Positions 1 through 64,000 of a stretch of DNA of 64,000 nt are shown one piece after another. This stretch comes from Bacteroidia bacterium (GTDB lineage Bacteria; Bacteroidota; Bacteroidia; J057), in NCBI GenBank assembly GCA_019695295.1, contig JAIBAH010000001.1, positions 1-64,000 of the forward strand. The letters run 5' to 3'. Positions within the stretch are counted from its first letter, which is position 1. Every line of letters begins with the position of its first letter. The notes beneath the pieces were generated by a model that saw only the letters and a program-made list of their open reading frames with translations, had not been told where the DNA came from and searched no databases. The translations under genes were made by a program, and so were the position numbers.

Positions 1-631
1 TAATATGAGTATAAATTTCAGTGGTTTTGATGGAGGAATGCCCCAAAAGCTGCTGAATATGCGGCAAGGCAACTCCGGCTTCCAGGAGATGGGTAGCAAA
101 ACTATGCCGCAGGGTATGCAGGGTAGCTGTTGGGGTAATGCCCGATTTAATTTTGGCATCAGTAAAAATATTTTGCACACTCCGGTCAGAGTATTTTCCA
201 CCGTACATCCCTTCAAATAAAAAATCTTTGGGCTGATAAATCTTCAGATATTCCTGTAAAAGTTGCCATGCTTTTTCTGACAAAATACTTACCCGATCTT
301 TTTTTCCCTTTCCGCCTTTGATAAAAATCTCCATTCTATCCGGTAAAACGCTGTTTACCAGCAGATTGGTAAGCTCCCCTAAACGCAGCCCTGCGGAATA
401 GACCAAAATCATCATACACTTATGCTTAGGATTCTCTATTGCCTGAATCAGCCTTACAACCTCCTCCTGACTCAATACATTCGGCAACTTCTCCGGACAA
501 ATCGGGCGGGGCAGATAATACGTTTTACGCTCCTGACCCAAAACCTGTTCATAATAAAACTTAATCGCCCGCACCTTGTAAAGACGTTTCACGAAACGTC
601 TCACTGACCACTCAAAATTGTATTGACTGCT
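1..631 (-). pseudogene. Tyrosine recombinase (XerC/D-like integrase), 5'-truncated and cut by the window edge
   Basis: The minus strand encodes the catalytic domain of a tyrosine recombinase. Visible motifs are the first catalytic Arg region (SAGLRLGEL), the conserved Lys region (GKGKKDR), the box II HTLRHSFATHLLE, and LLGHSS with the H of the last motif. The nucleophile Tyr lies in EIYTHI at the left edge, and the extreme C-terminus is outside the window. Upstream, recognisable core-binding sequence starts only at about VRAIKFYYEQ. Before it the frame runs through a palindromic repeat (580-604) and then meets a stop at 632-634, so the N-terminal SAM-like core-binding domain is missing. A GTG at 602-604 could start a short protein, but a recombinase without its N-terminal domain would probably not be active. 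Family assignment is confident; the pseudogene status is inferred from the missing domain and in-frame stop. Confidence 0.8.
580..604. repeat. Short palindromic repeat inside the broken integrase
   Basis: A perfect 9-bp inverted repeat with a 2-nt centre, AGACGTTTC-AC-GAAACGTCT, occupies 582-601, with weaker symmetry outside it (GTAAAG and CTCAC). It sits exactly where integrase homology ends. Its form resembles the GTAGAGACGTTTC-type palindromes that recur in cyanobacterial and Bacteroidota genomes; that resemblance is from memory, not from a search. Confidence 0.65.
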
Positions 632-634
632 CTA

Positions 635-1010
635 GATATCGCATAGATTGTTCAGGAAATCGAATCGATGACTCAGAAAATTGGCTGTGAAGTTCAAATA
701 ATCGCAAACGTTTTTCATTCATTTTCAAGCAGAAAGAAAAAAAACACATTAAATAATACAGGAAATGAACCACACTCAGCCCGATTCCGGTAATTACCCA
801 AATTTTTTTTAATTAGGACTTACTCAATTTAGTGTTTTGGGTCATTGAGCGTAGTCGAAATGCCCCAAAAATACTAAATTACCAATAAAAAAGTGTTTTT
901 TGCGCAAGTCCTGTTAATGAATCTTTCTATAGCTGATTTTCAGTACCAGGAGAATCCCTCAAACCCATCCATGTCTGAATGATTTGATTGGCAATAAAGG
1001 CCGAAAACCT
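635..1010. other. Non-coding stretch beside the integrase remnant
   Basis: No convincing coding frame is seen in either strand over this stretch. It holds one recognisable structure, the palindromic element at 813-916, and otherwise AT-rich sequence. The left part (635-810) may be decayed integrase sequence, but I could not recover recombinase motifs from it. Confidence 0.5.
813..916. repeat. MITE/REP-like palindromic element, about 100 bp
   Basis: Outer arms ATTAGGACTT (812-821) and AAGTCCT-GTTAAT (906-917) are inverted. An inner stem pairs AATTTAGTGTTTTGGG (826-841) with CCCCAAAAATACTAAATT (863-880) with a few mismatches. The loop carries GTCATTGAGCGTAGTCGAA (841-859), a string I recall as recurrent in intergenic regions of Bacteroidota. 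It has no coding capacity and no clear target-site duplication. It could fold as a long cruciform or be mobilised in trans. Confidence 0.55.
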
Positions 1011-1052
1011 TGACAAACAAAAATTCCCGGCAGCGTTAATCCTGCCGGGAAT
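1011..1052 (-). terminator. Rho-independent terminator for the large cargo gene
   Basis: An 11-bp perfect stem, ATTCCCGGCAG (1023-1033) with CTGCCGGGAAT (1042-1052), follows the stop of the minus-strand gene. On the minus strand it is followed by a T-rich tract (TTTTTGTTTGTC). Confidence 0.85.
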
Positions 1053-1066
1053 CCTCAAAGTTACAC

Positions 1067-4000
1067 TTAATTCGATTTTACAAACTTTCCGAGGAAGGAT
1101 TGATTTTCGGTAGAAACCCGGATTAAATAGGTTCCTATGGCAATTTCATCCCCGAGAGAAATTTCCTGATTGATACGTCCATTTTCCGGTAAGGTCGATA
1201 TACTGTAAACTACCTGACCCATCATATTTACTACCTCGATCAGGGCTTGTTTCTCTGTAACGACACTGGCAGATACAGTAAATACCCCATGATTCGGATT
1301 AGGGTAGATGGCAATATGATTTTCGTTTACACCGTCTGTCCCGTAGGCTACTTCGTCAGGGTTATCAGTTGGATTCTGATAGCGGATACCTATAGCATTC
1401 CCTGTACAGCTTTGTACCAAAAAATGTTGGGACTCGTCTCCCAGCAAATTACCACACCCTAACGGGGTTACCCAGATTTCGTAGGTAAAATTGGCAATAA
1501 GCCCAAATCTTGTATAGGTTGTAGCATTAGTATAATAATTTACCAGAATACTGTTTGAAACAGGGTTTTTGATTTTCACAAAATATCCCACAGCTCCGGG
1601 CACAGAAGACCAGTTAGTCGTGATACTGCTGCAGGTAGCGGAGAAAGTCAATCCGGTAGGTGCCACAGGTCTGGGGTCCGTAACTGTTACGTACGCAGGA
1701 GCAGATGCAACCGAAAACTGATTATCACAATATCCGGCAACAAACACCTCATAGGTTGAACCAAAATTAGCAGGAATTACCGTATAGACTTTATCGGTAA
1801 GCGTAGTATAACTACTGGCTGTAGGTCCCAGAACAGGTGCTACCTGTCGGAAACTAATCGCATACTGGCTGTATAAAGCACCTGTTGACCAGTCTGCAAA
1901 TATTTTATTACAGTTTACAAAAGCGGTCAGTGTAGGTGCAACCCCGCAGGAAGGATTACCGGCAGTAATAAAATAAACCAAAGTTGTGGTTGCTCCATTT
2001 GCGTCCACAGCATAGGCAACGTAAGCAGTTGCAGGAAGCAGCCCGGTAATATCAGGTGTATTCCCAACAGAAGACAAACTGGACCAGGTAGAACCTGTGA
2101 TAATTCGCCTCCAGTATAAAGTATAAGGAGATGCACAGTTACTGATTAAGGTATGTGCAAGCGTACTATCTACCGGGTCGGGAGTAACAGCAAGCGTCAG
2201 AGGACCTACATGTACATTAATGGAAGAAGTTATATTACATCCCGGACCGGTCGAAGCGGTAATAAAATACGTACCGGATGCCGTAAGCGGTGCCGCAGGA
2301 ATTACCGGATTCTGCAAATTGCTGTTAAACCCGTTGGGCCCCGTCCACGAATAGGTACCTGAACCCGGACCCGATGCAGTTAAATTCAGATTTGCTCCCG
2401 TACACAACGGAGAATTTGCCCCAAGGGATAGAGTCCCTCCTGAAACAATCACCGTTTGTGTTTGATTGGAGGTATTCCCGTTGCCGTCGTTATAAGTCCA
2501 CGTTACGGAATAGGTACCGGGTAAATTATAGGTTAAAGTAGCGGTTGTTCCCGTTATCGTTCCCGCACAGTTATCGGTTGCAGTAGGAGGGGTAAGCGTT
2601 CCTCCACAAGGCAAATTCAGCGTCGGAAGCGTTCCTGTATTGGGAACAGGCGCTGTTACATCATTCACAATCACCGACTGAGTTGCGGTAGAAGTATTGC
2701 CATTCCCGTCATCAAAGGTCCAGATTACAGAATAAGTCCCCTGACTATTGTAAGTAAGCGGAGCAGTAGTAGTTCCTGTAACTGTCCCTGCACAATTATC
2801 AGTAGTCGTTGGAGGCGTTATAGTCCCCCCGCACTGAATATTTGCGGCAGCAAGCGTAGGAGTAACAGGGGCAGTGACATCATCCACAATCACCGACTGA
2901 GTAGCTGTAGTAGAATTTCCATTCCCGTCATTAAATGTCCACACAACAGAGTATGTACCCTGTGAGTTGTATGTAAGCGGAGAAGTGGTTGTTCCAGTAA
3001 TGGCTCCCGCACAATTGTCAGTAGTAGTAGGAGGAGAAAGTGTCAGAGAACATTGTCCGGTTGCAGCAGCAATTGAAGGAGAAACCGGAGCGGTATTATC
3101 TACTTTATTTACCGTAAAACTACAGGTTGCGGTTCTGTTACATGCATCCGTAGCGGTCAGGGTTACTGTAGTTGCGCCTGGACCTGTTACAGTAGAAGCA
3201 GGCAGGGGCGATTGAGCAACTGAAATTGGCGCAGGTCCGGTTGTAGTGGCAAGAGTGGTAAAATCTCCTAAAGTACTTCCGCAGCTTACATTCAGGTTTA
3301 AAGTTTGAGGAGCAGGACAGGTAATGGTAGGTGCTGAAGGGATATTAACCGTTACCGGAGTTCTTGGAGAAGGACAACCACTGCTGCCTGACCAGGATAT
3401 AATAATTTGTCCGTTTCCGGTCTGATATCCCTGAGTTGTGCTGCCGCCTGTAAGACCGGTAATATAGGAAGAACCTCCTCCTCCCCCACCGGCTGCGACT
3501 CCGCTCCCGCTACCTGCGCCACCGCCACCGCCGCCACCAAAGTAGCCACCACCGCCGCCGCCACCGGAAACATCATAGTTACCCGTAGCACCCGCTCCGC
3601 CAATACCGGATGCACCGGCCGAGCCTGAAACCCCTCCTCCATCTCCCGGCGCACCAGCACCGCCTGCGGTAGAGGTTCCACCAAACCCTCCGTTTATACC
3701 CGAACCCGGATAGGAGAATCCACAATTCCCTGCTGCTACTCCATTCACCCCCGTTAAGCCGCCTCCGGCTCCGCCACTTCCCCCGCATCCGCAAGGCTGA
3801 CACGTTCCGTTACAATAATCCCGACCGGCTCCACCACCTCCACCGGCCACTATGACGCGGTTAGTCAAAGCAGTTCCGCCCGCCCGGATATCCGAAGCGC
3901 CTCCGCCCCCTCCGGCGTATCCCCCGGAACAGGAACTCCCCGCATTGGACAGGCCTCCATTACCCCCTCCGTTAAACCCACCGGTTCCACTCGTATTGCC

Positions 4001-6247
4001 TTGTCCGCCAACATAAATATTCAGCACCTGACCCGGAGTAACTGTAAGTGTCCCCTGAGCCCTGCCACCCAGTCCGCCATTGGCGTTGGTAATAAGACGG
4101 TCAAGGGCATTGGCTCCCTGAGCACCCCGTGCATCGATTGTAATGGCCGTTACCCCCGTTGGAACCGTAAAGGTCTGAACACTGCCTGTATAATTAAATG
4201 TCTGAGAGCCCGGTGCAGGACCTCCGCCCGGAAACATTGCTTCTGCATAATAAGTAGTCGTGCCTGAAGGGGTTACTGCAAAGTTCGCCCCGCTTACACT
4301 TGCCCCTAATGAAGTCCCCCCCGTAGGTACTGTGTACCAGTTGATGGAAGTACCTGTGGTAGTCGCATTCAACTGTACCGTTGCCCCGTTACAAAATGTA
4401 GAGGGAGTAGCGGTAACCGGATTCGGGGAAGGCGGGAGAGTGAGAGTAACCGTTACCGGAACCCTGCTTGCTGAAACCAACCCATTACAGGACGATAATA
4501 CCTGAGCATAATAGGTAGTGGTTCCCGTAGGAGAAACCGCAAAATTTGCACCGCTCAGAGAAGTACCGATACTGGCTCCTCCTGTGGGAACTGTGTACCA
4601 TTGAATGGTATTCCCGGAAGAAATCGCCGAAAGATTTACCGTAGCCCCGGAACAACTGATGGTTGAGGGAGTTGCCGTAACCAGAGTAGCAGGGGAAGGA
4701 ACCGTTGCGTCAAGCGTAACCGTTACCGGAGTTCTTGCCGAAGGACAACCACTGCTGCCTGACCATGATATAATAATTTGTCCGTTTCCGGTCTGATATC
4801 CCTGAGTAGTACTGCCGCCTGTAAGACCGGTGATGTAAGAAGAGCCTCCTCCTCCCCCACCGGCTGCGACTCCGCTCCCACTGCTTGCGCCACCGCCGCC
4901 GCCGCCGCCAAAGTAGCCACCACCGCCGCCGCCGCCGGAAACGTCATAGTCACCTGTAGCACCCGCTCCGCCTATACCTGACGCACCGGCCGAGCCTGAA
5001 ACCCCTCCTCCATCTCCCGGCGCACCAGCACCGCCTGCGGTAGAGGTTCCACCAAACCCTCCGTTTATACCCGAACCCGGATAGGAGAATCCACAATTCC
5101 CTGCTGCTACTCCATTCACCCCCGTTAAGCCGCCTCCGGCTCCGCCACTTCCCCCGCATCCGCAAGGCTGACACGTTCCGTTACAATAATCCCGACCGGC
5201 TCCACCACCTCCACCGGCCACTATGACGCGGTTAGTCAAAGCAGTTCCGCCCGCCCGGATATCCGAAGCGCCTCCGCCCCCTCCGGCGTATCCCCCGGAA
5301 CAGGAACTCCCCGCATTGGACAGGCCTCCATTACCCCCTCCGTTAAACCCACCGGTTCCACTCGTATTGCCTTGTCCGCCAACATAAATATTCAGCACCT
5401 GACCCGGAGTAACTGTAAGTGTCCCCTGAGCCCTGCCACCCAGTCCGCCATTGGCGTTGGTAATAAGACGGTCAAGGGCATTGGCTCCCTGAGCACCCCG
5501 TGCATCGATTGTAATGGCCGTTACCCCCGTTGGAACCGTAAAGGTCTGAACACTGCCTGTATAATTAAATGTCTGAGAGCCCGGTGCAGGACCTCCGCCC
5601 GGAAACATTGCTTCTGCATAATAAGTAGTCGTGCCTGAAGGGGTTACTGCAAAGTTCGCCCCGCTTACACTTGCCCCTAATGAAGTCCCCCCCGTAGGTA
5701 CTGTGTACCAGTTGATGGAAGTACCTGTGGTAGTCGCATTCAACTGTACCGTTGCCCCGTTACAAAATGTAGAGGGAGTAGCGGTAACCGGATTCGGGGA
5801 AGGGAAAACCAAAGGGGTATTGGAGATATTTGCAGAAAAACCTAAATCATTTACAGTCGCATTTGAGCTAAAATGCACGGTCAGAGACCCGGTAAGCGAG
5901 GTTACCGTAGTTAAAGCAGGGGTTCCTGATACGGGTCCATACAGTATCGTACCACCCAGACCGGCTCCATCATAAATCGTCAGAAAATCTGCACCGCTTT
6001 CCGTCGAAAAAACCGTAAATGTAAGACTTACGGCATTACAACTCACAGTGGGATTGATAATCGTGTATCCATTGGAATTCTGCGCATAACTGGATGTACC
6101 TCCGTTATCACAAATAGAGCCGGAATTTGCGGCAATTGTATTATTTCCGCTTACCGGCACTGAATTAGTGCACTGAGCAAACACCGAACCTTGAAAACCT
6201 GAGACAAAAAACAACAAGAAAAGCAAATTGGTAATTTTTTTTTTCAT
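1067..6247 (-). CDS. Giant glycine-rich, HYR/Ig-repeat secreted protein with T9SS type A sorting domain
   Basis: This 1726-residue protein is predicted to be exported and surface-attached. Residues 1-25 form a signal peptide ending in VFAQ. Next comes a CUB-like domain (about 26-145) with paired cysteines. An Ig-like segment and a long glycine-rich domain (GGGGGG runs, of the ALK/LTK glycine-rich type) follow, and the whole block appears twice, at about 149-509 and 606-966, with an Ig-like domain between. Four HYR-like repeats with the recurring TDNCAG signature span about 970-1270. An Ig-like domain and fibronectin-like segments come next. The last ~80 residues (YPNPNHGVFTV... GTYLIRVST) form a T9SS type A sorting domain. 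There are no catalytic motifs; an adhesin or matrix role is inferred. It is preceded by a strong promoter and followed by its own terminator, so it is probably monocistronic. Confidence 0.9.
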   Translation of the reverse strand: MKKKITNLLFLLFFVSGFQGSVFAQCTNSVPVSGNNTIAANSGSICDNGGTSSYAQNSNGYTIINPTVSCNAVSLTFTVFSTESGADFLTIYDGAGLGGTILYGPVSGTPALTTVTSLTGSLTVHFSSNATVNDLGFSANISNTPLVFPSPNPVTATPSTFCNGATVQLNATTTGTSINWYTVPTGGTSLGASVSGANFAVTPSGTTTYYAEAMFPGGGPAPGSQTFNYTGSVQTFTVPTGVTAITIDARGAQGANALDRLITNANGGLGGRAQGTLTVTPGQVLNIYVGGQGNTSGTGGFNGGGNGGLSNAGSSCSGGYAGGGGGASDIRAGGTALTNRVIVAGGGGGAGRDYCNGTCQPCGCGGSGGAGGGLTGVNGVAAGNCGFSYPGSGINGGFGGTSTAGGAGAPGDGGGVSGSAGASGIGGAGATGDYDVSGGGGGGGYFGGGGGGGASSGSGVAAGGGGGGSSYITGLTGGSTTQGYQTGNGQIIISWSGSSGCPSARTPVTVTLDATVPSPATLVTATPSTISCSGATVNLSAISSGNTIQWYTVPTGGASIGTSLSGANFAVSPTGTTTYYAQVLSSCNGLVSASRVPVTVTLTLPPSPNPVTATPSTFCNGATVQLNATTTGTSINWYTVPTGGTSLGASVSGANFAVTPSGTTTYYAEAMFPGGGPAPGSQTFNYTGSVQTFTVPTGVTAITIDARGAQGANALDRLITNANGGLGGRAQGTLTVTPGQVLNIYVGGQGNTSGTGGFNGGGNGGLSNAGSSCSGGYAGGGGGASDIRAGGTALTNRVIVAGGGGGAGRDYCNGTCQPCGCGGSGGAGGGLTGVNGVAAGNCGFSYPGSGINGGFGGTSTAGGAGAPGDGGGVSGSAGASGIGGAGATGNYDVSGGGGGGGYFGGGGGGGAGSGSGVAAGGGGGGSSYITGLTGGSTTQGYQTGNGQIIISWSGSSGCPSPRTPVTVNIPSAPTITCPAPQTLNLNVSCGSTLGDFTTLATTTGPAPISVAQSPLPASTVTGPGATTVTLTATDACNRTATCSFTVNKVDNTAPVSPSIAAATGQCSLTLSPPTTTDNCAGAITGTTTSPLTYNSQGTYSVVWTFNDGNGNSTTATQSVIVDDVTAPVTPTLAAANIQCGGTITPPTTTDNCAGTVTGTTTAPLTYNSQGTYSVIWTFDDGNGNTSTATQSVIVNDVTAPVPNTGTLPTLNLPCGGTLTPPTATDNCAGTITGTTATLTYNLPGTYSVTWTYNDGNGNTSNQTQTVIVSGGTLSLGANSPLCTGANLNLTASGPGSGTYSWTGPNGFNSNLQNPVIPAAPLTASGTYFITASTGPGCNITSSINVHVGPLTLAVTPDPVDSTLAHTLISNCASPYTLYWRRIITGSTWSSLSSVGNTPDITGLLPATAYVAYAVDANGATTTLVYFITAGNPSCGVAPTLTAFVNCNKIFADWSTGALYSQYAISFRQVAPVLGPTASSYTTLTDKVYTVIPANFGSTYEVFVAGYCDNQFSVASAPAYVTVTDPRPVAPTGLTFSATCSSITTNWSSVPGAVGYFVKIKNPVSNSILVNYYTNATTYTRFGLIANFTYEIWVTPLGCGNLLGDESQHFLVQSCTGNAIGIRYQNPTDNPDEVAYGTDGVNENHIAIYPNPNHGVFTVSASVVTEKQALIEVVNMMGQVVYSISTLPENGRINQEISLGDEIAIGTYLIRVSTENQSFLGKFVKSN
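3351..4432 (-). repeat. Intragenic direct repeat, downstream copy (1082 bp)
   Basis: This copy matches 4722-5803 at a constant offset of 1371 bp (457 codons). Positions 3612-4432 show no difference from 4983-5803 when read base by base. The remaining 261 bp differ at about 21 sites, mostly silent. Confidence 0.95.
4722..5803 (-). repeat. Intragenic direct repeat, upstream copy (1082 bp)
   Basis: Partner of 3351-4432. It encodes an Ig-like segment plus the glycine-rich domain at residues about 149-509 of the cargo protein. The identity is much higher over the N-terminal 821 bp than over the rest. Confidence 0.95.
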
Positions 6248-6287
6248 ACAACAGATATAGGATTAGGAGTATTTAATTAATGAAAAG

Positions 6288-6319
6288 CAAAGCTAATTAC
6301 AAATATTTAATTTTTCAAA
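6288..6319 (-). promoter_or_regulatory. Bacteroidota-type promoter of the giant cargo gene
   Basis: On the minus strand, TTTG (6316-6319) is followed 20 nt later by TAGCTTTG (6288-6295). Together they match the -33 TTTG and -7 TAnnTTTG consensus with a normal spacing. The start codon at 6247 lies about 40 nt downstream. Confidence 0.8.
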
Positions 6320-6419
6320 TTTTTGTTTTTATTTCTTTACTCATTTTATAAAACTATCAGAGACAGTAGGTTTTAAAGAACCGGCAATACTAAATTCATT
6401 ATTATTCATTTATTTGTTT

Positions 6420-6427
6420 TACTTTTG
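6420..6427 (+). promoter_or_regulatory. -7 box upstream of hemW
   Basis: TACTTTTG matches TAnnTTTG. No good -33 box was found 19-21 nt upstream. The box overlaps a possible TTG start at 6425, which argues that translation of hemW begins further downstream. Confidence 0.55.
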
Positions 6428-6466
6428 CAAAATATTAAAAATTATCTTCTAACCAACAGATTTAAC

Positions 6467-7612
6467 TTGTCTGCAATTTATATCCATATTCCTTTTTGCC
6501 GTAAAGCATGTACGTATTGTGACTTTCATTTTGTCACAAATCTGGGACAGATACCGGTAATGCGTGATGCGATTAAACAGGAAATAATGCTTCGTAAAGG
6601 GTATTTCCCTGACAATGACAAAAATATACGAACTATTTATTTCGGAGGCGGAACTCCGAGTGTACTGACTCCTGAGGAAATTCAGGAATTGATTAATACC
6701 ATTTATAATCATTTTCATGTAAAGAAGGAAAGTATAGAAGAAATCACCCTTGAATGCAACCCTGAAGACCTTACCAAGGAGTATATCCGGAAACTGAAAG
6801 AGGAAACCGACATCAACCGGATCAGTATTGGGATTCAGTCATTTGTGGAAAGAGATTTATTATGGATGCAAAGAGGTCACGCACACATTGAGATACAGGA
6901 TATTATCCGGAATTGCAGAGAATCCGGTTTTAATAACATAACGGTTGATTTAATCCTCGGAATTCCGGGATTATCAGAGGAAGAGTGGGAAAATAATCTA
7001 AAAAAAGCAATATCCCTGAATGTGGAACACCTTTCTGTATATGCTTTAACCATGGAACCCAAAACAGCGCTTGCTCATCAGGTTAAAAAGCAAATAGTCA
7101 GAATGCCGGACGAAGAAGTTTTTGATAAACAATTTTTTCTGGCACATCAGTTACTTTGCGATGCCGGATACGAACATTATGAGCTTTCGAATTATGCCAA
7201 ACCCGGCTTCCGGTCGATTCATAACCGCTCATACTGGAAGGGAGTGTTTTATTTAGGCGTTGGGCCTTCGGCACACAGTTTTAACGGAATGGAAAGAAGC
7301 TGGAATGTTTCCAATAATGCCAGATATACAGAAGCCCTGAAACAAATGAAAACTGCGGTTGAGGAAACAGAAATACTCAGTCTGGAAAACCGGTACAATG
7401 AATACATTATGACTCATTTAAGAATTGCGGAGGGGCTGGACACAGAATACATTAAACAATCATTTGGTATAAATATTTTCAGTACCTGCGGAGAGAAAAT
7501 AGACGAAATGATTACCCGTAATTATTTAATCAGAGAGGGAACAAGGCTTAAGCCCACTCTTTCCGGATGGATGGTGTCGGACTATCTGGCCTCAGAATTA
7601 TTTCTGGGATAA
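6467..7612 (+). CDS. hemW: HemW, radical SAM haem chaperone (coproporphyrinogen III oxidase-like)
   Basis: The protein begins SAIYIHIPFC and carries the radical SAM cysteine motif CRKACTYC (CxxxCxxC), followed by the FGGGTPS glycine motif and ECNPE, as in HemW/HemN-like proteins. HemW lacks the extra N-terminal residues of the true oxidase HemN and is thought to deliver haem to respiratory enzymes in the cytoplasm. The C-terminal HemN-type domain (LRIAEGLD...) is present and length is normal at about 381 residues. The frame is open back to a TTG at 6425, but the -7 box lies on that codon. The TTG at 6467 gives the usual HemW N-terminus, so I chose it; no ATG fits. Neighbours are unrelated T9SS cargo genes. 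Confidence 0.85.
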   Translation: MSAIYIHIPFCRKACTYCDFHFVTNLGQIPVMRDAIKQEIMLRKGYFPDNDKNIRTIYFGGGTPSVLTPEEIQELINTIYNHFHVKKESIEEITLECNPEDLTKEYIRKLKEETDINRISIGIQSFVERDLLWMQRGHAHIEIQDIIRNCRESGFNNITVDLILGIPGLSEEEWENNLKKAISLNVEHLSVYALTMEPKTALAHQVKKQIVRMPDEEVFDKQFFLAHQLLCDAGYEHYELSNYAKPGFRSIHNRSYWKGVFYLGVGPSAHSFNGMERSWNVSNNARYTEALKQMKTAVEETEILSLENRYNEYIMTHLRIAEGLDTEYIKQSFGINIFSTCGEKIDEMITRNYLIREGTRLKPTLSGWMVSDYLASELFLG

Positions 7613-7640
7613 TCCTCCCGGATTTAAATTTACATAAATA

Positions 7641-7679
7641 AAAAAAATGCCTTCCCTTTTCAGGAAGGCATTTTTTTTT
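7641..7679. terminator. Bidirectional terminator between hemW and the convergent cargo gene
   Basis: The stem ATGCCTTCC (7647-7655) pairs with GGAAGGCAT (7663-7671). It is flanked by an A-run on the left and a T-run on the right, so it can serve both converging genes. Confidence 0.9.
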
Positions 7680-7695
7680 ATATTTCAATTCAGAC

Positions 7696-10485
7696 TTAGC
7701 GGATAATCGTCACTGAGCCTTTATTCATTTTCTTCACTCCTTTGGACGTAGTATATTCCACCAGACAGATATAAACTCCTTCAGGACAAGGCTCTCCTTT
7801 TCTTACATCAAGGCCATTCCATTTGTCTGTTACATTACTGGATTCATACACAACTTTCCCCCATCTGTCATAGATAACCATATGATATGATTGTAAATTG
7901 TAGCTTCCCATTACAAAAAACTCATCATTTACCCTATCATAATTGGGCGAAAAAGCAGAAGGAATCCATACATCGCGGATATCATATACAAAAACATTTT
8001 TGGTAACCGTATCTTTACAACCCGATGCATTCGTTGCAATCAGTGTAACCGGAGCATAACCTTCACCCGGGAATGAGAAGAAAGGAGCCGCATTGGTAGA
8101 GTAATTTCCATCTCCAAACTGCCAAAGCAACGTAAGCCCCAAAGTAACAGGGTTGCCCGGACTTGTATAGGACGAGTCATTAAAATAAACGGTTTGGTTT
8201 ACCTCAACGGTATCTCTTTCAAAATAAAAGTTGGCAACCGGACTTGGGTTGAGGGTAATATTTACCGTTTCCTCGCTTTCACCCGGACAGTTTGCAAGAT
8301 AAGATACACTTCTTACGATATAGGTATGAGGGGCAATCACATCATTTACAGTATAACTTGTTCCCTCATTGATTAAATCACCGCTTAAATCATACCACTC
8401 AAAATGTGCGATGTCTGTGGAGGGTGAGGTAATCTGCAATACTGCGTCTGTCCATTTACATACTGCAACATCCTTTACCACAGGCGTTGGAGGAATATAA
8501 TCCACCAATAATTGCACCTCGGAACGCTGATAGGAAGCACACCCATTCAATACGCTTTGCACATAATACACAGAGCTCGAAGTAGCACTTATACTATAAT
8601 TCGGGCCGGTATGAATCGGCAGGGTAGCGACAAGATCCGTGTACCATTTAAAAGTACAACCTGCAGGACCCGAAACAGATAATACCGCAGTCTGACCCGG
8701 ACAGATTGTATCGGGAATCGTAACTGCTGTATCCGGGCGTGGGTTTACCTGTACATTCACAACAGCATCAGGCCCGGTACAGCCAATTGCAGTGGAAGCA
8801 TTTACATAAAATATGATATTCTGAGACAAAGCCGGGGTAATATACACATTTCCGGTAGCCAGCGGATTGGGAGAATTGGGGTTACTATACCAGTTAATGG
8901 TAGTGCCCGGAATAGGCTGAGCAGTCAAAGTAGCCTGCTCACCGGTACAAACGGTAACGTCAGGTACGGTAGGAGCCACAGGAATCTGATCTACATTCAG
9001 GAAAACAGGGGTTCTTAAAATACTGGTACACCCGTTGGCATCCGTAGCAGAAACATACAGAGTAGTATCGCCCGATACAGGACCAATATTAGGACTCGTT
9101 CCGGTAAAAACCGGTAAGCCGCCGGAAGCAGAAGTGTACCATATAAAGGTTACTCCCGGAGGAGCGGTTGCTACAAATACCCCATCCTCACCCGCACAAA
9201 CAGGAGCAGCGGAAGCGGTGGGAGAAGCCGGTGCAACATTCACCAGAACCGTAAATGAGCCTCGGGTACTGGACGTACATGCCCCATTATTTACTGATTC
9301 AACATAATAGGTCGTGGTAACCGAAAGAGGAGGAGTAGTAAAGGTCGTTCCTGTTGTAATGGGAACTCCTCCTGTTGCCACATCATACCATGAAAGCACC
9401 TCATTACCTTGTGGCACAACCTGAAGGGTTGCGGATTCTCCTTCACAAATCGCATTGGAAGGCCCTGAGATAACCGGAACTGCCGGATAAGGAATTGCCC
9501 AGACCGAAACAGTATCCATTACATTACAGGTTCCGATGGTAGCGGTAGTAATATAATCAAATGTATCGGCAAGCGTTCCATTATTCACGATAGTCAGAAC
9601 AGGATTCGAAATGGTATCAAAACTCAGTCCACTGCCCGGAGTCCAGGAATACGTATAATAAGGCAGTGAAGGTGAACCCAGATTGACGAGACTACCCTCA
9701 CATCCGGACTGAGTGACACCTGCGTTTACTGTAGGGATTGGTACAAAGATATTTGCATTTTTGAGTGAATACAAAGCGTCTCCTCCTCCTCCGTTAGCAG
9801 CGGTAAATCCGAAAAATGCAGGGAAATTCAGCTGATAAAAACCACTTAACGTAGGATTCACTGAACCATTAAAATAAACATCTATGTTTCCGTTATTGTA
9901 AACGACTCTGATATTGTTGTAATTATCACTAAAAATCCCGGGAAGAGTGATTGTTGGGCCGGGACTGCATTCATCCGTTCCGTTATAGCGAATCTCAAGC
10001 TGAGGAGAAGTACCCGGACAGTTATTAAATCCATCAAAGCAAACGGAAAATCCGGTAATTCCTCCGGGAGGCAATCCTAAAGCTCCTCCACTAAAATTAG
10101 GAGTACTCCCAGGAATTGCAGAGGTCACAATAAAAGCCATCCCCTCAGGAGCTCCGTCAAACATTCTTATATCAAAATCTGCAATCCAGAAATTGCAATT
10201 GGCGGATAAATCCATAAAGCCATTAAAAAAAATCCCGCCCGCCGTTAGGTTTTGCTGAGGAGATAAGATTAATTCATTTGGGAAAAAATCCGGATCCCCG
10301 TTAGTATCCATCAGGTTAGGCACTCCGCCCCCGGCATCTGCAGAACCCAGCAAAGTCCACCCCGCTGTATTCATTGTAGGGCCATTCCCGTTCAGAGAAG
10401 CAAAAAGTGCCGTTTGCGCTTTTGATTCCAAAAACCCTGATAAAATCATTAAAACAAGTAAACTTTTCAATAAATTACACTTCAT
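7696..10485 (-). CDS. Lectin-like, Ig/PKD-repeat secreted protein with gliding-motility-type (T9SS type B) C-terminus
   Basis: The 929-residue protein starts with a signal peptide (residues 1-23, ending SKAQ). Residues about 25-255 resemble an L-type lectin / concanavalin-like fold (FWIADFDIRMFDG, GMAFIVTS). Several Ig-like repeats with the NWYSNP / SWYDVATGG type of tryptophan-tyrosine signature follow (about 260-740). A PKD domain with WQFGDG is at about 745-835. The final ~90 residues (PSAFSPNYDRVNDEF, YDRWGKVVYES, WNG) match the gliding motility-associated C-terminal domain used as a type B T9SS sorting signal. It is predicted to be secreted and to bind carbohydrate at the surface; that binding is inferred from the fold. 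It converges on hemW across a shared terminator. Confidence 0.88.
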   Translation of the reverse strand: MKCNLLKSLLVLMILSGFLESKAQTALFASLNGNGPTMNTAGWTLLGSADAGGGVPNLMDTNGDPDFFPNELILSPQQNLTAGGIFFNGFMDLSANCNFWIADFDIRMFDGAPEGMAFIVTSAIPGSTPNFSGGALGLPPGGITGFSVCFDGFNNCPGTSPQLEIRYNGTDECSPGPTITLPGIFSDNYNNIRVVYNNGNIDVYFNGSVNPTLSGFYQLNFPAFFGFTAANGGGGDALYSLKNANIFVPIPTVNAGVTQSGCEGSLVNLGSPSLPYYTYSWTPGSGLSFDTISNPVLTIVNNGTLADTFDYITTATIGTCNVMDTVSVWAIPYPAVPVISGPSNAICEGESATLQVVPQGNEVLSWYDVATGGVPITTGTTFTTPPLSVTTTYYVESVNNGACTSSTRGSFTVLVNVAPASPTASAAPVCAGEDGVFVATAPPGVTFIWYTSASGGLPVFTGTSPNIGPVSGDTTLYVSATDANGCTSILRTPVFLNVDQIPVAPTVPDVTVCTGEQATLTAQPIPGTTINWYSNPNSPNPLATGNVYITPALSQNIIFYVNASTAIGCTGPDAVVNVQVNPRPDTAVTIPDTICPGQTAVLSVSGPAGCTFKWYTDLVATLPIHTGPNYSISATSSSVYYVQSVLNGCASYQRSEVQLLVDYIPPTPVVKDVAVCKWTDAVLQITSPSTDIAHFEWYDLSGDLINEGTSYTVNDVIAPHTYIVRSVSYLANCPGESEETVNITLNPSPVANFYFERDTVEVNQTVYFNDSSYTSPGNPVTLGLTLLWQFGDGNYSTNAAPFFSFPGEGYAPVTLIATNASGCKDTVTKNVFVYDIRDVWIPSAFSPNYDRVNDEFFVMGSYNLQSYHMVIYDRWGKVVYESSNVTDKWNGLDVRKGEPCPEGVYICLVEYTTSKGVKKMNKGSVTIIR

Positions 10486-10508
10486 ATAATAGATTATGTA
10501 TTTGGCAA

Positions 10509-10516
10509 CAAAATTA
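10509..10516 (-). promoter_or_regulatory. -7 box of the lectin/PKD cargo gene
   Basis: The minus strand reads TAATTTTG, 24 nt upstream of the start codon at 10485. No clear TTTG was found at the -33 position. Confidence 0.5.
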
Positions 10517-10660
10517 ACGTTATAATTTTAACTTTATTAAAAATACTTGAATAAAATACCGCTTTTTCGTCAGAATGGTAAAAATACATGTCTGAACTGT
10601 ATCTCTTTTATTCGTACTTTTAAAAATCTGCTGCAAATAAAAGATTTTTTTACAAATTTC

Positions 10661-10691
10661 TTGTTTAGTAAATTTAAAACTACTAATTTTG
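10661..10691 (+). promoter_or_regulatory. Promoter of the DUF177-rpmF operon
   Basis: TTG (10661-10663) is followed after 20 nt by TAATTTTG (10684-10691), a good match to the Bacteroidota -33/-7 arrangement. The first ATG lies 19 nt beyond. Confidence 0.75.
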
Positions 10692-10710
10692 TCGCCTCAT
10701 TGTAAAAGTC

Positions 10711-11247
10711 ATGGATAAGTCCTTTGAAAAAATATTTTCTCTGAATTTAAACCGCATCAAAACCGGCTTAAATCATGAACAGTTTGAACTGAACGGCGAT
10801 TTCTTTTCTCATTTTGAAAATACTCCTGTTCAGGATTGCGGCCTTAAGGCTGATCTTGAAATTCATCGTACTGATTCTCACATTGATGTGAAATTTCATA
10901 TTCATGGATATGTGGTTGTAAGTTGTGACCGGTGTGCTGATGATATGAAACTTCCGCTTGACACTCAGGAGAGAGTCATTTATTCTTTTAGTGAAAAAAT
11001 GAAAGACGCCGGAGATACTGAAGTTTTGTACGTGGATGAAAAAGCCACTGAACTTACTCTGGTTCAGGAACTGTATGATTTTGTATGCATCGCTCTTCCT
11101 TTCAGAAAAGTGCATGAAGATATCGGAGAAAATTGTGACCCTGAGATAATGAAATACATTATTTCTGATTCCGGTGACGACGACAATGAAAAAGAGATTG
11201 ACCCAAGGTGGGAAAGTCTGAAAAATATCAATAAAAAAGATCAATAA
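10711..11247 (+). CDS. DUF177/YceD family protein, upstream partner of L32
   Basis: This 178-residue cytoplasmic protein belongs to the YceD/DUF177 family, which is almost always encoded directly upstream of rpmF and has been linked to 23S rRNA or large-subunit maturation. The central CDRC pair and the acidic, negatively charged stretch after it (VIYSFSEK) are typical. A third cysteine is seen in ENCDPE. The C-terminus ends DPRWESLKNI, the usual DPRWxxL signature of this family. It is followed by rpmF after 24 nt in the same direction, so the two are almost certainly co-transcribed from the promoter at 10661-10691. Confidence 0.85.
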   Translation: MDKSFEKIFSLNLNRIKTGLNHEQFELNGDFFSHFENTPVQDCGLKADLEIHRTDSHIDVKFHIHGYVVVSCDRCADDMKLPLDTQERVIYSFSEKMKDAGDTEVLYVDEKATELTLVQELYDFVCIALPFRKVHEDIGENCDPEIMKYIISDSGDDDNEKEIDPRWESLKNINKKDQ

Positions 11248-11271
11248 TTTATACATTAATATTTAAAAACC

Positions 11272-11454
11272 ATGCCACATCCAAAACGCAGACAATCCAG
11301 TACACGCAGAGATAAGCGCAGAACGCATGATAAATTGATTGCAAGACCGTTTTATATTGACCCGATTACAGGCGAGGCTACCCTCTATCACAGAGTAAAC
11401 CTTACTACGGGACGTTACAAGGGGCAGCAAGTATTTGAAGGCAAAGAAGAATAA
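11272..11454 (+). CDS. rpmF: Large ribosomal subunit protein bL32
   Basis: The 60-residue protein begins MPHPKRRQSSTRRDKRRTH, the conserved basic N-terminus of bL32 that enters the 50S subunit, and it follows DUF177 as expected. The C-terminal half has no cysteine at all, so the zinc ribbon found in many L32 proteins is absent. Such C-minus versions are common, and here it is probably simply the family's form. The stop is followed 38 nt later by a strong terminator, which closes the operon. Confidence 0.95.
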   Translation: MPHPKRRQSSTRRDKRRTHDKLIARPFYIDPITGEATLYHRVNLTTGRYKGQQVFEGKEE

Positions 11455-11491
11455 TTTTTTTATTCTCTATGATTTTATCTTAAAAAACATA

Positions 11492-11524
11492 CCCGAAAGG
11501 AATTTTTCCCTTTCGGGATTTTTT
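11492..11524 (+). terminator. Terminator of the DUF177-rpmF operon
   Basis: A perfect 9-bp stem, CCCGAAAGG (11492-11500) with CCTTTCGGG (11509-11517), is followed by ATTTTTTG. Confidence 0.9.
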
Positions 11525-11609
11525 GATTCTGTTTATCACATTTTTCCGGTTTGAGTCCGGAATATTTCTCTGATTAATTTTCGGTTTTATCAAAAAAAAC
11601 TCTATTTAT

Positions 11610-12422
11610 ATGGCAAATAATTTATTGAAAGGAAAAAAAGGCGTTATTTTTGGTGCAATGGACGAAAACTCTATCGCATGGAAGGTAGCCGAGCAGGCTC
11701 ACAGCGAAGGAGCAGAAATATTACTTTCCAATGTGCCCGTGGCTATCAGAATGGGGAGTATATCCGAGCTTGCCAAAAAACTGGGTACTGAGGTAATCCC
11801 CGCAGATGCTTCTTCTGTGGATGACCTGAATGCTTTATTTGCAGTTGCACAGGAAAAATTCGGAAAAATTGATTTCGTTTTACATTCCATCGGAATGTCT
11901 ATCAATGTCCGAAAGAAAAAACCCTATACTGACCTGAACTACGATTTTCTACAAAAAACCTACGATATTTCGGCGGTGTCTTTCCATAAAATGATGCAGA
12001 TTCTGTATCAGAAAGACCTCATGAATGACTGGGGCTCAATTCTCGCTTTGAGTTATATAGCTGCTCAGCGCACTTTCAGTGAATACAACGATATGGCGGA
12101 ATCCAAAGCACTGCTTGAGTCCTATGCAAGAAGCTTCGGGTATCATTTTGGCGTGAAAAACAAAGTAAGGGTAAATACCATTTCTCAGTCCCCTACCCCA
12201 ACTACAGCCGGAAGCGGCGTAAGTGGATTTGATAAAATGCTGCACTACGGCGAGTTGATGTCTCCCCTTGGAAATGCAACCGCAGACGAGTGCGCTGCCT
12301 ACTGTATCATGATGTTTTCTGACTATACCCGAAAAATAACGATGCAAAACCTCTTCCATGACGGAGGATTTTCAAGCATGGGTGTTTCCAATACACTCCT
12401 GGAATATTTTAAAGAAGAGTAA
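11610..12422 (+). CDS. fabI: Enoyl-[acyl-carrier-protein] reductase (NADH)
   Basis: FabI performs the last reductive step of each fatty acid elongation cycle, reducing trans-2-enoyl-ACP with NAD(P)H in the cytoplasm. The 270-residue protein has the short-chain dehydrogenase fold. The atypical FabI nucleotide site GVIFGAMDENSIAW is at residues 11-24, and LHSIG is at 91-95. The catalytic pair is Tyr159 and Lys166 (Y-x6-K), with the second conserved Tyr149 in LSYIAA. The substrate-loop TxxASG-like segment is TTAGSGVSGF. Length is normal. It stands alone, between the rpmF terminator and its own terminator. This is the target of triclosan-type inhibitors in other species; sensitivity cannot be judged here. 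Confidence 0.95.
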   Translation: MANNLLKGKKGVIFGAMDENSIAWKVAEQAHSEGAEILLSNVPVAIRMGSISELAKKLGTEVIPADASSVDDLNALFAVAQEKFGKIDFVLHSIGMSINVRKKKPYTDLNYDFLQKTYDISAVSFHKMMQILYQKDLMNDWGSILALSYIAAQRTFSEYNDMAESKALLESYARSFGYHFGVKNKVRVNTISQSPTPTTAGSGVSGFDKMLHYGELMSPLGNATADECAAYCIMMFSDYTRKITMQNLFHDGGFSSMGVSNTLLEYFKEE

Positions 12423-12432
12423 CCTTCCCCGG

Positions 12433-12476
12433 AAAGTATCGTATTGATTTACAGAAAAATACGATACTTTCTCTTT
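12433..12476 (+). terminator. Terminator of fabI
   Basis: A perfect 13-bp stem, AAAGTATCGTATT (12433-12445) with AATACGATACTTT (12458-12470), lies 11 nt after the fabI stop and is followed by CTCTTTATTATTTTT. Confidence 0.85.
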
Positions 12477-12488
12477 ATTATTTTTATT

Positions 12489-12974
12489 ATGAAACTCCTG
12501 AGTCAATTTCTGTTATTAAGCTCACTGGTATTGGGCCTTTCTGCCTGTCATCCCAAATCCGTAAACGAAAAAACGCATTACGGGGTGAATGCAATGGGAA
12601 CACGCAAAGCCCAAAAAGTACTGCTGAAAGAAGCGGAAAAAACCACATGGCTTTTTGTCAAAAATTTTGACCCCTACAACGGCGGAATCACCACCCTTGC
12701 TGACCCCCAAAACCCGGTTTCAATTGAAATGTATGCCGATGGTACTTTTACAGAAACAGAAGGCAGTAACCGGAATAAAGGAAAATGGCTGATTGAAAAG
12801 AAAACCCGCAAACTGACTTTGATTTATACACAACAGGGAGATTTCAGCATTCCGGAACAATCACAGAAAGTCAATCTTGAATTTCAAATCCGGAAAAACA
12901 CAGAGGATTCTCTTTGCCTGGCAATTCAGGGAAGGCATGGTTTTGTTGAAAAGCATTACATAAAAAAGAAATAA
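12489..12974 (+). CDS. Lipoprotein with lipocalin-like domain
   Basis: I chose the ATG at 12489, giving MKLLSQFLLLSSLVLGLSAC. This is a textbook lipoprotein signal with lipobox LSAC. An upstream TTG at 12444 lies inside the fabI terminator hairpin and is rejected. The mature part (about 140 residues) contains WLFVKNFDPYNGG, MYADGTFTET and GKWLIEKKTRKLTLIY. This is the order of strands seen in small lipocalin-like/META-type lipoproteins, in which a phrase of the form 'G.W....d...L.l.Y' recurs. It is probably anchored in a membrane facing the periplasm. Function is not known, and the lipocalin-like call is tentative. Confidence 0.7.
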   Translation: MKLLSQFLLLSSLVLGLSACHPKSVNEKTHYGVNAMGTRKAQKVLLKEAEKTTWLFVKNFDPYNGGITTLADPQNPVSIEMYADGTFTETEGSNRNKGKWLIEKKTRKLTLIYTQQGDFSIPEQSQKVNLEFQIRKNTEDSLCLAIQGRHGFVEKHYIKKK

Positions 12975-13044
12975 TTCCGGCAGTATTTCTCCGGAAAATC
13001 CGCCTCATACACACGATTCTCTTTTCTTATTTCGGGAAATTCCC

Positions 13045-13052
13045 TATCTTTG
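13045..13052 (+). promoter_or_regulatory. -7 box of the helicase-nuclease gene
   Basis: TATCTTTG matches TAnnTTTG exactly and ends 21 nt before the ATG at 13074. A matching -33 box is not evident. Confidence 0.6.
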
Positions 13053-13073
13053 AGCCATCAAATACCGACTTGA

Positions 13074-16000
13074 ATGAAAGAGATTTTACATACCTATAAA
13101 TTAAGGCTAACCAATATCAGTCAGGGAAACCGGGCGATTAAACTCCTGAAACTTAGCCCAAGAAGAGACCTTGACTTTACTTCGCTTGCTTTTCTGGAAG
13201 AAGAATCTGCTGAAATGCTCTTTCAAAAGGTACTGGCAGGAAAAAACGTTCGCCTGATTCAGAAATTAGACGCAAGATTTGAAAAAACCAACCTCGTTGA
13301 CAAACAACTCAATCATATTTACCGTGAGCTTCAGGCTATTTTTGAAGAAACCGGAACGAAAGATTTGTATGTAGGATATCCTTTTGTAGAAGGAAAATTT
13401 GCTGACGGAACTCCTGTACGTTGTCCGGTTTTGCTTTTCCCCGTGGAGCTCATCCGAAACCTTCAGGGGAAACCCCGGTGGGCACTGGAAGTACCGAAAG
13501 ATACTGAAATCATCCTCAATACTTCCTTTTTTCTTGCGTATGAACTGCATCAAAACCTAAGAATTCCTGCTGCTTTCTGGGACGAAATACCGGAATACAG
13601 CGAAGACTGGACGGCTTTTTTGCAAAATTTCTATCAGTTTCTGAAAAAATATGAAATAGAAGTCAATTTTAATCCGGTATTGTTTGAAAAAAAAATCGCT
13701 CCGTTTATACCTTATAATAAAGAGAAGATGGATGCTATGCCTGTGGGGGTGCTTACTTTTCAACCCAACCTGACTTTAGGGATTTTTCCGCAATCGGATT
13801 CTTCCCTGCTTCAGGATTATGAAACCCTCGAAGCCAATACCGCAGACTTTGACCTTCAGCGATTTTTTACTCCGGTAAATCAGGTGATGGCCCAAAGCAA
13901 TACTTTACATACAGTGCCGGAGGAACTTCGTTTTTTTGTAACGCCTCTGGACAAATCTCAGGAAGAAGTATTACTGAAAATCAAAAGCGGAAAATCCCTT
14001 GTAGTACACGGACCTCCCGGAACCGGTAAATCCCAGGTAATTGTCAATATGATTGCCGACGCACTTACTCATGGGAAAAAAGTATTGGTTGTATCCCAGA
14101 AAAGAGCGGCTCTGGACGTCGTTTTTAAACGAATTTCAGCCCTCGGGTTGGGGGATTTTGCTGCGCTGGTACATGATCAGCAATCTGACAGGGTTCCTAT
14201 TTTTCAGAAAATCAAAAAACAAATTGACGATATCCCTTTATTTCAGAAAGAAATTCAGGCTTTTGAAAGTATCCCCACTCAGAACGGATTCGACGTTTGG
14301 GCGAAACATGCTGACAATATGAGGCTCTTTTTTGATGACTTGTTTGAAGCACTGACTCAAAAACAAACCTTCGGACTGAATATTCATACCCTGTACCTCG
14401 AATGCAACCGCGAGGATATCCGTTTTAACCTGAGTGAGGTTGCCAGAGATTTATCTGTACTTTCCCTTCGTCAGCTGAATGAAAAACTGCTTCACCTGCT
14501 GGATTATGCAGAATTTTTCCAGAAAGAATATCCCTGGATAAACCGGATTCCTTTTTCAAAGTATGGATATCAGGATAAATTCACCCTTGCTGAAAAAATC
14601 GGAAAAATAAAACCGGTACAGGAAGCCCTGAAGGCACAATACGAAAATCTGAAAAAACTATTGGGTGACAACCTCCTGAATATAGAACAAAACAGGGAAT
14701 ACATCCGCACTTTCCGGAATGCCGAGGGGATTATTCAGGATGAAAAACTGCTTTCTGCCGTTCAGGCCATTTACAAAGACGGGCTCAAACCGGATTTTAT
14801 TGCGGTCAGCCTTCGGGATATCTCCACTCATTTTCAAAACCTGAGCAATTCACGGCTGCTTAAGGGAGAAAAATGGGATACCGCACTTTCTTTATCCGAA
14901 AAATTCAAACTGTATCTCAGCAAGAAAAACGAAGCCTTCCGGATTTTTTCCGGAGAATACCATAAAGCCAATAGTTTTATACAGTCACTGCTCAGTACCA
15001 AAGGCTTTGAATGGAATGAAGCGGCTATTCCGTTTGTATCCGGTGAAGTTCAGAATTTTGAGCATTTCCTAAACACTTATACTCAGCTAATCCGTTTTTC
15101 TTTCTTCTCGGATTTCAAGACCGAAAATATCCTGAACGGATGGGAACAATGGCTGGAACAAAAACACTTTCAGTTTGACGCATGGCGATTTCTTGAAGGC
15201 ATAAAACACCTTCAGTATCACAAGCCCGAGTTTAATCAGGGGGAATTGAATACCGGCAAATGGGAAAACTCCATCAAAATCATCCAACTCCTGGAGTCTT
15301 TTACCGACTTGCTTGAAGAAGCCGGTCAGCAATGGTCTGCATTTTTACATCCTGAGCAGATCAGCCTTCTCTTTCAGGAAATACAATCCGAAAAATGCGA
15401 TTATGCGGATGCACTGAATCAATCCCTGCCAGAAGACTTTGAAGACCTCCGGCAACTCGATGTACTCCTCGATGGGTTTACCCCTGCCGAATATGCTGTA
15501 CTTTCGGTAATCCGGCCTGTTATAGAACAAAATGCGCTCTCGCTGAAACAGGAATCTGCCCAAAAAGATCTGGTAAATGCCGTTCAGAATAGTATTTACT
15601 TTGAATGGATTCAGCAAACCGAGATAAAATATCCCGTTCTGACAGAAGTAAGTACCCGGGGATTTGTCAGAAAACAAGAGGATTATTCTGCCATTCTGGC
15701 CAATAAAAGAAACTCCCTCCTGACTTACATTTTTTACATTCTCAAAAAAAGAATTGCCGGAAACGCAGAATATGATAAAAACAATCAGCCTGTAAATTTC
15801 CGGGAAATCCTGCATCAGGTAAGTAAAAAAAGGAAGTTATGGACCGTCCGAAAACTGATACATACTTACTGGCATCAGGGACTTCATCACCTGATTCCCT
15901 GCTGGATGGCTTCTCCGGAATCTGTTTCGGCTATTTTCCCGATGGAAGAAAACTACTTTGACCTGGTTATCTTTGATGAGGCTTCCCAATGTTTTGTAGA

Positions 16001-17228
16001 AAGGGCTATTCCGGTAATGCTGAGGGGAAGACAAACGGTAATTGCCGGTGACGCAAAACAGCTTCAGCCTTTTGATATGTATTCTGTACGCTATGAAGAG
16101 GGTGAAGCCGTAGAAAATGAAATGGCACTGGAGGTAGAAAGCATTCTGGATCTGGCAAAAACCCACTGGGAAGAAGCCAAATTGAACTGGCACTACCGTT
16201 CCAAAGAAGAAGAATTGATTAATTTTTCCAATCAGGCTTTCTACGAGGGCAAATTACAGGTAATTCCGGCGGCAACTCCTGAGGCTGCTTTTCTTCCTCC
16301 CCTGGAATGGGCAGCCGTAAACGGTGAATGGAAAAACAACCGGAATGAAGTAGAAGCAAACCGGGTTCTCGAAATCGTGCTTCACTGGATCAATACTCCG
16401 GAACCGCCTTCTATGGGAATTGTTACTTTCAATTATTTTCAGCAGGAACTGATAAAAGATTTGCTGGATAAAAAACTGGAGGAGCTTGCCACTTCTGACC
16501 CGGTTATGTATGAAAAACTACAGGCGGCAATTCACAAAACTGAGAATGAGGAATACATGGGCTTATTTGTAAAAAATATCGAAAATGTACAGGGAGATGA
16601 ACGGGATGTCATGATTTTTTCGGTAGGCTATGCTAAAAATGAACAGGGAAAACTCACCACTCAGTTTGGGCTCTTGAATTTATCCGGAGGAGAAAACCGG
16701 CTGAATGTAGCGATTACCCGCGCAAGGAAAAAAATATATGTGGTTTGTAGCTTCAATCCTTCGGACCTGAATGTGGAGGGCTCCAAATACGAAGGACCTA
16801 AACTCCTGAAAAGCTATCTTCAGTATGTGAAAGCCGTAAGCGAAGACAGACCCGAAGAAGCCAATCAGATTCTTCAATCGCAAAGTAATCAGGCCTTACC
16901 TGCTTCACAGGAAATTATGACGGAACACTTTGCCCGAAAACTGACAGAAGCCGGATTTTTTGTTATCCGGAACTTTGGAGATACTCAGTACAGAGTGGAT
17001 CTGGCAGTAAAACGTAATCCTGAAGACCGGAGTTTTATCCTTGCGCTTGAGTGTGAGGGCGAAAACTACTTCTCCGGCGAGACGGCAAAAGAGAGAGAAG
17101 TGTACCGCAGGCAATTACTGTTGCAGCATGGCTGGAAAGTCCACCGGGTATGGGCACGTAACTTCTGGATGAATAAAGAAAAGGAGTGGGAAAAAATCAT
17201 GGAGAAACTTCAGGAGGGGGGAGAATAA
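13074..17228 (+). CDS. Large SF1 (Upf1-like) helicase with DUF4011-like N-terminus and C-terminal restriction-endonuclease-like domain
   Basis: The 1384-residue protein is a fused helicase-nuclease. Residues 1-300 contain a DUF4011-like segment (YVGYPFVEG, CPVLLFPVEL). The Walker A site is HGPPGTGKSQ at about residue 315. A long helical insertion covers about 370-900. The Walker B site FDEASQ is at about 965, followed by AGDAKQLQP (motif III) and WHYRSK. Motifs V and VI are NVQGDERDVMIFSVGY and LNVAITRARKKIYV. The last ~110 residues (YRVDLAVKR, LALECEGENY, GWKVHRVWARNFW) form a Vsr/MTES-type PD-(D/E)xK nuclease-like domain with D, E and E in the expected order. It should act on nucleic acid in the cytoplasm. 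DUF4011-helicase-Vsr proteins have been reported in phage defence, so defence or repair is inferred. It has its own promoter. Confidence 0.85.
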   Translation: MKEILHTYKLRLTNISQGNRAIKLLKLSPRRDLDFTSLAFLEEESAEMLFQKVLAGKNVRLIQKLDARFEKTNLVDKQLNHIYRELQAIFEETGTKDLYVGYPFVEGKFADGTPVRCPVLLFPVELIRNLQGKPRWALEVPKDTEIILNTSFFLAYELHQNLRIPAAFWDEIPEYSEDWTAFLQNFYQFLKKYEIEVNFNPVLFEKKIAPFIPYNKEKMDAMPVGVLTFQPNLTLGIFPQSDSSLLQDYETLEANTADFDLQRFFTPVNQVMAQSNTLHTVPEELRFFVTPLDKSQEEVLLKIKSGKSLVVHGPPGTGKSQVIVNMIADALTHGKKVLVVSQKRAALDVVFKRISALGLGDFAALVHDQQSDRVPIFQKIKKQIDDIPLFQKEIQAFESIPTQNGFDVWAKHADNMRLFFDDLFEALTQKQTFGLNIHTLYLECNREDIRFNLSEVARDLSVLSLRQLNEKLLHLLDYAEFFQKEYPWINRIPFSKYGYQDKFTLAEKIGKIKPVQEALKAQYENLKKLLGDNLLNIEQNREYIRTFRNAEGIIQDEKLLSAVQAIYKDGLKPDFIAVSLRDISTHFQNLSNSRLLKGEKWDTALSLSEKFKLYLSKKNEAFRIFSGEYHKANSFIQSLLSTKGFEWNEAAIPFVSGEVQNFEHFLNTYTQLIRFSFFSDFKTENILNGWEQWLEQKHFQFDAWRFLEGIKHLQYHKPEFNQGELNTGKWENSIKIIQLLESFTDLLEEAGQQWSAFLHPEQISLLFQEIQSEKCDYADALNQSLPEDFEDLRQLDVLLDGFTPAEYAVLSVIRPVIEQNALSLKQESAQKDLVNAVQNSIYFEWIQQTEIKYPVLTEVSTRGFVRKQEDYSAILANKRNSLLTYIFYILKKRIAGNAEYDKNNQPVNFREILHQVSKKRKLWTVRKLIHTYWHQGLHHLIPCWMASPESVSAIFPMEENYFDLVIFDEASQCFVERAIPVMLRGRQTVIAGDAKQLQPFDMYSVRYEEGEAVENEMALEVESILDLAKTHWEEAKLNWHYRSKEEELINFSNQAFYEGKLQVIPAATPEAAFLPPLEWAAVNGEWKNNRNEVEANRVLEIVLHWINTPEPPSMGIVTFNYFQQELIKDLLDKKLEELATSDPVMYEKLQAAIHKTENEEYMGLFVKNIENVQGDERDVMIFSVGYAKNEQGKLTTQFGLLNLSGGENRLNVAITRARKKIYVVCSFNPSDLNVEGSKYEGPKLLKSYLQYVKAVSEDRPEEANQILQSQSNQALPASQEIMTEHFARKLTEAGFFVIRNFGDTQYRVDLAVKRNPEDRSFILALECEGENYFSGETAKEREVYRRQLLLQHGWKVHRVWARNFWMNKEKEWEKIMEKLQEGGE

Positions 17229-17356
17229 ACCCTGAAAAAGAGGATTAAAAAGGAGAATTCGTTTTTAATAAAAGCCAAAAAGCCTGCAAATTCCCCAATA
17301 CTAATGTATCCGGAAATCTACAGACTTTAAAAAAATCAAATTCAATGTTTTAATAA

Positions 17357-17809
17357 TCAATATACAGAACCACCACCAATTTCTTCAATTTTCCAGATAG
17401 TATTAGGAATATTCATCCTTTTGGATCCGGTTGAATGCTGTTGTTGCAATTCATCATTTACGGGAGTAATCCTTTCTCCGGTAATTTCAACAGTTTCAGT
17501 AATTGCAAGCTCCTGAGCAAGATTTACTTTGATGATTTCAATTGCAGCACGGCTGTTATTCATAAAACCAAAATCTTTTTCAAAAGTAAAATAATACCAC
17601 TCTAAATCCTTGACTTCTTTGAGGTTCGGATTTAGCTCCTCTTCTTTTCTGGGAGTTCTTTTTTTCTTTTTAAGGACAAATGTATGGCCCGGAGAAAGTG
17701 CCGACTTTACAGATGGGTATTCCGGATTCAATTTAGAACTGAGGGGATTATAAACACTCAGCAATAAGAAGGCAAAAACGAATGCTAAAGTAAATTTTCT
17801 CATACGCAT
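17357..17809 (-). CDS. Small exported protein of unknown function
   Basis: The 150-residue protein starts MRMRKFTLAFVFAFLLLSVY, a positively charged end followed by a hydrophobic stretch that could be a signal peptide or an N-terminal anchor; no lipobox is present. The rest is charged (KKKKRTPRKEEEL) and has no domain I recognise. It contains one clear feature, a WYYFTFEKDFGF segment in the middle. The gene lies alone between two convergent or divergent neighbours, with about 128 nt before and 257 nt after. No Bacteroidota -7 box is evident upstream, so whether it is expressed is uncertain. Length, codon use and the signal-like N-terminus support a real gene. Confidence 0.6.
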   Translation of the reverse strand: MRMRKFTLAFVFAFLLLSVYNPLSSKLNPEYPSVKSALSPGHTFVLKKKKRTPRKEEELNPNLKEVKDLEWYYFTFEKDFGFMNNSRAAIEIIKVNLAQELAITETVEITGERITPVNDELQQQHSTGSKRMNIPNTIWKIEEIGGGSVY

Positions 17810-18075
17810 TTAATAATTTGAAGGTTTATAGGACAGAAGAAGACGTTAAAGTTTGTGAATGGTATCGGTTTCAGTTCACTTCGCAAGCAAAGAAAAACAG
17901 TTTTTTTTATATTTCCAAGAAAAAAATATTTTTTTTTACTTTTTCGTATAATACATATTTATTTTAGTCCGTAAATTCAGAGAAAAGGGATTTTCAGGAA
18001 TGGTATTTTCCCGTTAAAAACCATAAATTACTCCATTATCCGAAACATTTTTTTGTAAATTTTTGTTTGAAGAAA

Positions 18076-19248
18076 ATGGACATTACACTCAGTATTTATG
18101 CCCTGATTCCGTTTCTGACTATTTTACAGGCGTCTGTTTTTGGTAGTTTACTGGTTTACAGGGGTTGGAAGGAAGAACGAAAATCCGACCTTTGGCTGGC
18201 ATTACTCCTGATGCTGATGGCACTTTCCAGCGTTCCCTTTATGCTGGGATGGCTGGGGATAGATTTCCTTTGGGAAAAGCTCACTTTCCTTCCCTGGGAC
18301 GGTTATGAGCTGGCAATTCCTCCCGTCATTTATTTTTTTCTGTTAAGCCTCACCAATGTTTCCTACAGGTTTGAAAGAAAAAATCTGATTTACTTCCTGC
18401 CTTACTGCATTTATGTTATATATCACCTTCTGATTGGAATACAGGGAAATCCCTTTGCCAAAGAGTGGTGGCATTCAAAAGACGTTTATATTAATCCTGT
18501 TTTTGACCTTATCCTCCTGATAATGCAAATTTATCTGCTGATAAAATCCGTCCGATTGTACTTAACTTACAGAAAATGGGTAGAAGCAAGATATGCAGAT
18601 TTGGAAAAAGTCAGTTTTACCTGGTTTCGGAATTATTTATATGTACTTACCGTCGTAGTTACGGTTCAGTGGATATTCAGAATCACGGATTATTTTCTGG
18701 ATTATAATTATGCAGAAATGTGGTGGATATACCTGACCAATACTTTTTTCACCTATTACCTTAGCATTTCAGGCTATTCTCAGGGATTTATTCCGAACCT
18801 GGTATTTCCCAGAGAACCGGTTCCGGGGGATGAAATAATGGAAAAAATCAGCTTTGAAGAAGGAACTGCTCCTGCTAAGGCACTGCTGAATAATGAAGAG
18901 CTGGAAGCGTGGAAGCTGAAAGTAGAAAAACTGATAGAAAAAGAGGCTTTTTACCTTAATCCGGATATTTCCCTGCCCGACCTCGCCGAAAAAATGAATA
19001 CCAATACTTCGGTACTTTCGTATGTCATCAACAAAGGATTCAATAAAAATTTCAATGATTTCATCAACGAACTCAGGGTAAATCTATGTATTCAAAAAAT
19101 GAAGAATCCGGCTTTCAGTCATTATACTTTACTGGGAATCGCTTTTAGCTGCGGGTTTAATTCCAAGACTACTTTTAACAGAGCTTTTAAAAAAACTACC
19201 GGAAAAAATCCCAAAGAGTACTTTTCCGGGACCGAATCCTGCGATTAG
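18076..19248 (+). CDS. Membrane-bound AraC-family transcriptional regulator
   Basis: The N-terminal ~230 residues form about seven hydrophobic segments (for example VIYFFLLSL, DLILLIMQIYLLI, YLYVLTVVVTV). The C-terminal ~115 residues are an AraC/XylS DNA-binding domain, with a first helix-turn-helix (SLPDLAEKMN...) and a second (LGIAFSCGFNSKTTFNRAFKKTTGKNPKEY). The protein therefore probably senses something in the membrane and binds DNA on the cytoplasmic side, an arrangement common in Bacteroidota. The ATG at 18076 gives a normal start; a TTG at 18067 would add three residues. The next gene, a DUF2807 secreted protein, lies 124 nt downstream in the same direction and is a plausible target. 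Confidence 0.88.
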   Translation: MDITLSIYALIPFLTILQASVFGSLLVYRGWKEERKSDLWLALLLMLMALSSVPFMLGWLGIDFLWEKLTFLPWDGYELAIPPVIYFFLLSLTNVSYRFERKNLIYFLPYCIYVIYHLLIGIQGNPFAKEWWHSKDVYINPVFDLILLIMQIYLLIKSVRLYLTYRKWVEARYADLEKVSFTWFRNYLYVLTVVVTVQWIFRITDYFLDYNYAEMWWIYLTNTFFTYYLSISGYSQGFIPNLVFPREPVPGDEIMEKISFEEGTAPAKALLNNEELEAWKLKVEKLIEKEAFYLNPDISLPDLAEKMNTNTSVLSYVINKGFNKNFNDFINELRVNLCIQKMKNPAFSHYTLLGIAFSCGFNSKTTFNRAFKKTTGKNPKEYFSGTESCD

Positions 19249-19372
19249 GTTTCATATTATAATTTGAAAAGGCCGAAATTATATTCTGAAACGACCTCCA
19301 ATCCGAAAACTGCCACTTTTGCGGCATCATTTTGTTTTTTTTTATTTACTCACATTTTAATTCAAAAAAATC

Positions 19373-20131
19373 ATGAAAAAGTGTATTGCAGTTTTATTCA
19401 TTTTAATTTCAGTGAATCTGTGTTTTGCCCAAAACCGAAAACCCCTAACCGGAAAGGGAGAACTTATCTCCAGAAAAGAACCCTTGCCCTCATTTAAAGT
19501 ACTAGAATTTTATGGTATGGATGGACAAGTCACGGTTGATGTGCAAAAAAACGCTCAGCCGGAAATCCTCTGCAACGTGGATGAAAATCTCAATGATTTA
19601 CTCCGGTATGAAGTCAGGGGAAAAACACTCGCTGTTTTTATCAATGGAAACCGGAATAATGTTTTGTATATCGAAAACACCCGGATTGAGGTAAAAATTG
19701 TGTGTCCGGAACTGGAGGAAATCCGTTTTGAAGGAAATGCCGATATTGCTGTAGCCGGGATAGAACAACAATCCTTAAAGGTAAAAAAAGAAGGGAATGG
19801 AAATATGACGCTCTCCGGAAAAGTGAATACACTCACAATTCATAAGGAAGGAAACGGAAAAGTAGATGCTCAGGCTTTACCGTCTGAATCTGCAGAAATC
19901 ATGGGATTTGGAAACGGCAATATCTATGTAAATGCTTCTGTAATTGCCAAAGGAGTACTTAGCGGAAATGGTAGTGTAAAAAATACAGGTGAAGGAGAAA
20001 CCCAAGGGACTACTTTCGGAAACGGTAAATTTATTTCCCGAAAAACGACTGAAAGCCTTTCTGCAAACCCTGTTCAAAGAGTACATATTACTTTTGTAAA
20101 TGAAAGTGCGAAAAAAGAGAATATTATGTAA
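19373..20131 (+). CDS. Secreted DUF2807 (GIN domain) protein
   Basis: Residues 1-19 form a signal peptide (ending CFAQ). The 230-residue mature part is a DUF2807 or putative auto-transporter adhesin head GIN domain. This is a right-handed beta-helix-like fold recognisable by repeating short strands with GNG and GNADI motifs (EGNADIAV, EGNGNMTL, EGNGKVDA, FGNGNIYV, SGNGSVKN, FGNGKFIS). Such proteins are abundant in Bacteroidota, are thought to sit in the periplasm or on the outer membrane, and have no proven activity. The gene follows a membrane AraC regulator and is followed by a 51-residue ORF after only 5 nt, possibly translated together with it. Confidence 0.85.
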   Translation: MKKCIAVLFILISVNLCFAQNRKPLTGKGELISRKEPLPSFKVLEFYGMDGQVTVDVQKNAQPEILCNVDENLNDLLRYEVRGKTLAVFINGNRNNVLYIENTRIEVKIVCPELEEIRFEGNADIAVAGIEQQSLKVKKEGNGNMTLSGKVNTLTIHKEGNGKVDAQALPSESAEIMGFGNGNIYVNASVIAKGVLSGNGSVKNTGEGETQGTTFGNGKFISRKTTESLSANPVQRVHITFVNESAKKENIM

Positions 20132-20136
20132 AGGGA

Positions 20137-20292
20137 ATGAATGAAATGGAAGGCGGATTTTCCTATGGACTGGATTTGGGTCCTTTTGCCCGGCAATCCG
20201 AAACCTTGCCCGTCGGGACAGAGATATTCAGAAACGGAAAACTGATTGCTACCCTGAAAACAACGGATAATAATCAGAATGTAAAATTGTAA
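20137..20292 (+). CDS. Short hypothetical protein (51 aa) behind the DUF2807 gene
   Basis: An ATG at 20137 follows an AAGGGA sequence 5 nt after the previous stop. It opens a 51-codon frame ending at 20292, immediately before a terminator hairpin. The sequence (GGFSYGLDLGPFARQ, GTEIFRNGKLIATL) is not low-complexity and looks protein-like, with a final strand-turn-strand pattern. No signal peptide or known domain is visible. It could be a small cytoplasmic partner, or the displaced end of an older, longer neighbour. It is supported only by position, a possible ribosome-binding site and reading-frame length. Confidence 0.45.
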   Translation: MNEMEGGFSYGLDLGPFARQSETLPVGTEIFRNGKLIATLKTTDNNQNVKL

Positions 20293-20310
20293 TTCCGGTT
20301 TCGGTCAGAT

Positions 20311-20346
20311 AAAAAAAAGCGGAGAAGTTGTATTCCCCGCTTTTTT
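20311..20346. terminator. Bidirectional terminator between convergent genes
   Basis: AAAAAAGCGG (20313-20322) pairs with CCGCTTTTTT (20337-20346) around a 14-nt loop. It lies between the plus-strand 51-aa ORF and the minus-strand dehydrogenase gene, with A and T runs on both sides. Confidence 0.85.
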
Positions 20347-20367
20347 GCTTTATTGGTATTCGTTTCT

Positions 20368-22443
20368 TTAATGACGGATGATTTTCCGCCATTCTTTTCC
20401 TTTATCAGTACTTGCCTGTATCCAGTAGATACCCGAAGGCAATGAAGCAACGGATATTCTTGTGTGATTGTACTCAGATTTATCAAAATTGAGTTCCTGA
20501 ATCTTTCTGCCTTTTGCGTCAAATAAAGTAAGAGTGAGTGCTGAAGGAGAGGAGAAACGGATTTCTGTCTCAAAATACTCCGTTGCAGGATTGGGTTTTA
20601 CAATCCAGGAAGCAATATCTGATGCGGTGAGTATGCTTACCCCTTCCGGACAAAGCAGAGAGTCCGATTGAGTACAACCATTGGAATCCGTAATCAGTAC
20701 CGAAATCATTCCGGGAGCACAACTCACGGATGGAGTGGTCTGACCTGTGGACCAAAGGTAAGTATAGGGAGGAATACCACCGGACGCGGTTACACTAATC
20801 TGAGCAGGGGCAACACTGTCTATCTGAGAAACAATTGCGGTTGGCTCTGTAATCTGAAAGGTTTGAGAGCCTTCACATCCGAGTGAATCGGTCGCGGTAA
20901 CGGTATAACTACCCGCAGTTAATCCCGAAAGGTTGTTTCCTGACTGACCGTTACTCCAAGAGTAGGTATAGGTATTGCCGTTACCTCCCGATGCTACAAC
21001 AGAAACGATACCGTCATTCCCTCCATTACAATTAACATTTACTGGATTACCCGTTACTGCCACTGTTACCCCTGAGCCTACCGTAAAAGTGTCTTTTTTT
21101 ACACATTGCAGAGAATCAGTTATCGTGACAACATAAGTGCCTGGTGCAAGACCGGACAACGAATTGGTAGCAGCACCGTTTGACCATGAATAGGAAAGTG
21201 GAGGTGTTCCTCCTGATGCAGTCAGGTTAATCGCACCTGTATTCTGACCCGCACAATAAGCGTCTTGTACCGTTGCGCTATTATTCACATTCAGACAAAG
21301 TCCCTTTATTCTATATACTTTTCCATCATCATTTCCACCTACAAAGAGCTCACCAACATTATTTTGACCAAAACAACTGTAACGATACGCCGTAAAGGTG
21401 CCAGCATTCAGATTGTTCCAGCCCCCGGCTCCGTTAGGCTCAATAAACCAGAATTTACCGGAACAATAATCGCAATAGATATATTTGCCGTAGAGGTCAG
21501 AGTAAATACTTCCTCTGTACACAAAACCACCCGTTACAGAACATGAGCCTCCTGTATGAGCATAAGTAGCGACAGGAGACACATACGTATTCTGAGGCTG
21601 ACATCCGGCAGTATTATAGGCCGTATTGGCTTCATAGCACCTCCATCCGTAATTTTCCCCTCCAGTACTGCTTGCTGGTTGAAAATCAATCTCTTCATAC
21701 ATGTTTTGTCCCACATCTGCAATCCACATATCGCCGGTAAGTTTATCAAAACTATAACGCCAGGGATTCCGCAATCCGATTGACCATATTTCGGGTAAAG
21801 TACTGGTACTGCTGACAAAAGGGTTGGTAGAGGGAATATCATAAAGATTGCTGGCTGATGAATTATTGACATCAATCCGAATCATTTTACCCAGAAGGTC
21901 CTGAGGATTTTGGGCACGGTTACCAGGGTCTCCCGCACTTCCTCCATCTCCAAACCCCACATAAAGGTATCCGTCAGGGCCAAAATGCATATCGCCTCCA
22001 TTGTGATTGGAATACGGCTGAGTAACCGTCAACAGAATCAATTCGCTGCTTGCGTCTGCCAGATTTGGATTTGCTGCGCTCACAGAATACCGGGCAATCA
22101 CGGAGTTGTTCGAGTTATTAATATAATACACATAGAAATATCCGTTATTTTTATAGTCCGGATGAAAAGCAAGCCCTAAAAGTCCCTGTTCATTTCCACT
22201 GGATTTTACTTTTGAGTCAATATCCAGAAACGAAGGGGTTTGCCTTACGCCCAAAGAATCGCATACATCTATATAACCATTCTGGTTTACGACAAAAAGA
22301 CGATTGTCTCCTGCACTTGCAATACAGGAAATCCGGGTGTAGCCTGTTGAAAATACCTGAAGGCTCATCAGATTCTGAGCCTGCGTATAATAGCTAAGCA
22401 TAAAAAAAAGAATGAGTGAGAAATAATTTTTTTTCATCCGCAT
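20368..22443 (-). CDS. PQQ-type sugar (glucose/sorbosone) dehydrogenase with SprB repeats and T9SS sorting domain
   Basis: The first 22 residues are a signal peptide (YYTQAQ). Residues about 25-385 are a six-bladed glucose/sorbosone dehydrogenase domain, recognised by GLLGLAFHPDY, SNHNGGDMHFGPDGYLYVGFGDGG, GKMIRID, IWSIGLRNPWRYSFD and NYGWRCYE. The conserved His in SNHNGG is the one used for PQQ or base catalysis in the family. Three SprB-type repeats of about 75 residues follow (GGTPPLSYSWSNGA, GGNGNTYTYSWSNGQ, GGIPPYTYLWSTGQ). The last ~80 residues (IVKPNPATEYF ... PSGIYWIQ) are a T9SS type A sorting domain. The enzyme is therefore probably secreted and surface-attached and oxidises a sugar or sugar-like alcohol; the substrate is not evident. 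The SprB repeats may be adhesive. Confidence 0.85.
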   Translation of the reverse strand: MRMKKNYFSLILFFMLSYYTQAQNLMSLQVFSTGYTRISCIASAGDNRLFVVNQNGYIDVCDSLGVRQTPSFLDIDSKVKSSGNEQGLLGLAFHPDYKNNGYFYVYYINNSNNSVIARYSVSAANPNLADASSELILLTVTQPYSNHNGGDMHFGPDGYLYVGFGDGGSAGDPGNRAQNPQDLLGKMIRIDVNNSSASNLYDIPSTNPFVSSTSTLPEIWSIGLRNPWRYSFDKLTGDMWIADVGQNMYEEIDFQPASSTGGENYGWRCYEANTAYNTAGCQPQNTYVSPVATYAHTGGSCSVTGGFVYRGSIYSDLYGKYIYCDYCSGKFWFIEPNGAGGWNNLNAGTFTAYRYSCFGQNNVGELFVGGNDDGKVYRIKGLCLNVNNSATVQDAYCAGQNTGAINLTASGGTPPLSYSWSNGAATNSLSGLAPGTYVVTITDSLQCVKKDTFTVGSGVTVAVTGNPVNVNCNGGNDGIVSVVASGGNGNTYTYSWSNGQSGNNLSGLTAGSYTVTATDSLGCEGSQTFQITEPTAIVSQIDSVAPAQISVTASGGIPPYTYLWSTGQTTPSVSCAPGMISVLITDSNGCTQSDSLLCPEGVSILTASDIASWIVKPNPATEYFETEIRFSSPSALTLTLFDAKGRKIQELNFDKSEYNHTRISVASLPSGIYWIQASTDKGKEWRKIIRH

Positions 22444-22476
22444 AAATGAGTTTTACAGTAAATGAATTTTGAAAAG

Positions 22477-22484
22477 CAAAGGTA
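22477..22484 (-). promoter_or_regulatory. -7 box of the sugar dehydrogenase gene
   Basis: The minus strand reads TACCTTTG, a full match to TAnnTTTG, 34 nt upstream of the start codon at 22443. No clear -33 TTTG is seen. Confidence 0.55.
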
Positions 22485-22666
22485 ATATTTTTTTTCAGAC
22501 GAAATGAATGTACTAAGATTTCTTCCCTCAAAAAGCGTTTATTCTGTAATAATTGATCCTAATCCCGGCAATAATCCGAAAGCCTGCCGGAAAATTTAAC
22601 AAAAAAGAAAAATACAATTAAACTTTCTTAACTTTATTCTGTCAAAGATACAAAATACGATAGATT

Positions 22667-23221
22667 ATGGACGAAAAAGCATTAGTTCAACAGTTGAAAT
22701 CGCCAGAAGGAAAAGAACCTGCATTCCGGAAACTGGTGCAGACTTATCAAAAAAATCTGTATTATCATATCCGGCGCATGACCAACAATCATGATGATAC
22801 CGACGATATTCTTCAAAATACTTTTATACTTGTATGGAAGAATATTGATAAATTCAGAGAGGAGTCTTCCCTGAAAACATGGCTTTACAGGATAGCAACC
22901 AATGAAACAATTACTTTTCTGAACCAGAAAAATAAAAGGGCGTATGCTGATGTTGAGGTACTGGAAAATAAAACGGAGCATAGTACTTCCCATCAGACGC
23001 AACCGACCGGAGAGGAAATTCAGGAAAAACTAAAAAAAGCGATTGGATTACTTCCTGAAAAACAAAAGCTGGTTTTTAATATGAGATATTATGATGAAAT
23101 GAGTTTTCGGGAAATTTCAGAAATTCTGGAAACCTCAGAGGGCGGATTAAAAGCGAACTATCATCATGCAGTAAAAAAAATTGAAGCCTTTCTGACCAGT
23201 GGTGAATGGAGTATTGCATGA
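22667..23221 (+). CDS. ECF-type RNA polymerase sigma factor
   Basis: At 184 residues this is a typical extracytoplasmic-function sigma factor. Region 2 (about residues 25-90) contains DDTDDILQNTFILVWKNI and LKTWLYRIATN. Region 4 (about 130-178) contains LPEKQKLVFNMRYYDEMSFREISEILE and a helix-turn-helix with GGLKANYHHAVKKIE. Regions 1 and 3 are absent, as usual. Its last codons overlap the region of the next gene, which encodes a probable membrane-bound anti-sigma factor. The two then lead to a Spy-like periplasmic protein, so the set looks like a cell-envelope stress or ligand sensing operon. No Bacteroidota -7 box is evident upstream; ECF genes often use their own promoter. Confidence 0.93.
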   Translation: MDEKALVQQLKSPEGKEPAFRKLVQTYQKNLYYHIRRMTNNHDDTDDILQNTFILVWKNIDKFREESSLKTWLYRIATNETITFLNQKNKRAYADVEVLENKTEHSTSHQTQPTGEEIQEKLKKAIGLLPEKQKLVFNMRYYDEMSFREISEILETSEGGLKANYHHAVKKIEAFLTSGEWSIA

Positions 23222-23250
23222 TAATTTATCAAAACAAAGAAAAACTGACA

Positions 23251-24009
23251 ATGAAACACGAATTAGATAATTTCCCCCTGCTGAAAAGCCTTAAAAATAT
23301 TCCCCTTCCGGAAGTGCCTGAGGGATATTTCGAACACTTTGAGGCCAACCTCATTGCTGATCTGAAGCTGAAGGAACTGAAACCTTTGATGTCAACAGAA
23401 GAACCTCCAGCCCATTATTTTGAGTTGCTGACGGAGTCAATTCTCTCGGTAACAGGAGTGCCTTTGCCAGAAGAATCAGAATATGAGGATATTCCTTACG
23501 GATATTTTGAAGAGCTTCCGGAAAGAATAGTGGAAACGGCCACTCAACAGGATGAACTGCCAGCTATATTTGACCGGATTCCCGTTCAAAAAGAAACGAA
23601 GGATGAAAATGCGTATTTTGAAAGTTTCGAGTCCAGACTGATGTCAAAAATTCAAAGTACTGAAACCGCAAAAAGTCAGCCTGCTCCCGTTTTTTCCCTG
23701 TGGGGAAGTAATGTCAGAAAGTTTGCTGTAGGTATTGCCGCCACTGTATTACTGGGTTTCGGAATAAGCAGAATCTATCAAAACCATACTGGCAATGTTT
23801 CTGACGCAATCGTTTCTTTTAGCAGTATTTCAGATCAGGAACTGATGGAATATCTTTCTGAAGACGAAGCTCTGGATATCGAAATTCTGAAAGAGGAACT
23901 CCCTTTGAGCGAAATCAAAAGCAAACCCACCGGAAATGCTGATTTTAAGGAAGTTTCTGATGATGAGCTTCTGGAATACCTTAATGATGACAGTTTTGGA
24001 GAAATTTAA
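23251..24009 (+). CDS. Probable anti-sigma factor with YFE repeats and one membrane segment
   Basis: This protein follows the ECF sigma gene and has one transmembrane segment (KFAVGIAATVLLGFGI, about residue 157-172), as expected for a membrane anti-sigma factor. Its cytoplasmic part carries four copies of a short motif centred on a YFE core (VPEGYFEHFE, PAHYFELL, PYGYFEEL, AYFESFE). The acidic C-terminus beyond the membrane repeats EVSDDELLEYLNDD-like text. ATG 23251 gives MKHELDNF. Two earlier ATGs are possible at 23206 and 23218. The one at 23218 overlaps the sigma stop as ATGA, which would suggest coupled translation. No zinc-binding anti-sigma (HxxxCxxC) motif is seen. Function is inferred from context. 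Confidence 0.78.
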   Translation: MKHELDNFPLLKSLKNIPLPEVPEGYFEHFEANLIADLKLKELKPLMSTEEPPAHYFELLTESILSVTGVPLPEESEYEDIPYGYFEELPERIVETATQQDELPAIFDRIPVQKETKDENAYFESFESRLMSKIQSTETAKSQPAPVFSLWGSNVRKFAVGIAATVLLGFGISRIYQNHTGNVSDAIVSFSSISDQELMEYLSEDEALDIEILKEELPLSEIKSKPTGNADFKEVSDDELLEYLNDDSFGEI

Positions 24010-24083
24010 CTCCGTTAACAGTTTATATATTAGTATATCACTTTATTTATTTATTTATTTTTCATTTTTTTTCAATTATTTAT

Positions 24084-24590
24084 ATGAAACAGTTTATGAA
24101 ATCCGCAGTCATCCTGCTAATAATTCTAACCTCCGGACTATATCTTGCCGCACAACCTCCCGGAGAGGATGACCCAAAGGAAAAAGAGAGAATCGAAGCC
24201 TTAAAAATTGCCTTTCTCACCAAGCGCCTCAGCCTTACACCTGACGAAGCTCAGAAATTCTGGCCTGTATATAATCAGTTTACAGGAGAGCTGGAAACGA
24301 CCAAAAACGATTCCAAAATCATCAGAAAAGGAATGGGGAATGAGTTTCAGTCTATGTCGGACCCTGAAGTAGAAAAGTTTGTGGATGAGATGATGGCACA
24401 AAAGCGTAAAGAACTGGAAATTACAGAAAGGTATCACTCTCAGTTTAAAAAGGTGCTTCCAATCCGTAAAGTAGCGTTACTTTACAAATCCGAAAGGGAA
24501 TTCAGAAAGCAGTTGCTCAGTGAGTTTAAAGCCCGTCAGGGAGTGGGAGTTCGCCCGGGCGGCCCCGGAAGACCCGGCGGAAGACCTTAA
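24084..24590 (+). CDS. Periplasmic Spy/CpxP-like sensor protein
   Basis: The start MKQFMKSAVILLIILTSGLY, followed by LAAQ, is a signal peptide. The mature part is helical and contains LSLTPDEAQKFWPVYNQF, a variant of the LTxxQ-type motif of the Spy/CpxP/ZraP family. Three or four long charged helices follow (about 50-145) and then a glycine-proline-rich tail (GVRPGGPGRPGG). Proteins of this kind chaperone or sense misfolded envelope proteins or metal ions. It is the third gene after the ECF sigma and its anti-sigma, 74 nt behind, so it may be the sensor or an output of that system. The tail is unusual and may be surface-exposed or disordered. Confidence 0.8.
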   Translation: MKQFMKSAVILLIILTSGLYLAAQPPGEDDPKEKERIEALKIAFLTKRLSLTPDEAQKFWPVYNQFTGELETTKNDSKIIRKGMGNEFQSMSDPEVEKFVDEMMAQKRKELEITERYHSQFKKVLPIRKVALLYKSEREFRKQLLSEFKARQGVGVRPGGPGRPGGRP

Positions 24591-24792
24591 AATTATTCAA
24601 ATTTACTTTAGTTGTTTTGAAGTTTTGGTTTAAGATAAAGGCAGCGGGATTCGTTGCCTTTATTTTTTGTTTTATCTCTACATTGTAGTACAGGCTCCGC
24701 TTCAGCAGCTGTTCCATCCCATTTTAGGCGGGAGAAAAAACCCCGTCAATTTTTTACATTTTACGAGGCCAATTTGCTGATTTACTGATTCT

Positions 24793-26841
24793 TTACTTTT
24801 TAACTTTATTGGGGATACTGATTTTCAGTTCTATTCCTGCTTCATTGTAAGAATACCCCAGAATATTGGTTGATAATGCGTTATTGTAGGCATAATACCC
24901 CAGGATATATCCGTAATCTTTCCAGCGATACCCGATTTTAGCATTCATCCGGTACATACTCTGCATTTCGAAATCGTCTATTTTCTGGACACCTCCGGCA
25001 ATATTTGCATGATAAAGCAGTTTAGCCTTAGGCAAGGAAAGATTCTCACTCATCAAAAACAATTCTCCGGAAAGGTATCGCTGAGGACTGAAATAACTCT
25101 CATTCACAGAGTTTTTAAAGGTCAAAAAAGTCGTATTCAATCCCGTTTTTATACAGGGTTCCTCTTTAAAGTCATAATATAAGGAACTAAAAAACAGTTT
25201 GCGGTTGTTTTTATCGGAATAAGCCGTAAATATTCCCTGCCCGTACCAACCCATCCCTGAAAGGGTTTTGAGATTCATATTTACCCCGAAATCATGGGTA
25301 GTCAGTACCCTTTGCAATAAAGCAGCATTGTAATTCTGAATCTCTGTTTTTTCAAAAAGTTCAGCCGAGAAACGCTTTCCCAGTTTCCGGGTATAGGAAA
25401 ACTCAACTACCGGCTTGTTAAAGGAACTAATCGCAGAAGTTGCAGCAAGAATCCCGACTTTCGCTCTGAAGGAGGAAATAGCCGAAATCCGGTATTGTCC
25501 GCCCAGCGAAAATATCATCGTATTGCTTTTATTCTGGTCAAAATCGGTAAGACTTCTTAACTGAAAACCAATCACAGGCTTTACTCTGCCCAGAGAGGGA
25601 ATTCCCACCTCGGTTCTGAAATTATCCGATTGATTGTTTCCATTATCAAAACTATGAAAAAAGGCAGATTTTATATTTAATCCGTTTTCAAGCATCACCT
25701 TTCTTTTCATCGTAAGAATGTCTCTTTGTTCCGGAAACAAATTCAGGGAACTTTCCATCTGTGAAACGGCTTTACGGGTATTTCCCTCTGCAATCAGTGC
25801 ATCTATATACCCCAGATGAAAATCCAGAGAAGCGGGCATCATTTCTTTCAGGGTTTCATAATCCGATACTCCTTTGGTGGCATCCTGATTCCATACTTTC
25901 AACCTTGCTTCTGCCAGAGAAAAAGCAGGCTCCTGCGGAAATCTCCGCTTCATGGAATCTATCAGGGCAAAAGCATCTTTAAATTTTTTATTCCATCCCA
26001 AAGCATTGATTTTGCCATTATATGCCTGAATCCGTTCTTTGTCACAGGTTACGCTTTCCAGCGCTTTATCTGCATAAATCATCGCTTTTGCTGGTTTTTT
26101 TTGCATAAAAACAGCATAGGAAATCCCGGAATAAGCCTGACTTACAAAACGATTCATGTTCACAAGCTGAGTATAAAAAGAAACGGCGTCCGAAAATTTT
26201 TCCCTGACCAGCTCAAGGGTAGCGGCAAGCATGAGGATATCTGCGTCTCCGGGATAATCCTTTAACAACCTGTCTATAATAGAAGCAGCTGAATTAATCC
26301 GGTTATTTTTGATTTCAGTATCTGCATACCCCATATAAATATATTTTCGGGAAACCTTTGCTGAAAAATTACCGGAATCTAATTTTAATACTTTTTCAAT
26401 CGCGTCAGCCGCCAGGTTGTATCTTTTGAGAGAGGACAAAGTGTTGGCATAGCCCAGCATTGCCGCAAAGTTCAGCGAATCTCTTTTTACCAGTGCCTCA
26501 TATTTATCTAATGCTTTAACGGGATTTTTTGCCCATAAAAAAGATTCTGCGTAGTTTAATTCCGTTTCAAAATCGGCAGGATAATCTTCCAGTAACTGAA
26601 CAAAAACAGACTGTGCCACCTCGATTTTTCCGTTTAATCCGGCCGCTCTTCCGTAGCAAAGTCTTACTGTTTTGTGGGTTTTATACTCATTCGATAAAAT
26701 CATTTCTCCAAAGAAGGTCTCAGCACTGGCAAACTCTCCCTTCTCAAGCATCTCAAAACCCTGCTGAAACGGGGACTGCCCAAAAATCCAAACAGGCATT
26801 ACAAAGAAAAGTGCAATAGAAAACAATTTAAATTTTAGCAT
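24793..26841 (-). CDS. TPR protein with C-terminal outer-membrane beta-barrel
   Basis: The 682-residue protein begins with a signal peptide (residues 1-22, FVMPVWIFGQ). About 25-380 is a solenoid of TPR repeats with the usual A/G-Y-A pattern (for example FAAMLGYANTLSSLKRYNLAADAI, KAMIYADKALES). The last ~280 residues are a beta-barrel with alternating aromatic strands (FSLGGQYRIS, KLFFSSLYYDF, YNEAGIELKISI) that ends with the basic tail IPNKVKK. The layout, periplasmic TPRs then an outer-membrane barrel, resembles exopolysaccharide exporters such as BcsC, PgaA and NfrA. Together with the flippase on the other strand it could export a polysaccharide; this is an inference from layout only. Confidence 0.8.
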   Translation of the reverse strand: MLKFKLFSIALFFVMPVWIFGQSPFQQGFEMLEKGEFASAETFFGEMILSNEYKTHKTVRLCYGRAAGLNGKIEVAQSVFVQLLEDYPADFETELNYAESFLWAKNPVKALDKYEALVKRDSLNFAAMLGYANTLSSLKRYNLAADAIEKVLKLDSGNFSAKVSRKYIYMGYADTEIKNNRINSAASIIDRLLKDYPGDADILMLAATLELVREKFSDAVSFYTQLVNMNRFVSQAYSGISYAVFMQKKPAKAMIYADKALESVTCDKERIQAYNGKINALGWNKKFKDAFALIDSMKRRFPQEPAFSLAEARLKVWNQDATKGVSDYETLKEMMPASLDFHLGYIDALIAEGNTRKAVSQMESSLNLFPEQRDILTMKRKVMLENGLNIKSAFFHSFDNGNNQSDNFRTEVGIPSLGRVKPVIGFQLRSLTDFDQNKSNTMIFSLGGQYRISAISSFRAKVGILAATSAISSFNKPVVEFSYTRKLGKRFSAELFEKTEIQNYNAALLQRVLTTHDFGVNMNLKTLSGMGWYGQGIFTAYSDKNNRKLFFSSLYYDFKEEPCIKTGLNTTFLTFKNSVNESYFSPQRYLSGELFLMSENLSLPKAKLLYHANIAGGVQKIDDFEMQSMYRMNAKIGYRWKDYGYILGYYAYNNALSTNILGYSYNEAGIELKISIPNKVKK

Positions 26842-27135
26842 TTTGTTTATTAAATCTTGTATATAAAATCAGAAACATATATTAAATGATACACAAATTA
26901 CATGCTACAAACCCGCTTTTCAGAGACTTTTCGGCGAAAAGCATAACATAGAAGATGAATAGCAGAAAAACACAGGTAAACAGTTGGCATATTTCCCTGA
27001 TTTCACTGAACGGCTGATTTCTTCCATCCGGCGAACAAAGTCTGCATTTCGTCTAAAACCCTAAAAATCAGTGCATTTTGGCAAAAAAATTGTAAGGGTT
27101 ATGGCATACAATTTCACTCTCTAATTTTAAAAATT

Positions 27136-27468
27136 ATGCAAACGAAATATCAGATTAATAAAAGCCAGCGTACCGGAATTATTACCTTAACCATGGGTCT
27201 CTCTTTTTGTGGAAAAGAAGCACTGGAAATCAGAAAAGTACTGGAAAACCTGCTGAAAGAGGGAAACCGCTTTGTTTATATTAATGCAGAAAATGTAGAA
27301 AATACAGATTTAACCGGAATCAATGTACTTGCCGGAATGCTAAAAAAGTTCAGGGATAATAAAGGAGAGCTTTTCCTTACCTGTCGCAATAAAAGTTCTA
27401 TGAGCGAGTGGCTTCACCTGACCAAGTTTGGTAAATTATTTCAGTCAATCAACGATAATTTAATCTAA
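27136..27468 (+). CDS. STAS domain protein (anti-anti-sigma-like)
   Basis: The 110-residue protein is a single STAS domain, with strand IITLTMGLSFCGKEAL, helix IRKVLENLLKEG, strand RFVYINAENVENTDLTGINVLAGML and strand GELFLTCRNKSSM. The phosphorylatable residue, usually Ser in D-S-S-G, is replaced in NTDLTGIN by Leu-Thr, so a Thr could be the target. STAS proteins regulate sigma factors or partner proteins by phosphorylation-dependent binding. The next gene, a predicted lipid-linked saccharide flippase, starts only 4 nt after the stop, so this STAS protein may tune that transporter rather than a sigma factor. No kinase or phosphatase partner is seen in the window. Confidence 0.8.
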   Translation: MQTKYQINKSQRTGIITLTMGLSFCGKEALEIRKVLENLLKEGNRFVYINAENVENTDLTGINVLAGMLKKFRDNKGELFLTCRNKSSMSEWLHLTKFGKLFQSINDNLI

Positions 27469-27472
27469 CAGA

Positions 27473-28723
27473 ATGAAATCCATTTTAAAAACAGCCACAA
27501 TTCTGACAATCAGCTCGCTTGTAGTCAATGGCGGAAATTATCTGATTAATTTATTTCTGGGTAAATACCTGAGTATCTCCGATTTTTCCGATGCTACGCT
27601 GATGATTACCCTGCTGATAGGAATTTCTTTTATGGCTACAGCCTTTCAACTGACCTCGGCAAAATGGTCTGCGGAGAATTCAGCGGAAGGAAACATTCAG
27701 GTTCAGTCACTGAATACACTAGCTCTGATACTGGGCGTGATTATGGGTGGAGGAATGATATTATTTGCCGGTCCACTCAGCGGTACTTTTCAGATTACCT
27801 CTCCATACTATTTTTACATGATGGGTTTCATTACTCCGTTTTACTTTCTCATGAGTGTGGGAAGAGGGGTTTTACAGGGAAAGGGGGAATGGAAAAAATG
27901 GATGATTTCCTATCAGGTGGAAATGTGGAGCAGGTTAATCTTAACCTTCATTATGGTCTTTGCCGGATTTGGAACAGGTGGTGCAGTGGCAGGACTTGGA
28001 CTATCCGTAATCATTTCCTGGTTATTCGTTCCCAGGGCGCAATTCCACTCCGGATTCAGTATTACCGGGACAGACTCTTCCATTTGGGTGTATTTTTCAG
28101 GGATTCTGATTTATGAATTATCACAGATTTTAATCAATAACGGAGATATTTTGCTCGTGAAATCGTATTTCGACGGAGAAACTGCCGGGAAATATGCAGC
28201 ACTGGGATTAATAGGAAGAATTGTATATTTCTCTTCATGGTCAGTAGCCAATTTATTAATCGGAGAAGTAATCCGCGAGGCAAAAAAATCCGGAAAAACG
28301 ACAAAAATGTTTATTTATTCGCTCGTTTTCACTGCGCTTACCGGAGGTTTGATTGTTCTTTTCGTCTCTTTATTTTCAGAACAGATTCTCAGTTTGTGGA
28401 TTGGGGATAACGGAATCAGTATTGCGCCGCTCATGGGTAAATATGCGATTGCAACTGTTTTATTCAGCCTGAGCAACATCATAGTATATTACAATCTTGC
28501 ATTTGGCAGTAAAGCACCGGTTTTCATTACCCTTGCGGCCGGAGTCTTTCAGGTCATGCTCATCTCCCTGAATCATACAGACTTGCATTCAGTAATTCTT
28601 ACACAGGTTTTTGTACAGTTTTGTCTTTTAGCGGTATTAAGTATCAGAGAACTGTACTTTACTATTTACCGTCAATCCTGTGCATTTTATTCCCTTAAAA
28701 AATCCGTTTATCGAAAATATTAA
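27473..28723 (+). CDS. Polytopic membrane flippase (MATE/MVF-like, oligosaccharide export)
   Basis: The 416-residue protein is highly hydrophobic with about 12-14 transmembrane segments. Signatures fit the MVF/polysaccharide flippase superfamily: an N-terminal NYLINLFLGKYLS, a helix with SVGRGVLQGKGEW, and WSVANLLIGEVIRE in the second half. Members flip lipid-linked sugars or cell-wall precursors from cytoplasm to periplasm; they usually carry a first-helix Gly/Asn pattern similar to that seen here. It is four nucleotides behind the STAS gene and probably in one operon. The specific substrate is unknown; the TPR-barrel gene on the opposite strand makes an exopolysaccharide plausible. The C-terminus is a cytoplasmic basic tail (SLKKSVYRKY). 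Confidence 0.75.
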   Translation: MKSILKTATILTISSLVVNGGNYLINLFLGKYLSISDFSDATLMITLLIGISFMATAFQLTSAKWSAENSAEGNIQVQSLNTLALILGVIMGGGMILFAGPLSGTFQITSPYYFYMMGFITPFYFLMSVGRGVLQGKGEWKKWMISYQVEMWSRLILTFIMVFAGFGTGGAVAGLGLSVIISWLFVPRAQFHSGFSITGTDSSIWVYFSGILIYELSQILINNGDILLVKSYFDGETAGKYAALGLIGRIVYFSSWSVANLLIGEVIREAKKSGKTTKMFIYSLVFTALTGGLIVLFVSLFSEQILSLWIGDNGISIAPLMGKYAIATVLFSLSNIIVYYNLAFGSKAPVFITLAAGVFQVMLISLNHTDLHSVILTQVFVQFCLLAVLSIRELYFTIYRQSCAFYSLKKSVYRKY

Positions 28724-28744
28724 ATAATTTATTTTCCAAAAACA

Positions 28745-28752
28745 TAATTTTG
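28745..28752 (+). promoter_or_regulatory. -7 box of the DUF4114 cargo gene
   Basis: TAATTTTG matches TAnnTTTG and lies 46 nt before the ATG at 28799, in a very AT-rich leader. No good -33 box is evident. Confidence 0.55.
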
Positions 28753-28798
28753 CACAAAATTAAATTAAATATAAAAAAATTTTAAAATAATTATTTAC

Positions 28799-31246
28799 AT
28801 GAAATCTTTTTTTTCTAAAATCATTTTTCTTCTCGTTGTGATTGTCGCAGGCAATACCTCACTTTTTGCACAATATAATTTTCTGAGTCCTTATAATGCT
28901 CAGGGGGTTCCGCTGAATATCCTGACCGACTCAGTGGATGCTCAGCTGCTTGCCAATATTCAGGCTTCACTGCCGGAAAATTATCCGGTTCCGACTTATC
29001 ATCCTGAGTATCTTGCTTCAGGAATTGATACAGATTTATTACTCACAGATTCGGCTTCCGTTTGGGTAACATTTGTGGAGGAGGGCGCAGGCTACAGAAA
29101 CGTTCTGGGATTCTATACCTACACGGGTACTCCCTCCCCTACTCCCCCGTCACAGCAGGATATTACCATTATATTTCCCAACGTAAGCAAAGTAAACAGC
29201 GGTGGTGGACTTACCACAGGAAATCAGATGTTTTTGGGCACCTTTCCGGCAGGCACCAAAATCGGATGGGTGTTGATTGCGAATGGTTTCAATATCAACA
29301 CGGGTAATGTAACCAACGGAAACTGGATTTTATACTCCAATCCGGATTACAACCCTGAATCAGACTCATTGCTGAGAATTCATAATGTGTTGCTGTATGA
29401 TTCCCTTACCCAAAAATTAGTACTGGGTTTTGAGGATATCAGAAGAGATTATGGAAACTGTGATCAGGACTTTAATGACGCTTTATTTTATGTTACAACC
29501 AACCCGGATACCGCAATGTATGTAGCAAATGTAAACCGTACCACCGAAGGCGTACCCGGCGTAGGAAGCGGAAATAACGGCGGGCTGGAAAGTGACGGAA
29601 GGCTTGCTTCCCTTGTGGCTGTCAGGAAATTTGACAGGTTAAAAAACGTAACTGTTGATTATGATCATCCTCAGGTAGAAAATAAATTTACTGCTGTATT
29701 GAATACTGCCCGTTTTGCAGGAAGTGACGAGCTCTCTTTGTTTTTCCCTGAAACTCCTTTTCCCAATGCAAACGGATATGCATCTACCCCAACAGACCTT
29801 GTTAATATCACCAATGCAAAAGAAGTAATGTCGGTTGATTATTTTGAGGAGGAAAAAAGAACAGGGGTTATCCTTGCTACCTTAACCGAAAACGAAGTAT
29901 ATAATCATACGAAAGTAATATGCGACCGTCTTGCAGGTGCTTCCCTGAATCAAATCAGAACGCTGAATGTTGAAGGGTACTCTTTTATCCTGACCCGTTT
30001 GACGCAGGCCGACGGAAATACAGAATATGCAACCCACTTTGTGGTTTATGAAAAAGACGATAAATTATATTTACAAACCGAATGGGGACTCGGACAGTAT
30101 CCTGAAAACGACAAGTTCTATAATTTTCAGATTTGGGCTAAAGCCCCTCATATTACACAAAAAATGATCGAGGAAGTACTGATTAAACTCAATGAATATA
30201 AATCCCTTGAATTTGTTCAGAGTCAGTTACTTTTACCGAAAGTATATGTAAGAAAAGGAAACTACCGTGATGGAGTTCTGCAACTGGAAGTTGAAAATCA
30301 GTGTGGTGCAACTGAAGTAACCTTTAATGGTGCATTATCCAGAACTGAAACTGCCGGTATGTTTGAAGACTGGACATTCAGTTTTCCTCTTTCCGGTCAG
30401 GCGGTTGAGACTTTTAGTTTACCGGTGGGAAAACTCTTTGATACGGGCTTCTCCGTAAAAAACAATATGAGTCAGGAAGAGGATTACCTTTATCTTGCCG
30501 ACGGACCCTGGGGAATTGCCCCTTCTACGGCTGAAGATAATATCACTCTGTTCGAAGTAAGTCATACTGACGCTTTCAGCAATGCAGCAACTGAAATGGC
30601 CGTGGAAAGAAATGTAGAGGCAAAAGGAAGCGTTTTTTCAGGGGTTTCCCTGTTCAGAATTTTCAAATCGAATGCAGCTCCGGTAAACCTGAATCAATAC
30701 AGTCATTTGACTTTCAAGGGGATGAACAAAGGGGAAATTGAAATGGTGTTGGTAAAAGCTTCTGTAAAAGAATGGGGAAATCAGCCTCGCACAAGCCTGA
30801 AGCTCGGTGAGTCCCTTAGCGATTATTCTTTCCCTCTTTCTGTCTTCCGTACCGGAAATTCAGCAGTAGATTTTTCTGACGTAACTTCTGTTGTGTTTGC
30901 AATAAAAGGAGACAGCCGTACTATCAAAGATTTTGAGATTCAGATTCAGAACTTAGCATTTGTAAGCAAAGAATCAATCAATGAGGAACTGACAGTGGAT
31001 AATATTCAGCCTTTTCCCAATCCTGCAAAAGAGAATGTAACCCTGAAATTCATCGCAAATGAATCAGAAGACGCTACGGTAAATATTTTTGACAAGACAG
31101 GCAAGCTGGTTTTACAGAAAGTAATCAGCATAAAGCAAGGAGAAAATGCCCAAAACATCACCGTATCTGAAATTGAAAGCGGGGTATATTTCCTGCAGTT
31201 ACGCAGAAATAATGGAGTTTCTCAGTGTAAGTTGCTGATTGACTAA
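28799..31246 (+). CDS. DUF4114 secreted protein with T9SS type A sorting domain
   Basis: The 815-residue protein has a signal peptide (residues 1-25, TSLFAQ). A DUF4114-type domain is at about 85-235: VWVTFVEEGAGYRNVLGFYTY, GWVLIANGFN and LGFEDIRRDYGNCDQDFNDALFYV. These are acidic residues of the kind expected for calcium or sugar binding. A long central part (about 290-730) has no match I recognise. The final ~80 residues (PFPNPAKENVTLKF, GVYFLQLRRN) are a T9SS type A sorting domain, so the protein is predicted to be exported and surface-attached. It follows the STAS-flippase pair after 75 nt with its own -7 box and is closed by a terminator hairpin. Confidence 0.88.
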   Translation: MKSFFSKIIFLLVVIVAGNTSLFAQYNFLSPYNAQGVPLNILTDSVDAQLLANIQASLPENYPVPTYHPEYLASGIDTDLLLTDSASVWVTFVEEGAGYRNVLGFYTYTGTPSPTPPSQQDITIIFPNVSKVNSGGGLTTGNQMFLGTFPAGTKIGWVLIANGFNINTGNVTNGNWILYSNPDYNPESDSLLRIHNVLLYDSLTQKLVLGFEDIRRDYGNCDQDFNDALFYVTTNPDTAMYVANVNRTTEGVPGVGSGNNGGLESDGRLASLVAVRKFDRLKNVTVDYDHPQVENKFTAVLNTARFAGSDELSLFFPETPFPNANGYASTPTDLVNITNAKEVMSVDYFEEEKRTGVILATLTENEVYNHTKVICDRLAGASLNQIRTLNVEGYSFILTRLTQADGNTEYATHFVVYEKDDKLYLQTEWGLGQYPENDKFYNFQIWAKAPHITQKMIEEVLIKLNEYKSLEFVQSQLLLPKVYVRKGNYRDGVLQLEVENQCGATEVTFNGALSRTETAGMFEDWTFSFPLSGQAVETFSLPVGKLFDTGFSVKNNMSQEEDYLYLADGPWGIAPSTAEDNITLFEVSHTDAFSNAATEMAVERNVEAKGSVFSGVSLFRIFKSNAAPVNLNQYSHLTFKGMNKGEIEMVLVKASVKEWGNQPRTSLKLGESLSDYSFPLSVFRTGNSAVDFSDVTSVVFAIKGDSRTIKDFEIQIQNLAFVSKESINEELTVDNIQPFPNPAKENVTLKFIANESEDATVNIFDKTGKLVLQKVISIKQGENAQNITVSEIESGVYFLQLRRNNGVSQCKLLID

Positions 31247-31287
31247 TCCACTTCCGGGGAAAATTTTTCCGGAAAAACAAAAACGGG

Positions 31288-31345
31288 ATAGCGGAGGTCT
31301 GAAAATGAAGGCCCCCATTCAAAACAGACTTCCGCTATTTTTTAA
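31288..31345 (+). terminator. Terminator of the DUF4114 gene
   Basis: ATAGCGGAGGTCTG (31288-31301) pairs with CAGACTTCCGCTAT (31325-31338), one G-U pair allowed, and is followed by TTTTTT. Confidence 0.8.
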
Positions 31346-31415
31346 GTAATAAACAATCTCTGTATATAAAGTTAAGTTAGTGAAAAACAAATTTTAGCAA
31401 CTGTAAAAAACCATC

Positions 31416-31450
31416 ATAAAAAAGCGGTTCGTGAGAGCGGCTTTTTTTTA
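31416..31450 (-). terminator. Possible weak terminator of the SUMF1 gene
   Basis: A-run AAAAAAGC (about 31418-31424) and GCTTTTTT (31439-31446) can pair around a GC-rich 14-nt loop, giving a T-run on the minus strand. The inner stem is imperfect. Confidence 0.4.
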
Positions 31451-33730
31451 TTCCCCATTCCTTGCAATGCGAAAACCGATTTCTGCGTTTCTTCTGGCAG
31501 GGTCAAAGGAAGAGCGGTTGGCAATACGGACAAATGAACTGCTTTTGGCAAAAGAGCCTCCCCGGATAATCCTTTTATTTTCTCCGGATTCAGCACTTGC
31601 GTCTTCATAAGGTCCGTAGATATCCAGGCACCACTCATATACATTACCGGACATATCGTACAATCCCAGAGCATTGGGTTTTTTCATACCCACGGGATGA
31701 GCCATCAGCATACTGTTTTCATTATACCATGCGAGTTGATTGGCGTCGCTTCCTCCGCTGTATCTTTTGTTTTCAGCCAGATTTCCTCCTCTTGCGGCAT
31801 ATTCCCATTCGGCTTCAGCAGGCAGGCGGTAATTCAGCCCGGTTTTTTCCGAAAGCCATTTGCAAAAGTCCGTGGCTTCATACCATGTAACCCCCGAAAC
31901 CGGCAAATCATTATTCCAGTCAGAACTCCCTCCCGGAAAAAGCACAGACTCCCGCCCGGTTTCTTTACAATATATTTTCCACTGACCTACCGTTACTTCA
32001 TACTTACTGAGATAAAAATTATCGGTCCATACAGAATGTACCGGAAGTTCGTCTTTATTTCCCTCCTCACTGCCCATATAAAAAGCCCCCTTTTCGATGG
32101 CAATCATTTCCAGCCCTTTTAAAGCAGATTCCTTATAATTCTTAAAAGGCAGGTCCTGATTATTAAAATACAAACCTTTCATCAAAGAGTCTCTTTTTCT
32201 GACAGCCATCAGCGAGTCCTGATAATAAATTAACCTGGGGTCGCGGTCAAAGTTTTTGTTTCTGCCCTCAGCAGGAGCCGGTTTAGGTACCGGATTTGCT
32301 TTCAGTCCGGGTTTTTCTGCGACCACTTGCTTTACAGGAGGCGTTTTCCCATCCTGTATCTGAAACTTTGCGAGCAACATCAACCGGAAAGAACCGTTGG
32401 ACTGCGGCACAAGATACGACCAGATCTGATTTACCTGACGGTAGAGAATCATTTCATCCGCACTTTTGTAATCCGTTACCTCAAAATTTTCAACGGATAT
32501 AAACTCCATACTTCTCTTAATCGTAGTAAAATTCTGCTGAAGCTGATCATATAACCGCATGGTTTCTTTTGCCAAAGCCTCAGCAGGGTCTCCCTCAATC
32601 ATCACCTGAGTCTCTTTATATTGCAATTCCTGTTCTTTTATCCCGTTCCATTGCTTGTTTAGTTCCGTCATCCGGTCTTTTAGAGTATTGAGCGCACTGA
32701 GTACAGAGGCTTCTGCATCCGCAGGATTATAACTTGCCCCCGGTATTGTTTCAATGGTACTTTTCAGTTTTACTTTCCGCGTTTGCATCCGTTGAGTATA
32801 TTCTGCAATATCATGATCAATTTTACGGATTTCATCCTCGCCCTGAAGGAGAATTTCGGCCTGTCTTTGGTCAGCATCTGCATTTTCATTTTGAATCACC
32901 AAACTGTTTGTGCTGATTTTCTGATTGATTTCTGATATGACAGATTCCGGAACGTTATATTTCTGAAGAATAAGCGCAAAATTAGGGTCAGTCATCAGAT
33001 TCACTACGACTTCATTGCCCGTTCCGGAAGGAGCACTGGTAGTTTTTAAAGCATCTTTTTTGGCGGGAGATACATTTACCTTCACAACATAAATAAAACA
33101 CTTGTTTTTGTAATCTGCATTGGTCATCAGATCAGAAACCGGCGTTACATCACCTCCCTTGAAAGAAGTGATTACATCTTTGACGTTTTCATAATCTTTT
33201 ACTTCGGTCAGACGCTCAATTCTTTCCCCGTTCAAGTCCGAAATTGCATACGGAGCAAGTGCAGACTGTGCATTTCTGATGAATACATTTTTATTGTCCA
33301 TCAGATTTATTTCGGGTAAAACCACGAGAAACAATCCGCTGTGGCGGGTTTTCGTGAGATTTTCTTCCAGAGTCTGAATGGAAGAAATCTTGCTTTGTTT
33401 CAGGTCCTCAATCTGACGCTGAATTCCGGCGACATCTTTCAGGCTCAGAATTTCCTGATATTTCAGTCCGGTTGCGGCAATATTTCCCTGAATCGTTCTC
33501 AGTTCGTCTTCTGTTTTGGAATTGCATTTATCCAGATAATTTTTCACTGAAAGAATATCATTATCATTATAAAATACCTGTGATGAACGGATTTTTTCCG
33601 TAACGGAAGCCTCTGAAAAAGCCGGTGATTTTATCGTAAGCGGATTATCCGGAAGACAGTTAGCCCACTGAGCTACAAGAGAAAGATGAAACCAAAAAGC
33701 GGTGGATAATAAGGTAATTTTTTTATTCAT
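31448..33730 (-). CDS. Exported coiled-coil protein with C-terminal SUMF1/FGE domain
   Basis: The 760-residue protein starts with a signal peptide (FHLSLVAQ). Residues about 50-480 are mostly helical and contain coiled-coil stretches (for example IQRQIEDLKQSKISSIQTLEE and NKQWNGIKEQELQYKETQV). The last ~220 residues form a formylglycine-generating-enzyme-like domain (SUMF1), with MIAIEKGAFYMGSEEGN, KYEVTVGQWKIYC, PVSGVTWYEATDFCKWL, YRLPAEAEWEYAARGG, NALGLYDMSGNVYEWCLD and GGSF. In Bacteroidota, SUMF1 domains are used in GldJ/GldK-type surface lipoproteins. The residues here do not tell whether it has enzymatic activity. It lies 81 nt downstream of an LPP20-like protein in the same direction, with a hairpin between them. 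Confidence 0.82.
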   Translation of the reverse strand: MNKKITLLSTAFWFHLSLVAQWANCLPDNPLTIKSPAFSEASVTEKIRSSQVFYNDNDILSVKNYLDKCNSKTEDELRTIQGNIAATGLKYQEILSLKDVAGIQRQIEDLKQSKISSIQTLEENLTKTRHSGLFLVVLPEINLMDNKNVFIRNAQSALAPYAISDLNGERIERLTEVKDYENVKDVITSFKGGDVTPVSDLMTNADYKNKCFIYVVKVNVSPAKKDALKTTSAPSGTGNEVVVNLMTDPNFALILQKYNVPESVISEINQKISTNSLVIQNENADADQRQAEILLQGEDEIRKIDHDIAEYTQRMQTRKVKLKSTIETIPGASYNPADAEASVLSALNTLKDRMTELNKQWNGIKEQELQYKETQVMIEGDPAEALAKETMRLYDQLQQNFTTIKRSMEFISVENFEVTDYKSADEMILYRQVNQIWSYLVPQSNGSFRLMLLAKFQIQDGKTPPVKQVVAEKPGLKANPVPKPAPAEGRNKNFDRDPRLIYYQDSLMAVRKRDSLMKGLYFNNQDLPFKNYKESALKGLEMIAIEKGAFYMGSEEGNKDELPVHSVWTDNFYLSKYEVTVGQWKIYCKETGRESVLFPGGSSDWNNDLPVSGVTWYEATDFCKWLSEKTGLNYRLPAEAEWEYAARGGNLAENKRYSGGSDANQLAWYNENSMLMAHPVGMKKPNALGLYDMSGNVYEWCLDIYGPYEDASAESGENKRIIRGGSFAKSSSFVRIANRSSFDPARRNAEIGFRIARNGE

Positions 33731-33750
33731 AATTTCAGGATTAATGGATT

Positions 33751-33793
33751 TACAATGCCGGATTTCAGGAGTATCCCAAAGTCCGACATTGTA
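33751..33793. other. Hairpin between the LPP20-like and SUMF1 genes
   Basis: TACAATGCCGGATTT (33751-33765) pairs with AAAGTCCGACATTGTA (33778-33793); the two differences are G-U compatible. There is no adjacent T-run on the minus strand, so it looks like an mRNA processing or stability structure rather than a terminator. Confidence 0.5.
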
Positions 33794-33811
33794 AAAAGCG
33801 TAAAAAATTGA

Positions 33812-34885
33812 TTAATGAATCAGAGAAATAATAAATGGAATAGCCAGTGAGCCAATTTCTTTTACCCACTTCAGCCACTTGCGTGCCTTGGGTTGTGCGT
33901 CTGTATTGATACGGATGGAGCCATCAAAATCCTGAATAGCATCCAGTACATGAACTCCTTTATTGAGGTTTAAATCCTTGAGTAGTTCTTTTCCCAGTTT
34001 AATATAAGGAGGAAACTGCCCTTTGATGGGGTCATAGTACTGAGACAAATCCAGCAATAATTGCCCGTTCTGATCGGTAATTACCGGGAAAAGAGCCGGA
34101 TTAAATTGTCCGTCGGTAAAATTGAGTACAAACTGAGAAAGTGAGTCCTGAATGGCAGGATTGATACTTACCGGATTCATATTCGGAGAAAGAGATGGGT
34201 TTTTGGTATCCATCTGTCTTTTCACTACCGGCGCAAGGCCGTTTTTATCATAGAGCGGCATTCTTACGGTTACTTCCACCGCCTCTTTTGTAATGACAGG
34301 CTCGCCATAAATCCTTACTCCTTTTACAATCCCCTCAACCCGGGAGGTAACGATATCACTTTCGGTCATCAAATCCTTCACGGTAGTCTCTCTCATTATC
34401 TGAATTCCCTCAATGGTTTCCAGCAGATTGGCTTTTGCTACCACTTCTGCACCTCTTTTGGCCATTTCAATAGCCTGTTGTTCATTGGGAAACTTCTGAC
34501 GGTTGATAAAGCTGATGCCTTTGGCTTCTGCAAACTGCCCTGTCCAGTCCACCTGACCATTATTCTGTTGCTGTACAACGTGCTGATCCTGTTCAATTTC
34601 CACCTGCTGATTCCCGATTGTAACCCTGGGTTTGGGTACGTTGGTAGCAGAAGTTGAGCGAGGTTTGGGTGTGGTCGAGGACGAGCCTTTGGGGTTAGCC
34701 TGAGTCGAGGTAGTCGTACTTCCTTTGGGTAAATCCTTAGGAGTATTCACCTCGTGAGATTCAACGTTATTTCTGGGAGTAGATGAAGTAGTGGTATTAT
34801 TTCCCCCCTTTTTTCCCTGTGCAAAAAGAGAGGTGAAGCCTACTGTGCAGTACAAGAATGTCAAAATGAATAATAATTGTTTCAT
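33812..34885 (-). CDS. Exported LPP20/FlgT-like protein
   Basis: From ATG 34885 the protein is 357 residues, beginning MKQLLFILTFLYCT with a signal peptide ending SLFAQ. The open frame extends 42 codons further, but that part overlaps the -7 box at 34924-34931 and is rejected. A low-complexity Thr/Ser/Pro stretch is at residues 20-95. An LPP20/FlgT-like domain then spans about 110-230 (MAKRGAEVVAKANLLETIEGIQI, EGIVKGVRI, VEVTVRMPL). The end contains the hydrophobic LAIPFIISLIH. LPP20-type domains occur in lipoproteins and flagellar/gliding accessory proteins. It is followed after 81 nt by the SUMF1 gene and may form an operon with it. The signal peptide and promoter are near-copies of the next gene's. 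Confidence 0.75.
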   Translation of the reverse strand: MKQLLFILTFLYCTVGFTSLFAQGKKGGNNTTTSSTPRNNVESHEVNTPKDLPKGSTTTSTQANPKGSSSTTPKPRSTSATNVPKPRVTIGNQQVEIEQDQHVVQQQNNGQVDWTGQFAEAKGISFINRQKFPNEQQAIEMAKRGAEVVAKANLLETIEGIQIMRETTVKDLMTESDIVTSRVEGIVKGVRIYGEPVITKEAVEVTVRMPLYDKNGLAPVVKRQMDTKNPSLSPNMNPVSINPAIQDSLSQFVLNFTDGQFNPALFPVITDQNGQLLLDLSQYYDPIKGQFPPYIKLGKELLKDLNLNKGVHVLDAIQDFDGSIRINTDAQPKARKWLKWVKEIGSLAIPFIISLIH

Positions 34886-34923
34886 AAGCTTTTTAAAATT
34901 TTGGTTAAATAAATTATTTTTCA

Positions 34924-34931
34924 CAAATATA
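34924..34931 (-). promoter_or_regulatory. -7 box of the LPP20-like gene
   Basis: The minus strand reads TATATTTG, matching TAnnTTTG, 39 nt upstream of the ATG at 34885. It corresponds in position to the -7 box of the neighbouring 69-bp-repeat gene. Confidence 0.55.
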
Positions 34932-34950
34932 CGAATGCAGCGGAAGCAAT

Positions 34951-35023
34951 TTTCACTAAAATGAATATCAGTGTCAGGATTTTCTTGAATGTGTGTAAAT
35001 TTGATTATCAAATTATAGAATTT
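34951..35023. repeat. 73-bp direct repeat, copy 1 (upstream control region)
   Basis: These 73 bases are identical to 35775-35847, an offset of 824 bp. The copy lies just upstream of the -7 box of the LPP20-like gene and contains a 17-bp palindrome. Confidence 0.95.
34998..35014. promoter_or_regulatory. Operator-like palindrome, copy 1
   Basis: AATTTGAT-T-ATCAAATT is a perfect 8-1-8 palindrome. The left end is 67 nt from the -7 box end at 34931. The same spacing occurs in copy 2. It looks like a binding site for a dimeric regulator, which is unknown. Confidence 0.5.
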
Positions 35024-35062
35024 ATGGTATTGGATAGTGTGCTAAAACGACTCAATTATTTT

Positions 35063-35707
35063 TCAATTTCCTCCAGTAATATGAAATGATATACCCTCTA
35101 TAGTAAAACAAGTACTGCCTGAAGACAATTTTCCACCTCTCCCGTAAATATCATTATTGCTAAAATAGTCAAATGAAGAGTTACCTATACTTTTCAGTTT
35201 CTTACCTCTTCCATAGATATCATTGCTACTATAATAATCAAAGGAAACATTTCCTACTTGTTTTACTTTACCGCCTCTTTCATATATATCATTATTGCTA
35301 AAATAGTCGAATGAAGAGTTACCGATACTTTTCAGTTTCATACCTCTTCCATAAATATCATTATTACTATAATAATCAAAGGAAACATTTCCCACTTGTT
35401 TTACTTTACCGCCTCTTTCATAAATATCATTATTGCTAAAATAGTCGAATGAAACATTACCTACCCTCTGCGTTTTCCCACCTCTTCCATAAACATCATT
35501 GTTGCTGTAATAATCTCGGCTTCCACCCATACCAATATCAATGATTTCACCCATAGAATTGATTCTTACAAATGCCGAACTGCCAACATCAATTGTTGTT
35601 TCAAAATTACCATAAATATCTATCTCCATTTTTTTTACTTGTGCAAAAAGAGAAACAGAACCTAAGGTACAGAACAAAAATGTCACCATAAACAATAATT
35701 GTTTCAT
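35063..35707 (-). CDS. Exported protein made of 23-residue repeats
   Basis: The 214-residue protein begins MKQLLFMVTFLFCTLGSVSLFAQ (signal peptide, almost the same as the neighbour's). Residues about 58-195 are six tandem 23-residue units with the core FDYFSNNDIY-(E/G)RGGK-(V/L)K, from YSNNDVYGRG to FSNNDIYGRG. Units alternate between a QVGNVSFDYY form and a SIGNSSFDYF form, giving a 46-residue pair period. The repeats carry many D, N, Y and G residues and resemble the 'IG.v.I.YD..G' repeats seen in other Bacteroidota proteins. They are probably short beta-strands that stack. The C-terminus TCFTIEGISFHITGGN is not repetitive. No function is known; it looks like an exported structural or binding protein. 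Confidence 0.8.
   Translation of the reverse strand: MKQLLFMVTFLFCTLGSVSLFAQVKKMEIDIYGNFETTIDVGSSAFVRINSMGEIIDIGMGGSRDYYSNNDVYGRGGKTQRVGNVSFDYFSNNDIYERGGKVKQVGNVSFDYYSNNDIYGRGMKLKSIGNSSFDYFSNNDIYERGGKVKQVGNVSFDYYSSNDIYGRGKKLKSIGNSSFDYFSNNDIYGRGGKLSSGSTCFTIEGISFHITGGN
35152..35520 (-). repeat. Six 69-bp tandem repeats within the gene
   Basis: Starts of the shared CATTATTGCT-like core lie at 35152, 35221, 35290, 35359, 35428 and 35497, exactly 69 bp apart. Alternating versions make 138-bp higher-order units. The periodicity is a multiple of three, so it does not shift the frame. Confidence 0.95.
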
Positions 35708-35747
35708 AAGTTTTTTTAAAAAATTGGTTAAAAATTATCAAATCTCA

Positions 35748-35755
35748 CAAATTTA
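35748..35755 (-). promoter_or_regulatory. -7 box of the repeat-protein gene
   Basis: The minus strand reads TAAATTTG, matching TAnnTTTG, 41 nt upstream of the ATG at 35707. Confidence 0.55.
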
Positions 35756-35774
35756 CCAAGTGTAGAAAAAGTAG

Positions 35775-35847
35775 TTTCACTAAAATGAATATCAGTGTCA
35801 GGATTTTCTTGAATGTGTGTAAATTTGATTATCAAATTATAGAATTT
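35775..35847. repeat. 73-bp direct repeat, copy 2 (upstream control region)
   Basis: Identical to 34951-35023. It lies upstream of the -7 box of the repeat-protein gene. Outside these 73 bp, the two regions share weaker similarity through the leader and signal peptide. Confidence 0.95.
35822..35838. promoter_or_regulatory. Operator-like palindrome, copy 2
   Basis: The same perfect AATTTGAT-T-ATCAAATT palindrome as at 34998-35014, again 67 nt from the -7 box end at 35755. It also lies about 110 nt upstream of the -7 box of the plus-strand operon at 35948. Confidence 0.5.
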
Positions 35848-35947
35848 GTATTCAAAAAATAAAATTTTTTATCGATAAATATGCCAATTTTTTACGAGCA
35901 AGCCATAGTATGAATAGTTATGTTTTTATACTCTCATAGAAATTCTT

Positions 35948-35955
35948 TATCTTTG
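35948..35955 (+). promoter_or_regulatory. -7 box of the DUF262 / ATPase / unknown operon
   Basis: TATCTTTG is a full match to TAnnTTTG, 26 nt before the ATG at 35982. No TTTG is seen at the -33 position. Confidence 0.65.
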
Positions 35956-35981
35956 CGAAAACTATCAAAAATTATGTGATT

Positions 35982-37346
35982 ATGACTTATTTAGAAATAG
36001 TAGAGGAGGTGCTTAAGCATAGCAAAAAACCGCTTTCTTATATGGAGATTTGGAGGGAGGCTGAAAGATTAGGGTTTGCTTCAAAAAAAGAGATTCAAGG
36101 TAAAACGCCTTGGAATACCATTTCTGCACTTATTTCTTTAGATATACGAGATAATCCAAACACATATTTTGTAAAAGTAGAAGAAAAGCCAACTAAATAT
36201 GGGTTAGTTAATTGGGAAAGAAGTAATCAAATAGAAACTATTGAAAATAATGACAATGAAATGGTTGAAGGAGATGATATAGATAATTATGAAACGGATG
36301 TACAGATTTTTGACCCACTTAAACAAGATATAGACCCAATACAGGATAAATGGTCTGTATTTGACCATATCCGTAAGTTAAAGAATGGGCGACTTATTAT
36401 TGAAAATATTGAATTTCAACGAAAATTCGTTTGGGATATAGAAAAACAAAGTAGATTTATTGAATCTATTTTGATGGGTTTTCCTATTCCTCCTTTTTAT
36501 TTGAATGCAAAACCAGATGGCGCATATATTATCATTGATGGATTGCAGCGAACTAAAACATTAAGTTATTTTTTGAAAGATGAGTTCTCTTTAAAGGGTT
36601 TACATTCCTTGAAACAACTAGAAAGAAAGAAATTCTCGGATTTGCCAATGGCATTACAAGCAAAAATTGAAGATAAAGGCTTAAATGTTTATATTTTAAA
36701 AGCTACTACCCCTCCCCGGGTAATTTATGAATTGTTTGATAGAATTAATACAGGAGGAACACAACTCACTCGTCAGGAAGTTAGAAATGGTATATTTATA
36801 GGTAAATCTACTCGTTTATTAAAGGAAATTGCTCATGACGAAATATTTGAACAAGCTACTGATTATGGAGTTGGGCAAAGTAGAATGAAAGATGAAGAAA
36901 TGGTATTACGCTATTTAGCATTTAAATTACAAGGTTATGAGAGTTATAGAGATGATTTAAGTCCTTTTGTAGAATTAGCTATGGCAATGATGAATGACAT
37001 GGCAGATAAAGAATTAGAAAAATTGAAAGTAGATGCCAAAAGAGCATTTGAATGGTCATATAAATTATTTGGCAAACAAAACTTTCGTATTCCTTTGTAT
37101 GAAGAAAATGGTAGCATCAAAGACAGACGAGGGGCTATCAATGTTTCTGTGTTGGAAAGTGTATGTTACGTATTGTCAAATTGTTCAGATGAGTTTTTAG
37201 CAAAAAATAAAGAAAAAATCAATAAAAACTACTATGAATTAACCAAAAATAAACAATACTTAGAAAGTGTAAAAACGTCAACGGGAAATGTTAAAAAAGT
37301 ACATACTCGTTTTCAATTAGCGCAAGAAATTTTAACCAAAATATGA
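35982..37346 (+). CDS. DUF262 (GmrSD/ParB-like) protein with N-terminal HARE-HTH domain
   Basis: The 454-residue protein has a HARE-HTH-like winged helix at residues 1-75 (YLEIVEEVLKHSKKPLSYMEIWREA, TPWNTISALISLDIR), the type joined to many restriction enzymes. From about 125 a DUF262 domain runs to about 320: IEFQRKFVWDIEKQSRFIES, IDGLQRTKTLSYFL (the DGxQR motif), and FDRINTGGTQLTRQEVRNGIF. DUF262 proteins are nucleotide-hydrolysing nuclease relatives of GmrSD; no DUF1524 HNH nuclease domain is attached here. A GTG two codons upstream is possible, but ATG 35982 is chosen. Its stop overlaps the next ATG as ATGA. The neighbouring ATPase and unknown protein form one tight operon with it; see the finding on this locus. 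A phage-defence role is inferred. Confidence 0.85.
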   Translation: MTYLEIVEEVLKHSKKPLSYMEIWREAERLGFASKKEIQGKTPWNTISALISLDIRDNPNTYFVKVEEKPTKYGLVNWERSNQIETIENNDNEMVEGDDIDNYETDVQIFDPLKQDIDPIQDKWSVFDHIRKLKNGRLIIENIEFQRKFVWDIEKQSRFIESILMGFPIPPFYLNAKPDGAYIIIDGLQRTKTLSYFLKDEFSLKGLHSLKQLERKKFSDLPMALQAKIEDKGLNVYILKATTPPRVIYELFDRINTGGTQLTRQEVRNGIFIGKSTRLLKEIAHDEIFEQATDYGVGQSRMKDEEMVLRYLAFKLQGYESYRDDLSPFVELAMAMMNDMADKELEKLKVDAKRAFEWSYKLFGKQNFRIPLYEENGSIKDRRGAINVSVLESVCYVLSNCSDEFLAKNKEKINKNYYELTKNKQYLESVKTSTGNVKKVHTRFQLAQEILTKI

Positions 37347-38650
37347 TAACATCTATCTCGCTTACCAATTTTAAATGCTATGGAGAAACAACCACTTTTC
37401 CCCTTAGCAAAATCAATTTATTAACAGGGATTAATGGAAAAGGGAAATCTTCTTTTTTGCAGAGTTTGCTTTTGTTTAGGCAGTCGGTAGAACATAACCC
37501 AAATACAAAATCGCTTATTTTGAATGGTAGTTGTGTGAACTTAGGGGCATTCAAAGATGTGAAAAACAAGTATAAACCTAATGATATGCCTATTTATGTT
37601 AAGTTTGAAACTTATGATAAAAATACGGATATATCCTTATCTTTTTATTATGATTTTGTTGAGAATGAAAAAGATGATAGGAACTTACTGTTAGGAGTGT
37701 TTCACTTAGATTCTTCCAAGCAAGTCATTATGAAACACATAGATAATGACCAAAGTAAAGTGAAATGGTACAGGGTGGAAAGAAACGCAGAAGGGGCATA
37801 TTCTGACCCAGATTCAAAGTTAAAATATTTTCACCTTTTATGTCCCAATGACATACAAATAAAACCTCCTTATGACGACAGGTATGATTTGGAAGAATAT
37901 TTCTCATTTTACCATATTCATTATGTTGCTGCCGACCGTTTAGGTCCTCAAGAATTTTATCCCAAAAATAATTTGGATGATTTTATACATGTAGGCAAAA
38001 AAGGCGAATACATAGCAGATGTACTTTATTTTTACCAAAAACAGCAACTTATCATTCCGCATCTCGGACTTGCATTTCCAGATTCAGAGCCTGCACACAA
38101 TAAAGATTATCGTTTACAAATCCAAGCAGGTCAATGGCTCTCTTATATCTTAGATACCGAAAATGTAAGTATTATTTTGAATGATTATCCTGTCTATCTT
38201 GATATTGCTTTCAAAATGGGGACAAAAACCTACACTCCCCCCAACGTAGGCTTCGGTTACTCCTATATTCTCCCTATCATTGTAGCAGGTTTAGTTGCCA
38301 AAGAAAACGAAATTCTCATTATCGAAAATCCAGAGGCGCATTTGCACCCACGAGCGCAGTCGAGGTTGGCAAATTTTTTGGCGAGGGTCGCAAGTATGGG
38401 TGTGCAGGTGTTTATAGAGTCGCATAGTGAGCATATTTTGAATGGGATTAGAGTAGCTACCCTTAAGCCTGATATACAATTAAATAATGAAGATGTTAGT
38501 GTCTTATATTTTCAAGATAATGAAAAGTACCCTTTTATACAACTGCCAATCGAAAAAGATGGAAGTATCAAAAATTGGGTAGATGGCTTTTTTGATCAAC
38601 AAGAGATTGATTTGGCAGAACTTTTTAAATTAAATAGAAACAAAAAATGA
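37343..38650 (+). CDS. OLD/DUF3696-like AAA ATPase
   Basis: The 435-residue ATPase is ABC/SMC/OLD-like. Walker A is LTGINGKGKSSFL at about residues 28-40. The long middle part contains HYVAADRLGPQEFYP, which is typical of DUF3696-type family members. The signature helix VGFGYSYILPII is at about 300. Walker B is ENEILIIENPEAHLHP at about 322-337, and the H-loop is VFIESHSEHILNGIR. No C-terminal TOPRIM nuclease is visible, so it differs from full OLD proteins. Its start overlaps the stop of the DUF262 gene (ATGA), and its stop overlaps the next start in the same way, so all three genes are translationally coupled. Related ATPases power effector proteins in several defence systems. Confidence 0.85.
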   Translation: MITSISLTNFKCYGETTTFPLSKINLLTGINGKGKSSFLQSLLLFRQSVEHNPNTKSLILNGSCVNLGAFKDVKNKYKPNDMPIYVKFETYDKNTDISLSFYYDFVENEKDDRNLLLGVFHLDSSKQVIMKHIDNDQSKVKWYRVERNAEGAYSDPDSKLKYFHLLCPNDIQIKPPYDDRYDLEEYFSFYHIHYVAADRLGPQEFYPKNNLDDFIHVGKKGEYIADVLYFYQKQQLIIPHLGLAFPDSEPAHNKDYRLQIQAGQWLSYILDTENVSIILNDYPVYLDIAFKMGTKTYTPPNVGFGYSYILPIIVAGLVAKENEILIIENPEAHLHPRAQSRLANFLARVASMGVQVFIESHSEHILNGIRVATLKPDIQLNNEDVSVLYFQDNEKYPFIQLPIEKDGSIKNWVDGFFDQQEIDLAELFKLNRNKK

Positions 38651-39561
38651 AAACGGATTTTTATTTACTCAATCATTCTTTTCGTTATCAAGAAGGAATA
38701 AGCTTATCAGATTTAGAAGAAAGATTAAAACACTTAGCCACAGATTATGACTATATTCGTCAATATAAAGATAGGGATAAAGTAAGAAGGCATGAATCCA
38801 TTTATGAAGAAGTCCTTTTTGGAAATGATAGTGTTATGGATATTTTATATAATGGGAAATTAAAAGGAGTAATAGATAGAGATGCAATCGAAGCACTAAG
38901 AACAATTATTGACAAATCAGAGGCAGATTCGATAAGTTCACAAGAAGTAATAGAACGTTTATTACAAGAACATAGCCAAGAGCAAGTGTATGGCTTGCTT
39001 TGTTTACATCCAATAGATAATGTTCCCAAAGAATTCCTTGTTTATAATAAATATAATTGGTTATCATTTCATCGCTATTTTTTAGGGGTTTATCCTAAAA
39101 ATGTAGCGTTCTATTTTCAAGAGTGTAAAAAATATTTCCCTGAACTACATTTTCATGAAAGGAACGAAACAACTATAAATACTTTGTTTGATAAGTTTAC
39201 TAAAAAAATCATAGAACATCTGTCTCATTTGCACGATAGTTTTAATAACTGTAAGACAGACCCTTACAATAGAGTAGAAACATTAAAACGTTTTTCAGTG
39301 GCATGTGATTTAGATGAGGAGGCAAGTAATGAGGGAGATGCGAGCCGAAAAAAAGCTTTTACATTTAGTTTTGAAAACAATAGAGGAGTATTTGAAGAAG
39401 TTTGTTGTGAACCACATCTGAAATTATGTAGAAGTGATGCGTATCCTGGGGATGCAGAGTATTATTTTTATAGAATTTATTTCCATGAAGGAAAAACAGA
39501 TAAAGATACAAATATCGCAAATGGTAAGATATTAATTGGGCATATTGGCAAGCACTTGTAA
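38647..39561 (+). CDS. Unknown protein, third member of the DUF262/ATPase operon
   Basis: I do not recognise this 304-residue protein. It is helical and charged over residues 1-225 (LSDLEERLKHLATDYDYIRQY, EALRTIIDKSEADS, KKIIEHLSHLHDSFNNC). The last ~70 residues look like a separate small domain with EVCCEPHLKLC, YYFYRIYFHEG and GKILIGHIGKHL. Such an order (basic/acidic His pair, R-I-Y-F, G-x-I-G-x-H-L) is reminiscent of small toxin or nuclease folds, but I cannot name a family. There is no signal peptide or membrane segment, so it should be cytoplasmic. Its start is the ATG of an ATGA overlap. It is probably the effector or specificity partner of the ATPase; that is only inferred from gene order. 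Confidence 0.75.
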   Translation: MKTDFYLLNHSFRYQEGISLSDLEERLKHLATDYDYIRQYKDRDKVRRHESIYEEVLFGNDSVMDILYNGKLKGVIDRDAIEALRTIIDKSEADSISSQEVIERLLQEHSQEQVYGLLCLHPIDNVPKEFLVYNKYNWLSFHRYFLGVYPKNVAFYFQECKKYFPELHFHERNETTINTLFDKFTKKIIEHLSHLHDSFNNCKTDPYNRVETLKRFSVACDLDEEASNEGDASRKKAFTFSFENNRGVFEEVCCEPHLKLCRSDAYPGDAEYYFYRIYFHEGKTDKDTNIANGKILIGHIGKHL

Positions 39562-39570
39562 GAAGCCATA

Positions 39571-39708
39571 TCATTTAAACAAGCCTTCTTCTTTCAAATT
39601 CACCGCATATACATCAAAATCAACTCTGTCATCTCTGTATAAACAAGCTTTCTTTGGGAATACTCCCCTATTAGCACATAAAAACCCGATAATCCCTTGA
39701 GCTAAAAT
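39571..39708 (-). pseudogene. Coding remnant on the opposite strand, 45 codons
   Basis: The minus strand between stops at 39709-39711 and 39571-39573 reads without interruption for 45 codons. It has no start codon near the beginning and looks like the C-terminal part of a lost protein: ILAQGIIGFLCANRGVF, KKACLYRDDRVDFDVYAV, ending KEEGLFK. The residue mix is protein-like and not low complexity. I do not recognise the family. It lies 10 nt beyond the stop of the third operon gene, just where AT-rich accessory sequence ends and cyanophycin synthetase begins. It is probably part of an older, decayed accessory gene. Confidence 0.5.
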
Positions 39709-39830
39709 TTATTTTTTTACTTTTTCTTAAATAAAATTGTAAAATTGTATTTTTATGTAAATCTTTGTTTCCTTGAATCAGATTTAAACTAATTTTTTAA
39801 CGCTTAGAACACAAAAAATAGTCGTCGCTT

Positions 39831-42452
39831 ATGAAAATTATTGACTTTCGTGTAATGAGGGGGCCCAACCTGTGGTCTATCCGCCGCCATAAACTCATCG
39901 TAATGAGACTGGACCTTGAAGAAATGGAGCAATATCCTTCCAATATGATTCCGGGATTTCTTGAAAGAATGCAGGAATTAATGCCTTCATTATATGAACA
40001 CCGTTGTTCTGAAGGGTGTCCCGGAGGATTTTATATCAGAGTCAGGGAAGGTACCTGGATGGGGCATATCGTCGAACACATTGCCCTGGAACTTCAGACT
40101 TTAGCCGGAATGGATACTGGTTTTGGCAGAACCCGCTCTACCGGAGAGCACGGAATTTACAACGTGGTATATTCCTATCTAGAAGAAAAAGCCGGATTAT
40201 ATGCCGGAAAAGCTGCGGTAAAAATCGTTGAGGCTCTGATTAAAGGCTTTCCCTATAACCTCTCTGAGGATATTCAGCAACTCAAGGAAATCCGGGAAAG
40301 CGAAAGACTTGGGCCAAGTACAGGCAGTCTTGTGGAAGAAGCTGCCAAAAGAGGCATTCCGTACATGAGGCTCAATAAGTACTCTCTCGTGCAACTGGGA
40401 TATGGGTGTAACCAAAAAAGAATTCAGGCTACAATTGCTTCCACTACAAGTAATATCGCCGTTGAAATTGCCTGCGATAAAGAAGATACCAAAGACTTAC
40501 TGGAATTAATGAATATTCCTGTGCCTAAGGGGACTATCGTATATGACAATGAGGATTTGGAAGAAGCCCTGAATGACTTTGGGTTTCCGCTGGTTTTTAA
40601 ACCCGTTAACGGCAATCACGGCAAAGGAGCTACCATCGAAGTGAATACCAAAGAAGCAGCTGTTCAGGCACTCGAAAGAGCACAACAATATTCCAAAGGG
40701 GTAATCGTAGAGCAGTTTGTAAACGGACATGACTACCGGCTGCTGGTAATTAACTATAAGTTTGTAGCTGCTGCCAAAAGAACGCCCGCTGCCGTTAACG
40801 GAGACGGCGTTCACTCAATTCAGCAACTCGTTGATATGGTAAACAGTGACCCGAAAAGAGGATACGGTCACGAAAATGTATTAACCGCTATCAAAATAGA
40901 CGATATGTCTCTGGGGATTCTGGCCAAGAAAGGACTTACGCTGGAAAGTATTTTACCTGCCGGTGAGGAACTCTATCTGAAAACCACTGCCAACCTCAGT
41001 ACAGGAGGTACTTCTACAGATGTGACAGACATTGTACATCCTTATAATGTATTCATGGCCGAAAGAATCGCAAGAGTTATGAACCTTGATATCTGTGGTA
41101 TTGACCTGATGAGTCCGGATATCAGCGTTTCGATGATGGAAAATCAGGCCAAAGTCCTGGAAGTAAATGCTGCGCCCGGCTTCCGGATGCACCTTGACCC
41201 GGCATTTGGAATCGGAAGAAACGTAGCTGAGCCTGTTATAGATATGCTTTTTCCTCCGGGAACTCCTTTCATGATTCCTATCATTGCAGTAACCGGAACC
41301 AATGGCAAAACCACTACAACCCGGTTAATCGCTCACTTTTTCCGGTCTTTGGGACACAAAGTAGGAATGACAACCTCTGACGGGATTTACATACAAAACC
41401 GTTTACTCGAAAAGGGAGATTGTACAGGACCTCAAAGTACTAAGTTTATTCTGATGGACCCAACTGTTGAGATTGCGGTTCTGGAAACGGCCAGAGGAGG
41501 AATGTTGCGCTCAGGACTGGGGTTCCCTCATTGTGATATCGCAATCGTAACCAATATCGCTTCCGACCACCTCGGAATGAGAGATATCAACAGCCTGGAA
41601 GACCTTGCCCGGGTAAAAAGTATTCTTCCTGAAAGCGTAAAACCTTCCGGTTATGCTATCCTGAATGCAGATGACGACCTCGTATTTGCAATGGGAGACA
41701 GACTCGAGTGTAATATCGCTTACTTCAGTATGGACGAAAACAATCCCCGGATTGTAAGGCATTGTCAGAGAGGTGGCCTTGCCGCTGTGGCAGAAAATGG
41801 CTACGTTACGATTATGAAAGGAACCTGGAAACTAAGGATTGAAAAAATCGTGAATATTCCGCTTACTTTCTCCGGAAGAGCTACTTTTAATATTGCCAAT
41901 ATTCTTCCTGCTGTCTTAGCCGCTTTTATTCAGGGTATAAAAATTGAAGACATTAAAGTTCCCCTCGAAACCTTCATTCCTTCTCCCGGTCAAACTCCCG
42001 GAAGGATGAATATCTTCAAATTCCGGAATTTTGAAGTCCTGGTGGACTATGCTCATAACCCTCATGGATTAAGGGCTATCGGAAAATTCCTCCACAGAAC
42101 TGAAGGCTCTCCGAAAATCGGAATTATTACTGCCGCAGGGGACAGAAGAGATGAGGATATCATCGAATTCGGAGAAGCAGCAGGGAATATTTTTGATGGA
42201 ATCATTATTCGTCATGACAAAAACCTGAGAGGAAGGGCCGACAATGAACTGACACAACTTTTACGGCAGGGAATCGAAAATACGGCACCGCATATTCCTG
42301 TAATGGTGATTCAGGACGAAATGGAAGCCGTAAAATATGCTATCGAAAATGCGACTCCCGGATCTCATATCACCCTTTGCAGTGATGAAATAGCTCAGGC
42401 ACTGGAATTGATTAAATCCTACAAAGAGAAAGAAAGCGAAAAGGAAAAATAA
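39831..42452 (+). CDS. cphA: Cyanophycin synthetase
   Basis: CphA polymerises aspartate and arginine into cyanophycin, using ATP. The 873-residue protein has the three CphA parts. Residues 1-160 are the N-terminal domain (MKIIDFRVMRGPNLWSI, VREGTWMGHIVEHIALELQ). About 200-480 are an ATP-grasp domain (FKPVNGNHGKGATI, VEQFVNGHDYRLLVI, EVNAAPGFRMH). About 488-870 are a Mur-ligase-like domain (P-loop TGTNGKTTTTRL, VLETARGGMLRSG, DYAHNPHG). Length is normal for CphA1. The product is stored in the cytoplasm as a nitrogen reserve. Neither cyanophycinase (cphB) nor isoaspartyl dipeptidase is visible near it. It is followed by its own terminator. Confidence 0.93.
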   Translation: MKIIDFRVMRGPNLWSIRRHKLIVMRLDLEEMEQYPSNMIPGFLERMQELMPSLYEHRCSEGCPGGFYIRVREGTWMGHIVEHIALELQTLAGMDTGFGRTRSTGEHGIYNVVYSYLEEKAGLYAGKAAVKIVEALIKGFPYNLSEDIQQLKEIRESERLGPSTGSLVEEAAKRGIPYMRLNKYSLVQLGYGCNQKRIQATIASTTSNIAVEIACDKEDTKDLLELMNIPVPKGTIVYDNEDLEEALNDFGFPLVFKPVNGNHGKGATIEVNTKEAAVQALERAQQYSKGVIVEQFVNGHDYRLLVINYKFVAAAKRTPAAVNGDGVHSIQQLVDMVNSDPKRGYGHENVLTAIKIDDMSLGILAKKGLTLESILPAGEELYLKTTANLSTGGTSTDVTDIVHPYNVFMAERIARVMNLDICGIDLMSPDISVSMMENQAKVLEVNAAPGFRMHLDPAFGIGRNVAEPVIDMLFPPGTPFMIPIIAVTGTNGKTTTTRLIAHFFRSLGHKVGMTTSDGIYIQNRLLEKGDCTGPQSTKFILMDPTVEIAVLETARGGMLRSGLGFPHCDIAIVTNIASDHLGMRDINSLEDLARVKSILPESVKPSGYAILNADDDLVFAMGDRLECNIAYFSMDENNPRIVRHCQRGGLAAVAENGYVTIMKGTWKLRIEKIVNIPLTFSGRATFNIANILPAVLAAFIQGIKIEDIKVPLETFIPSPGQTPGRMNIFKFRNFEVLVDYAHNPHGLRAIGKFLHRTEGSPKIGIITAAGDRRDEDIIEFGEAAGNIFDGIIIRHDKNLRGRADNELTQLLRQGIENTAPHIPVMVIQDEMEAVKYAIENATPGSHITLCSDEIAQALELIKSYKEKESEKEK

Positions 42453-42475
42453 TCTGAACCCGGGCTTTATTTATT

Positions 42476-42509
42476 AAAAAAACGGAGAGCACCTCTCCGT
42501 TTTTTTTTA
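42476..42509 (+). terminator. Terminator of cphA
   Basis: ACGGAGAG (42482-42489) pairs perfectly with CTCTCCGT (42493-42500) around a 3-nt loop, between an A-run and a T-run. Confidence 0.9.
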
Positions 42510-42747
42510 ATTCGTAGCATTATCTTGAAATACCTTCAAATATTAAGAACTTATTAGAAAACTACGCCTTATCTTTCCTGACTAACTGACAATTTTTCGG
42601 AATTTTCTGCTTCAATAAAATAAAAAAAGTTATTAATTTTAAAAATACAGGCCATTTTTTCATGAAAATAAAATATAGCACACTATTTGCTTAGGGTAGA
42701 AACTATTAGAAAGATATTAAAATTTTATAATAAATAGAGAAAAGCTT

Positions 42748-43389
42748 ATGCCAAAACCAATGAATGAAATCCTGAATAACATCCTTACTGTCAGTCTTAC
42801 CCTGTTTGCGGTGATTGACGTACTGGGTTCTATTCCGGTAATTATTGACCTCAAAAGAAAAATGGGAAGAATTGAATCCTTCAAAGCTACCCTTGTTTCT
42901 GCCGTCATTATGATATCCTTTTTATTTCTGGGAGAAAAAATTCTTCAGATGATCGGATTAGACCTTGCTTCCTTTGCAATGGCAGGAGGAATTGTGATAT
43001 TTCTGATAGGCCTGGAAATGATTCTGAACCGTCGTTTTTTCAAAACCGATGAAGGAGACACAGGAGCAGGGAGTATCGTGCCGCTGGCTTTCCCGCTGAT
43101 TGCCGGTACTGGTACAATGACCACCCTTGTAGCACTCAGAGCCACTTATGACGCCTATTATGAAATCATACCGGCCGTAATTCTGAACCTGATTGTGGTC
43201 TTTATCGTACTCAATCTCACCGACCCCATAGAAAGATTATTGGGGAATGGAGGAATTAATGTACTACGTAAAGTTTTTGGTGTAATTTTGCTGGCGATTG
43301 CGATTAAGTTATTCAAATCGCAGTTAGCAACAGTAATCGAACATTTTTACGAATTGGCATGTACACTCAAACAAGCTCCGTTATCCTGA
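42748..43389 (+). CDS. MarC family integral membrane protein
   Basis: The 213-residue protein has about six transmembrane helices with the internal two-fold symmetry of the MarC/UPF0056 family, for example FAVIDVLGSIPVIIDL in the first half and PLAFPLIAGTGTMTTLV in the second. The function of MarC-type proteins is unsettled; they resemble LysE-type exporters. It sits in the inner membrane. Its 3' end overlaps the following lipoprotein gene by 31 nt, which suggests the two are expressed together. A second ATG four codons on is also possible as start. Confidence 0.88.
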   Translation: MPKPMNEILNNILTVSLTLFAVIDVLGSIPVIIDLKRKMGRIESFKATLVSAVIMISFLFLGEKILQMIGLDLASFAMAGGIVIFLIGLEMILNRRFFKTDEGDTGAGSIVPLAFPLIAGTGTMTTLVALRATYDAYYEIIPAVILNLIVVFIVLNLTDPIERLLGNGGINVLRKVFGVILLAIAIKLFKSQLATVIEHFYELACTLKQAPLS

Positions 43390-43931
43390 TTTTCAGCGGT
43401 ATTTTATTGCTGATGTTTGCCTGTAATACACAGGAAAGTCATAATAGTAAAGTAATAAGAGACTCCATCTACAAAGAGGATTCTCTTATTACAGTTTATA
43501 TAATGGAAAAACTGAAACAATCTCATCCCGACTCAACCCGGAAAGACAGCAATCAGACAGCAGAATCCAACAGAGGTGCGAAAGATTTATTCCCTCTTCT
43601 GACGCCGGAAGCCAGAAAAAAACCGGAATCCAAACCGGTGGAAGACTCCTGTACGGATAAAACTGTAACGAAAGAATTGATTCCTACCGCTACTCAGCCG
43701 GTGACAACACCTCCAAAAAGCCCAACAGTTTCTCCCAAAAATACAGGAATCCCCAAACCAAAATCCACTCTGAATGAACCTAAAACGGTAACAGCCGTAA
43801 AACCTGTAATTACGCAGCCTCAGTCTGCCACCCCGACTCCCGCCGTTAAGCAGGAAACGGCAAAGCCGGCAGCAGATCATCAGGCCCCAAAACCGGAATC
43901 CCCTTCTCCCACAAAAGAGGAGGTAAAATAA
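43359..43931 (+). CDS. Proline/threonine-rich lipoprotein
   Basis: Residues 1-22 end in the lipobox LLLMFAC, so the protein is a lipoprotein anchored through Cys. The rest (about 170 residues) is low-complexity and rich in Pro, Thr, Lys and Ser (for example TTPPKSPTVSPKN, PQSATPTPAVKQETAK). It is probably a disordered spacer on the cell surface or in the periplasm. No domain is recognised. The gene starts inside the marC coding end, 31 nt before its stop, and is followed 12 nt later by a second lipoprotein gene, so the three are probably co-transcribed. Confidence 0.7.
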   Translation: MYTQTSSVILIFSGILLLMFACNTQESHNSKVIRDSIYKEDSLITVYIMEKLKQSHPDSTRKDSNQTAESNRGAKDLFPLLTPEARKKPESKPVEDSCTDKTVTKELIPTATQPVTTPPKSPTVSPKNTGIPKPKSTLNEPKTVTAVKPVITQPQSATPTPAVKQETAKPAADHQAPKPESPSPTKEEVK

Positions 43932-43943
43932 TCTCAGGAAATC

Positions 43944-44807
43944 ATGAAAAAGGAAACTTTGTGGTTAATCTCATTCATTTTCGCCCTCACAGTTTTTCAA
44001 AGTTGTAAGGAGGAAAGTAAGTCTTTGAAAATGAATATAGTAAAAACCCTTTACACCACAGACACTAAAATAGAAAACTTCACCCTTGATTCTCTTTACC
44101 GGGAAAAGGGAGTAGGCGGACTTACTATCACTTTTTTCCTGAATATACCCGACGATTTTACTGAAAAAAATCCGGATCAGGCTTACGAACTGATATGTAC
44201 TTCAAAAAACGCTTTGGATACCCCGGTTTTTTCCGATACGATTTATACAGACAGAGCCGGTACCAAAAAAATATTTATCCCCTATCATAAGTTAAATACC
44301 TTAAAAAAAGGCAAAAATATCCTATCCATGGAAGTGAGAAACAATCTTTATCAGCAGGGAGACAGCCTGAGACCGGAAGTACGCAAATTTGACGGGATGA
44401 CGGTGGCTTCAGGTATATTTATCATGCCCGAAGTACAAAAAACCGCATTGATTGTTACTAAAATGGAAACCGACACCACTTTATATACCCCTTCCCAAAT
44501 GGATTTCAGTATGCTTTGGGGTTCAGGATATCCTGACCTTTTCTGGGAAGGAACGATTGGAGAACGAAAAATCTATACTTCCCAAACCTGTAAAAACACC
44601 ATCAGTTATTGCAGGAAAGATACTACTCCGGCTTTCTTTTATGTCAAAGGGGATTCTCTCAGATTCAGCGTATATGATTTTGACGCTGTTTCATACCATG
44701 ATTTTATCGGTAGTATGGAAATTCCGTTGAGTACACTTTCTCAGCCCGCACAACAATTCCGGTCGTCCGGAAAAATCAAAATCCTGCACATTCGCCCCAA
44801 ACCTTAA
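43944..44807 (+). CDS. Lipoprotein with a C-terminal C2-like domain
   Basis: The 287-residue protein has a lipoprotein signal ending VFQSC. Two beta-rich parts follow. The C-terminal ~100 residues contain WEGTIGERKIYTS and GDSLRFSVYDFDAVSYHDFIGSMEIPLSTL. This is the order of strands and acidic loop (D-F-D, H-D-F-I-G) seen in C2 domains, so calcium or lipid binding is possible. The N-terminal half (residues 30-170) is not recognised. It is anchored in a membrane facing the periplasm or the surface. It lies 12 nt after the Pro/Thr-rich lipoprotein and closes the marC cluster. The C2-like call is tentative. Confidence 0.65.
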   Translation: MKKETLWLISFIFALTVFQSCKEESKSLKMNIVKTLYTTDTKIENFTLDSLYREKGVGGLTITFFLNIPDDFTEKNPDQAYELICTSKNALDTPVFSDTIYTDRAGTKKIFIPYHKLNTLKKGKNILSMEVRNNLYQQGDSLRPEVRKFDGMTVASGIFIMPEVQKTALIVTKMETDTTLYTPSQMDFSMLWGSGYPDLFWEGTIGERKIYTSQTCKNTISYCRKDTTPAFFYVKGDSLRFSVYDFDAVSYHDFIGSMEIPLSTLSQPAQQFRSSGKIKILHIRPKP

Positions 44808-45096
44808 TAAATTTTAATTTTTGGTTAATCAGAATTATAATTTATTAATCTGTTTGCATTTATAAATATATTTTACGAGATTTGTAATTGTATAATTCTT
44901 CTGTATTTTTCAGATTTTAATTCAGGTTTATCCAATGAAGCGGTTTATCTTTTATATCTTACCAAAATTCAGTCTTTGATTTTTCAGAGAGGATTGAATG
45001 GCAGTATCTATAGTTCAGACCGTTTTATTATTTTATTTCTTCGTCTGAAAAATATATTTTCTTACTTACTGTTAAACAATTCAAACATCAAAAACA

Positions 45097-45342
45097 ATGA
45101 CGATTACCTTTCAAGAACTCAGAAATGTAAAAGACCGGCTCCCTGTCGGTGGTGTACACAAAATCGCTGAAATTATGGGTATAAGCGATGATACGGTAAG
45201 AAACTATTTCGGTGGGGATCATTTCCAGACCGGAGAGTCCATGAGCGTGCATATCGAATCAACTCCGGTTGGAGAATTTGTCCGGTTGGACGATGAAACG
45301 ATTTATAATCTTGCATTAGATATTATTGAGGGAAAACGATAA
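45097..45342 (+). CDS. Small putative DNA-binding protein
   Basis: The 81-residue protein begins MTITFQELRNVKDRLP and contains GGVHKIAEIMGISDDTVRNYFGG, a helix-turn-helix-like sequence with the GI-S-DDTVRNYF recognition segment. It is similar in size and shape to small conserved DNA-binding proteins of Bacteroidota. It has no partner gene within 280 nt on either side. Whether it regulates nearby genes is unknown. Its shape and start codon support a real gene. Confidence 0.65.
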   Translation: MTITFQELRNVKDRLPVGGVHKIAEIMGISDDTVRNYFGGDHFQTGESMSVHIESTPVGEFVRLDDETIYNLALDIIEGKR

Positions 45343-45618
45343 TTATTCCATACCTATACACATTTTAGCCAGACAGTTTTCCTCTTCAATTAATAACATC
45401 ACATTTTTCTTTAACTCCGGAAGGCTTTCTCAGGAATACCCATCATTCCGAATCAAAGTCTTCCTGAGTTCTATTAATAATGTTACAATCCTTGCAAGCA
45501 TTTTCAGACCGTATTATAGGAGAAAATGTTTATTAGTGTTACTACTTAATGTATTTTGATACAATGTTTTCTTCTATTTTTTATTTATTCTATTTTAAAA
45601 ATTCTAAACTAAAAGCCG

Positions 45619-45909
45619 ATGAATACATCCATTTTTCCAATAATAGAAAAAGAAGCCATTCAGGGAATGCATTTCCCCAAAGGAGATATACTCGAAAACC
45701 CCAAAGCAATTGCAGAAAGACAGTCAGCTCTGGATGAAGCATGCCGCTTAGGTAATGAATACAAGGGTAAAGTCAAAATCGTATTTGTATCGCAGGACGG
45801 TATCAGAGAAGTCCATACTACTATCTGGAATGTAAGCAACGACCTCGTCAGTCTGAAATCCGGAATCTTTATTCCGGTTCACTGCATTTTGTCTATCAAC
45901 AGAATGTAA
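45619..45909 (+). CDS. Conserved small protein of unknown function
   Basis: The 96-residue protein contains KGKVKIVFVSQDGIREVHTTIW and LKSGIFIPVHCILSINR, a beta-rich pattern I recall from short conserved Bacteroidota proteins of unknown function. There is no signal peptide, so it is probably cytoplasmic. It is followed 26 nt after its stop by a terminator hairpin. It is preceded by 276 nt that contain only short spurious frames. Confidence 0.6.
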   Translation: MNTSIFPIIEKEAIQGMHFPKGDILENPKAIAERQSALDEACRLGNEYKGKVKIVFVSQDGIREVHTTIWNVSNDLVSLKSGIFIPVHCILSINRM

Positions 45910-45934
45910 TCCGGATTCGCTTTCTTACTTTTGG

Positions 45935-45970
45935 AAAAATACAGGGAACCTTACCATTCTCTGTATTTTT
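45935..45970 (+). terminator. Terminator of the 96-aa protein gene
   Basis: AAAAATACAGGGAA (45935-45948) pairs with TTCTCTGTATTTTT (45957-45970) with one G-U pair, ending in a T-run. Confidence 0.8.
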
Positions 45971-46053
45971 CTATATGCCCAAACGAAACAAATCTCTCCC
46001 AATGAGGTTTTTTATATGAGTTTCTGTTAAGAATATAATATAATCCGCTGTAA

Positions 46054-48573
46054 ATGACAAATAAAATATTAATCCCCTCGCTGATTCTTGTAATTCTGTT
46101 TACAATTCCTGCTTTTTTTACTCTTACCAAAACCAAAAATCAGTCCCAGCATCAATTTGCCCCGGATGATCAGTTTTTTATTCAGCGTATGTATCCTGAT
46201 ATGAATGCAAAAGCGTCCGTCAATGCCTGGCTGGAAACCATGAAAAAAGTTTCTGTTCAGGTTGAAAACAATCAGGAAAGAGGAATTTGGGACAATCCCT
46301 GGCTACTCGAAGGCCCCGGAAATATTGGGGCAAGATTTAATACCCTTGCAATTCATCCCGTGAACAATGATATTATTTACGCAGGTGCAGCTGTAGGAGG
46401 ACTCTACAAAACCACAGACGGAGGACAGACGTGGAATCCCATTTTTGACGAAAACCCTTATCTGGCAATTGGTGCGGTTGAACTGGACCCTCAGAATCCG
46501 GATATCGTATATGTAGGTACTGGCGACCCCAATATCGGAGGCTATTCTTTTGTAGGAGACGGGCTTTACAAAAGTACTGACGGAGGCGCAACCTGGACAA
46601 ATATAGGGCTTGATTTTGTTCATATTATTTCCAGAATTATCATTCATCCAACCAATTCCAGTATTATGTATGTGGGTGCAATGGGACTTCCTTTCGAAAG
46701 AGACAATGACAGGGGATTATACAAAACTACCGACGGCGGACAAACCTGGACTCAGGTATTGTTTATTGCAGATCAGGCAGGGGTTTCAGATTTGGTAATA
46801 GACCCCAATAATCCGGATATTCTCTATGCGGCCTCCTGGGACCGTATCCGTAATATGCAGGAATCTACCTATTATGGAAGCAACGCCAAAATCTGGAAAA
46901 CCACCAATGCGGGAACAAACTGGGTTCCCGTCATGAACGGGCTTCCTCAGGGTGATTTAGGAAGAATCCGAATCGGAATTTCGCAGCAAAACTCAAGCAA
47001 ACTATACTCAGTAGTAACCGGAACCGACTCTCAGCTGGAAGGGGTATATCAAACTACCGATGGAGGAGCAAACTGGAATAAACAGGACGCCAATAATATA
47101 AATGCAAATATACTTGGTGGTTTTGGGTGGTATTTTGGCAAAATCGGAGTAAACCCTGCGGATGACGACGAAATTTGGGTATTGGGTGTAGGTGTCGAAA
47201 AGTCCACTAACGGAGGAATGGATTTTGATAACGGAGATGCTTTTTACGATATGCATGCCGATAAACACGATTTGCAATTTGTTGGAAACACCTTGTATAT
47301 GGCTACCGATGGAGGAATCTACCAATCGCAGAACGGTGGACAATCCTGGCAGGATATAGAAAATATCGCTACCAATCAGTTTTACAGAATCGCGCTGAAT
47401 CCTCATCAGCCCGGCATGTATTACGGCGGAGTGCAGGACAACGGAAGTGTGGGCGGAAATGCTTCCTTGATTAATAACTGGGAAAAATATTACGGAGGAG
47501 ACGGATTTCAGATGCGGTTTGACCCCTCCAATCCGGATTTATACTATTGCGAAAGCCAAAACCTGAATCTGGTATATTATGATGCCAGTCAGGGCGGATT
47601 CAATGACCACACAAGTGGCATTGACCCCAATGACAGACTCCCGTGGGATGCTCCGTTTACGCTGAGTACTTTTAACCCCAAAAGACAATATTGCGGGACT
47701 CATCGGATTTATCGTTGCTATGAAGGTGCCGGAAAAGATTGGTTTCCCATCAGCGATGATATTACAGACGGAGTTATTTTCTCTCCCAATATGCACTTCG
47801 TTACCTGGGTAGAAGAATCTCCCGTGGATTCTACGGTAGTTTATGCCTGTACTTCTGACGCCAATGTCTATGTTACTAACGATAACGCAACTACCTGGAA
47901 TAAAAGAGACAACGGGCTTCCGCAGTATTATACCACCTCCGTTCATCCTTCCCCCAATAATGCAGCCACTGCTTATGTGACTTTTTCCGGCTACAGGTAC
48001 AATGATAATACCCCTCATATTTACAAAACCACAAATTATGGGGTAAGCTGGACTCCGGTTTCCGGGGATTTACCGCCTTTTGCTGTGAATGACATTGTTA
48101 TATTCCCCAATGATGAGAAAATCATGTTTGCCGCAACGGATGCTGGCGTGTACGGGACGCAAGACGGAGGAACAACCTGGAACAGAGTGGGAAATAATAT
48201 GCCCATTATTCCGGTTTATGATGTAGAAATCGATACTTCTGCTCAGATTCTGGTAGCGGGAACCCATGGACGTTCCATTATGACTTATGATATTGCCGAT
48301 ATTCTTACCCCGGTGAGTATTGCAAACCCCAAAACGTTCGTTTCTCTCTCGATTTATCCTAACCCGGCTTTTGATTATCTTTCTGTAAAGGTTCCTGAAA
48401 ATCTCTCCCGTTCAGCCAAACTCAATATCAGAATCTGTTCCCTTTCCGGTTCAACGCTGATTCAGACAGACTGTCCGGATTATATTCCGGTTGGAGATTT
48501 GCCTTCAGGTACTTATCTCACCGTAATCGAAACCGAAAAAAGCCGGAATATGGCTAAATGGATTAAAAGATAA
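46054..48573 (+). CDS. BNR/sortilin-like repeat protein with T9SS type A sorting domain
   Basis: The 839-residue protein has a hydrophobic N-terminus (about residues 4-24) for export. About 60-740 is a chain of BNR/VPS10-like beta-propeller repeats. The motif K-T-T-D-G-G-x-T-W occurs many times (GLYKTTDGGQTW, GLYKSTDGGATW, GVYQTTDGGANW, IYKTTNYGVSW and GVYGTQDGGTTW). Such propellers bind carbohydrate or protein or act as glycosidases; no catalytic residues can be assigned. The last ~80 residues (LSIYPNPAFDYLSV, LPSGTYLTVIETEKSRN) are a T9SS type A sorting domain. It is probably secreted and cell-surface attached. It is followed 39 nt later by a VOC protein gene. Confidence 0.88.
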   Translation: MTNKILIPSLILVILFTIPAFFTLTKTKNQSQHQFAPDDQFFIQRMYPDMNAKASVNAWLETMKKVSVQVENNQERGIWDNPWLLEGPGNIGARFNTLAIHPVNNDIIYAGAAVGGLYKTTDGGQTWNPIFDENPYLAIGAVELDPQNPDIVYVGTGDPNIGGYSFVGDGLYKSTDGGATWTNIGLDFVHIISRIIIHPTNSSIMYVGAMGLPFERDNDRGLYKTTDGGQTWTQVLFIADQAGVSDLVIDPNNPDILYAASWDRIRNMQESTYYGSNAKIWKTTNAGTNWVPVMNGLPQGDLGRIRIGISQQNSSKLYSVVTGTDSQLEGVYQTTDGGANWNKQDANNINANILGGFGWYFGKIGVNPADDDEIWVLGVGVEKSTNGGMDFDNGDAFYDMHADKHDLQFVGNTLYMATDGGIYQSQNGGQSWQDIENIATNQFYRIALNPHQPGMYYGGVQDNGSVGGNASLINNWEKYYGGDGFQMRFDPSNPDLYYCESQNLNLVYYDASQGGFNDHTSGIDPNDRLPWDAPFTLSTFNPKRQYCGTHRIYRCYEGAGKDWFPISDDITDGVIFSPNMHFVTWVEESPVDSTVVYACTSDANVYVTNDNATTWNKRDNGLPQYYTTSVHPSPNNAATAYVTFSGYRYNDNTPHIYKTTNYGVSWTPVSGDLPPFAVNDIVIFPNDEKIMFAATDAGVYGTQDGGTTWNRVGNNMPIIPVYDVEIDTSAQILVAGTHGRSIMTYDIADILTPVSIANPKTFVSLSIYPNPAFDYLSVKVPENLSRSAKLNIRICSLSGSTLIQTDCPDYIPVGDLPSGTYLTVIETEKSRNMAKWIKR

Positions 48574-48612
48574 TTATTTCTTTTGCTTCAGGAAAAATCT
48601 ATATATTGATTC

Positions 48613-48987
48613 ATGAGACTCAATCAAATCACGATTCCGGTAATCTCCGTTGAACGTTCAATTCTTTTTTACGGAAAACTAGGACTGAAACTCATCGTAA
48701 AATCACCGGAATATGCCCGTTTTCTCGCAGAGGACGGAGAAGCCACGTTTTCTGTACATCAGGTTTCCTCACTCCCTGAAGGAGAAAAAGCATGGATTTA
48801 TTTTGAAGTCGAAAATCCGGATATAAAGGTGGAAGAACTTATGAAGGAGGGTTTCGTTTTTGAAAGCCTCCCGGAAGACAAGCCATGGCTTTGGCGGGAA
48901 GCACGCCTGCGTGACCCGGACAATCACCTGATTATCCTGTATCATGCAGGCGAAAACCGAATTAATCCTCCCTGGAGAGTCCGTTAA
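48613..48987 (+). CDS. VOC family (glyoxalase-like) protein
   Basis: The 124-residue protein begins MRLNQITIPV and has the beta-alpha-beta-beta-beta order of a vicinal oxygen chelate fold, with SILFYGKLGLKL, RFLAEDG, ATFSVHQ, WIYFEV, and the final RLRDPDNHLIILYHAGENR. The DPDNHLI segment and the flanking His and Glu residues are typical of the metal site. Members include glyoxalases, dioxygenases and resistance proteins; the substrate cannot be guessed from the sequence. It is cytoplasmic. Its stop is only 5 nt from the stop of the convergent MoxR-like gene, with no terminator between. Confidence 0.85.
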   Translation: MRLNQITIPVISVERSILFYGKLGLKLIVKSPEYARFLAEDGEATFSVHQVSSLPEGEKAWIYFEVENPDIKVEELMKEGFVFESLPEDKPWLWREARLRDPDNHLIILYHAGENRINPPWRVR

Positions 48988-48992
48988 AATGA

Positions 48993-50501
48993 CTATTTTT
49001 TATCATAATATCCGCCCCATTCATCTTCATCGTCAGAATCATCCTCACCGGACATCATTCCGCTCAGTAAATCTTTGAACTGGGTTTTTACCCCGATTTC
49101 ATGTTTACTAATGAGCGAAAATTCAGCCATTCCAAAAAGAACAAACTCCATCAGGAGATATAATTCTTCCTCGGTTACTTTAGGATGTGTACTTTTTACG
49201 ATTGCCTTTAGATTGGGGATTTTATCCAGCGCACTTCTATAGGATTTCGTATCAGAATCCATCCATAAATCGAGGTGATTTCCGCTTTCAAAATAGGTGG
49301 CAATCGGTTTATAGGGATTTTCCTTTCCTTTTTTAAATTTTTCAGGATTGGGGAAATGCTCCGCAAAAAGCTTTCGCAGGGATTTGGAAATCAATTTCCG
49401 GGCTACAATTCCCGCACCTTCTTTTTCCCCTTCATACACCAGCTCAATTTTTCCGGTAATTGCGGAGATGATTCCCTGAATATCAGAAATCCGGCTGTAG
49501 GCTTTTTTCTCTCCGTTGAGAAGCATTCTTCTTTCGGCAGTACTGAAAAGATTTTCGTAAGCAGCGATGGTTAAACGGGCAGAAACCCCGCTTTTTGCAT
49601 CCACAAATTCACTGTTTCTGGCCATTTGGGCAATTTCTTCCACTATAATGCCGCACAGAGGATGAATTATAATGTTTTTTTCCTGCTCAGGTGCCAGGTT
49701 TGCTTCCTGATGGGTAATTTTAGCCGACTCCTGAATATTTTTAGGATAATGTGTCAGAATCTGACTTTCTATACGGTCTTTGAGGGGAGTAACGATACTT
49801 CCCCTGTGGGTGTAATCCTCGGGATTGGCAGTAAACACAAAAGCAATATCCAGCGGAAACCGAAGTTTGAAGCCCCTTATCTGAATATCACCTTCCTGTA
49901 AAATATTAAAAAGAGAAACCTGAATTCTCGCCTGAAGGTCCGGAAGTTCATTGATTACAAACAAGCCTCTGTGCGCTCTTGGAATCAACCCGAAGTGAAT
50001 CACCCGCTCATCCGAATACGGTAATTTTAAAGTAGCCGCCTTGATAGGGTCCACATCTCCAATCAGGTCTGCCACTGTTACATCAGGAGTTGCCAGTTTT
50101 TCGGTATATCTTTCACTTCTGTGTATCCAGTGAACAGGGGTGTCATCTCCTTTTTCAGCAATAATATCTATCGCCTGACGGGAAATCGGCATAAGCGGGT
50201 CGTCATTGATTTCAGACCCGGTCACCGCAGGAATGTACTCATCCAGCAAATCCGTCATCAACCTTGCGATACGGGTTTTGGCCTGTCCCCTCAGTCCAAG
50301 CAGGATGATATTATGTCGGGATAAAATTGCGCGCTGTACGTCCGGAATAACGGTATCTTCATACCCGATTACTCCTTTAAATAAAGGGGTTTTAGTTTTA
50401 AGTTTTTCAATGAGGTTTTCCCTCATCTCATCCTTTACCGATTTGGACTTATATCCTGTGGCTTTCAGTTCACCCAGGGTTTTGATTTGTGTAAAATTCA
50501 T
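48993..50501 (-). CDS. MoxR/magnesium-chelatase-like AAA+ ATPase
   Basis: The 502-residue protein is an AAA+ ATPase of the MoxR / Mg-chelatase I group. Walker A is LGLRGQAKTRI at about residues 68-78. The Walker B position reads GLFVINELPDL, with Asn in place of the usual Asp, as I recall from related Bacteroidota/Deinococcus-type proteins of this family. Sensor and arginine-finger segments are FVFTANPEDYT and RIESQIL. Helical parts and an acidic C-terminus (EDDSDDEDEWGG) follow. MoxR proteins act as chaperones for metallo-enzyme assembly; this one could work with the patatin gene 64 nt upstream, which points the same way. It is cytoplasmic. Confidence 0.85.
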   Translation of the reverse strand: MNFTQIKTLGELKATGYKSKSVKDEMRENLIEKLKTKTPLFKGVIGYEDTVIPDVQRAILSRHNIILLGLRGQAKTRIARLMTDLLDEYIPAVTGSEINDDPLMPISRQAIDIIAEKGDDTPVHWIHRSERYTEKLATPDVTVADLIGDVDPIKAATLKLPYSDERVIHFGLIPRAHRGLFVINELPDLQARIQVSLFNILQEGDIQIRGFKLRFPLDIAFVFTANPEDYTHRGSIVTPLKDRIESQILTHYPKNIQESAKITHQEANLAPEQEKNIIIHPLCGIIVEEIAQMARNSEFVDAKSGVSARLTIAAYENLFSTAERRMLLNGEKKAYSRISDIQGIISAITGKIELVYEGEKEGAGIVARKLISKSLRKLFAEHFPNPEKFKKGKENPYKPIATYFESGNHLDLWMDSDTKSYRSALDKIPNLKAIVKSTHPKVTEEELYLLMEFVLFGMAEFSLISKHEIGVKTQFKDLLSGMMSGEDDSDDEDEWGGYYDKK

Positions 50502-50565
50502 TCCGTTTTTTTAGATAAAACAGCAACCCTGAGATAAAGTTTAGAAATCAGAAGGATTAAAAAGC

Positions 50566-51651
50566 CTAAAGCTCAGAATATTTCTTCAGTTGCTTACAAA
50601 GATTAATAATATCCGAAGCAGAATTTCTAACCAGATTTTCCCCCTGAAGTCTCAAGCCTCTTACATTGTTTTCAGATACGTCGTCCATTTGTTCATTTTC
50701 CGGTTTTAGTTCAACCTGAAAACGATAATAATGACGCTCTCCGTCCGTAGATTCAGGAAGCAACTGACGCATTTGATAATCAACGGATTCGCTTACTCCC
50801 TGCATCAGAATACTAATCAGGGGACTCAGCCAGCCTGCAGCACCCCATTTCTTTGCTTCTTCGTGCATATAAGGGAGAGTAGCAGAACCTGTCCCTACAG
50901 AGACTACCAGAAAATTTTTATTATCATCATCCCTGGCTTCCACAATTAAGGACTCTAGCCCTCTTTCACCGGTCTCTTCTGTCGTTCTGGATTGCTGCGC
51001 ATTTCTCTTGCCCAAAATCACTTTGGCTTCGGCATAGGCACAAAGGGTAGGATTATTGGCAAAAACACCTCCATCTACCAACGAAAGATGGTCATTTTCG
51101 TTTAATTTCAATTTATAAGGCTCAAAATAAGTAGGAGCAGCTGAGGTAGAACGGGCAGCTTCCCAGGCATAGTTATCCCTTAATGCATCGATTTTAGCAA
51201 CATGACTTTTGAAAAACCAGGGTTGTCTTCTTTCAGTTTCATAAGCAGTAACCATCACCTCCACGCCGGGCAATACCTGACTGAGTTTTACAGATTGAAA
51301 ATACTCTTTCAGGATTGCTTCTATTCCGCCCTGACTGTATTTTTCCTCTAAAATACCCCCAAGGCTAAATAATTTACTAATAGTGGTCTGATGAAAAATC
51401 TCTCCACCCCTTTTTGAATACAAATCAATCAGGAAATCTGCATCATAGGGTTTATTATCTTTAAGCGGTAATGTTAACCCCAGTGCAATAATCCCTCCGG
51501 TTGAAGTCCCTACAATCATATCAAACAATTCATGCATTGGTTTTCCGGTTTCATCCTCTATTGCTTTGATTACCATTGCCGGGATAATTCCGCGGATTCC
51601 TCCTCCATCAATTGATAAAATTCTGAATGGTTTTTTTGTTCTTTCGGTCAT
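50566..51651 (-). CDS. Patatin-like phospholipase
   Basis: Beginning at ATG 51651 (MTERTKKPF), the protein is 361 residues long and carries the complete patatin catalytic core. The oxyanion hole is ILSIDGGGIRGIIP, the nucleophile Ser is in GTSTGG (about residue 55), and the Asp is in LVDGGVFANNP (about residue 195). Patatins act as lipid acyl hydrolases on phospholipids. The frame is open a further 13 codons to a TTG, but that codon overlaps the -7 box at 51688-51695, so the shorter start is chosen. There is no signal peptide, so it is probably cytoplasmic. The MoxR-like ATPase lies 64 nt downstream and probably shares the transcript. Patatins also occur in antiphage CBASS-type systems, but no cyclase is nearby. 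Confidence 0.87.
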   Translation of the reverse strand: MTERTKKPFRILSIDGGGIRGIIPAMVIKAIEDETGKPMHELFDMIVGTSTGGIIALGLTLPLKDNKPYDADFLIDLYSKRGGEIFHQTTISKLFSLGGILEEKYSQGGIEAILKEYFQSVKLSQVLPGVEVMVTAYETERRQPWFFKSHVAKIDALRDNYAWEAARSTSAAPTYFEPYKLKLNENDHLSLVDGGVFANNPTLCAYAEAKVILGKRNAQQSRTTEETGERGLESLIVEARDDDNKNFLVVSVGTGSATLPYMHEEAKKWGAAGWLSPLISILMQGVSESVDYQMRQLLPESTDGERHYYRFQVELKPENEQMDDVSENNVRGLRLQGENLVRNSASDIINLCKQLKKYSEL

Positions 51652-51687
51652 TGTTTTAAAATTTAAGAAAAATGGACAACTCAATGG

Positions 51688-51695
51688 CAAAATTA
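51688..51695 (-). promoter_or_regulatory. -7 box of the patatin gene
   Basis: The minus strand reads TAATTTTG, 37 nt upstream of the ATG at 51651. It overlaps an alternative TTG start. Confidence 0.6.
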
Positions 51696-51896
51696 AAATA
51701 ATTTCTCATATCTTTGATTAATCAGGATGAATATTTCGGAAAATTGGTCTTTTTTTTCAAAAACATCCCTTCCTCTCATTTAATTCTGAGAAAGCTACAT
51801 TTATTGCTCAGGGTAAAACTTCTGCGAATGAACCTTTTTTCATTCAAAACCAGCCGGAGCATAAAAGATTCGAATCATAATTTTCATAAAATTGCT

Positions 51897-51904
51897 TACT
51901 TTTG
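51897..51904 (+). promoter_or_regulatory. -7 box of lpxD
   Basis: TACTTTTG matches TAnnTTTG and lies 58 nt before the ATG at 51963. A -33 TTTG is not evident. Confidence 0.5.
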
Positions 51905-51962
51905 TAGCTGTTTTTCAGTAAACCTATTCGAAAAATAAAACGAACTTAAAAAATATCTTTTC

Positions 51963-53012
51963 ATGATTAGTTATACAATCAGTCAGATAGCAGGGATTCT
52001 TGGCGGGACAACAGAAGGAAATTCAGGGGAAAAAATTACCGCTATCGCTAAAATAGAAGAAGGATTTCCAGGCAGTATTACCTTTCTGGCTAACCCCAAA
52101 TACGAATCCTTCCTCTATGAAACTGAAGCCTCGGCCGTCATCATCTCCAAAAACTTTGTACCCAAAGCACCGGTAAAAGCGGCTTTAATCCGGGTTGAAA
52201 ATCCCTATCAGGCATTTACTTTTCTGCTTCAGAAAGTACAGGAGTTACTCCAGAAAAAAACCGGAATCGAAGAACCTTCCTTTATTTCTCCTACAGCAAA
52301 AACCGGAAAGGATGTTTATATCGGTGCATTTTGCTATATCGGACACTTTGCTGTCATTGAGGACGGGGTGAAATTGTATCCCGGAACTTATGTAGGAGAT
52401 GGAGTAACGATTGGGAAAAACAGCATTCTGTACGCCAATGTCAGTGTGTATATGCAGTGTAAAATCGGAGAGTCCTGTATCATTCATTCCGGAGCTGTAA
52501 TCGGAAGTGATGGATTTGGTCATGCGCCTCAGGCAGACGGAAGCTATCTCAAAATACCTCAGATGGGAAATGTAGTAATCGGAAATCAGGTAGAAGTGGG
52601 AGCCAATACGACAATAGACAGGGCCACAATCGGGAGTACGGTGATTCAGGATGGCGTAAAATTAGACAACCTCATTCAGGTTGCTCATAATGTCGTAATT
52701 GGAAAGAATACCGTAATCGCTGCTCAGACCGGAATTTCGGGAAGTACTAAAATCGGAGAAAAAGGAATGATTGGCGGACAGGTGGGAATTGTGGGGCATA
52801 TAGAAATCGCAAACGGAGTAAAAATCGGTGCTCAGTCAGGCATTTCCAAAACAATTCAGGAAGAAAATTCAGCATGGAGAGGCTCCCCTGCACAGGTTTA
52901 CCGTCAGCAGCTAAAATCCGAGGCGATTTTCCGTCAGTTAGAGACTCTTATGAAAAAGGTAACAGCCCTTGAAAAGGCACTATCTGAAAAAAACGGAAAA
53001 ACAGAAGTATAA
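51963..53012 (+). CDS. lpxD: UDP-3-O-acylglucosamine N-acyltransferase
   Basis: LpxD transfers a 3-hydroxyacyl chain from acyl-carrier protein to the 2-amino group of UDP-3-O-acylglucosamine, the third step of lipid A synthesis. The 349-residue protein has an N-terminal uridine-binding domain ([20 protein letters not shown], about 40-65). A left-handed beta-helix of hexapeptide repeats spans about 110-320 ([44 protein letters not shown]). The catalytic His is in VAHNVVIG. A helical C-terminus ([16 protein letters not shown]) follows, as expected for trimeric LpxD. Length is normal. The gene has its own -7 box and is not followed closely by other lipid A genes. Confidence 0.95.
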
Positions 53013-53233
53013 AAATCTGAAAAACGACCGGTTTGACTTCAGAAAAGTCATGGATAAAGGCTTAAAACCGGCTAAAAAAAATAATTATAAGTTTTTCGTT
53101 CTTTTATTTCAGAAATTTTTGTTAATTTGCACCACATTTTAAAAAATTAAATCATTTTAACTTTTTAAACCGAATACAAAGTAAATTAAAAGAAAAACAA
53201 ATCAATACAATTTTTAAGCGTAAGCAATAGGGC

Positions 53234-55474
53234 ATGGAACACAATTTAGTAAACGAAGAGTTAATGAATGAGCAATCTCATGATGAAAATCAGCAAAATA
53301 CTCATCATGAAGAAAGTCCAAAGGTAGAAGTAGTAGAAAATACTCAGAATACAGAGGTTGTCTCTGCTGAGGTAACTACATCAGAAACCCAAACGGAAAC
53401 TGCTGAACCTCAAGCAGAAATTCATTCAGTAACCGAACCACAAGCAGAAAATGAGGTAGTAAAAGAGGAAGCATCCACTGAGAGTTTTACCGAAAATGCA
53501 GCATTGGCTGAGGTAAAAAAACTACTCATGAGCGGCAATGCATCAGAATATATCCCAAAAGCGGAGTCTTCTGAGCTTGTATTGTTCATGGATCAGCTCG
53601 GGCATAATCTTAACGCCGAAAATTTTTCTCACTTTATGGAACTGGGCAGACTTATCAAGGATACTTTTGAGGCCCGCAGCAAAGAAGGTGCGGTAAGTCA
53701 GGAGCAGGCCCAGCGATTCAGTGCGGCTTATGGTAGTTTCAGCAAACGTAAAACTGAATATCAAAGAAATATTGAAGAGCATAATACAACCCGTAAAAGA
53801 GATTTGATTCAGCGTCTGAAAGACCTGATGGAATCCGGCTCTGTGAATCACAATATTGTTAAAGAAATTCAGACAGAGTGGAAAACGCTGCGTTTCGTTA
53901 CTAAAGAAATCAAGGAAGAAATTGATAATACTTACAGAAGTCTCCTTGATACATATTATAAAAGAAAAGGACAGGAAATGGAGTTGATGGATTATGACCG
54001 TAAACGTAATCTGGAAATCAAAACTTCTATCATCGAAAAAATCCGTGCTTTACTTCCCAATGAAGAAGAGTCTTCCAATTTTGATATCTGGAAAGAACGC
54101 GCCAATATCTTGAATGAACTTCAGAAAGAATGGAGAGAGGCAGGACATGTACCCCGCGAGGACATGGAAAAACTCAATCTTGAATATAAGGATGTAGTAG
54201 ATAATTTCTACGCTCAACGCAGGGAGTTCGTAGAATCCAAGGAGCAGGGAATGCACGAAAACGGTGAGAAAAAAGAGGCTATTCTCGTGAAAATGACCCC
54301 TTTCATCGAATTCAAAAGCGAAAAACCGAGAGCATGGGAAGACGCTACCAAAGAACTGATTGCGTTACAGGAAGAATGGAAAACCGTAGGTAAAGCACCT
54401 ATCGAAAAAAACACCGAACTCTGGAAAAAATTCCGTGAGGTAGGGAACTCATTCTTCAATAATAAATCTTCTTTCTTCAAAAACCTTGAGACGGAAAGAA
54501 ATCAGAATCTCGAACTCAAAACGGTAATCGCCGACAAAGCAGAAAGCCTGAAAGATAGCCTTGAATGGGACAAAGCTGGAAAAATCTTCCGTGAACTTCA
54601 GGAAGAATGGAAAAAAATCGGTCCTGTTCCTGACAGATTCTCCAATAAAATCTGGAACCGTTTCCGTGAAGCAAGTGATTTCTTCTACAACAGAAAAAGA
54701 GAATTCTTTAAGGACATCAAAGGTGAAGAAGATGAAAACCTTGAGAAAAAACGCTCTCTTATCGACCGCGTAAAGGAAATTGTGGCTAACATCGAAGACC
54801 GCGAAGCTTCTTTCCAGGAAGTGAGAGAAATTCAGGCCAAATGGAAAGAAATCGGAAAAGTTCCTATCAAAGTGAAAGATACTATCTGGGACGAATTCAC
54901 CCGGGAACTCGACGGATTCTTCGAAATGCTGAGAGGCATGAAAAGAGAAGGCGGAAACAATAACGCAGGAAACGGTAATAACGACCGCGATAAGCAAAAA
55001 AGAAACAATACCGGTAATAATAATAACCGGAATTTCAATAAATCGAACAGAAACGATAACGATAGAGGCGGATTCGAAAAGAATAATGAAGACGACAGAA
55101 TTCAGCGCCTCCGTAAGAAAATCGCCAAGTCTAACGAAACGATTAATCAGTACAGTACCAATATCCTTTTCATTACTAAAGGAAAATCCGGTGACGCTTT
55201 CCGTAAGCAGATTCAGGATGAAATCGACAAGGAAACTGCACTCGTAGCGGATTACACTAAACAGATAAAGGAGATTCAGGCTCAAAATGAAAAAGCGAAA
55301 GCAGTTGAGGCTCCTGAAGTGGTAGCAGAAAACACAGAAGTGGTAAATACTGCTGAAACGAATGAAGTAGTGGATTCTGAAACTACGGTAAATGAAGTAG
55401 TGGAAACAGCGGAAGTTACCGAAACTCCTGCTGAAGAGCCGGTAGCAGAGATTGAAGAGGAAAAAGAAGCGTAA
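53234..55474 (+). CDS. DUF349 repeat protein
   Basis: The 746-residue protein starts with ~100 low-complexity Glu/Val/Thr residues (EVVENTQNTEVVSAEVT). Five or so DUF349-type helical repeats follow in about 175-575, each with the recurring pattern W-K-x-(h/T)-G-x-(V/A)-P (LQKEWREAGHVPRED, LQEEWKTVGKAPIEKN, LQEEWKKIGPVPDRF, IQAKWKEIGKVPIKV). The next part has an Asn-rich tract (GGNNNAGNGNN), and the C-terminus is again Glu/Val-rich. DUF349 proteins are predicted nucleic-acid or ribosome-associated helical proteins; the function is unknown. It is cytoplasmic and is followed by a terminator shared with mnmA. Confidence 0.85.
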   Translation: MEHNLVNEELMNEQSHDENQQNTHHEESPKVEVVENTQNTEVVSAEVTTSETQTETAEPQAEIHSVTEPQAENEVVKEEASTESFTENAALAEVKKLLMSGNASEYIPKAESSELVLFMDQLGHNLNAENFSHFMELGRLIKDTFEARSKEGAVSQEQAQRFSAAYGSFSKRKTEYQRNIEEHNTTRKRDLIQRLKDLMESGSVNHNIVKEIQTEWKTLRFVTKEIKEEIDNTYRSLLDTYYKRKGQEMELMDYDRKRNLEIKTSIIEKIRALLPNEEESSNFDIWKERANILNELQKEWREAGHVPREDMEKLNLEYKDVVDNFYAQRREFVESKEQGMHENGEKKEAILVKMTPFIEFKSEKPRAWEDATKELIALQEEWKTVGKAPIEKNTELWKKFREVGNSFFNNKSSFFKNLETERNQNLELKTVIADKAESLKDSLEWDKAGKIFRELQEEWKKIGPVPDRFSNKIWNRFREASDFFYNRKREFFKDIKGEEDENLEKKRSLIDRVKEIVANIEDREASFQEVREIQAKWKEIGKVPIKVKDTIWDEFTRELDGFFEMLRGMKREGGNNNAGNGNNDRDKQKRNNTGNNNNRNFNKSNRNDNDRGGFEKNNEDDRIQRLRKKIAKSNETINQYSTNILFITKGKSGDAFRKQIQDEIDKETALVADYTKQIKEIQAQNEKAKAVEAPEVVAENTEVVNTAETNEVVDSETTVNEVVETAEVTETPAEEPVAEIEEEKEA

Positions 55475-55495
55475 TCCTTAAGGGATTTAAAATAG

Positions 55496-55530
55496 AAAGA
55501 GGCTGGAAATAAAAACCAGCCTCTTTTTTT
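55496..55530. terminator. Bidirectional terminator between the DUF349 gene and mnmA
   Basis: AAAGAGGCTGG (55496-55506) pairs perfectly with CCAGCCTCTTT (55516-55526) around a 9-nt loop, with a T-run to the right. Confidence 0.9.
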
Positions 55531-55564
55531 GTTTCTTATCGAATGGGAAATAAAATGCTTCCCT

Positions 55565-56656
55565 CTATACTTTATCTATCCATCCTCCGCCGATTACATC
55601 ATTGTTTTCATAAAAAACCGCCGCCTGTCCGGGAGTAATGGATTTTGCCGGCTCATGAAAAATTACTTCCATGGTATTAATATCCAGCTGAGAAATTGTG
55701 GACATACTGCCTTCATCCTTATAACGGATTTTGGTAAGAGCCTCCATATCATCATGAAGGTATTCATATTTCCCCATATTCAACTTACGAACCCGCATTT
55801 TGGTGCCCATCAGGTCTTCTTCCTGCCCAATGACAACAGTATTGGTTTCGGGATTGATATTGACTACATAATACGGAACACCCATTGCCGGCAATTTTTT
55901 CCGCTGACCTATGGTATAAAAAGGATAACCTTCATGCTGACCTACCACTTTTCCTTCTACCGTCACAAAATTCCCTCCGGATAAAGCCGGCATTAACTCA
56001 GGGTTTCTTCTTTTCAAAAATCCCCTGTAATCGTTATCGGGAATAAAGCAGATTTCGTAGGATTCCGGCTTATTGGCAAGTGATTGAAAACCCATTTCCA
56101 TCGCCATTTTCTTGATATCTGACTTATGGTAATTCCCCATCGGGAAAATCGTTCTTTTCAGGGCTTCCTGACTGATTCCCCACAAAACATAGGATTGGTC
56201 TTTCCAGTCATCCACGCCTTTCGAAATCACCATCCGGTTATTTTCTTCCCTGATCTGAGCATAATGTCCGGTTGCAATAAACTCGCAGGATAATTTATCT
56301 GCCCTGCGAAGTAAAGCATCCCATTTGATATGCGTATTACACATCACACAGGGATTGGGCGTTCTTCCGGCGATATATTCCTCTACGAAATAATCAATTA
56401 CAGAATCTCCGAACTCCTCCCTGATATCCAGAATCATGTGTGAAAAACCCAGATTTACGGCTATTTCCCTTGCATCATTAATGGACTCGAGGCTACAGCA
56501 GCCTGTCTCTTTTTTGCTTCCCCCGCTGGACACATAATCCCAGGTTTTCATGGTAAGCCCTACTACTTCGTAGCCTTGCTCATGTAGCATAACCGCTGCG
56601 ACTGAGCTGTCAATTCCGCCGCTCATAGCGACGAGTACTCTTCCTTTTTTGCTCAT
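55565..56656 (-). CDS. mnmA: tRNA-specific 2-thiouridylase
   Basis: MnmA inserts sulfur at position 2 of the wobble uridine (U34) of Lys, Glu and Gln tRNAs. The 363-residue protein has the PP-loop AMSGGIDSSVA at residues 10-20 and the cysteines that carry the persulfide. These are Cys106 in NPCVMCN and Cys203 in YEICFIPD. FTIGQRKKL-like text (YTIGQRKKLP) and a C-terminal barrel (TPGQAAVFYENNDVIGGGWI) are also present. Length is normal and the start at ATG 56656 fits. It is separated from the DUF349 gene by a shared terminator and has a -7 box about 125 nt upstream. Confidence 0.95.
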   Translation of the reverse strand: MSKKGRVLVAMSGGIDSSVAAVMLHEQGYEVVGLTMKTWDYVSSGGSKKETGCCSLESINDAREIAVNLGFSHMILDIREEFGDSVIDYFVEEYIAGRTPNPCVMCNTHIKWDALLRRADKLSCEFIATGHYAQIREENNRMVISKGVDDWKDQSYVLWGISQEALKRTIFPMGNYHKSDIKKMAMEMGFQSLANKPESYEICFIPDNDYRGFLKRRNPELMPALSGGNFVTVEGKVVGQHEGYPFYTIGQRKKLPAMGVPYYVVNINPETNTVVIGQEEDLMGTKMRVRKLNMGKYEYLHDDMEALTKIRYKDEGSMSTISQLDINTMEVIFHEPAKSITPGQAAVFYENNDVIGGGWIDKV

Positions 56657-56780
56657 ACAATTTCAAATTTTGTTGTTTGCAATGAATAAAATATTGATTA
56701 AACCGGGATAAATACCCTTTTTCCTGAGAAGACTTTCCTCATTCGGACCGGGCTTCATCCCCATTTGTTAAAATAAAACA

Positions 56781-56788
56781 CAAAGGTA
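56781..56788 (-). promoter_or_regulatory. -7 box of mnmA
   Basis: The minus strand reads TACCTTTG, a full match to TAnnTTTG, with the ATG at 56656 about 125 nt downstream, which would leave a long leader. Confidence 0.45.
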
Positions 56789-56830
56789 CAAAGAATGTAT
56801 GGATTTTAGTATTCATTTCGGATAACCCGT

Positions 56831-56870
56831 CCAAAAAATAATCCCTGACATTGGGATATATCAGGGATTA
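56831..56870 (-). terminator. Terminator of the M24 aminopeptidase gene
   Basis: A perfect 10-bp stem, TAATCCCTGA (56839-56848) with TCAGGGATTA (56861-56870), reads on the minus strand into TTATTTTTTGG. It lies just beyond the stop of the aminopeptidase gene. Confidence 0.85.
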
Positions 56871-56893
56871 CAGACTTTACAATGCTTTTATAT

Positions 56894-58183
56894 TCAGCGG
56901 TTCATGAGACTTTCGATTTCATCCGCCTCAATCGGAATATTGCCCATCATATCTGTATTTCCGTTTTCTGTAATGAGAATATTATTTTCCAGGCGGATAC
57001 CAATTCCTTCTTCGGGGATATAAATACCGGGTTCACAGGTAAAAATCATGCCCACCTGAAAGGGTTTGTACCGGTTGCCCACATCATGCGTATCCAGTCC
57101 CAGAAAGTGAGAAGTGCCATGCATGAAGTATTTTTTATAGGCCGGCCAGTCCGGATTCTGATTTTTGACCTGTTCAGAAGTAATCAGGCCCAGTTCCAGC
57201 AATTCTTCCTGCATCAATAGTCCCACTTCTCTGTGATATTCTTCCAGATAATTCCCGGCAATCAACATTTTTTTTGCTGCTTTCATCACCCTGAGTACAG
57301 CATCATAAACCGCCCGCTGACGCTTACTGAAGCGTCCGTTTACAGGAATTGTGCGGGTAAGATCGGCAGAATAATTGCCGTATTCGGCACCGAAGTCCAT
57401 CAAAATCAGCTCTCCGTCTTTACACTGCGCTTCATTTTGAACATAATGCAAAACGCAGGCATTTTTGCCGGTAGCAATAATAGAATCATAGGCCGCTCCG
57501 GTAGCTCTGTTTCTCAGAAATTCGTGCATGATTTCTGCTTCTATTTCATTTTCCCACACGCCCGGTTTCACAAAACCCAAAACCCTTCTGAAGGCTTTTT
57601 CGGTAATATCCATTGCTACCTGCATCTGAGCTACTTCTTCCGGGTCTTTGAGAGAACGTAATCCTTCCAGTATGGGCGCAGCACGATGAAGGGAATGAGC
57701 AGGAAACCAGCTTCTTAGCTTACGGGCAATTTTTTGTCCGGGTCCCTGCGCTTCGATTGCATTTCTTTCGTGCTCGTTGATATCAATATAAAAGCCATCA
57801 CACTGAGACGCCATCCGGTTTAAAAAAGTTTCAAACTCCTTGTAATAATATATTCTGTGTATTCCGGAAGCGACTCTTGCTTCCTCTTTGGAATATTTCC
57901 AGCCCTCCCAAATCTGAATGTGTTCACTCGTCTCCCGTATAAATAACATTTCTTTCCAGTCGGGGTTGGGAGCATCGGGAAAAAGTACAAGATATACTTC
58001 TTCCTGGTCAATTCCGGAAAGGTAATACATATTACTGTTTTGGGTAAAACGGTAATTCCCGTCTGCATTGGTTACCAGTAATTCATTGGAATGAAAAACT
58101 GCAATGGTATTGGGTTTCATTGCGGCGGCAAAATTTGCTCTGTTTCTTTTAAAAAATGAAGAAGAAAGCGGTGAGTACTTCAT
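56894..58183 (-). CDS. Xaa-Pro aminopeptidase (peptidase M24, PepP-like)
   Basis: The 429-residue protein releases N-terminal residues before proline. An N-terminal aminopeptidase P domain (MKYSPLSSSFFKRNRANFAAAM, NSNMYYLSGIDQEEVYLVLF) is followed by the pita-bread M24 domain. The five metal ligands are recognisable in order: Asp in LMDFGAEY, Asp in SADLTRT, His in HGTSHFLGLDTHDVG, Glu in TCEPGIYIPEEG and Glu in IRLENNILIT. Length fits the family. It is cytoplasmic. It is not in an operon with mnmA: a terminator lies between them, and the downstream diheme-cytochrome gene reads in the same direction but is 77 nt away. Confidence 0.93.
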   Translation of the reverse strand: MKYSPLSSSFFKRNRANFAAAMKPNTIAVFHSNELLVTNADGNYRFTQNSNMYYLSGIDQEEVYLVLFPDAPNPDWKEMLFIRETSEHIQIWEGWKYSKEEARVASGIHRIYYYKEFETFLNRMASQCDGFYIDINEHERNAIEAQGPGQKIARKLRSWFPAHSLHRAAPILEGLRSLKDPEEVAQMQVAMDITEKAFRRVLGFVKPGVWENEIEAEIMHEFLRNRATGAAYDSIIATGKNACVLHYVQNEAQCKDGELILMDFGAEYGNYSADLTRTIPVNGRFSKRQRAVYDAVLRVMKAAKKMLIAGNYLEEYHREVGLLMQEELLELGLITSEQVKNQNPDWPAYKKYFMHGTSHFLGLDTHDVGNRYKPFQVGMIFTCEPGIYIPEEGIGIRLENNILITENGNTDMMGNIPIEADEIESLMNR

Positions 58184-58260
58184 AAAAATTTTGATATAAT
58201 AATTTAAGAATACAAATTAAATGATATTTTTCGGGTTAATCAAAAGAAGTGAGTGCTTAT

Positions 58261-59325
58261 TTATTGGTTTCTGCAATTTCCTTCCAGGGACTGAATCCAC
58301 TCCCGTATGAGTTTCACCCCTTCTTCATGAACCACCGTCCTGCCGACTTCGGGCATCATCTCGCCGGGATTTGTACTGATCATTCTGGAAATCAGGATGG
58401 AGCTATCCGGAAATGCAGGATGAATATCGTAATACAGGCCTGCGGAACCTCTTCCGCTTGCCACCGGAGGTTTGCAGAGTCCGGCATTGTGTAAGTCCTT
58501 TTCATCATAGGTAAGACTCAGCCCCGAGGAGCCTCCCGGACCATCCGGATTATGGCAATGTCCGCAATTTATATCCAGATACGCCATCGCTCTTTGTTGG
58601 AGAGTACCTTCTTTTTCCTGATTCCAGACAGGCATAAATGAGATATCCTTACTAAGTCCGGTAAGATAGCCTTCTTTAACCCACCGTTCCAGCTGATTTT
58701 GGGTATCGTTGGGGGCGTAGGAATAATCCCTGTTCAGATTCCGGGCCTTGGGGCCGATGGGCTGAAGCGTTTCTTTATAGTTATGACAACTTTTACACTG
58801 ATTTTTATTGGGAACGATATAATCCACCGTCCTTTTTTCGCCTTTCTCATCCTTCCAGCTAACCTTTCTGGTTTCCCCGACAATATCGAGTACTGCCTCT
58901 GTCATACTCTCGTTCCAGAGATAATTATAGGATTGCCACTCATCCTTATTTTTGACAAGCAGGCGGGTTTCTATAATCTGTTTATATTTCTCCGGTTGAG
59001 AGAAGTCTTCGGGATAATAAAAAGTTTTGATTAAAATTGTTTTTTCCGGAAAATCCAGAACCCCTTCCTTTGTAAACTCAGCGGAACTCCCTTCCGGCAT
59101 CCATACAAAACGGGCTTTGTGTGCATAGTCCGTAAAAAGAGAGGCTTTCAGGTCATAGGGAATTACCTTATTATTCGCCTTCAAATCGCTGAGGTTTCCC
59201 GTAAAAAAATGATAGTCCGACAGTTTTTCATACGGAAGTTTACTAAAATCAAGCATTACCGGTGGCGTTTCCCTGTTGCAGGAAAACAAAGTTATCATTA
59301 TAATTCCAAAGAAATATTTTTTCAT
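58261..59325 (-). CDS. SO2930-type diheme c-type cytochrome lipoprotein
   Basis: The 354-residue protein has a lipoprotein signal ending LFSC (residues 1-16). It carries two haem c motifs, CKSCH (about residue 184) and CGHCH (about 254), so it is a diheme cytochrome. The general text (LPYEKLSDYHFF, RFVWMPEGSSAEF, DFPEKTILIKTFYYP) matches proteins annotated as the HNE_0200/SO2930 family. It is anchored in a membrane facing the periplasm. The upstream gene (beta-helix protein) ends 8 nt before it in the same direction, the known genomic pairing of the two families. A role in periplasmic electron transfer is likely; the partner enzyme is not identified. Confidence 0.85.
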   Translation of the reverse strand: MKKYFFGIIMITLFSCNRETPPVMLDFSKLPYEKLSDYHFFTGNLSDLKANNKVIPYDLKASLFTDYAHKARFVWMPEGSSAEFTKEGVLDFPEKTILIKTFYYPEDFSQPEKYKQIIETRLLVKNKDEWQSYNYLWNESMTEAVLDIVGETRKVSWKDEKGEKRTVDYIVPNKNQCKSCHNYKETLQPIGPKARNLNRDYSYAPNDTQNQLERWVKEGYLTGLSKDISFMPVWNQEKEGTLQQRAMAYLDINCGHCHNPDGPGGSSGLSLTYDEKDLHNAGLCKPPVASGRGSAGLYYDIHPAFPDSSILISRMISTNPGEMMPEVGRTVVHEEGVKLIREWIQSLEGNCRNQ

Positions 59326-59333
59326 ATTCCGGG

Positions 59334-60530
59334 CTAAAACTGAACAGGATTAATGGTTACCCCTTCACAAGTATAAAGCGATTCGTCTTTGACTACATTT
59401 TTAAAATTATTTGCTGCGTCTGCATTTGCAAAACGGATTTCACTGCTTGACTTGTTTCCTTTGATACACAACACTTTATCATTTTTATCTTTTAGAATTC
59501 CATCATACAGAATATCCTGAGGGCTGCCGGAAAATACAAAATTCACCATTTTACCGAAATCTGTACTCAAATCCGGAATTGTCGTTTTCCTCTCAAACTG
59601 ATTATCATGGATATAAATGCTGCTACAATAGGGATTATAAGCAGTATCCCTGACCTCTCTTTGAGTAAGCAAAAAACTGGCAACTGCGACTCCAATTGTT
59701 TTATGTCCTTTGATGGTATTATTAAACACTTCGGTCTGCTTCGCTGCAAGCAGAATAATCCCTGTTCCGGGAGGGGTAATCGCTACAATATTTCCCTTTG
59801 GAGCAAAATTGGAATGATTGTTCTCGGTAATCTCATTCTCAAAAACCCTGCAAATATGACCATTTTTCAGTTTCAGATCCGGCATATCAAATACAAGAAT
59901 CCCGCCGGTGTTTCCGATTGCTTTATTTTTATAAACATCCGAATTAATACAATTTTCAATTTCTATGCCTGCTACATTTTCATGAACATAACATTCTCTT
60001 ACAATGACATTCTCGGATTGTCCCACATATACACCCGCATCCGAAGCGAAAGACACCTCACATTTCTCAATCAATACATTCTGACTTTCTACGGGATAGT
60101 AGCCGTATCCGCCGTTTTTTTCATCGGCTCCTCCTGTCCAGGTTACGTTCAGGTTCCGGAGCGTAATTCCCTTACAGTGCTGCTGTTTGAATCCGCCTCC
60201 TTTGGTATCCTGAACAGTCAGATTTTCAATCGTTACATTATCCGCCACGATATGAAAGCCCTCGGCACCTGATGTCTGGTTTTTAAAAGATAGAATCGTT
60301 TTATCTCTTCCCGCTCCCCGTATCGTTACATTGGCTACCTTGTCAAGCATCAGGGATTTATCAAAGTGAAATTCCCCCTCCGGAATTTCTATCACCTCTC
60401 CTTCTTTTGCTTCGATAAGTGCAGTCTGTATTTTTTTATATACTTCACTATCCACTTCTTTTTCCTTTACAGGTGCACATCCGCAATACAACAGAGTGGT
60501 TAATGTCAATCCCAAAAAACATTTTTTCAT
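59334..60530 (-). CDS. Parallel beta-helix lipoprotein, partner of the diheme cytochrome
   Basis: Starting at ATG 60530 (MKKCFLGLTL) the protein is about 398 residues with a lipobox LYCGC. It is a right-handed parallel beta-helix: short repeats such as NVTIENLTVQDTKGGGFKQ, GITLRNLNVTWTGG, NVLIEKCEVSFASDAGVYVG, NVIVRECYVHENVAGIEIE and ENCINSDVYKNKAIGNTGGI. This matches the family that always accompanies the SO2930-type cytochrome. A longer frame to 60563 exists, but its TTG lies on the -7 box. It is membrane-anchored in the periplasm or at the surface. Function is unknown; a sugar-related role is suggested by the fold only. Confidence 0.87.
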   Translation of the reverse strand: MKKCFLGLTLTTLLYCGCAPVKEKEVDSEVYKKIQTALIEAKEGEVIEIPEGEFHFDKSLMLDKVANVTIRGAGRDKTILSFKNQTSGAEGFHIVADNVTIENLTVQDTKGGGFKQQHCKGITLRNLNVTWTGGADEKNGGYGYYPVESQNVLIEKCEVSFASDAGVYVGQSENVIVRECYVHENVAGIEIENCINSDVYKNKAIGNTGGILVFDMPDLKLKNGHICRVFENEITENNHSNFAPKGNIVAITPPGTGIILLAAKQTEVFNNTIKGHKTIGVAVASFLLTQREVRDTAYNPYCSSIYIHDNQFERKTTIPDLSTDFGKMVNFVFSGSPQDILYDGILKDKNDKVLCIKGNKSSSEIRFANADAANNFKNVVKDESLYTCEGVTINPVQF

Positions 60531-60560
60531 ATTTAATTCTAAAAAAGTGATTATTTTCGC

Positions 60561-60592
60561 CAAAGATAGTACATAACCTTATTCGAAACAAA
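60561..60592 (-). promoter_or_regulatory. Promoter of the beta-helix / cytochrome operon
   Basis: On the minus strand TTTG (60589-60592) is followed after 20 nt by TATCTTTG (60561-60568). Both boxes match the Bacteroidota consensus and the spacing is ideal. The ATG at 60530 is 31 nt downstream. Confidence 0.8.
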
Positions 60593-60649
60593 AAGACTTG
60601 GTTTTTTTTATCAAAGCAGAAAAATTTCAGGCTTTTTCTCAAAAACAAT

Positions 60650-60657
60650 TACCTTTG
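60650..60657 (+). promoter_or_regulatory. -7 box of the membrane-protein gene
   Basis: TACCTTTG is a full match to TAnnTTTG, 29 nt before the ATG at 60687. Confidence 0.6.
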
Positions 60658-60686
60658 CATAAGGCTAAATTTTCGCAATGAATTAA

Positions 60687-62030
60687 ATGAAATATTTTTT
60701 TTCCCTCTCATATAGATTGATTATCCCGCTTATTTTTACCGTAATGATTCTTTACACGGCAAAAATCAACTGGAAAAACGGGCAGTGGGAGCACGTCATC
60801 GAGGCGGACGGTAAAGGGTATTACGCATATCTTCCGGCGGTTTTCATTTATCATGACCTTAACTTTGGGTTCTTCGAATATGCAGAAATCACACACTCCT
60901 ACAATCCAACCATTTTTTTTGAATACCGCTATACTTTTAAGGGGAAAAAAGTCAATAAATTTTTTGCCGGGGAAGCCCTGTTACTTTCTCCCTTTTTTCT
61001 GGCTGCGCATAGTATCGTAACGCTGACCAGTGGCCCTGCGGACGGATATTCCCGTCTCTATATCATTTTCCTTACGATTGCGGCTGTATTTTACCTTTGT
61101 ACTGGATTATACTACCTCCGGAAAACCCTGACTTTGTATCAGTTTCAGCCCTTCAGTATCGCCGTAGTGCTGATTGCGCTTTTGACGGGCACCCATCTGT
61201 TTTACTACACTGTCGGCGAGCCTTCCCTTTCCCATGTATTTTCCTTTGCAGGAGTCAGCTGTTTTATTTATTTCCTCAAAAAAAGTATCCTCTCCCCTAC
61301 CCTTCCTGATTTTATCGTTATGTGTATTGCTTTGGGTATCATTATCTTAATCCGCCCTGTAAACGGAATTGTTGTCCTTTGTCTGCTTTTTCTCTCAAAA
61401 GATTACAGTAAACTAATTTGGTTTTTTAAGTTTCTTTTAAAAAATAAAATATATTTATCGCTGCTTGTTTTCATTCCGCTCTCCATTGCCGGCATACAAC
61501 TTATCATATACTATATCCAAACCGGGCATTTTTGGGTATATTCTTATGCAAAAGAAGGGTTTAATTTTGGGAATCCTCAGATTATCAATTTCCTGTTCAG
61601 CTTCAGAAAAGGTTTTTTTCTCTATACGCCCCTTGCCGCCCTGAGTTTGTCGGGTTTATATTGTATCCGGAGAAATCGGTTTGAGGCCTTTTCATTCGCA
61701 CTTTTTATGGGAATGGTTGTATATGTGCTTTCGAGTTGGTGGAACTGGTACTACGGCGGAAGCTTTTCGGCGAGACCCATGGTTGAGTTTTTGCCTTTTT
61801 TTGGGATTCTGCTGGGTTATTGGGTGGATTATCTTACCTCTCTGAAATGGAAAATCCCGGCTTTGGGAATTATTTTTGCACTGATACTCCTGAATCAGAT
61901 TCAAACCCTGCAATACCGGTATTATATTATTCACTGGTCAGAGATGAATAAAGAAAAATACATTCGCTCCCTGTATGGAATCCCGGAATTCCTGCAAAAC
62001 AAAAAAGCGGCTCCTGCCTCAGCGCATTAA
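60687..62030 (+). CDS. Polytopic membrane protein, GT-C glycosyltransferase-like
   Basis: The 447-residue protein has about ten to twelve hydrophobic segments. The first loop has an acidic-charged pattern IEADGKGYYAYLPAVFIYHDLN, with the D and the GYYAYLP run that resemble the catalytic loop of GT-C/DUF2029-like glycosyltransferases. FFAGEALLLSPFFLAAH follows. Near the C-terminus are WWNWYYGGSFSARPMVEFLPFFG and a short cytoplasmic tail. It is probably an inner-membrane enzyme that uses a polyprenyl-phosphate sugar donor, but no enzyme is assigned. The next gene (CotH-type protein) is 151 nt downstream. Confidence 0.7.
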   Translation: MKYFFSLSYRLIIPLIFTVMILYTAKINWKNGQWEHVIEADGKGYYAYLPAVFIYHDLNFGFFEYAEITHSYNPTIFFEYRYTFKGKKVNKFFAGEALLLSPFFLAAHSIVTLTSGPADGYSRLYIIFLTIAAVFYLCTGLYYLRKTLTLYQFQPFSIAVVLIALLTGTHLFYYTVGEPSLSHVFSFAGVSCFIYFLKKSILSPTLPDFIVMCIALGIIILIRPVNGIVVLCLLFLSKDYSKLIWFFKFLLKNKIYLSLLVFIPLSIAGIQLIIYYIQTGHFWVYSYAKEGFNFGNPQIINFLFSFRKGFFLYTPLAALSLSGLYCIRRNRFEAFSFALFMGMVVYVLSSWWNWYYGGSFSARPMVEFLPFFGILLGYWVDYLTSLKWKIPALGIIFALILLNQIQTLQYRYYIIHWSEMNKEKYIRSLYGIPEFLQNKKAAPASAH

Positions 62031-62181
62031 ACCTTTGGAGAAATTAATAGTCCATTCCAAAGAGAAAATTATCCGGTTAATGCTTACATTTTTCTGCTGA
62101 AAAAGTGGATAAATAAAAGATTGTAAGGCCTGATTTTTGTAGAAATCGTCATTATTTTACCTCTTGAAACAAAATTCATTT

Positions 62182-63702
62182 ATGAAAAAAGCAATTTTTA
62201 TTTTCCTCCTGATTCCCTTTTGGCTTGAAGCTCAACAAAACGATGGTGACAGCCTTTTTAATCTGCCGGTAGTGCATGATATTTATCTGGATTTTGCGCA
62301 GAATAATTTCTGGGATACTCTTGTTCTGAATCATGACACAGATATTTATACGCTTTGTAATCTAACCATTAACGGGCAGGTAATTGATTCCATAGGGGTA
62401 AAACTCAAAGGGAACTCTTCCTATAATAATCCCAGCCTTAAAAAATCCATGAAGCTGGATTTGAATGAATTTGTAAGCGGCAAAAAATACAATGGTCTAA
62501 AAAAATTCAATCTGAATAATGTCTTTAAAGACCCTTCTTTTTTAAGAGAAAAAATCACACTGGATTTATTCAACGAACTGGGGATTCCGGCTCCGAGATG
62601 TAGTTATGCCAATGTATATTTAAATAATGAGTACTGGGGATTTTATACGGTGGTGGAGGAAGTAAACGGAAATTTCCTGAATCAGCGGTTTGCAGACAAC
62701 GACAGTAATTTGTATAAAGGAGACCCTCACGGCGATTTACGGTGGAAAGGAGTGCTTCCTTCTTCCTATTACAGTGATTATGAACTGGACGCCAAAAGCG
62801 ATAGCTCCAACGATTGGAGGGATTTGGTACATCTGATTGATAAAATCAATAATACCCCCACCAATCAATTCTATGACTCCCTGGAAACCATACTGAATAC
62901 ATATGATTTTATCCGCTACTGGGCCCTGACCAATCTTTTTGTGAACCTGGATTCCTATATTGGCAGCGGGCATAATTACTATCTCTATCACAACTCCCTG
63001 ACGAACAGGTTTGAGTGGGTAGTGTGGGATGTAAATGAATCGTTTGGCAATTTTAAACTTAACTTAAGCACTCAGCAAATTGAAAATTTTTCCCTGTTTT
63101 ATTCAGGACAGCCCGGAAGCCGGCCGCTGATAGAAAAAATGGTTCAGAACAATCCCTACAAAACCCAGCTGGCAGACTATACCTGCGAGGTTTTAAGGAC
63201 TTATTTTACAGAGGATTATCTATTTCCAAAAATAGACAGCATTGCAAATATTATCCGGCCTTATGTTTATGCAGACCCAAAGAAAACCTACAGCAACCAG
63301 CAGTTTGAAAACAATCTGAACCAAACGATTACTACCACCGGACCCAATGGCGTATTTACTATTTTAGGAATTAAGCCCTTTATTTCAGCGAGAATCAACG
63401 CTATGTTTAGTGAACTCCAGCCCTACGGATGTTTTGCAGTATCCAGTGAAACGGAAATACAGGAAGCCTTCAATCTCTATCCCAATCCGGCTTCCGGTCA
63501 GATTACCGTCAGTATTTCAGGGTATCAGTCGCCCGGAACACTAAAAATATATACCCTATCGGGACAAAAAGCGCAGGAAAACCCTATTCTTTCCGAAAAC
63601 ACTCAGGTATCAACCAAAAACCTTAGTCCGGGAGTCTATTTTTATGAGATAAGGGTGGATGAAACCGTAAAAGGATACGGAAAACTCGTAATTCAGCCCT
63701 AA
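62182..63702 (+). CDS. CotH kinase-like secreted protein with T9SS type A sorting domain
   Basis: The ATG at 62182 gives MKKAIFIFLLIPFWLEAQ, a signal peptide; a TTG six codons earlier is less likely. The CotH-like kinase domain (about residues 35-400) shows VKLKGNSSYNNPSLKKSMKLDLNEF, GLKKFNLNNVFKDPSFLREKI, YWGFYTVVEEV, LYKGDP, and VVWDVNESFG at the usual active-site position. Family members carry W-D-x-D, and here the second Asp is Asn, so activity is uncertain. The last ~75 residues (NLYPNPASGQITVSI, LSPGVYFYEIRVDE) are a T9SS type A sorting domain. It is probably exported to the surface. Bacterial CotH proteins are atypical kinases of spore coats and of secreted proteins in other phyla. Confidence 0.87.
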   Translation: MKKAIFIFLLIPFWLEAQQNDGDSLFNLPVVHDIYLDFAQNNFWDTLVLNHDTDIYTLCNLTINGQVIDSIGVKLKGNSSYNNPSLKKSMKLDLNEFVSGKKYNGLKKFNLNNVFKDPSFLREKITLDLFNELGIPAPRCSYANVYLNNEYWGFYTVVEEVNGNFLNQRFADNDSNLYKGDPHGDLRWKGVLPSSYYSDYELDAKSDSSNDWRDLVHLIDKINNTPTNQFYDSLETILNTYDFIRYWALTNLFVNLDSYIGSGHNYYLYHNSLTNRFEWVVWDVNESFGNFKLNLSTQQIENFSLFYSGQPGSRPLIEKMVQNNPYKTQLADYTCEVLRTYFTEDYLFPKIDSIANIIRPYVYADPKKTYSNQQFENNLNQTITTTGPNGVFTILGIKPFISARINAMFSELQPYGCFAVSSETEIQEAFNLYPNPASGQITVSISGYQSPGTLKIYTLSGQKAQENPILSENTQVSTKNLSPGVYFYEIRVDETVKGYGKLVIQP

Positions 63703-63792
63703 AATACAGCCAAATCCCAGGTATTATAGAATGTTCAGTTTGTTTTTAGGCCAATGTCCGGATTGGGCGATAAAAACCCGAGATTTTCACCT

Positions 63793-63828
63793 ATAAAAAA
63801 AGCGGAAGGTAAAAATTACCTTCCGCTT
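63793..63828 (-). terminator. Terminator for the partial right-edge gene
   Basis: AAGCGGAAGGTAA (63800-63812) pairs perfectly with TTACCTTCCGCTT (63816-63828) around 3 nt. The A-run to its left gives a T-run on the minus strand. Confidence 0.85.
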
Positions 63829-63860
63829 ACTTTATCGTTTTATTTTTTTATCAGAAAAAA

Positions 63861-64000
63861 TTACAATAATTTTCCGAGTTTTTCTTTAACAGTAGCTGCG
63901 AGATCATCAATTTTTTCTTCGAGTTTTTCTTTGAACTCTTCAACTTTTTCTTTTCCTTTTGCGGTAAGTTCCTCAAACTTATCTTCCGCTTTTTCTTTCA
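63861..64000 (-). CDS. Partial gene: lysine/glutamate-rich helical protein (C-terminal part)
   Basis: The minus strand reads in one frame from the right edge to a TAA at 63861-63863. It gives about 46 residues rich in K and E (AEDKFEELTAKGKEKVEEF, EEKIDDLAATVKEKLGKLL). The pattern is an amphipathic helix of heptads, like YtxH-type or apolipoprotein-like stress proteins. The start lies outside the window. It is followed by a strong terminator hairpin. No specific function can be given. Confidence 0.75.
   Translation of the reverse strand, partial: KEKAEDKFEELTAKGKEKVEEFKEKLEEKIDDLAATVKEKLGKLL

Follow-up and report, generated by a model that had tools for sequence, protein, structure and literature searches.

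A gene for a predicted T9SS type A surface protein bears a real footprint of recombination in the window, i.e. the whole stretch of 64,000 nucleotides that was analysed. It contains two copies of one protein module that share an identical tract next to a diverged tail. The best reading of this mosaic, to which we assign a probability of roughly 0.7, is an older duplication of the module, followed by a recent gene conversion or an equivalent unequal exchange over about 821 bp. This reading is based on one assembly from one strain.

A modular surface-protein gene with a duplicated unit

The gene shows a modular structure. According to Pfam and NCBIfam, the encoded protein consists of a CUB domain, Ig_7(GRD), Ig_7, Ig_7(GRD), HYR-like repeats, and a C-terminal sorting domain, where Ig_7(GRD) denotes an Ig_7 domain with a glycine-rich domain inserted near its end. 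In the coding direction, the coordinates give the order CUB, module A1 (5803-4722), plain Ig_7 (4721-4433), module A2 (4432-3351), HYR-like repeats, and C-terminal domain. The features are as follows (window positions, with the basis of each in brackets):

1067..6247, minus strand: predicted T9SS type A surface-protein gene, 1726 aa (ORF list and Pfam/NCBIfam)
5828..6136, minus strand: CUB domain, aa 38-140 (Pfam PF00431, E 1.1e-5)
4722..5803, minus strand: copy A1, Ig_7 with nested ALK_LTK-type glycine-rich domain (GRD) (pair alignment and Pfam)
4983..5803, minus strand: identical 821-bp tract of A1, the 5' part of the module in the coding direction (alignment)
4796..5509, minus strand: glycine-rich domain (PF12810) of A1 (59.2 bits, above cut-off)
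4722..4982, minus strand: diverged 261-bp tail of A1 (alignment, NG86)
4433..4721, minus strand: spacer, a plain Ig_7 without insert, single copy (Pfam match and sequence)
3351..4432, minus strand: copy A2, Ig_7 with nested ALK_LTK-type glycine-rich domain (pair alignment and Pfam)
3612..4432, minus strand: identical 821-bp tract of A2 (alignment)
3425..4138, minus strand: glycine-rich domain (PF12810) of A2 (59.2 bits, above cut-off)
3351..3611, minus strand: diverged 261-bp tail of A2, with 21 differences from A1, 18 of them synonymous (alignment, NG86)
2645..3072, minus strand: 219-bp tandem repeats in the HYR-like domain region (repeat finding and Pfam)
1082..1309, minus strand: Por_Secre_tail / TIGR04183 T9SS type A sorting domain, aa 1647-1722 (Pfam, NCBIfam)
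3346..3359, plus strand: 14-bp word TAACCGTTACCGGA at the 3' (coding) end of module A2 (word search)
4447..4460, plus strand: 14-bp word TAACCGTTACCGGA at the end of the plain Ig_7 spacer (word search)
4717..4730, plus strand: 14-bp word TAACCGTTACCGGA at the end of module A1 (word search)

The sorting domain at the C-terminus reaches 41.9 bits with TIGR04183 (cut-off 23) and 38.6 bits with PF18962 (cut-off 27), and the N-terminus is hydrophobic, as judged by eye. A second T9SS gene, of type B and also harboring Ig_7 domains (Pfam, NCBIfam), is located nearby (7696-10485). The contig itself begins within an ORF (window 2-604) that resembles, by eye, a tyrosine recombinase. Further repeats are found elsewhere in the window: an ORF of 214 aa at 35063-35707 consists of 69-bp repeats resembling YYSNNDIYGRGGK (TRF score 588, 138-bp period), and a 73-bp exact direct repeat at 34951-35023 has its second copy 824 bp on. 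These 73-bp repeats lie directly upstream of the likely starts (by eye) of two adjoining minus-strand ORFs.

The nesting of the two domains is apparent from the profile matches. The Ig_7 (PF19081) part before the insert scores 44.1 bits (profile positions 3-64), and joined to the residues behind the insert it scores 63.1 bits (3-81); the same joining across the insert raises the score of the Flavobacteriales protein L029 from 52.6 to 68.8 bits. PF12810 (ALK_LTK_GRD) matches the protein in two stretches with 92.3 bits in total (gathering threshold 24.5) and a single module with 36.5 bits, and a profile made from 12 such glycine-rich domains finds chains of human ALK in the PDB (best E 2.8e-7). 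All 21 fold-search matches obtained at E <= 0.001 with an AlphaFold2 model (mean pLDDT 68.9) are ALK/LTK, with TM-scores of about 0.2-0.4; because these scores are low and the pLDDT is modest, the fold assignment leans on the sequence more than on the model. The likeness to the glycine-rich domain of ALK/LTK (PF12810; PDB 7nwz, 7n00, 7lrz) is one of profile and fold-search matches, whereas the domain in the window is bacterial, nested inside an Ig_7, and not part of a kinase receptor.

Proteins, alignments, and Pfam matches place nested glycine-rich domains in L027, L029, L031, two further contigs of the own genome (C13 and C126), and contig C388 of the family genome G002, and free ones near the protein start in L023, L024, L026, and L028. 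In a tree of 16 glycine-rich domains, a single nested clade is not rejected (p-AU 0.34). Two free glycine-rich domains sit in records of other phyla, namely L028:1223-2098 (record named Gammaproteobacteria), 60% identical to that of the window, and L032:5040-5900 (record named Eremiobacteria), 48% identical; transfer and misbinning are both possible causes. A literature search returned no paper joining three of the subjects domain insertion, immunoglobulin-like, glycine-rich domain, and Bacteroidetes. It is somewhat unusual for an ALK-type glycine-rich domain to be nested in an Ig_7 of a bacterium and to be duplicated together with it.

A step in divergence and the reliability of the assembly

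The two modules (3351-4432 and 4722-5803, offset 1371) form an ungapped alignment of 1082 bp. It contains 21 differences, all of which fall within 3351-3611 (the first at 3367, 3368, and 3395, the last at 3611), with none in 3612-4432. The original prediction, which had described 821 identical bp (3612-4432 = 4983-5803) next to 261 bp differing at about 21 mostly silent sites, is borne out at the same coordinates by this ungapped comparison; the differences number exactly 21, and NG86 counts 18 as synonymous. Beyond the duplicated block the match ends immediately, save for a few bases at 3346-3350. One end of the tract coincides with the exact start of homology (5803/4432), and the other is an abrupt edge at 4983/3612.

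The first 273 codons, forming the tract, show no synonymous change at 227.3 sites, vs 18 at 72.3 sites (dS 0.30) in the last 87 codons, forming the tail (NG86; Fisher p = 1e-12). Only three amino-acid differences, all in the tail, separate the modules, which are identical at 357 of 360 residues. Random scatter over the 1082 bp would put all 21 differences into the 261-bp part with a probability of 1e-13, and the longest clean run among 20,000 random placements was 547, so that 821 was reached in none. The spacing of the differences along the tail does not deviate from an even one (KS p = 0.41; 4, 8, and 9 per third). Most of them affect third codon positions, and many are C/T changes (GGC/GGT, TAC/TAT). 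A diversity-generating retroelement leaves differences restricted to adenines of its template; as the changes are not adenine-directed, such an element is rejected.

Genes of such repeat make-up are those in which short-read assemblies deserve least trust, and the original prediction had itself named an assembly collapse or expansion as an alternative. The assembler may have collapsed two tracts that differ moderately, or it may have guessed how often a loop is traversed, in which case the exact identity or the copy number would be unreal. The assembly of the own genome comprises 223 contigs, two of which (C13 and C184) overlap by exactly 127 bp, the end of the former being the start of the latter. 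An exact contig overlap of length k is the residue left by a de Bruijn graph, here of k=127, and on this one instance the assembly looks like the product of a short-read k=127 de Bruijn graph; at the start of the window's own contig no such overlap was seen. Contig C13 terminates inside a sister gene carrying the same kind of modules, and 6 of the 18 own-genome matches to the C-terminal module above 100 bits lie within 60 bp of a contig end. Since an exact repeat of 821 bp exceeds short-read length and is left unbridged in a graph of k=127, we infer both the repeat number and the innermost part of the tract.

How far merging can account for the identity was simulated with three bulge-length limits (SPAdes-like settings). 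With a limit of 381, a true divergence of 1% appears as identity in about 6% of cases and one of 0.5% in about 27%, but 3% interior divergence does so in at most 0.06% under any of the limits, and 8% was merged to identity in 0 of 20,000 simulations under each. Moreover, assuming k=127, the outermost 126 bp on either side of the tract are joined in the graph to a flank unique to each copy, and over the length of one k-mer from each flank the two copies do not differ; at the rate of the tail, zero change has a chance of 2.6e-5 in 126 bp and of 7e-10 in 252 bp. A path running through tract, tail, spacer, and tract also requires a real duplication in at least one genome. An assembly artefact behind the identity or the copy number is accordingly improbable. 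Of the alternative first raised, the simple merging of a pair diverged evenly by 8% falls away, even-rate divergence plus merging being rejected under the simulation model, whereas copy number and inner tract keep their inferential status: the identity stated for the 821 bp means no less than about 99%, and the stated two copies mean that some genome has two or more. Under these assumptions, the step in divergence between tract and tail is sound.

Origin of the mosaic

Selection on DNA or RNA, e.g. by an overlapping function or an RNA structure, could in principle keep the 821-bp part identical. It is contradicted by a paralogous module on contig C13 of the own genome, which shares 77% amino-acid identity with the window module and differs from both copies with a pS of 0.79 in the 821-bp part and of 0.65 in the 261-bp tail. 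Both parts are near or at silent saturation, and hence the tract could have diverged, and its identity is of recent origin. No support for selection at the DNA or RNA level on the tract was found, an overlapping ORF of 110 aa (3352-3684) lying mostly in the tail. On this comparison, silent constraint is rejected as the cause and is extremely improbable.

An identical tract thus adjoins diverged homologous sequence, with constraint not being the cause, and the test for conversion tracts that the original prediction had proposed gives the pattern expected of one (0/227 vs 18/72 synonymous sites). The proposed gene conversion after an older duplication holds in so far as homogenisation is the best-supported reading, given the step in rate and the exclusion of constraint; conversion proper is not separable from paired unequal crossovers, which would give the same pattern, and either fits.

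The following course of events is consistent with these observations. The Ig_7(GRD) module would have been duplicated long ago, with a plain Ig_7 between the copies, and silent divergence would have reached about 0.30 per site. Later, the two copies would have undergone homologous recombination, presumably of the RecA type, in which gene conversion or an unequal exchange equivalent to it overwrote about 821 bp of one copy. The overwritten part would extend from 5803/4432, where homology starts, to 4983/3612, and the last 261 bp would have kept their divergence. The same recombination could add or remove a stretch of 457 aa.

The reverse order of ages is conceivable: the whole pair may be a young duplication in which one 261-bp tail was replaced by a diverged third version, derived from another strain or from a lost third module. 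The data give a mosaic without a direction, and the attempt to polarise the tail changes by the C13 paralogue failed, this sequence being too saturated; of the 20 differing tail codons, it agrees with A1 in 5 and with A2 in 4. Tail replacement, which requires an additional unseen donor, is rather unlikely, and a closer version of the tail was found neither in the own genome nor in the genus (3 genomes). Homogenisation of the tract, as the preferred reading, has a counterweight of its own in L029 and L031, which harbor two nested modules each. Their units are 91-92% identical (amino acids) to the orthologous unit and 55-57% to the neighbouring one; to judge from these two, two-module proteins need not be homogenised, and this counts against the preferred reading.

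The ends of the modules offer candidate sites for such exchanges. The window contains three occurrences of the word TAACCGTTACCGGA, vs 0 expected (0 in shuffles), and among the 101 loci examined it is present in 8, all of them stretches of the same window region. Its presence in A1 and A2 is common by descent, and the occurrence at the spacer end is the informative part. The words also encode the conserved end of Ig_7, and they may have served as recombination joints. The spacings between module ends (1371, 1101, and 270 bp) are all divisible by 3, 1371 being 3 x 457, so an exchange between modules or between the words keeps the reading frame. In-frame variation in length between strains is possible for this gene, as far as its sequence suggests.

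Signs of recombination in the gene family and their meaning

The C-terminal 377 aa of the gene are widespread in the own genome. Among 13 genomes of the family, matches above 100 bits occur at 18 places in the own genome (G000) and at 5 in G002, and in the other 11 none above 40 bits is present among the matches listed. In G000, the module was found on contigs C36, C198, C35, C124, C85, C15, C10, C9, C88, C150, C126, C60, C204, C121, C25, C32, and C1, as well as at window 1070-2200. The shared module of about 377 aa appears to be a lineage-specific expansion of predicted T9SS proteins.

Signs of recombination are also present in other members of this family. A gene on contig C36 of the own genome (L101, reverse complement 5341-6042) carries three 234-bp tandem repeats, and its counterpart on contig C393 of G002 (L098:5627-6094) two, as assembled. 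Repeat identity amounts to 79-87% within the C36 gene, 96% within the G002 gene, and 67-70% between the species (flanks 63-66%); because identity between species is lower than within genes, the repeats were homogenised or multiplied after the species split. Through position 112, the middle C36 repeat agrees with repeat 1 at 16 of 21 informative sites, and from position 148 onwards it agrees with repeat 3 at 19 of 20, a split equalled in strength by none of 500 shuffles (48 sites, with 7 matching neither neighbour left out).

For the C-terminal module, a longest-run test covering 20 places (17 own, 3 in G002) out of the 23 that exceed 100 bits, with 186 of 190 pairs long enough, returned 5 of 186 pairs with an identical run unreached by 2000 shuffles, conservation being taken as even. 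As the test ignores uneven conservation, only the striking pairs C204/C25 (85 sites) and C204/C32 (71 of 74 sites), situated at contig ends, are relied on. Exact words of 107 bp (L093 1534-1640 / L094 1308-1414) and 116 bp (L093 1606-1721 / L095 27-142) are shared by paralogous genes at contig ends, and conversion between these genes is possible, judged by the words themselves.

Exact repeats of at least 127 bp were absent within the 18 other own-genome loci compared; such repeats would tend to break contigs, however, and would then go unseen. No close orthologue or close copy of the module pair was found in the genus (3 genomes). In G002, the ORFs listed beside the hemN-like neighbour gene (L099) include no such gene; in G001 (L100), those listed include one glycine-rich ORF (3-1229), and the module query gave no match in this genome. 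Among viral contigs, four stretches fit a pattern, none of which was confirmed.

In its widest form, the reading would have the genus remodel a large T9SS family by recombination, with shared C-terminal modules and end words allowing the copying, exchange, and homogenisation of Ig_7(GRD) cassettes and other repeats inside a gene as well as from gene to gene, identity being actively renewed and protein length varying in the population. We regard this extension as tentative and, on balance, doubtful.

Related systems have been described. The hagA, rgpA, and kgp genes of Porphyromonas gingivalis likewise encode T9SS-secreted surface proteins with repeated adhesin modules; the HagA, RgpA, and Kgp repeats are identical within and between genes, defeat short-read assembly, and differ between strains, and conversion has been proposed there for variable surface proteins (PMC5266723). 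The P. gingivalis proteins differ from the one in the window in that they harbor cleaved adhesin and DUF2436 domains and several repeats, and strain data exist for them. The repeat number of hagA was reportedly treated by Kozarov in 1998. In Periscope proteins, which are likewise located at the cell surface, repeat domains of more than 50 residues are highly identical, and homologous recombination is expected to change their number (PMC9704523). The gene in the window shares the highly identical repeats of more than 50 residues (357/360) in a predicted surface protein, yet in place of a strict tandem array it has two copies with a plain Ig_7 (4433-4721) between them. By analogy, it would work like the HagA-type and Periscope systems, but it is not classed as a Periscope protein, because its two copies are non-adjacent and the gene is known from one strain. 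A literature search for work linking type IX secretion to both tandem repeats and gene conversion found no paper.

That bacteria remodel surface proteins by repeat recombination is already known, and the building block is what is somewhat unusual here. The gene provides a clean recombination footprint from a little-sampled lineage of the Bacteroidota (3 genomes in the genus). If strains differ in the number of units, the pattern of P. gingivalis hagA would extend to another lineage.
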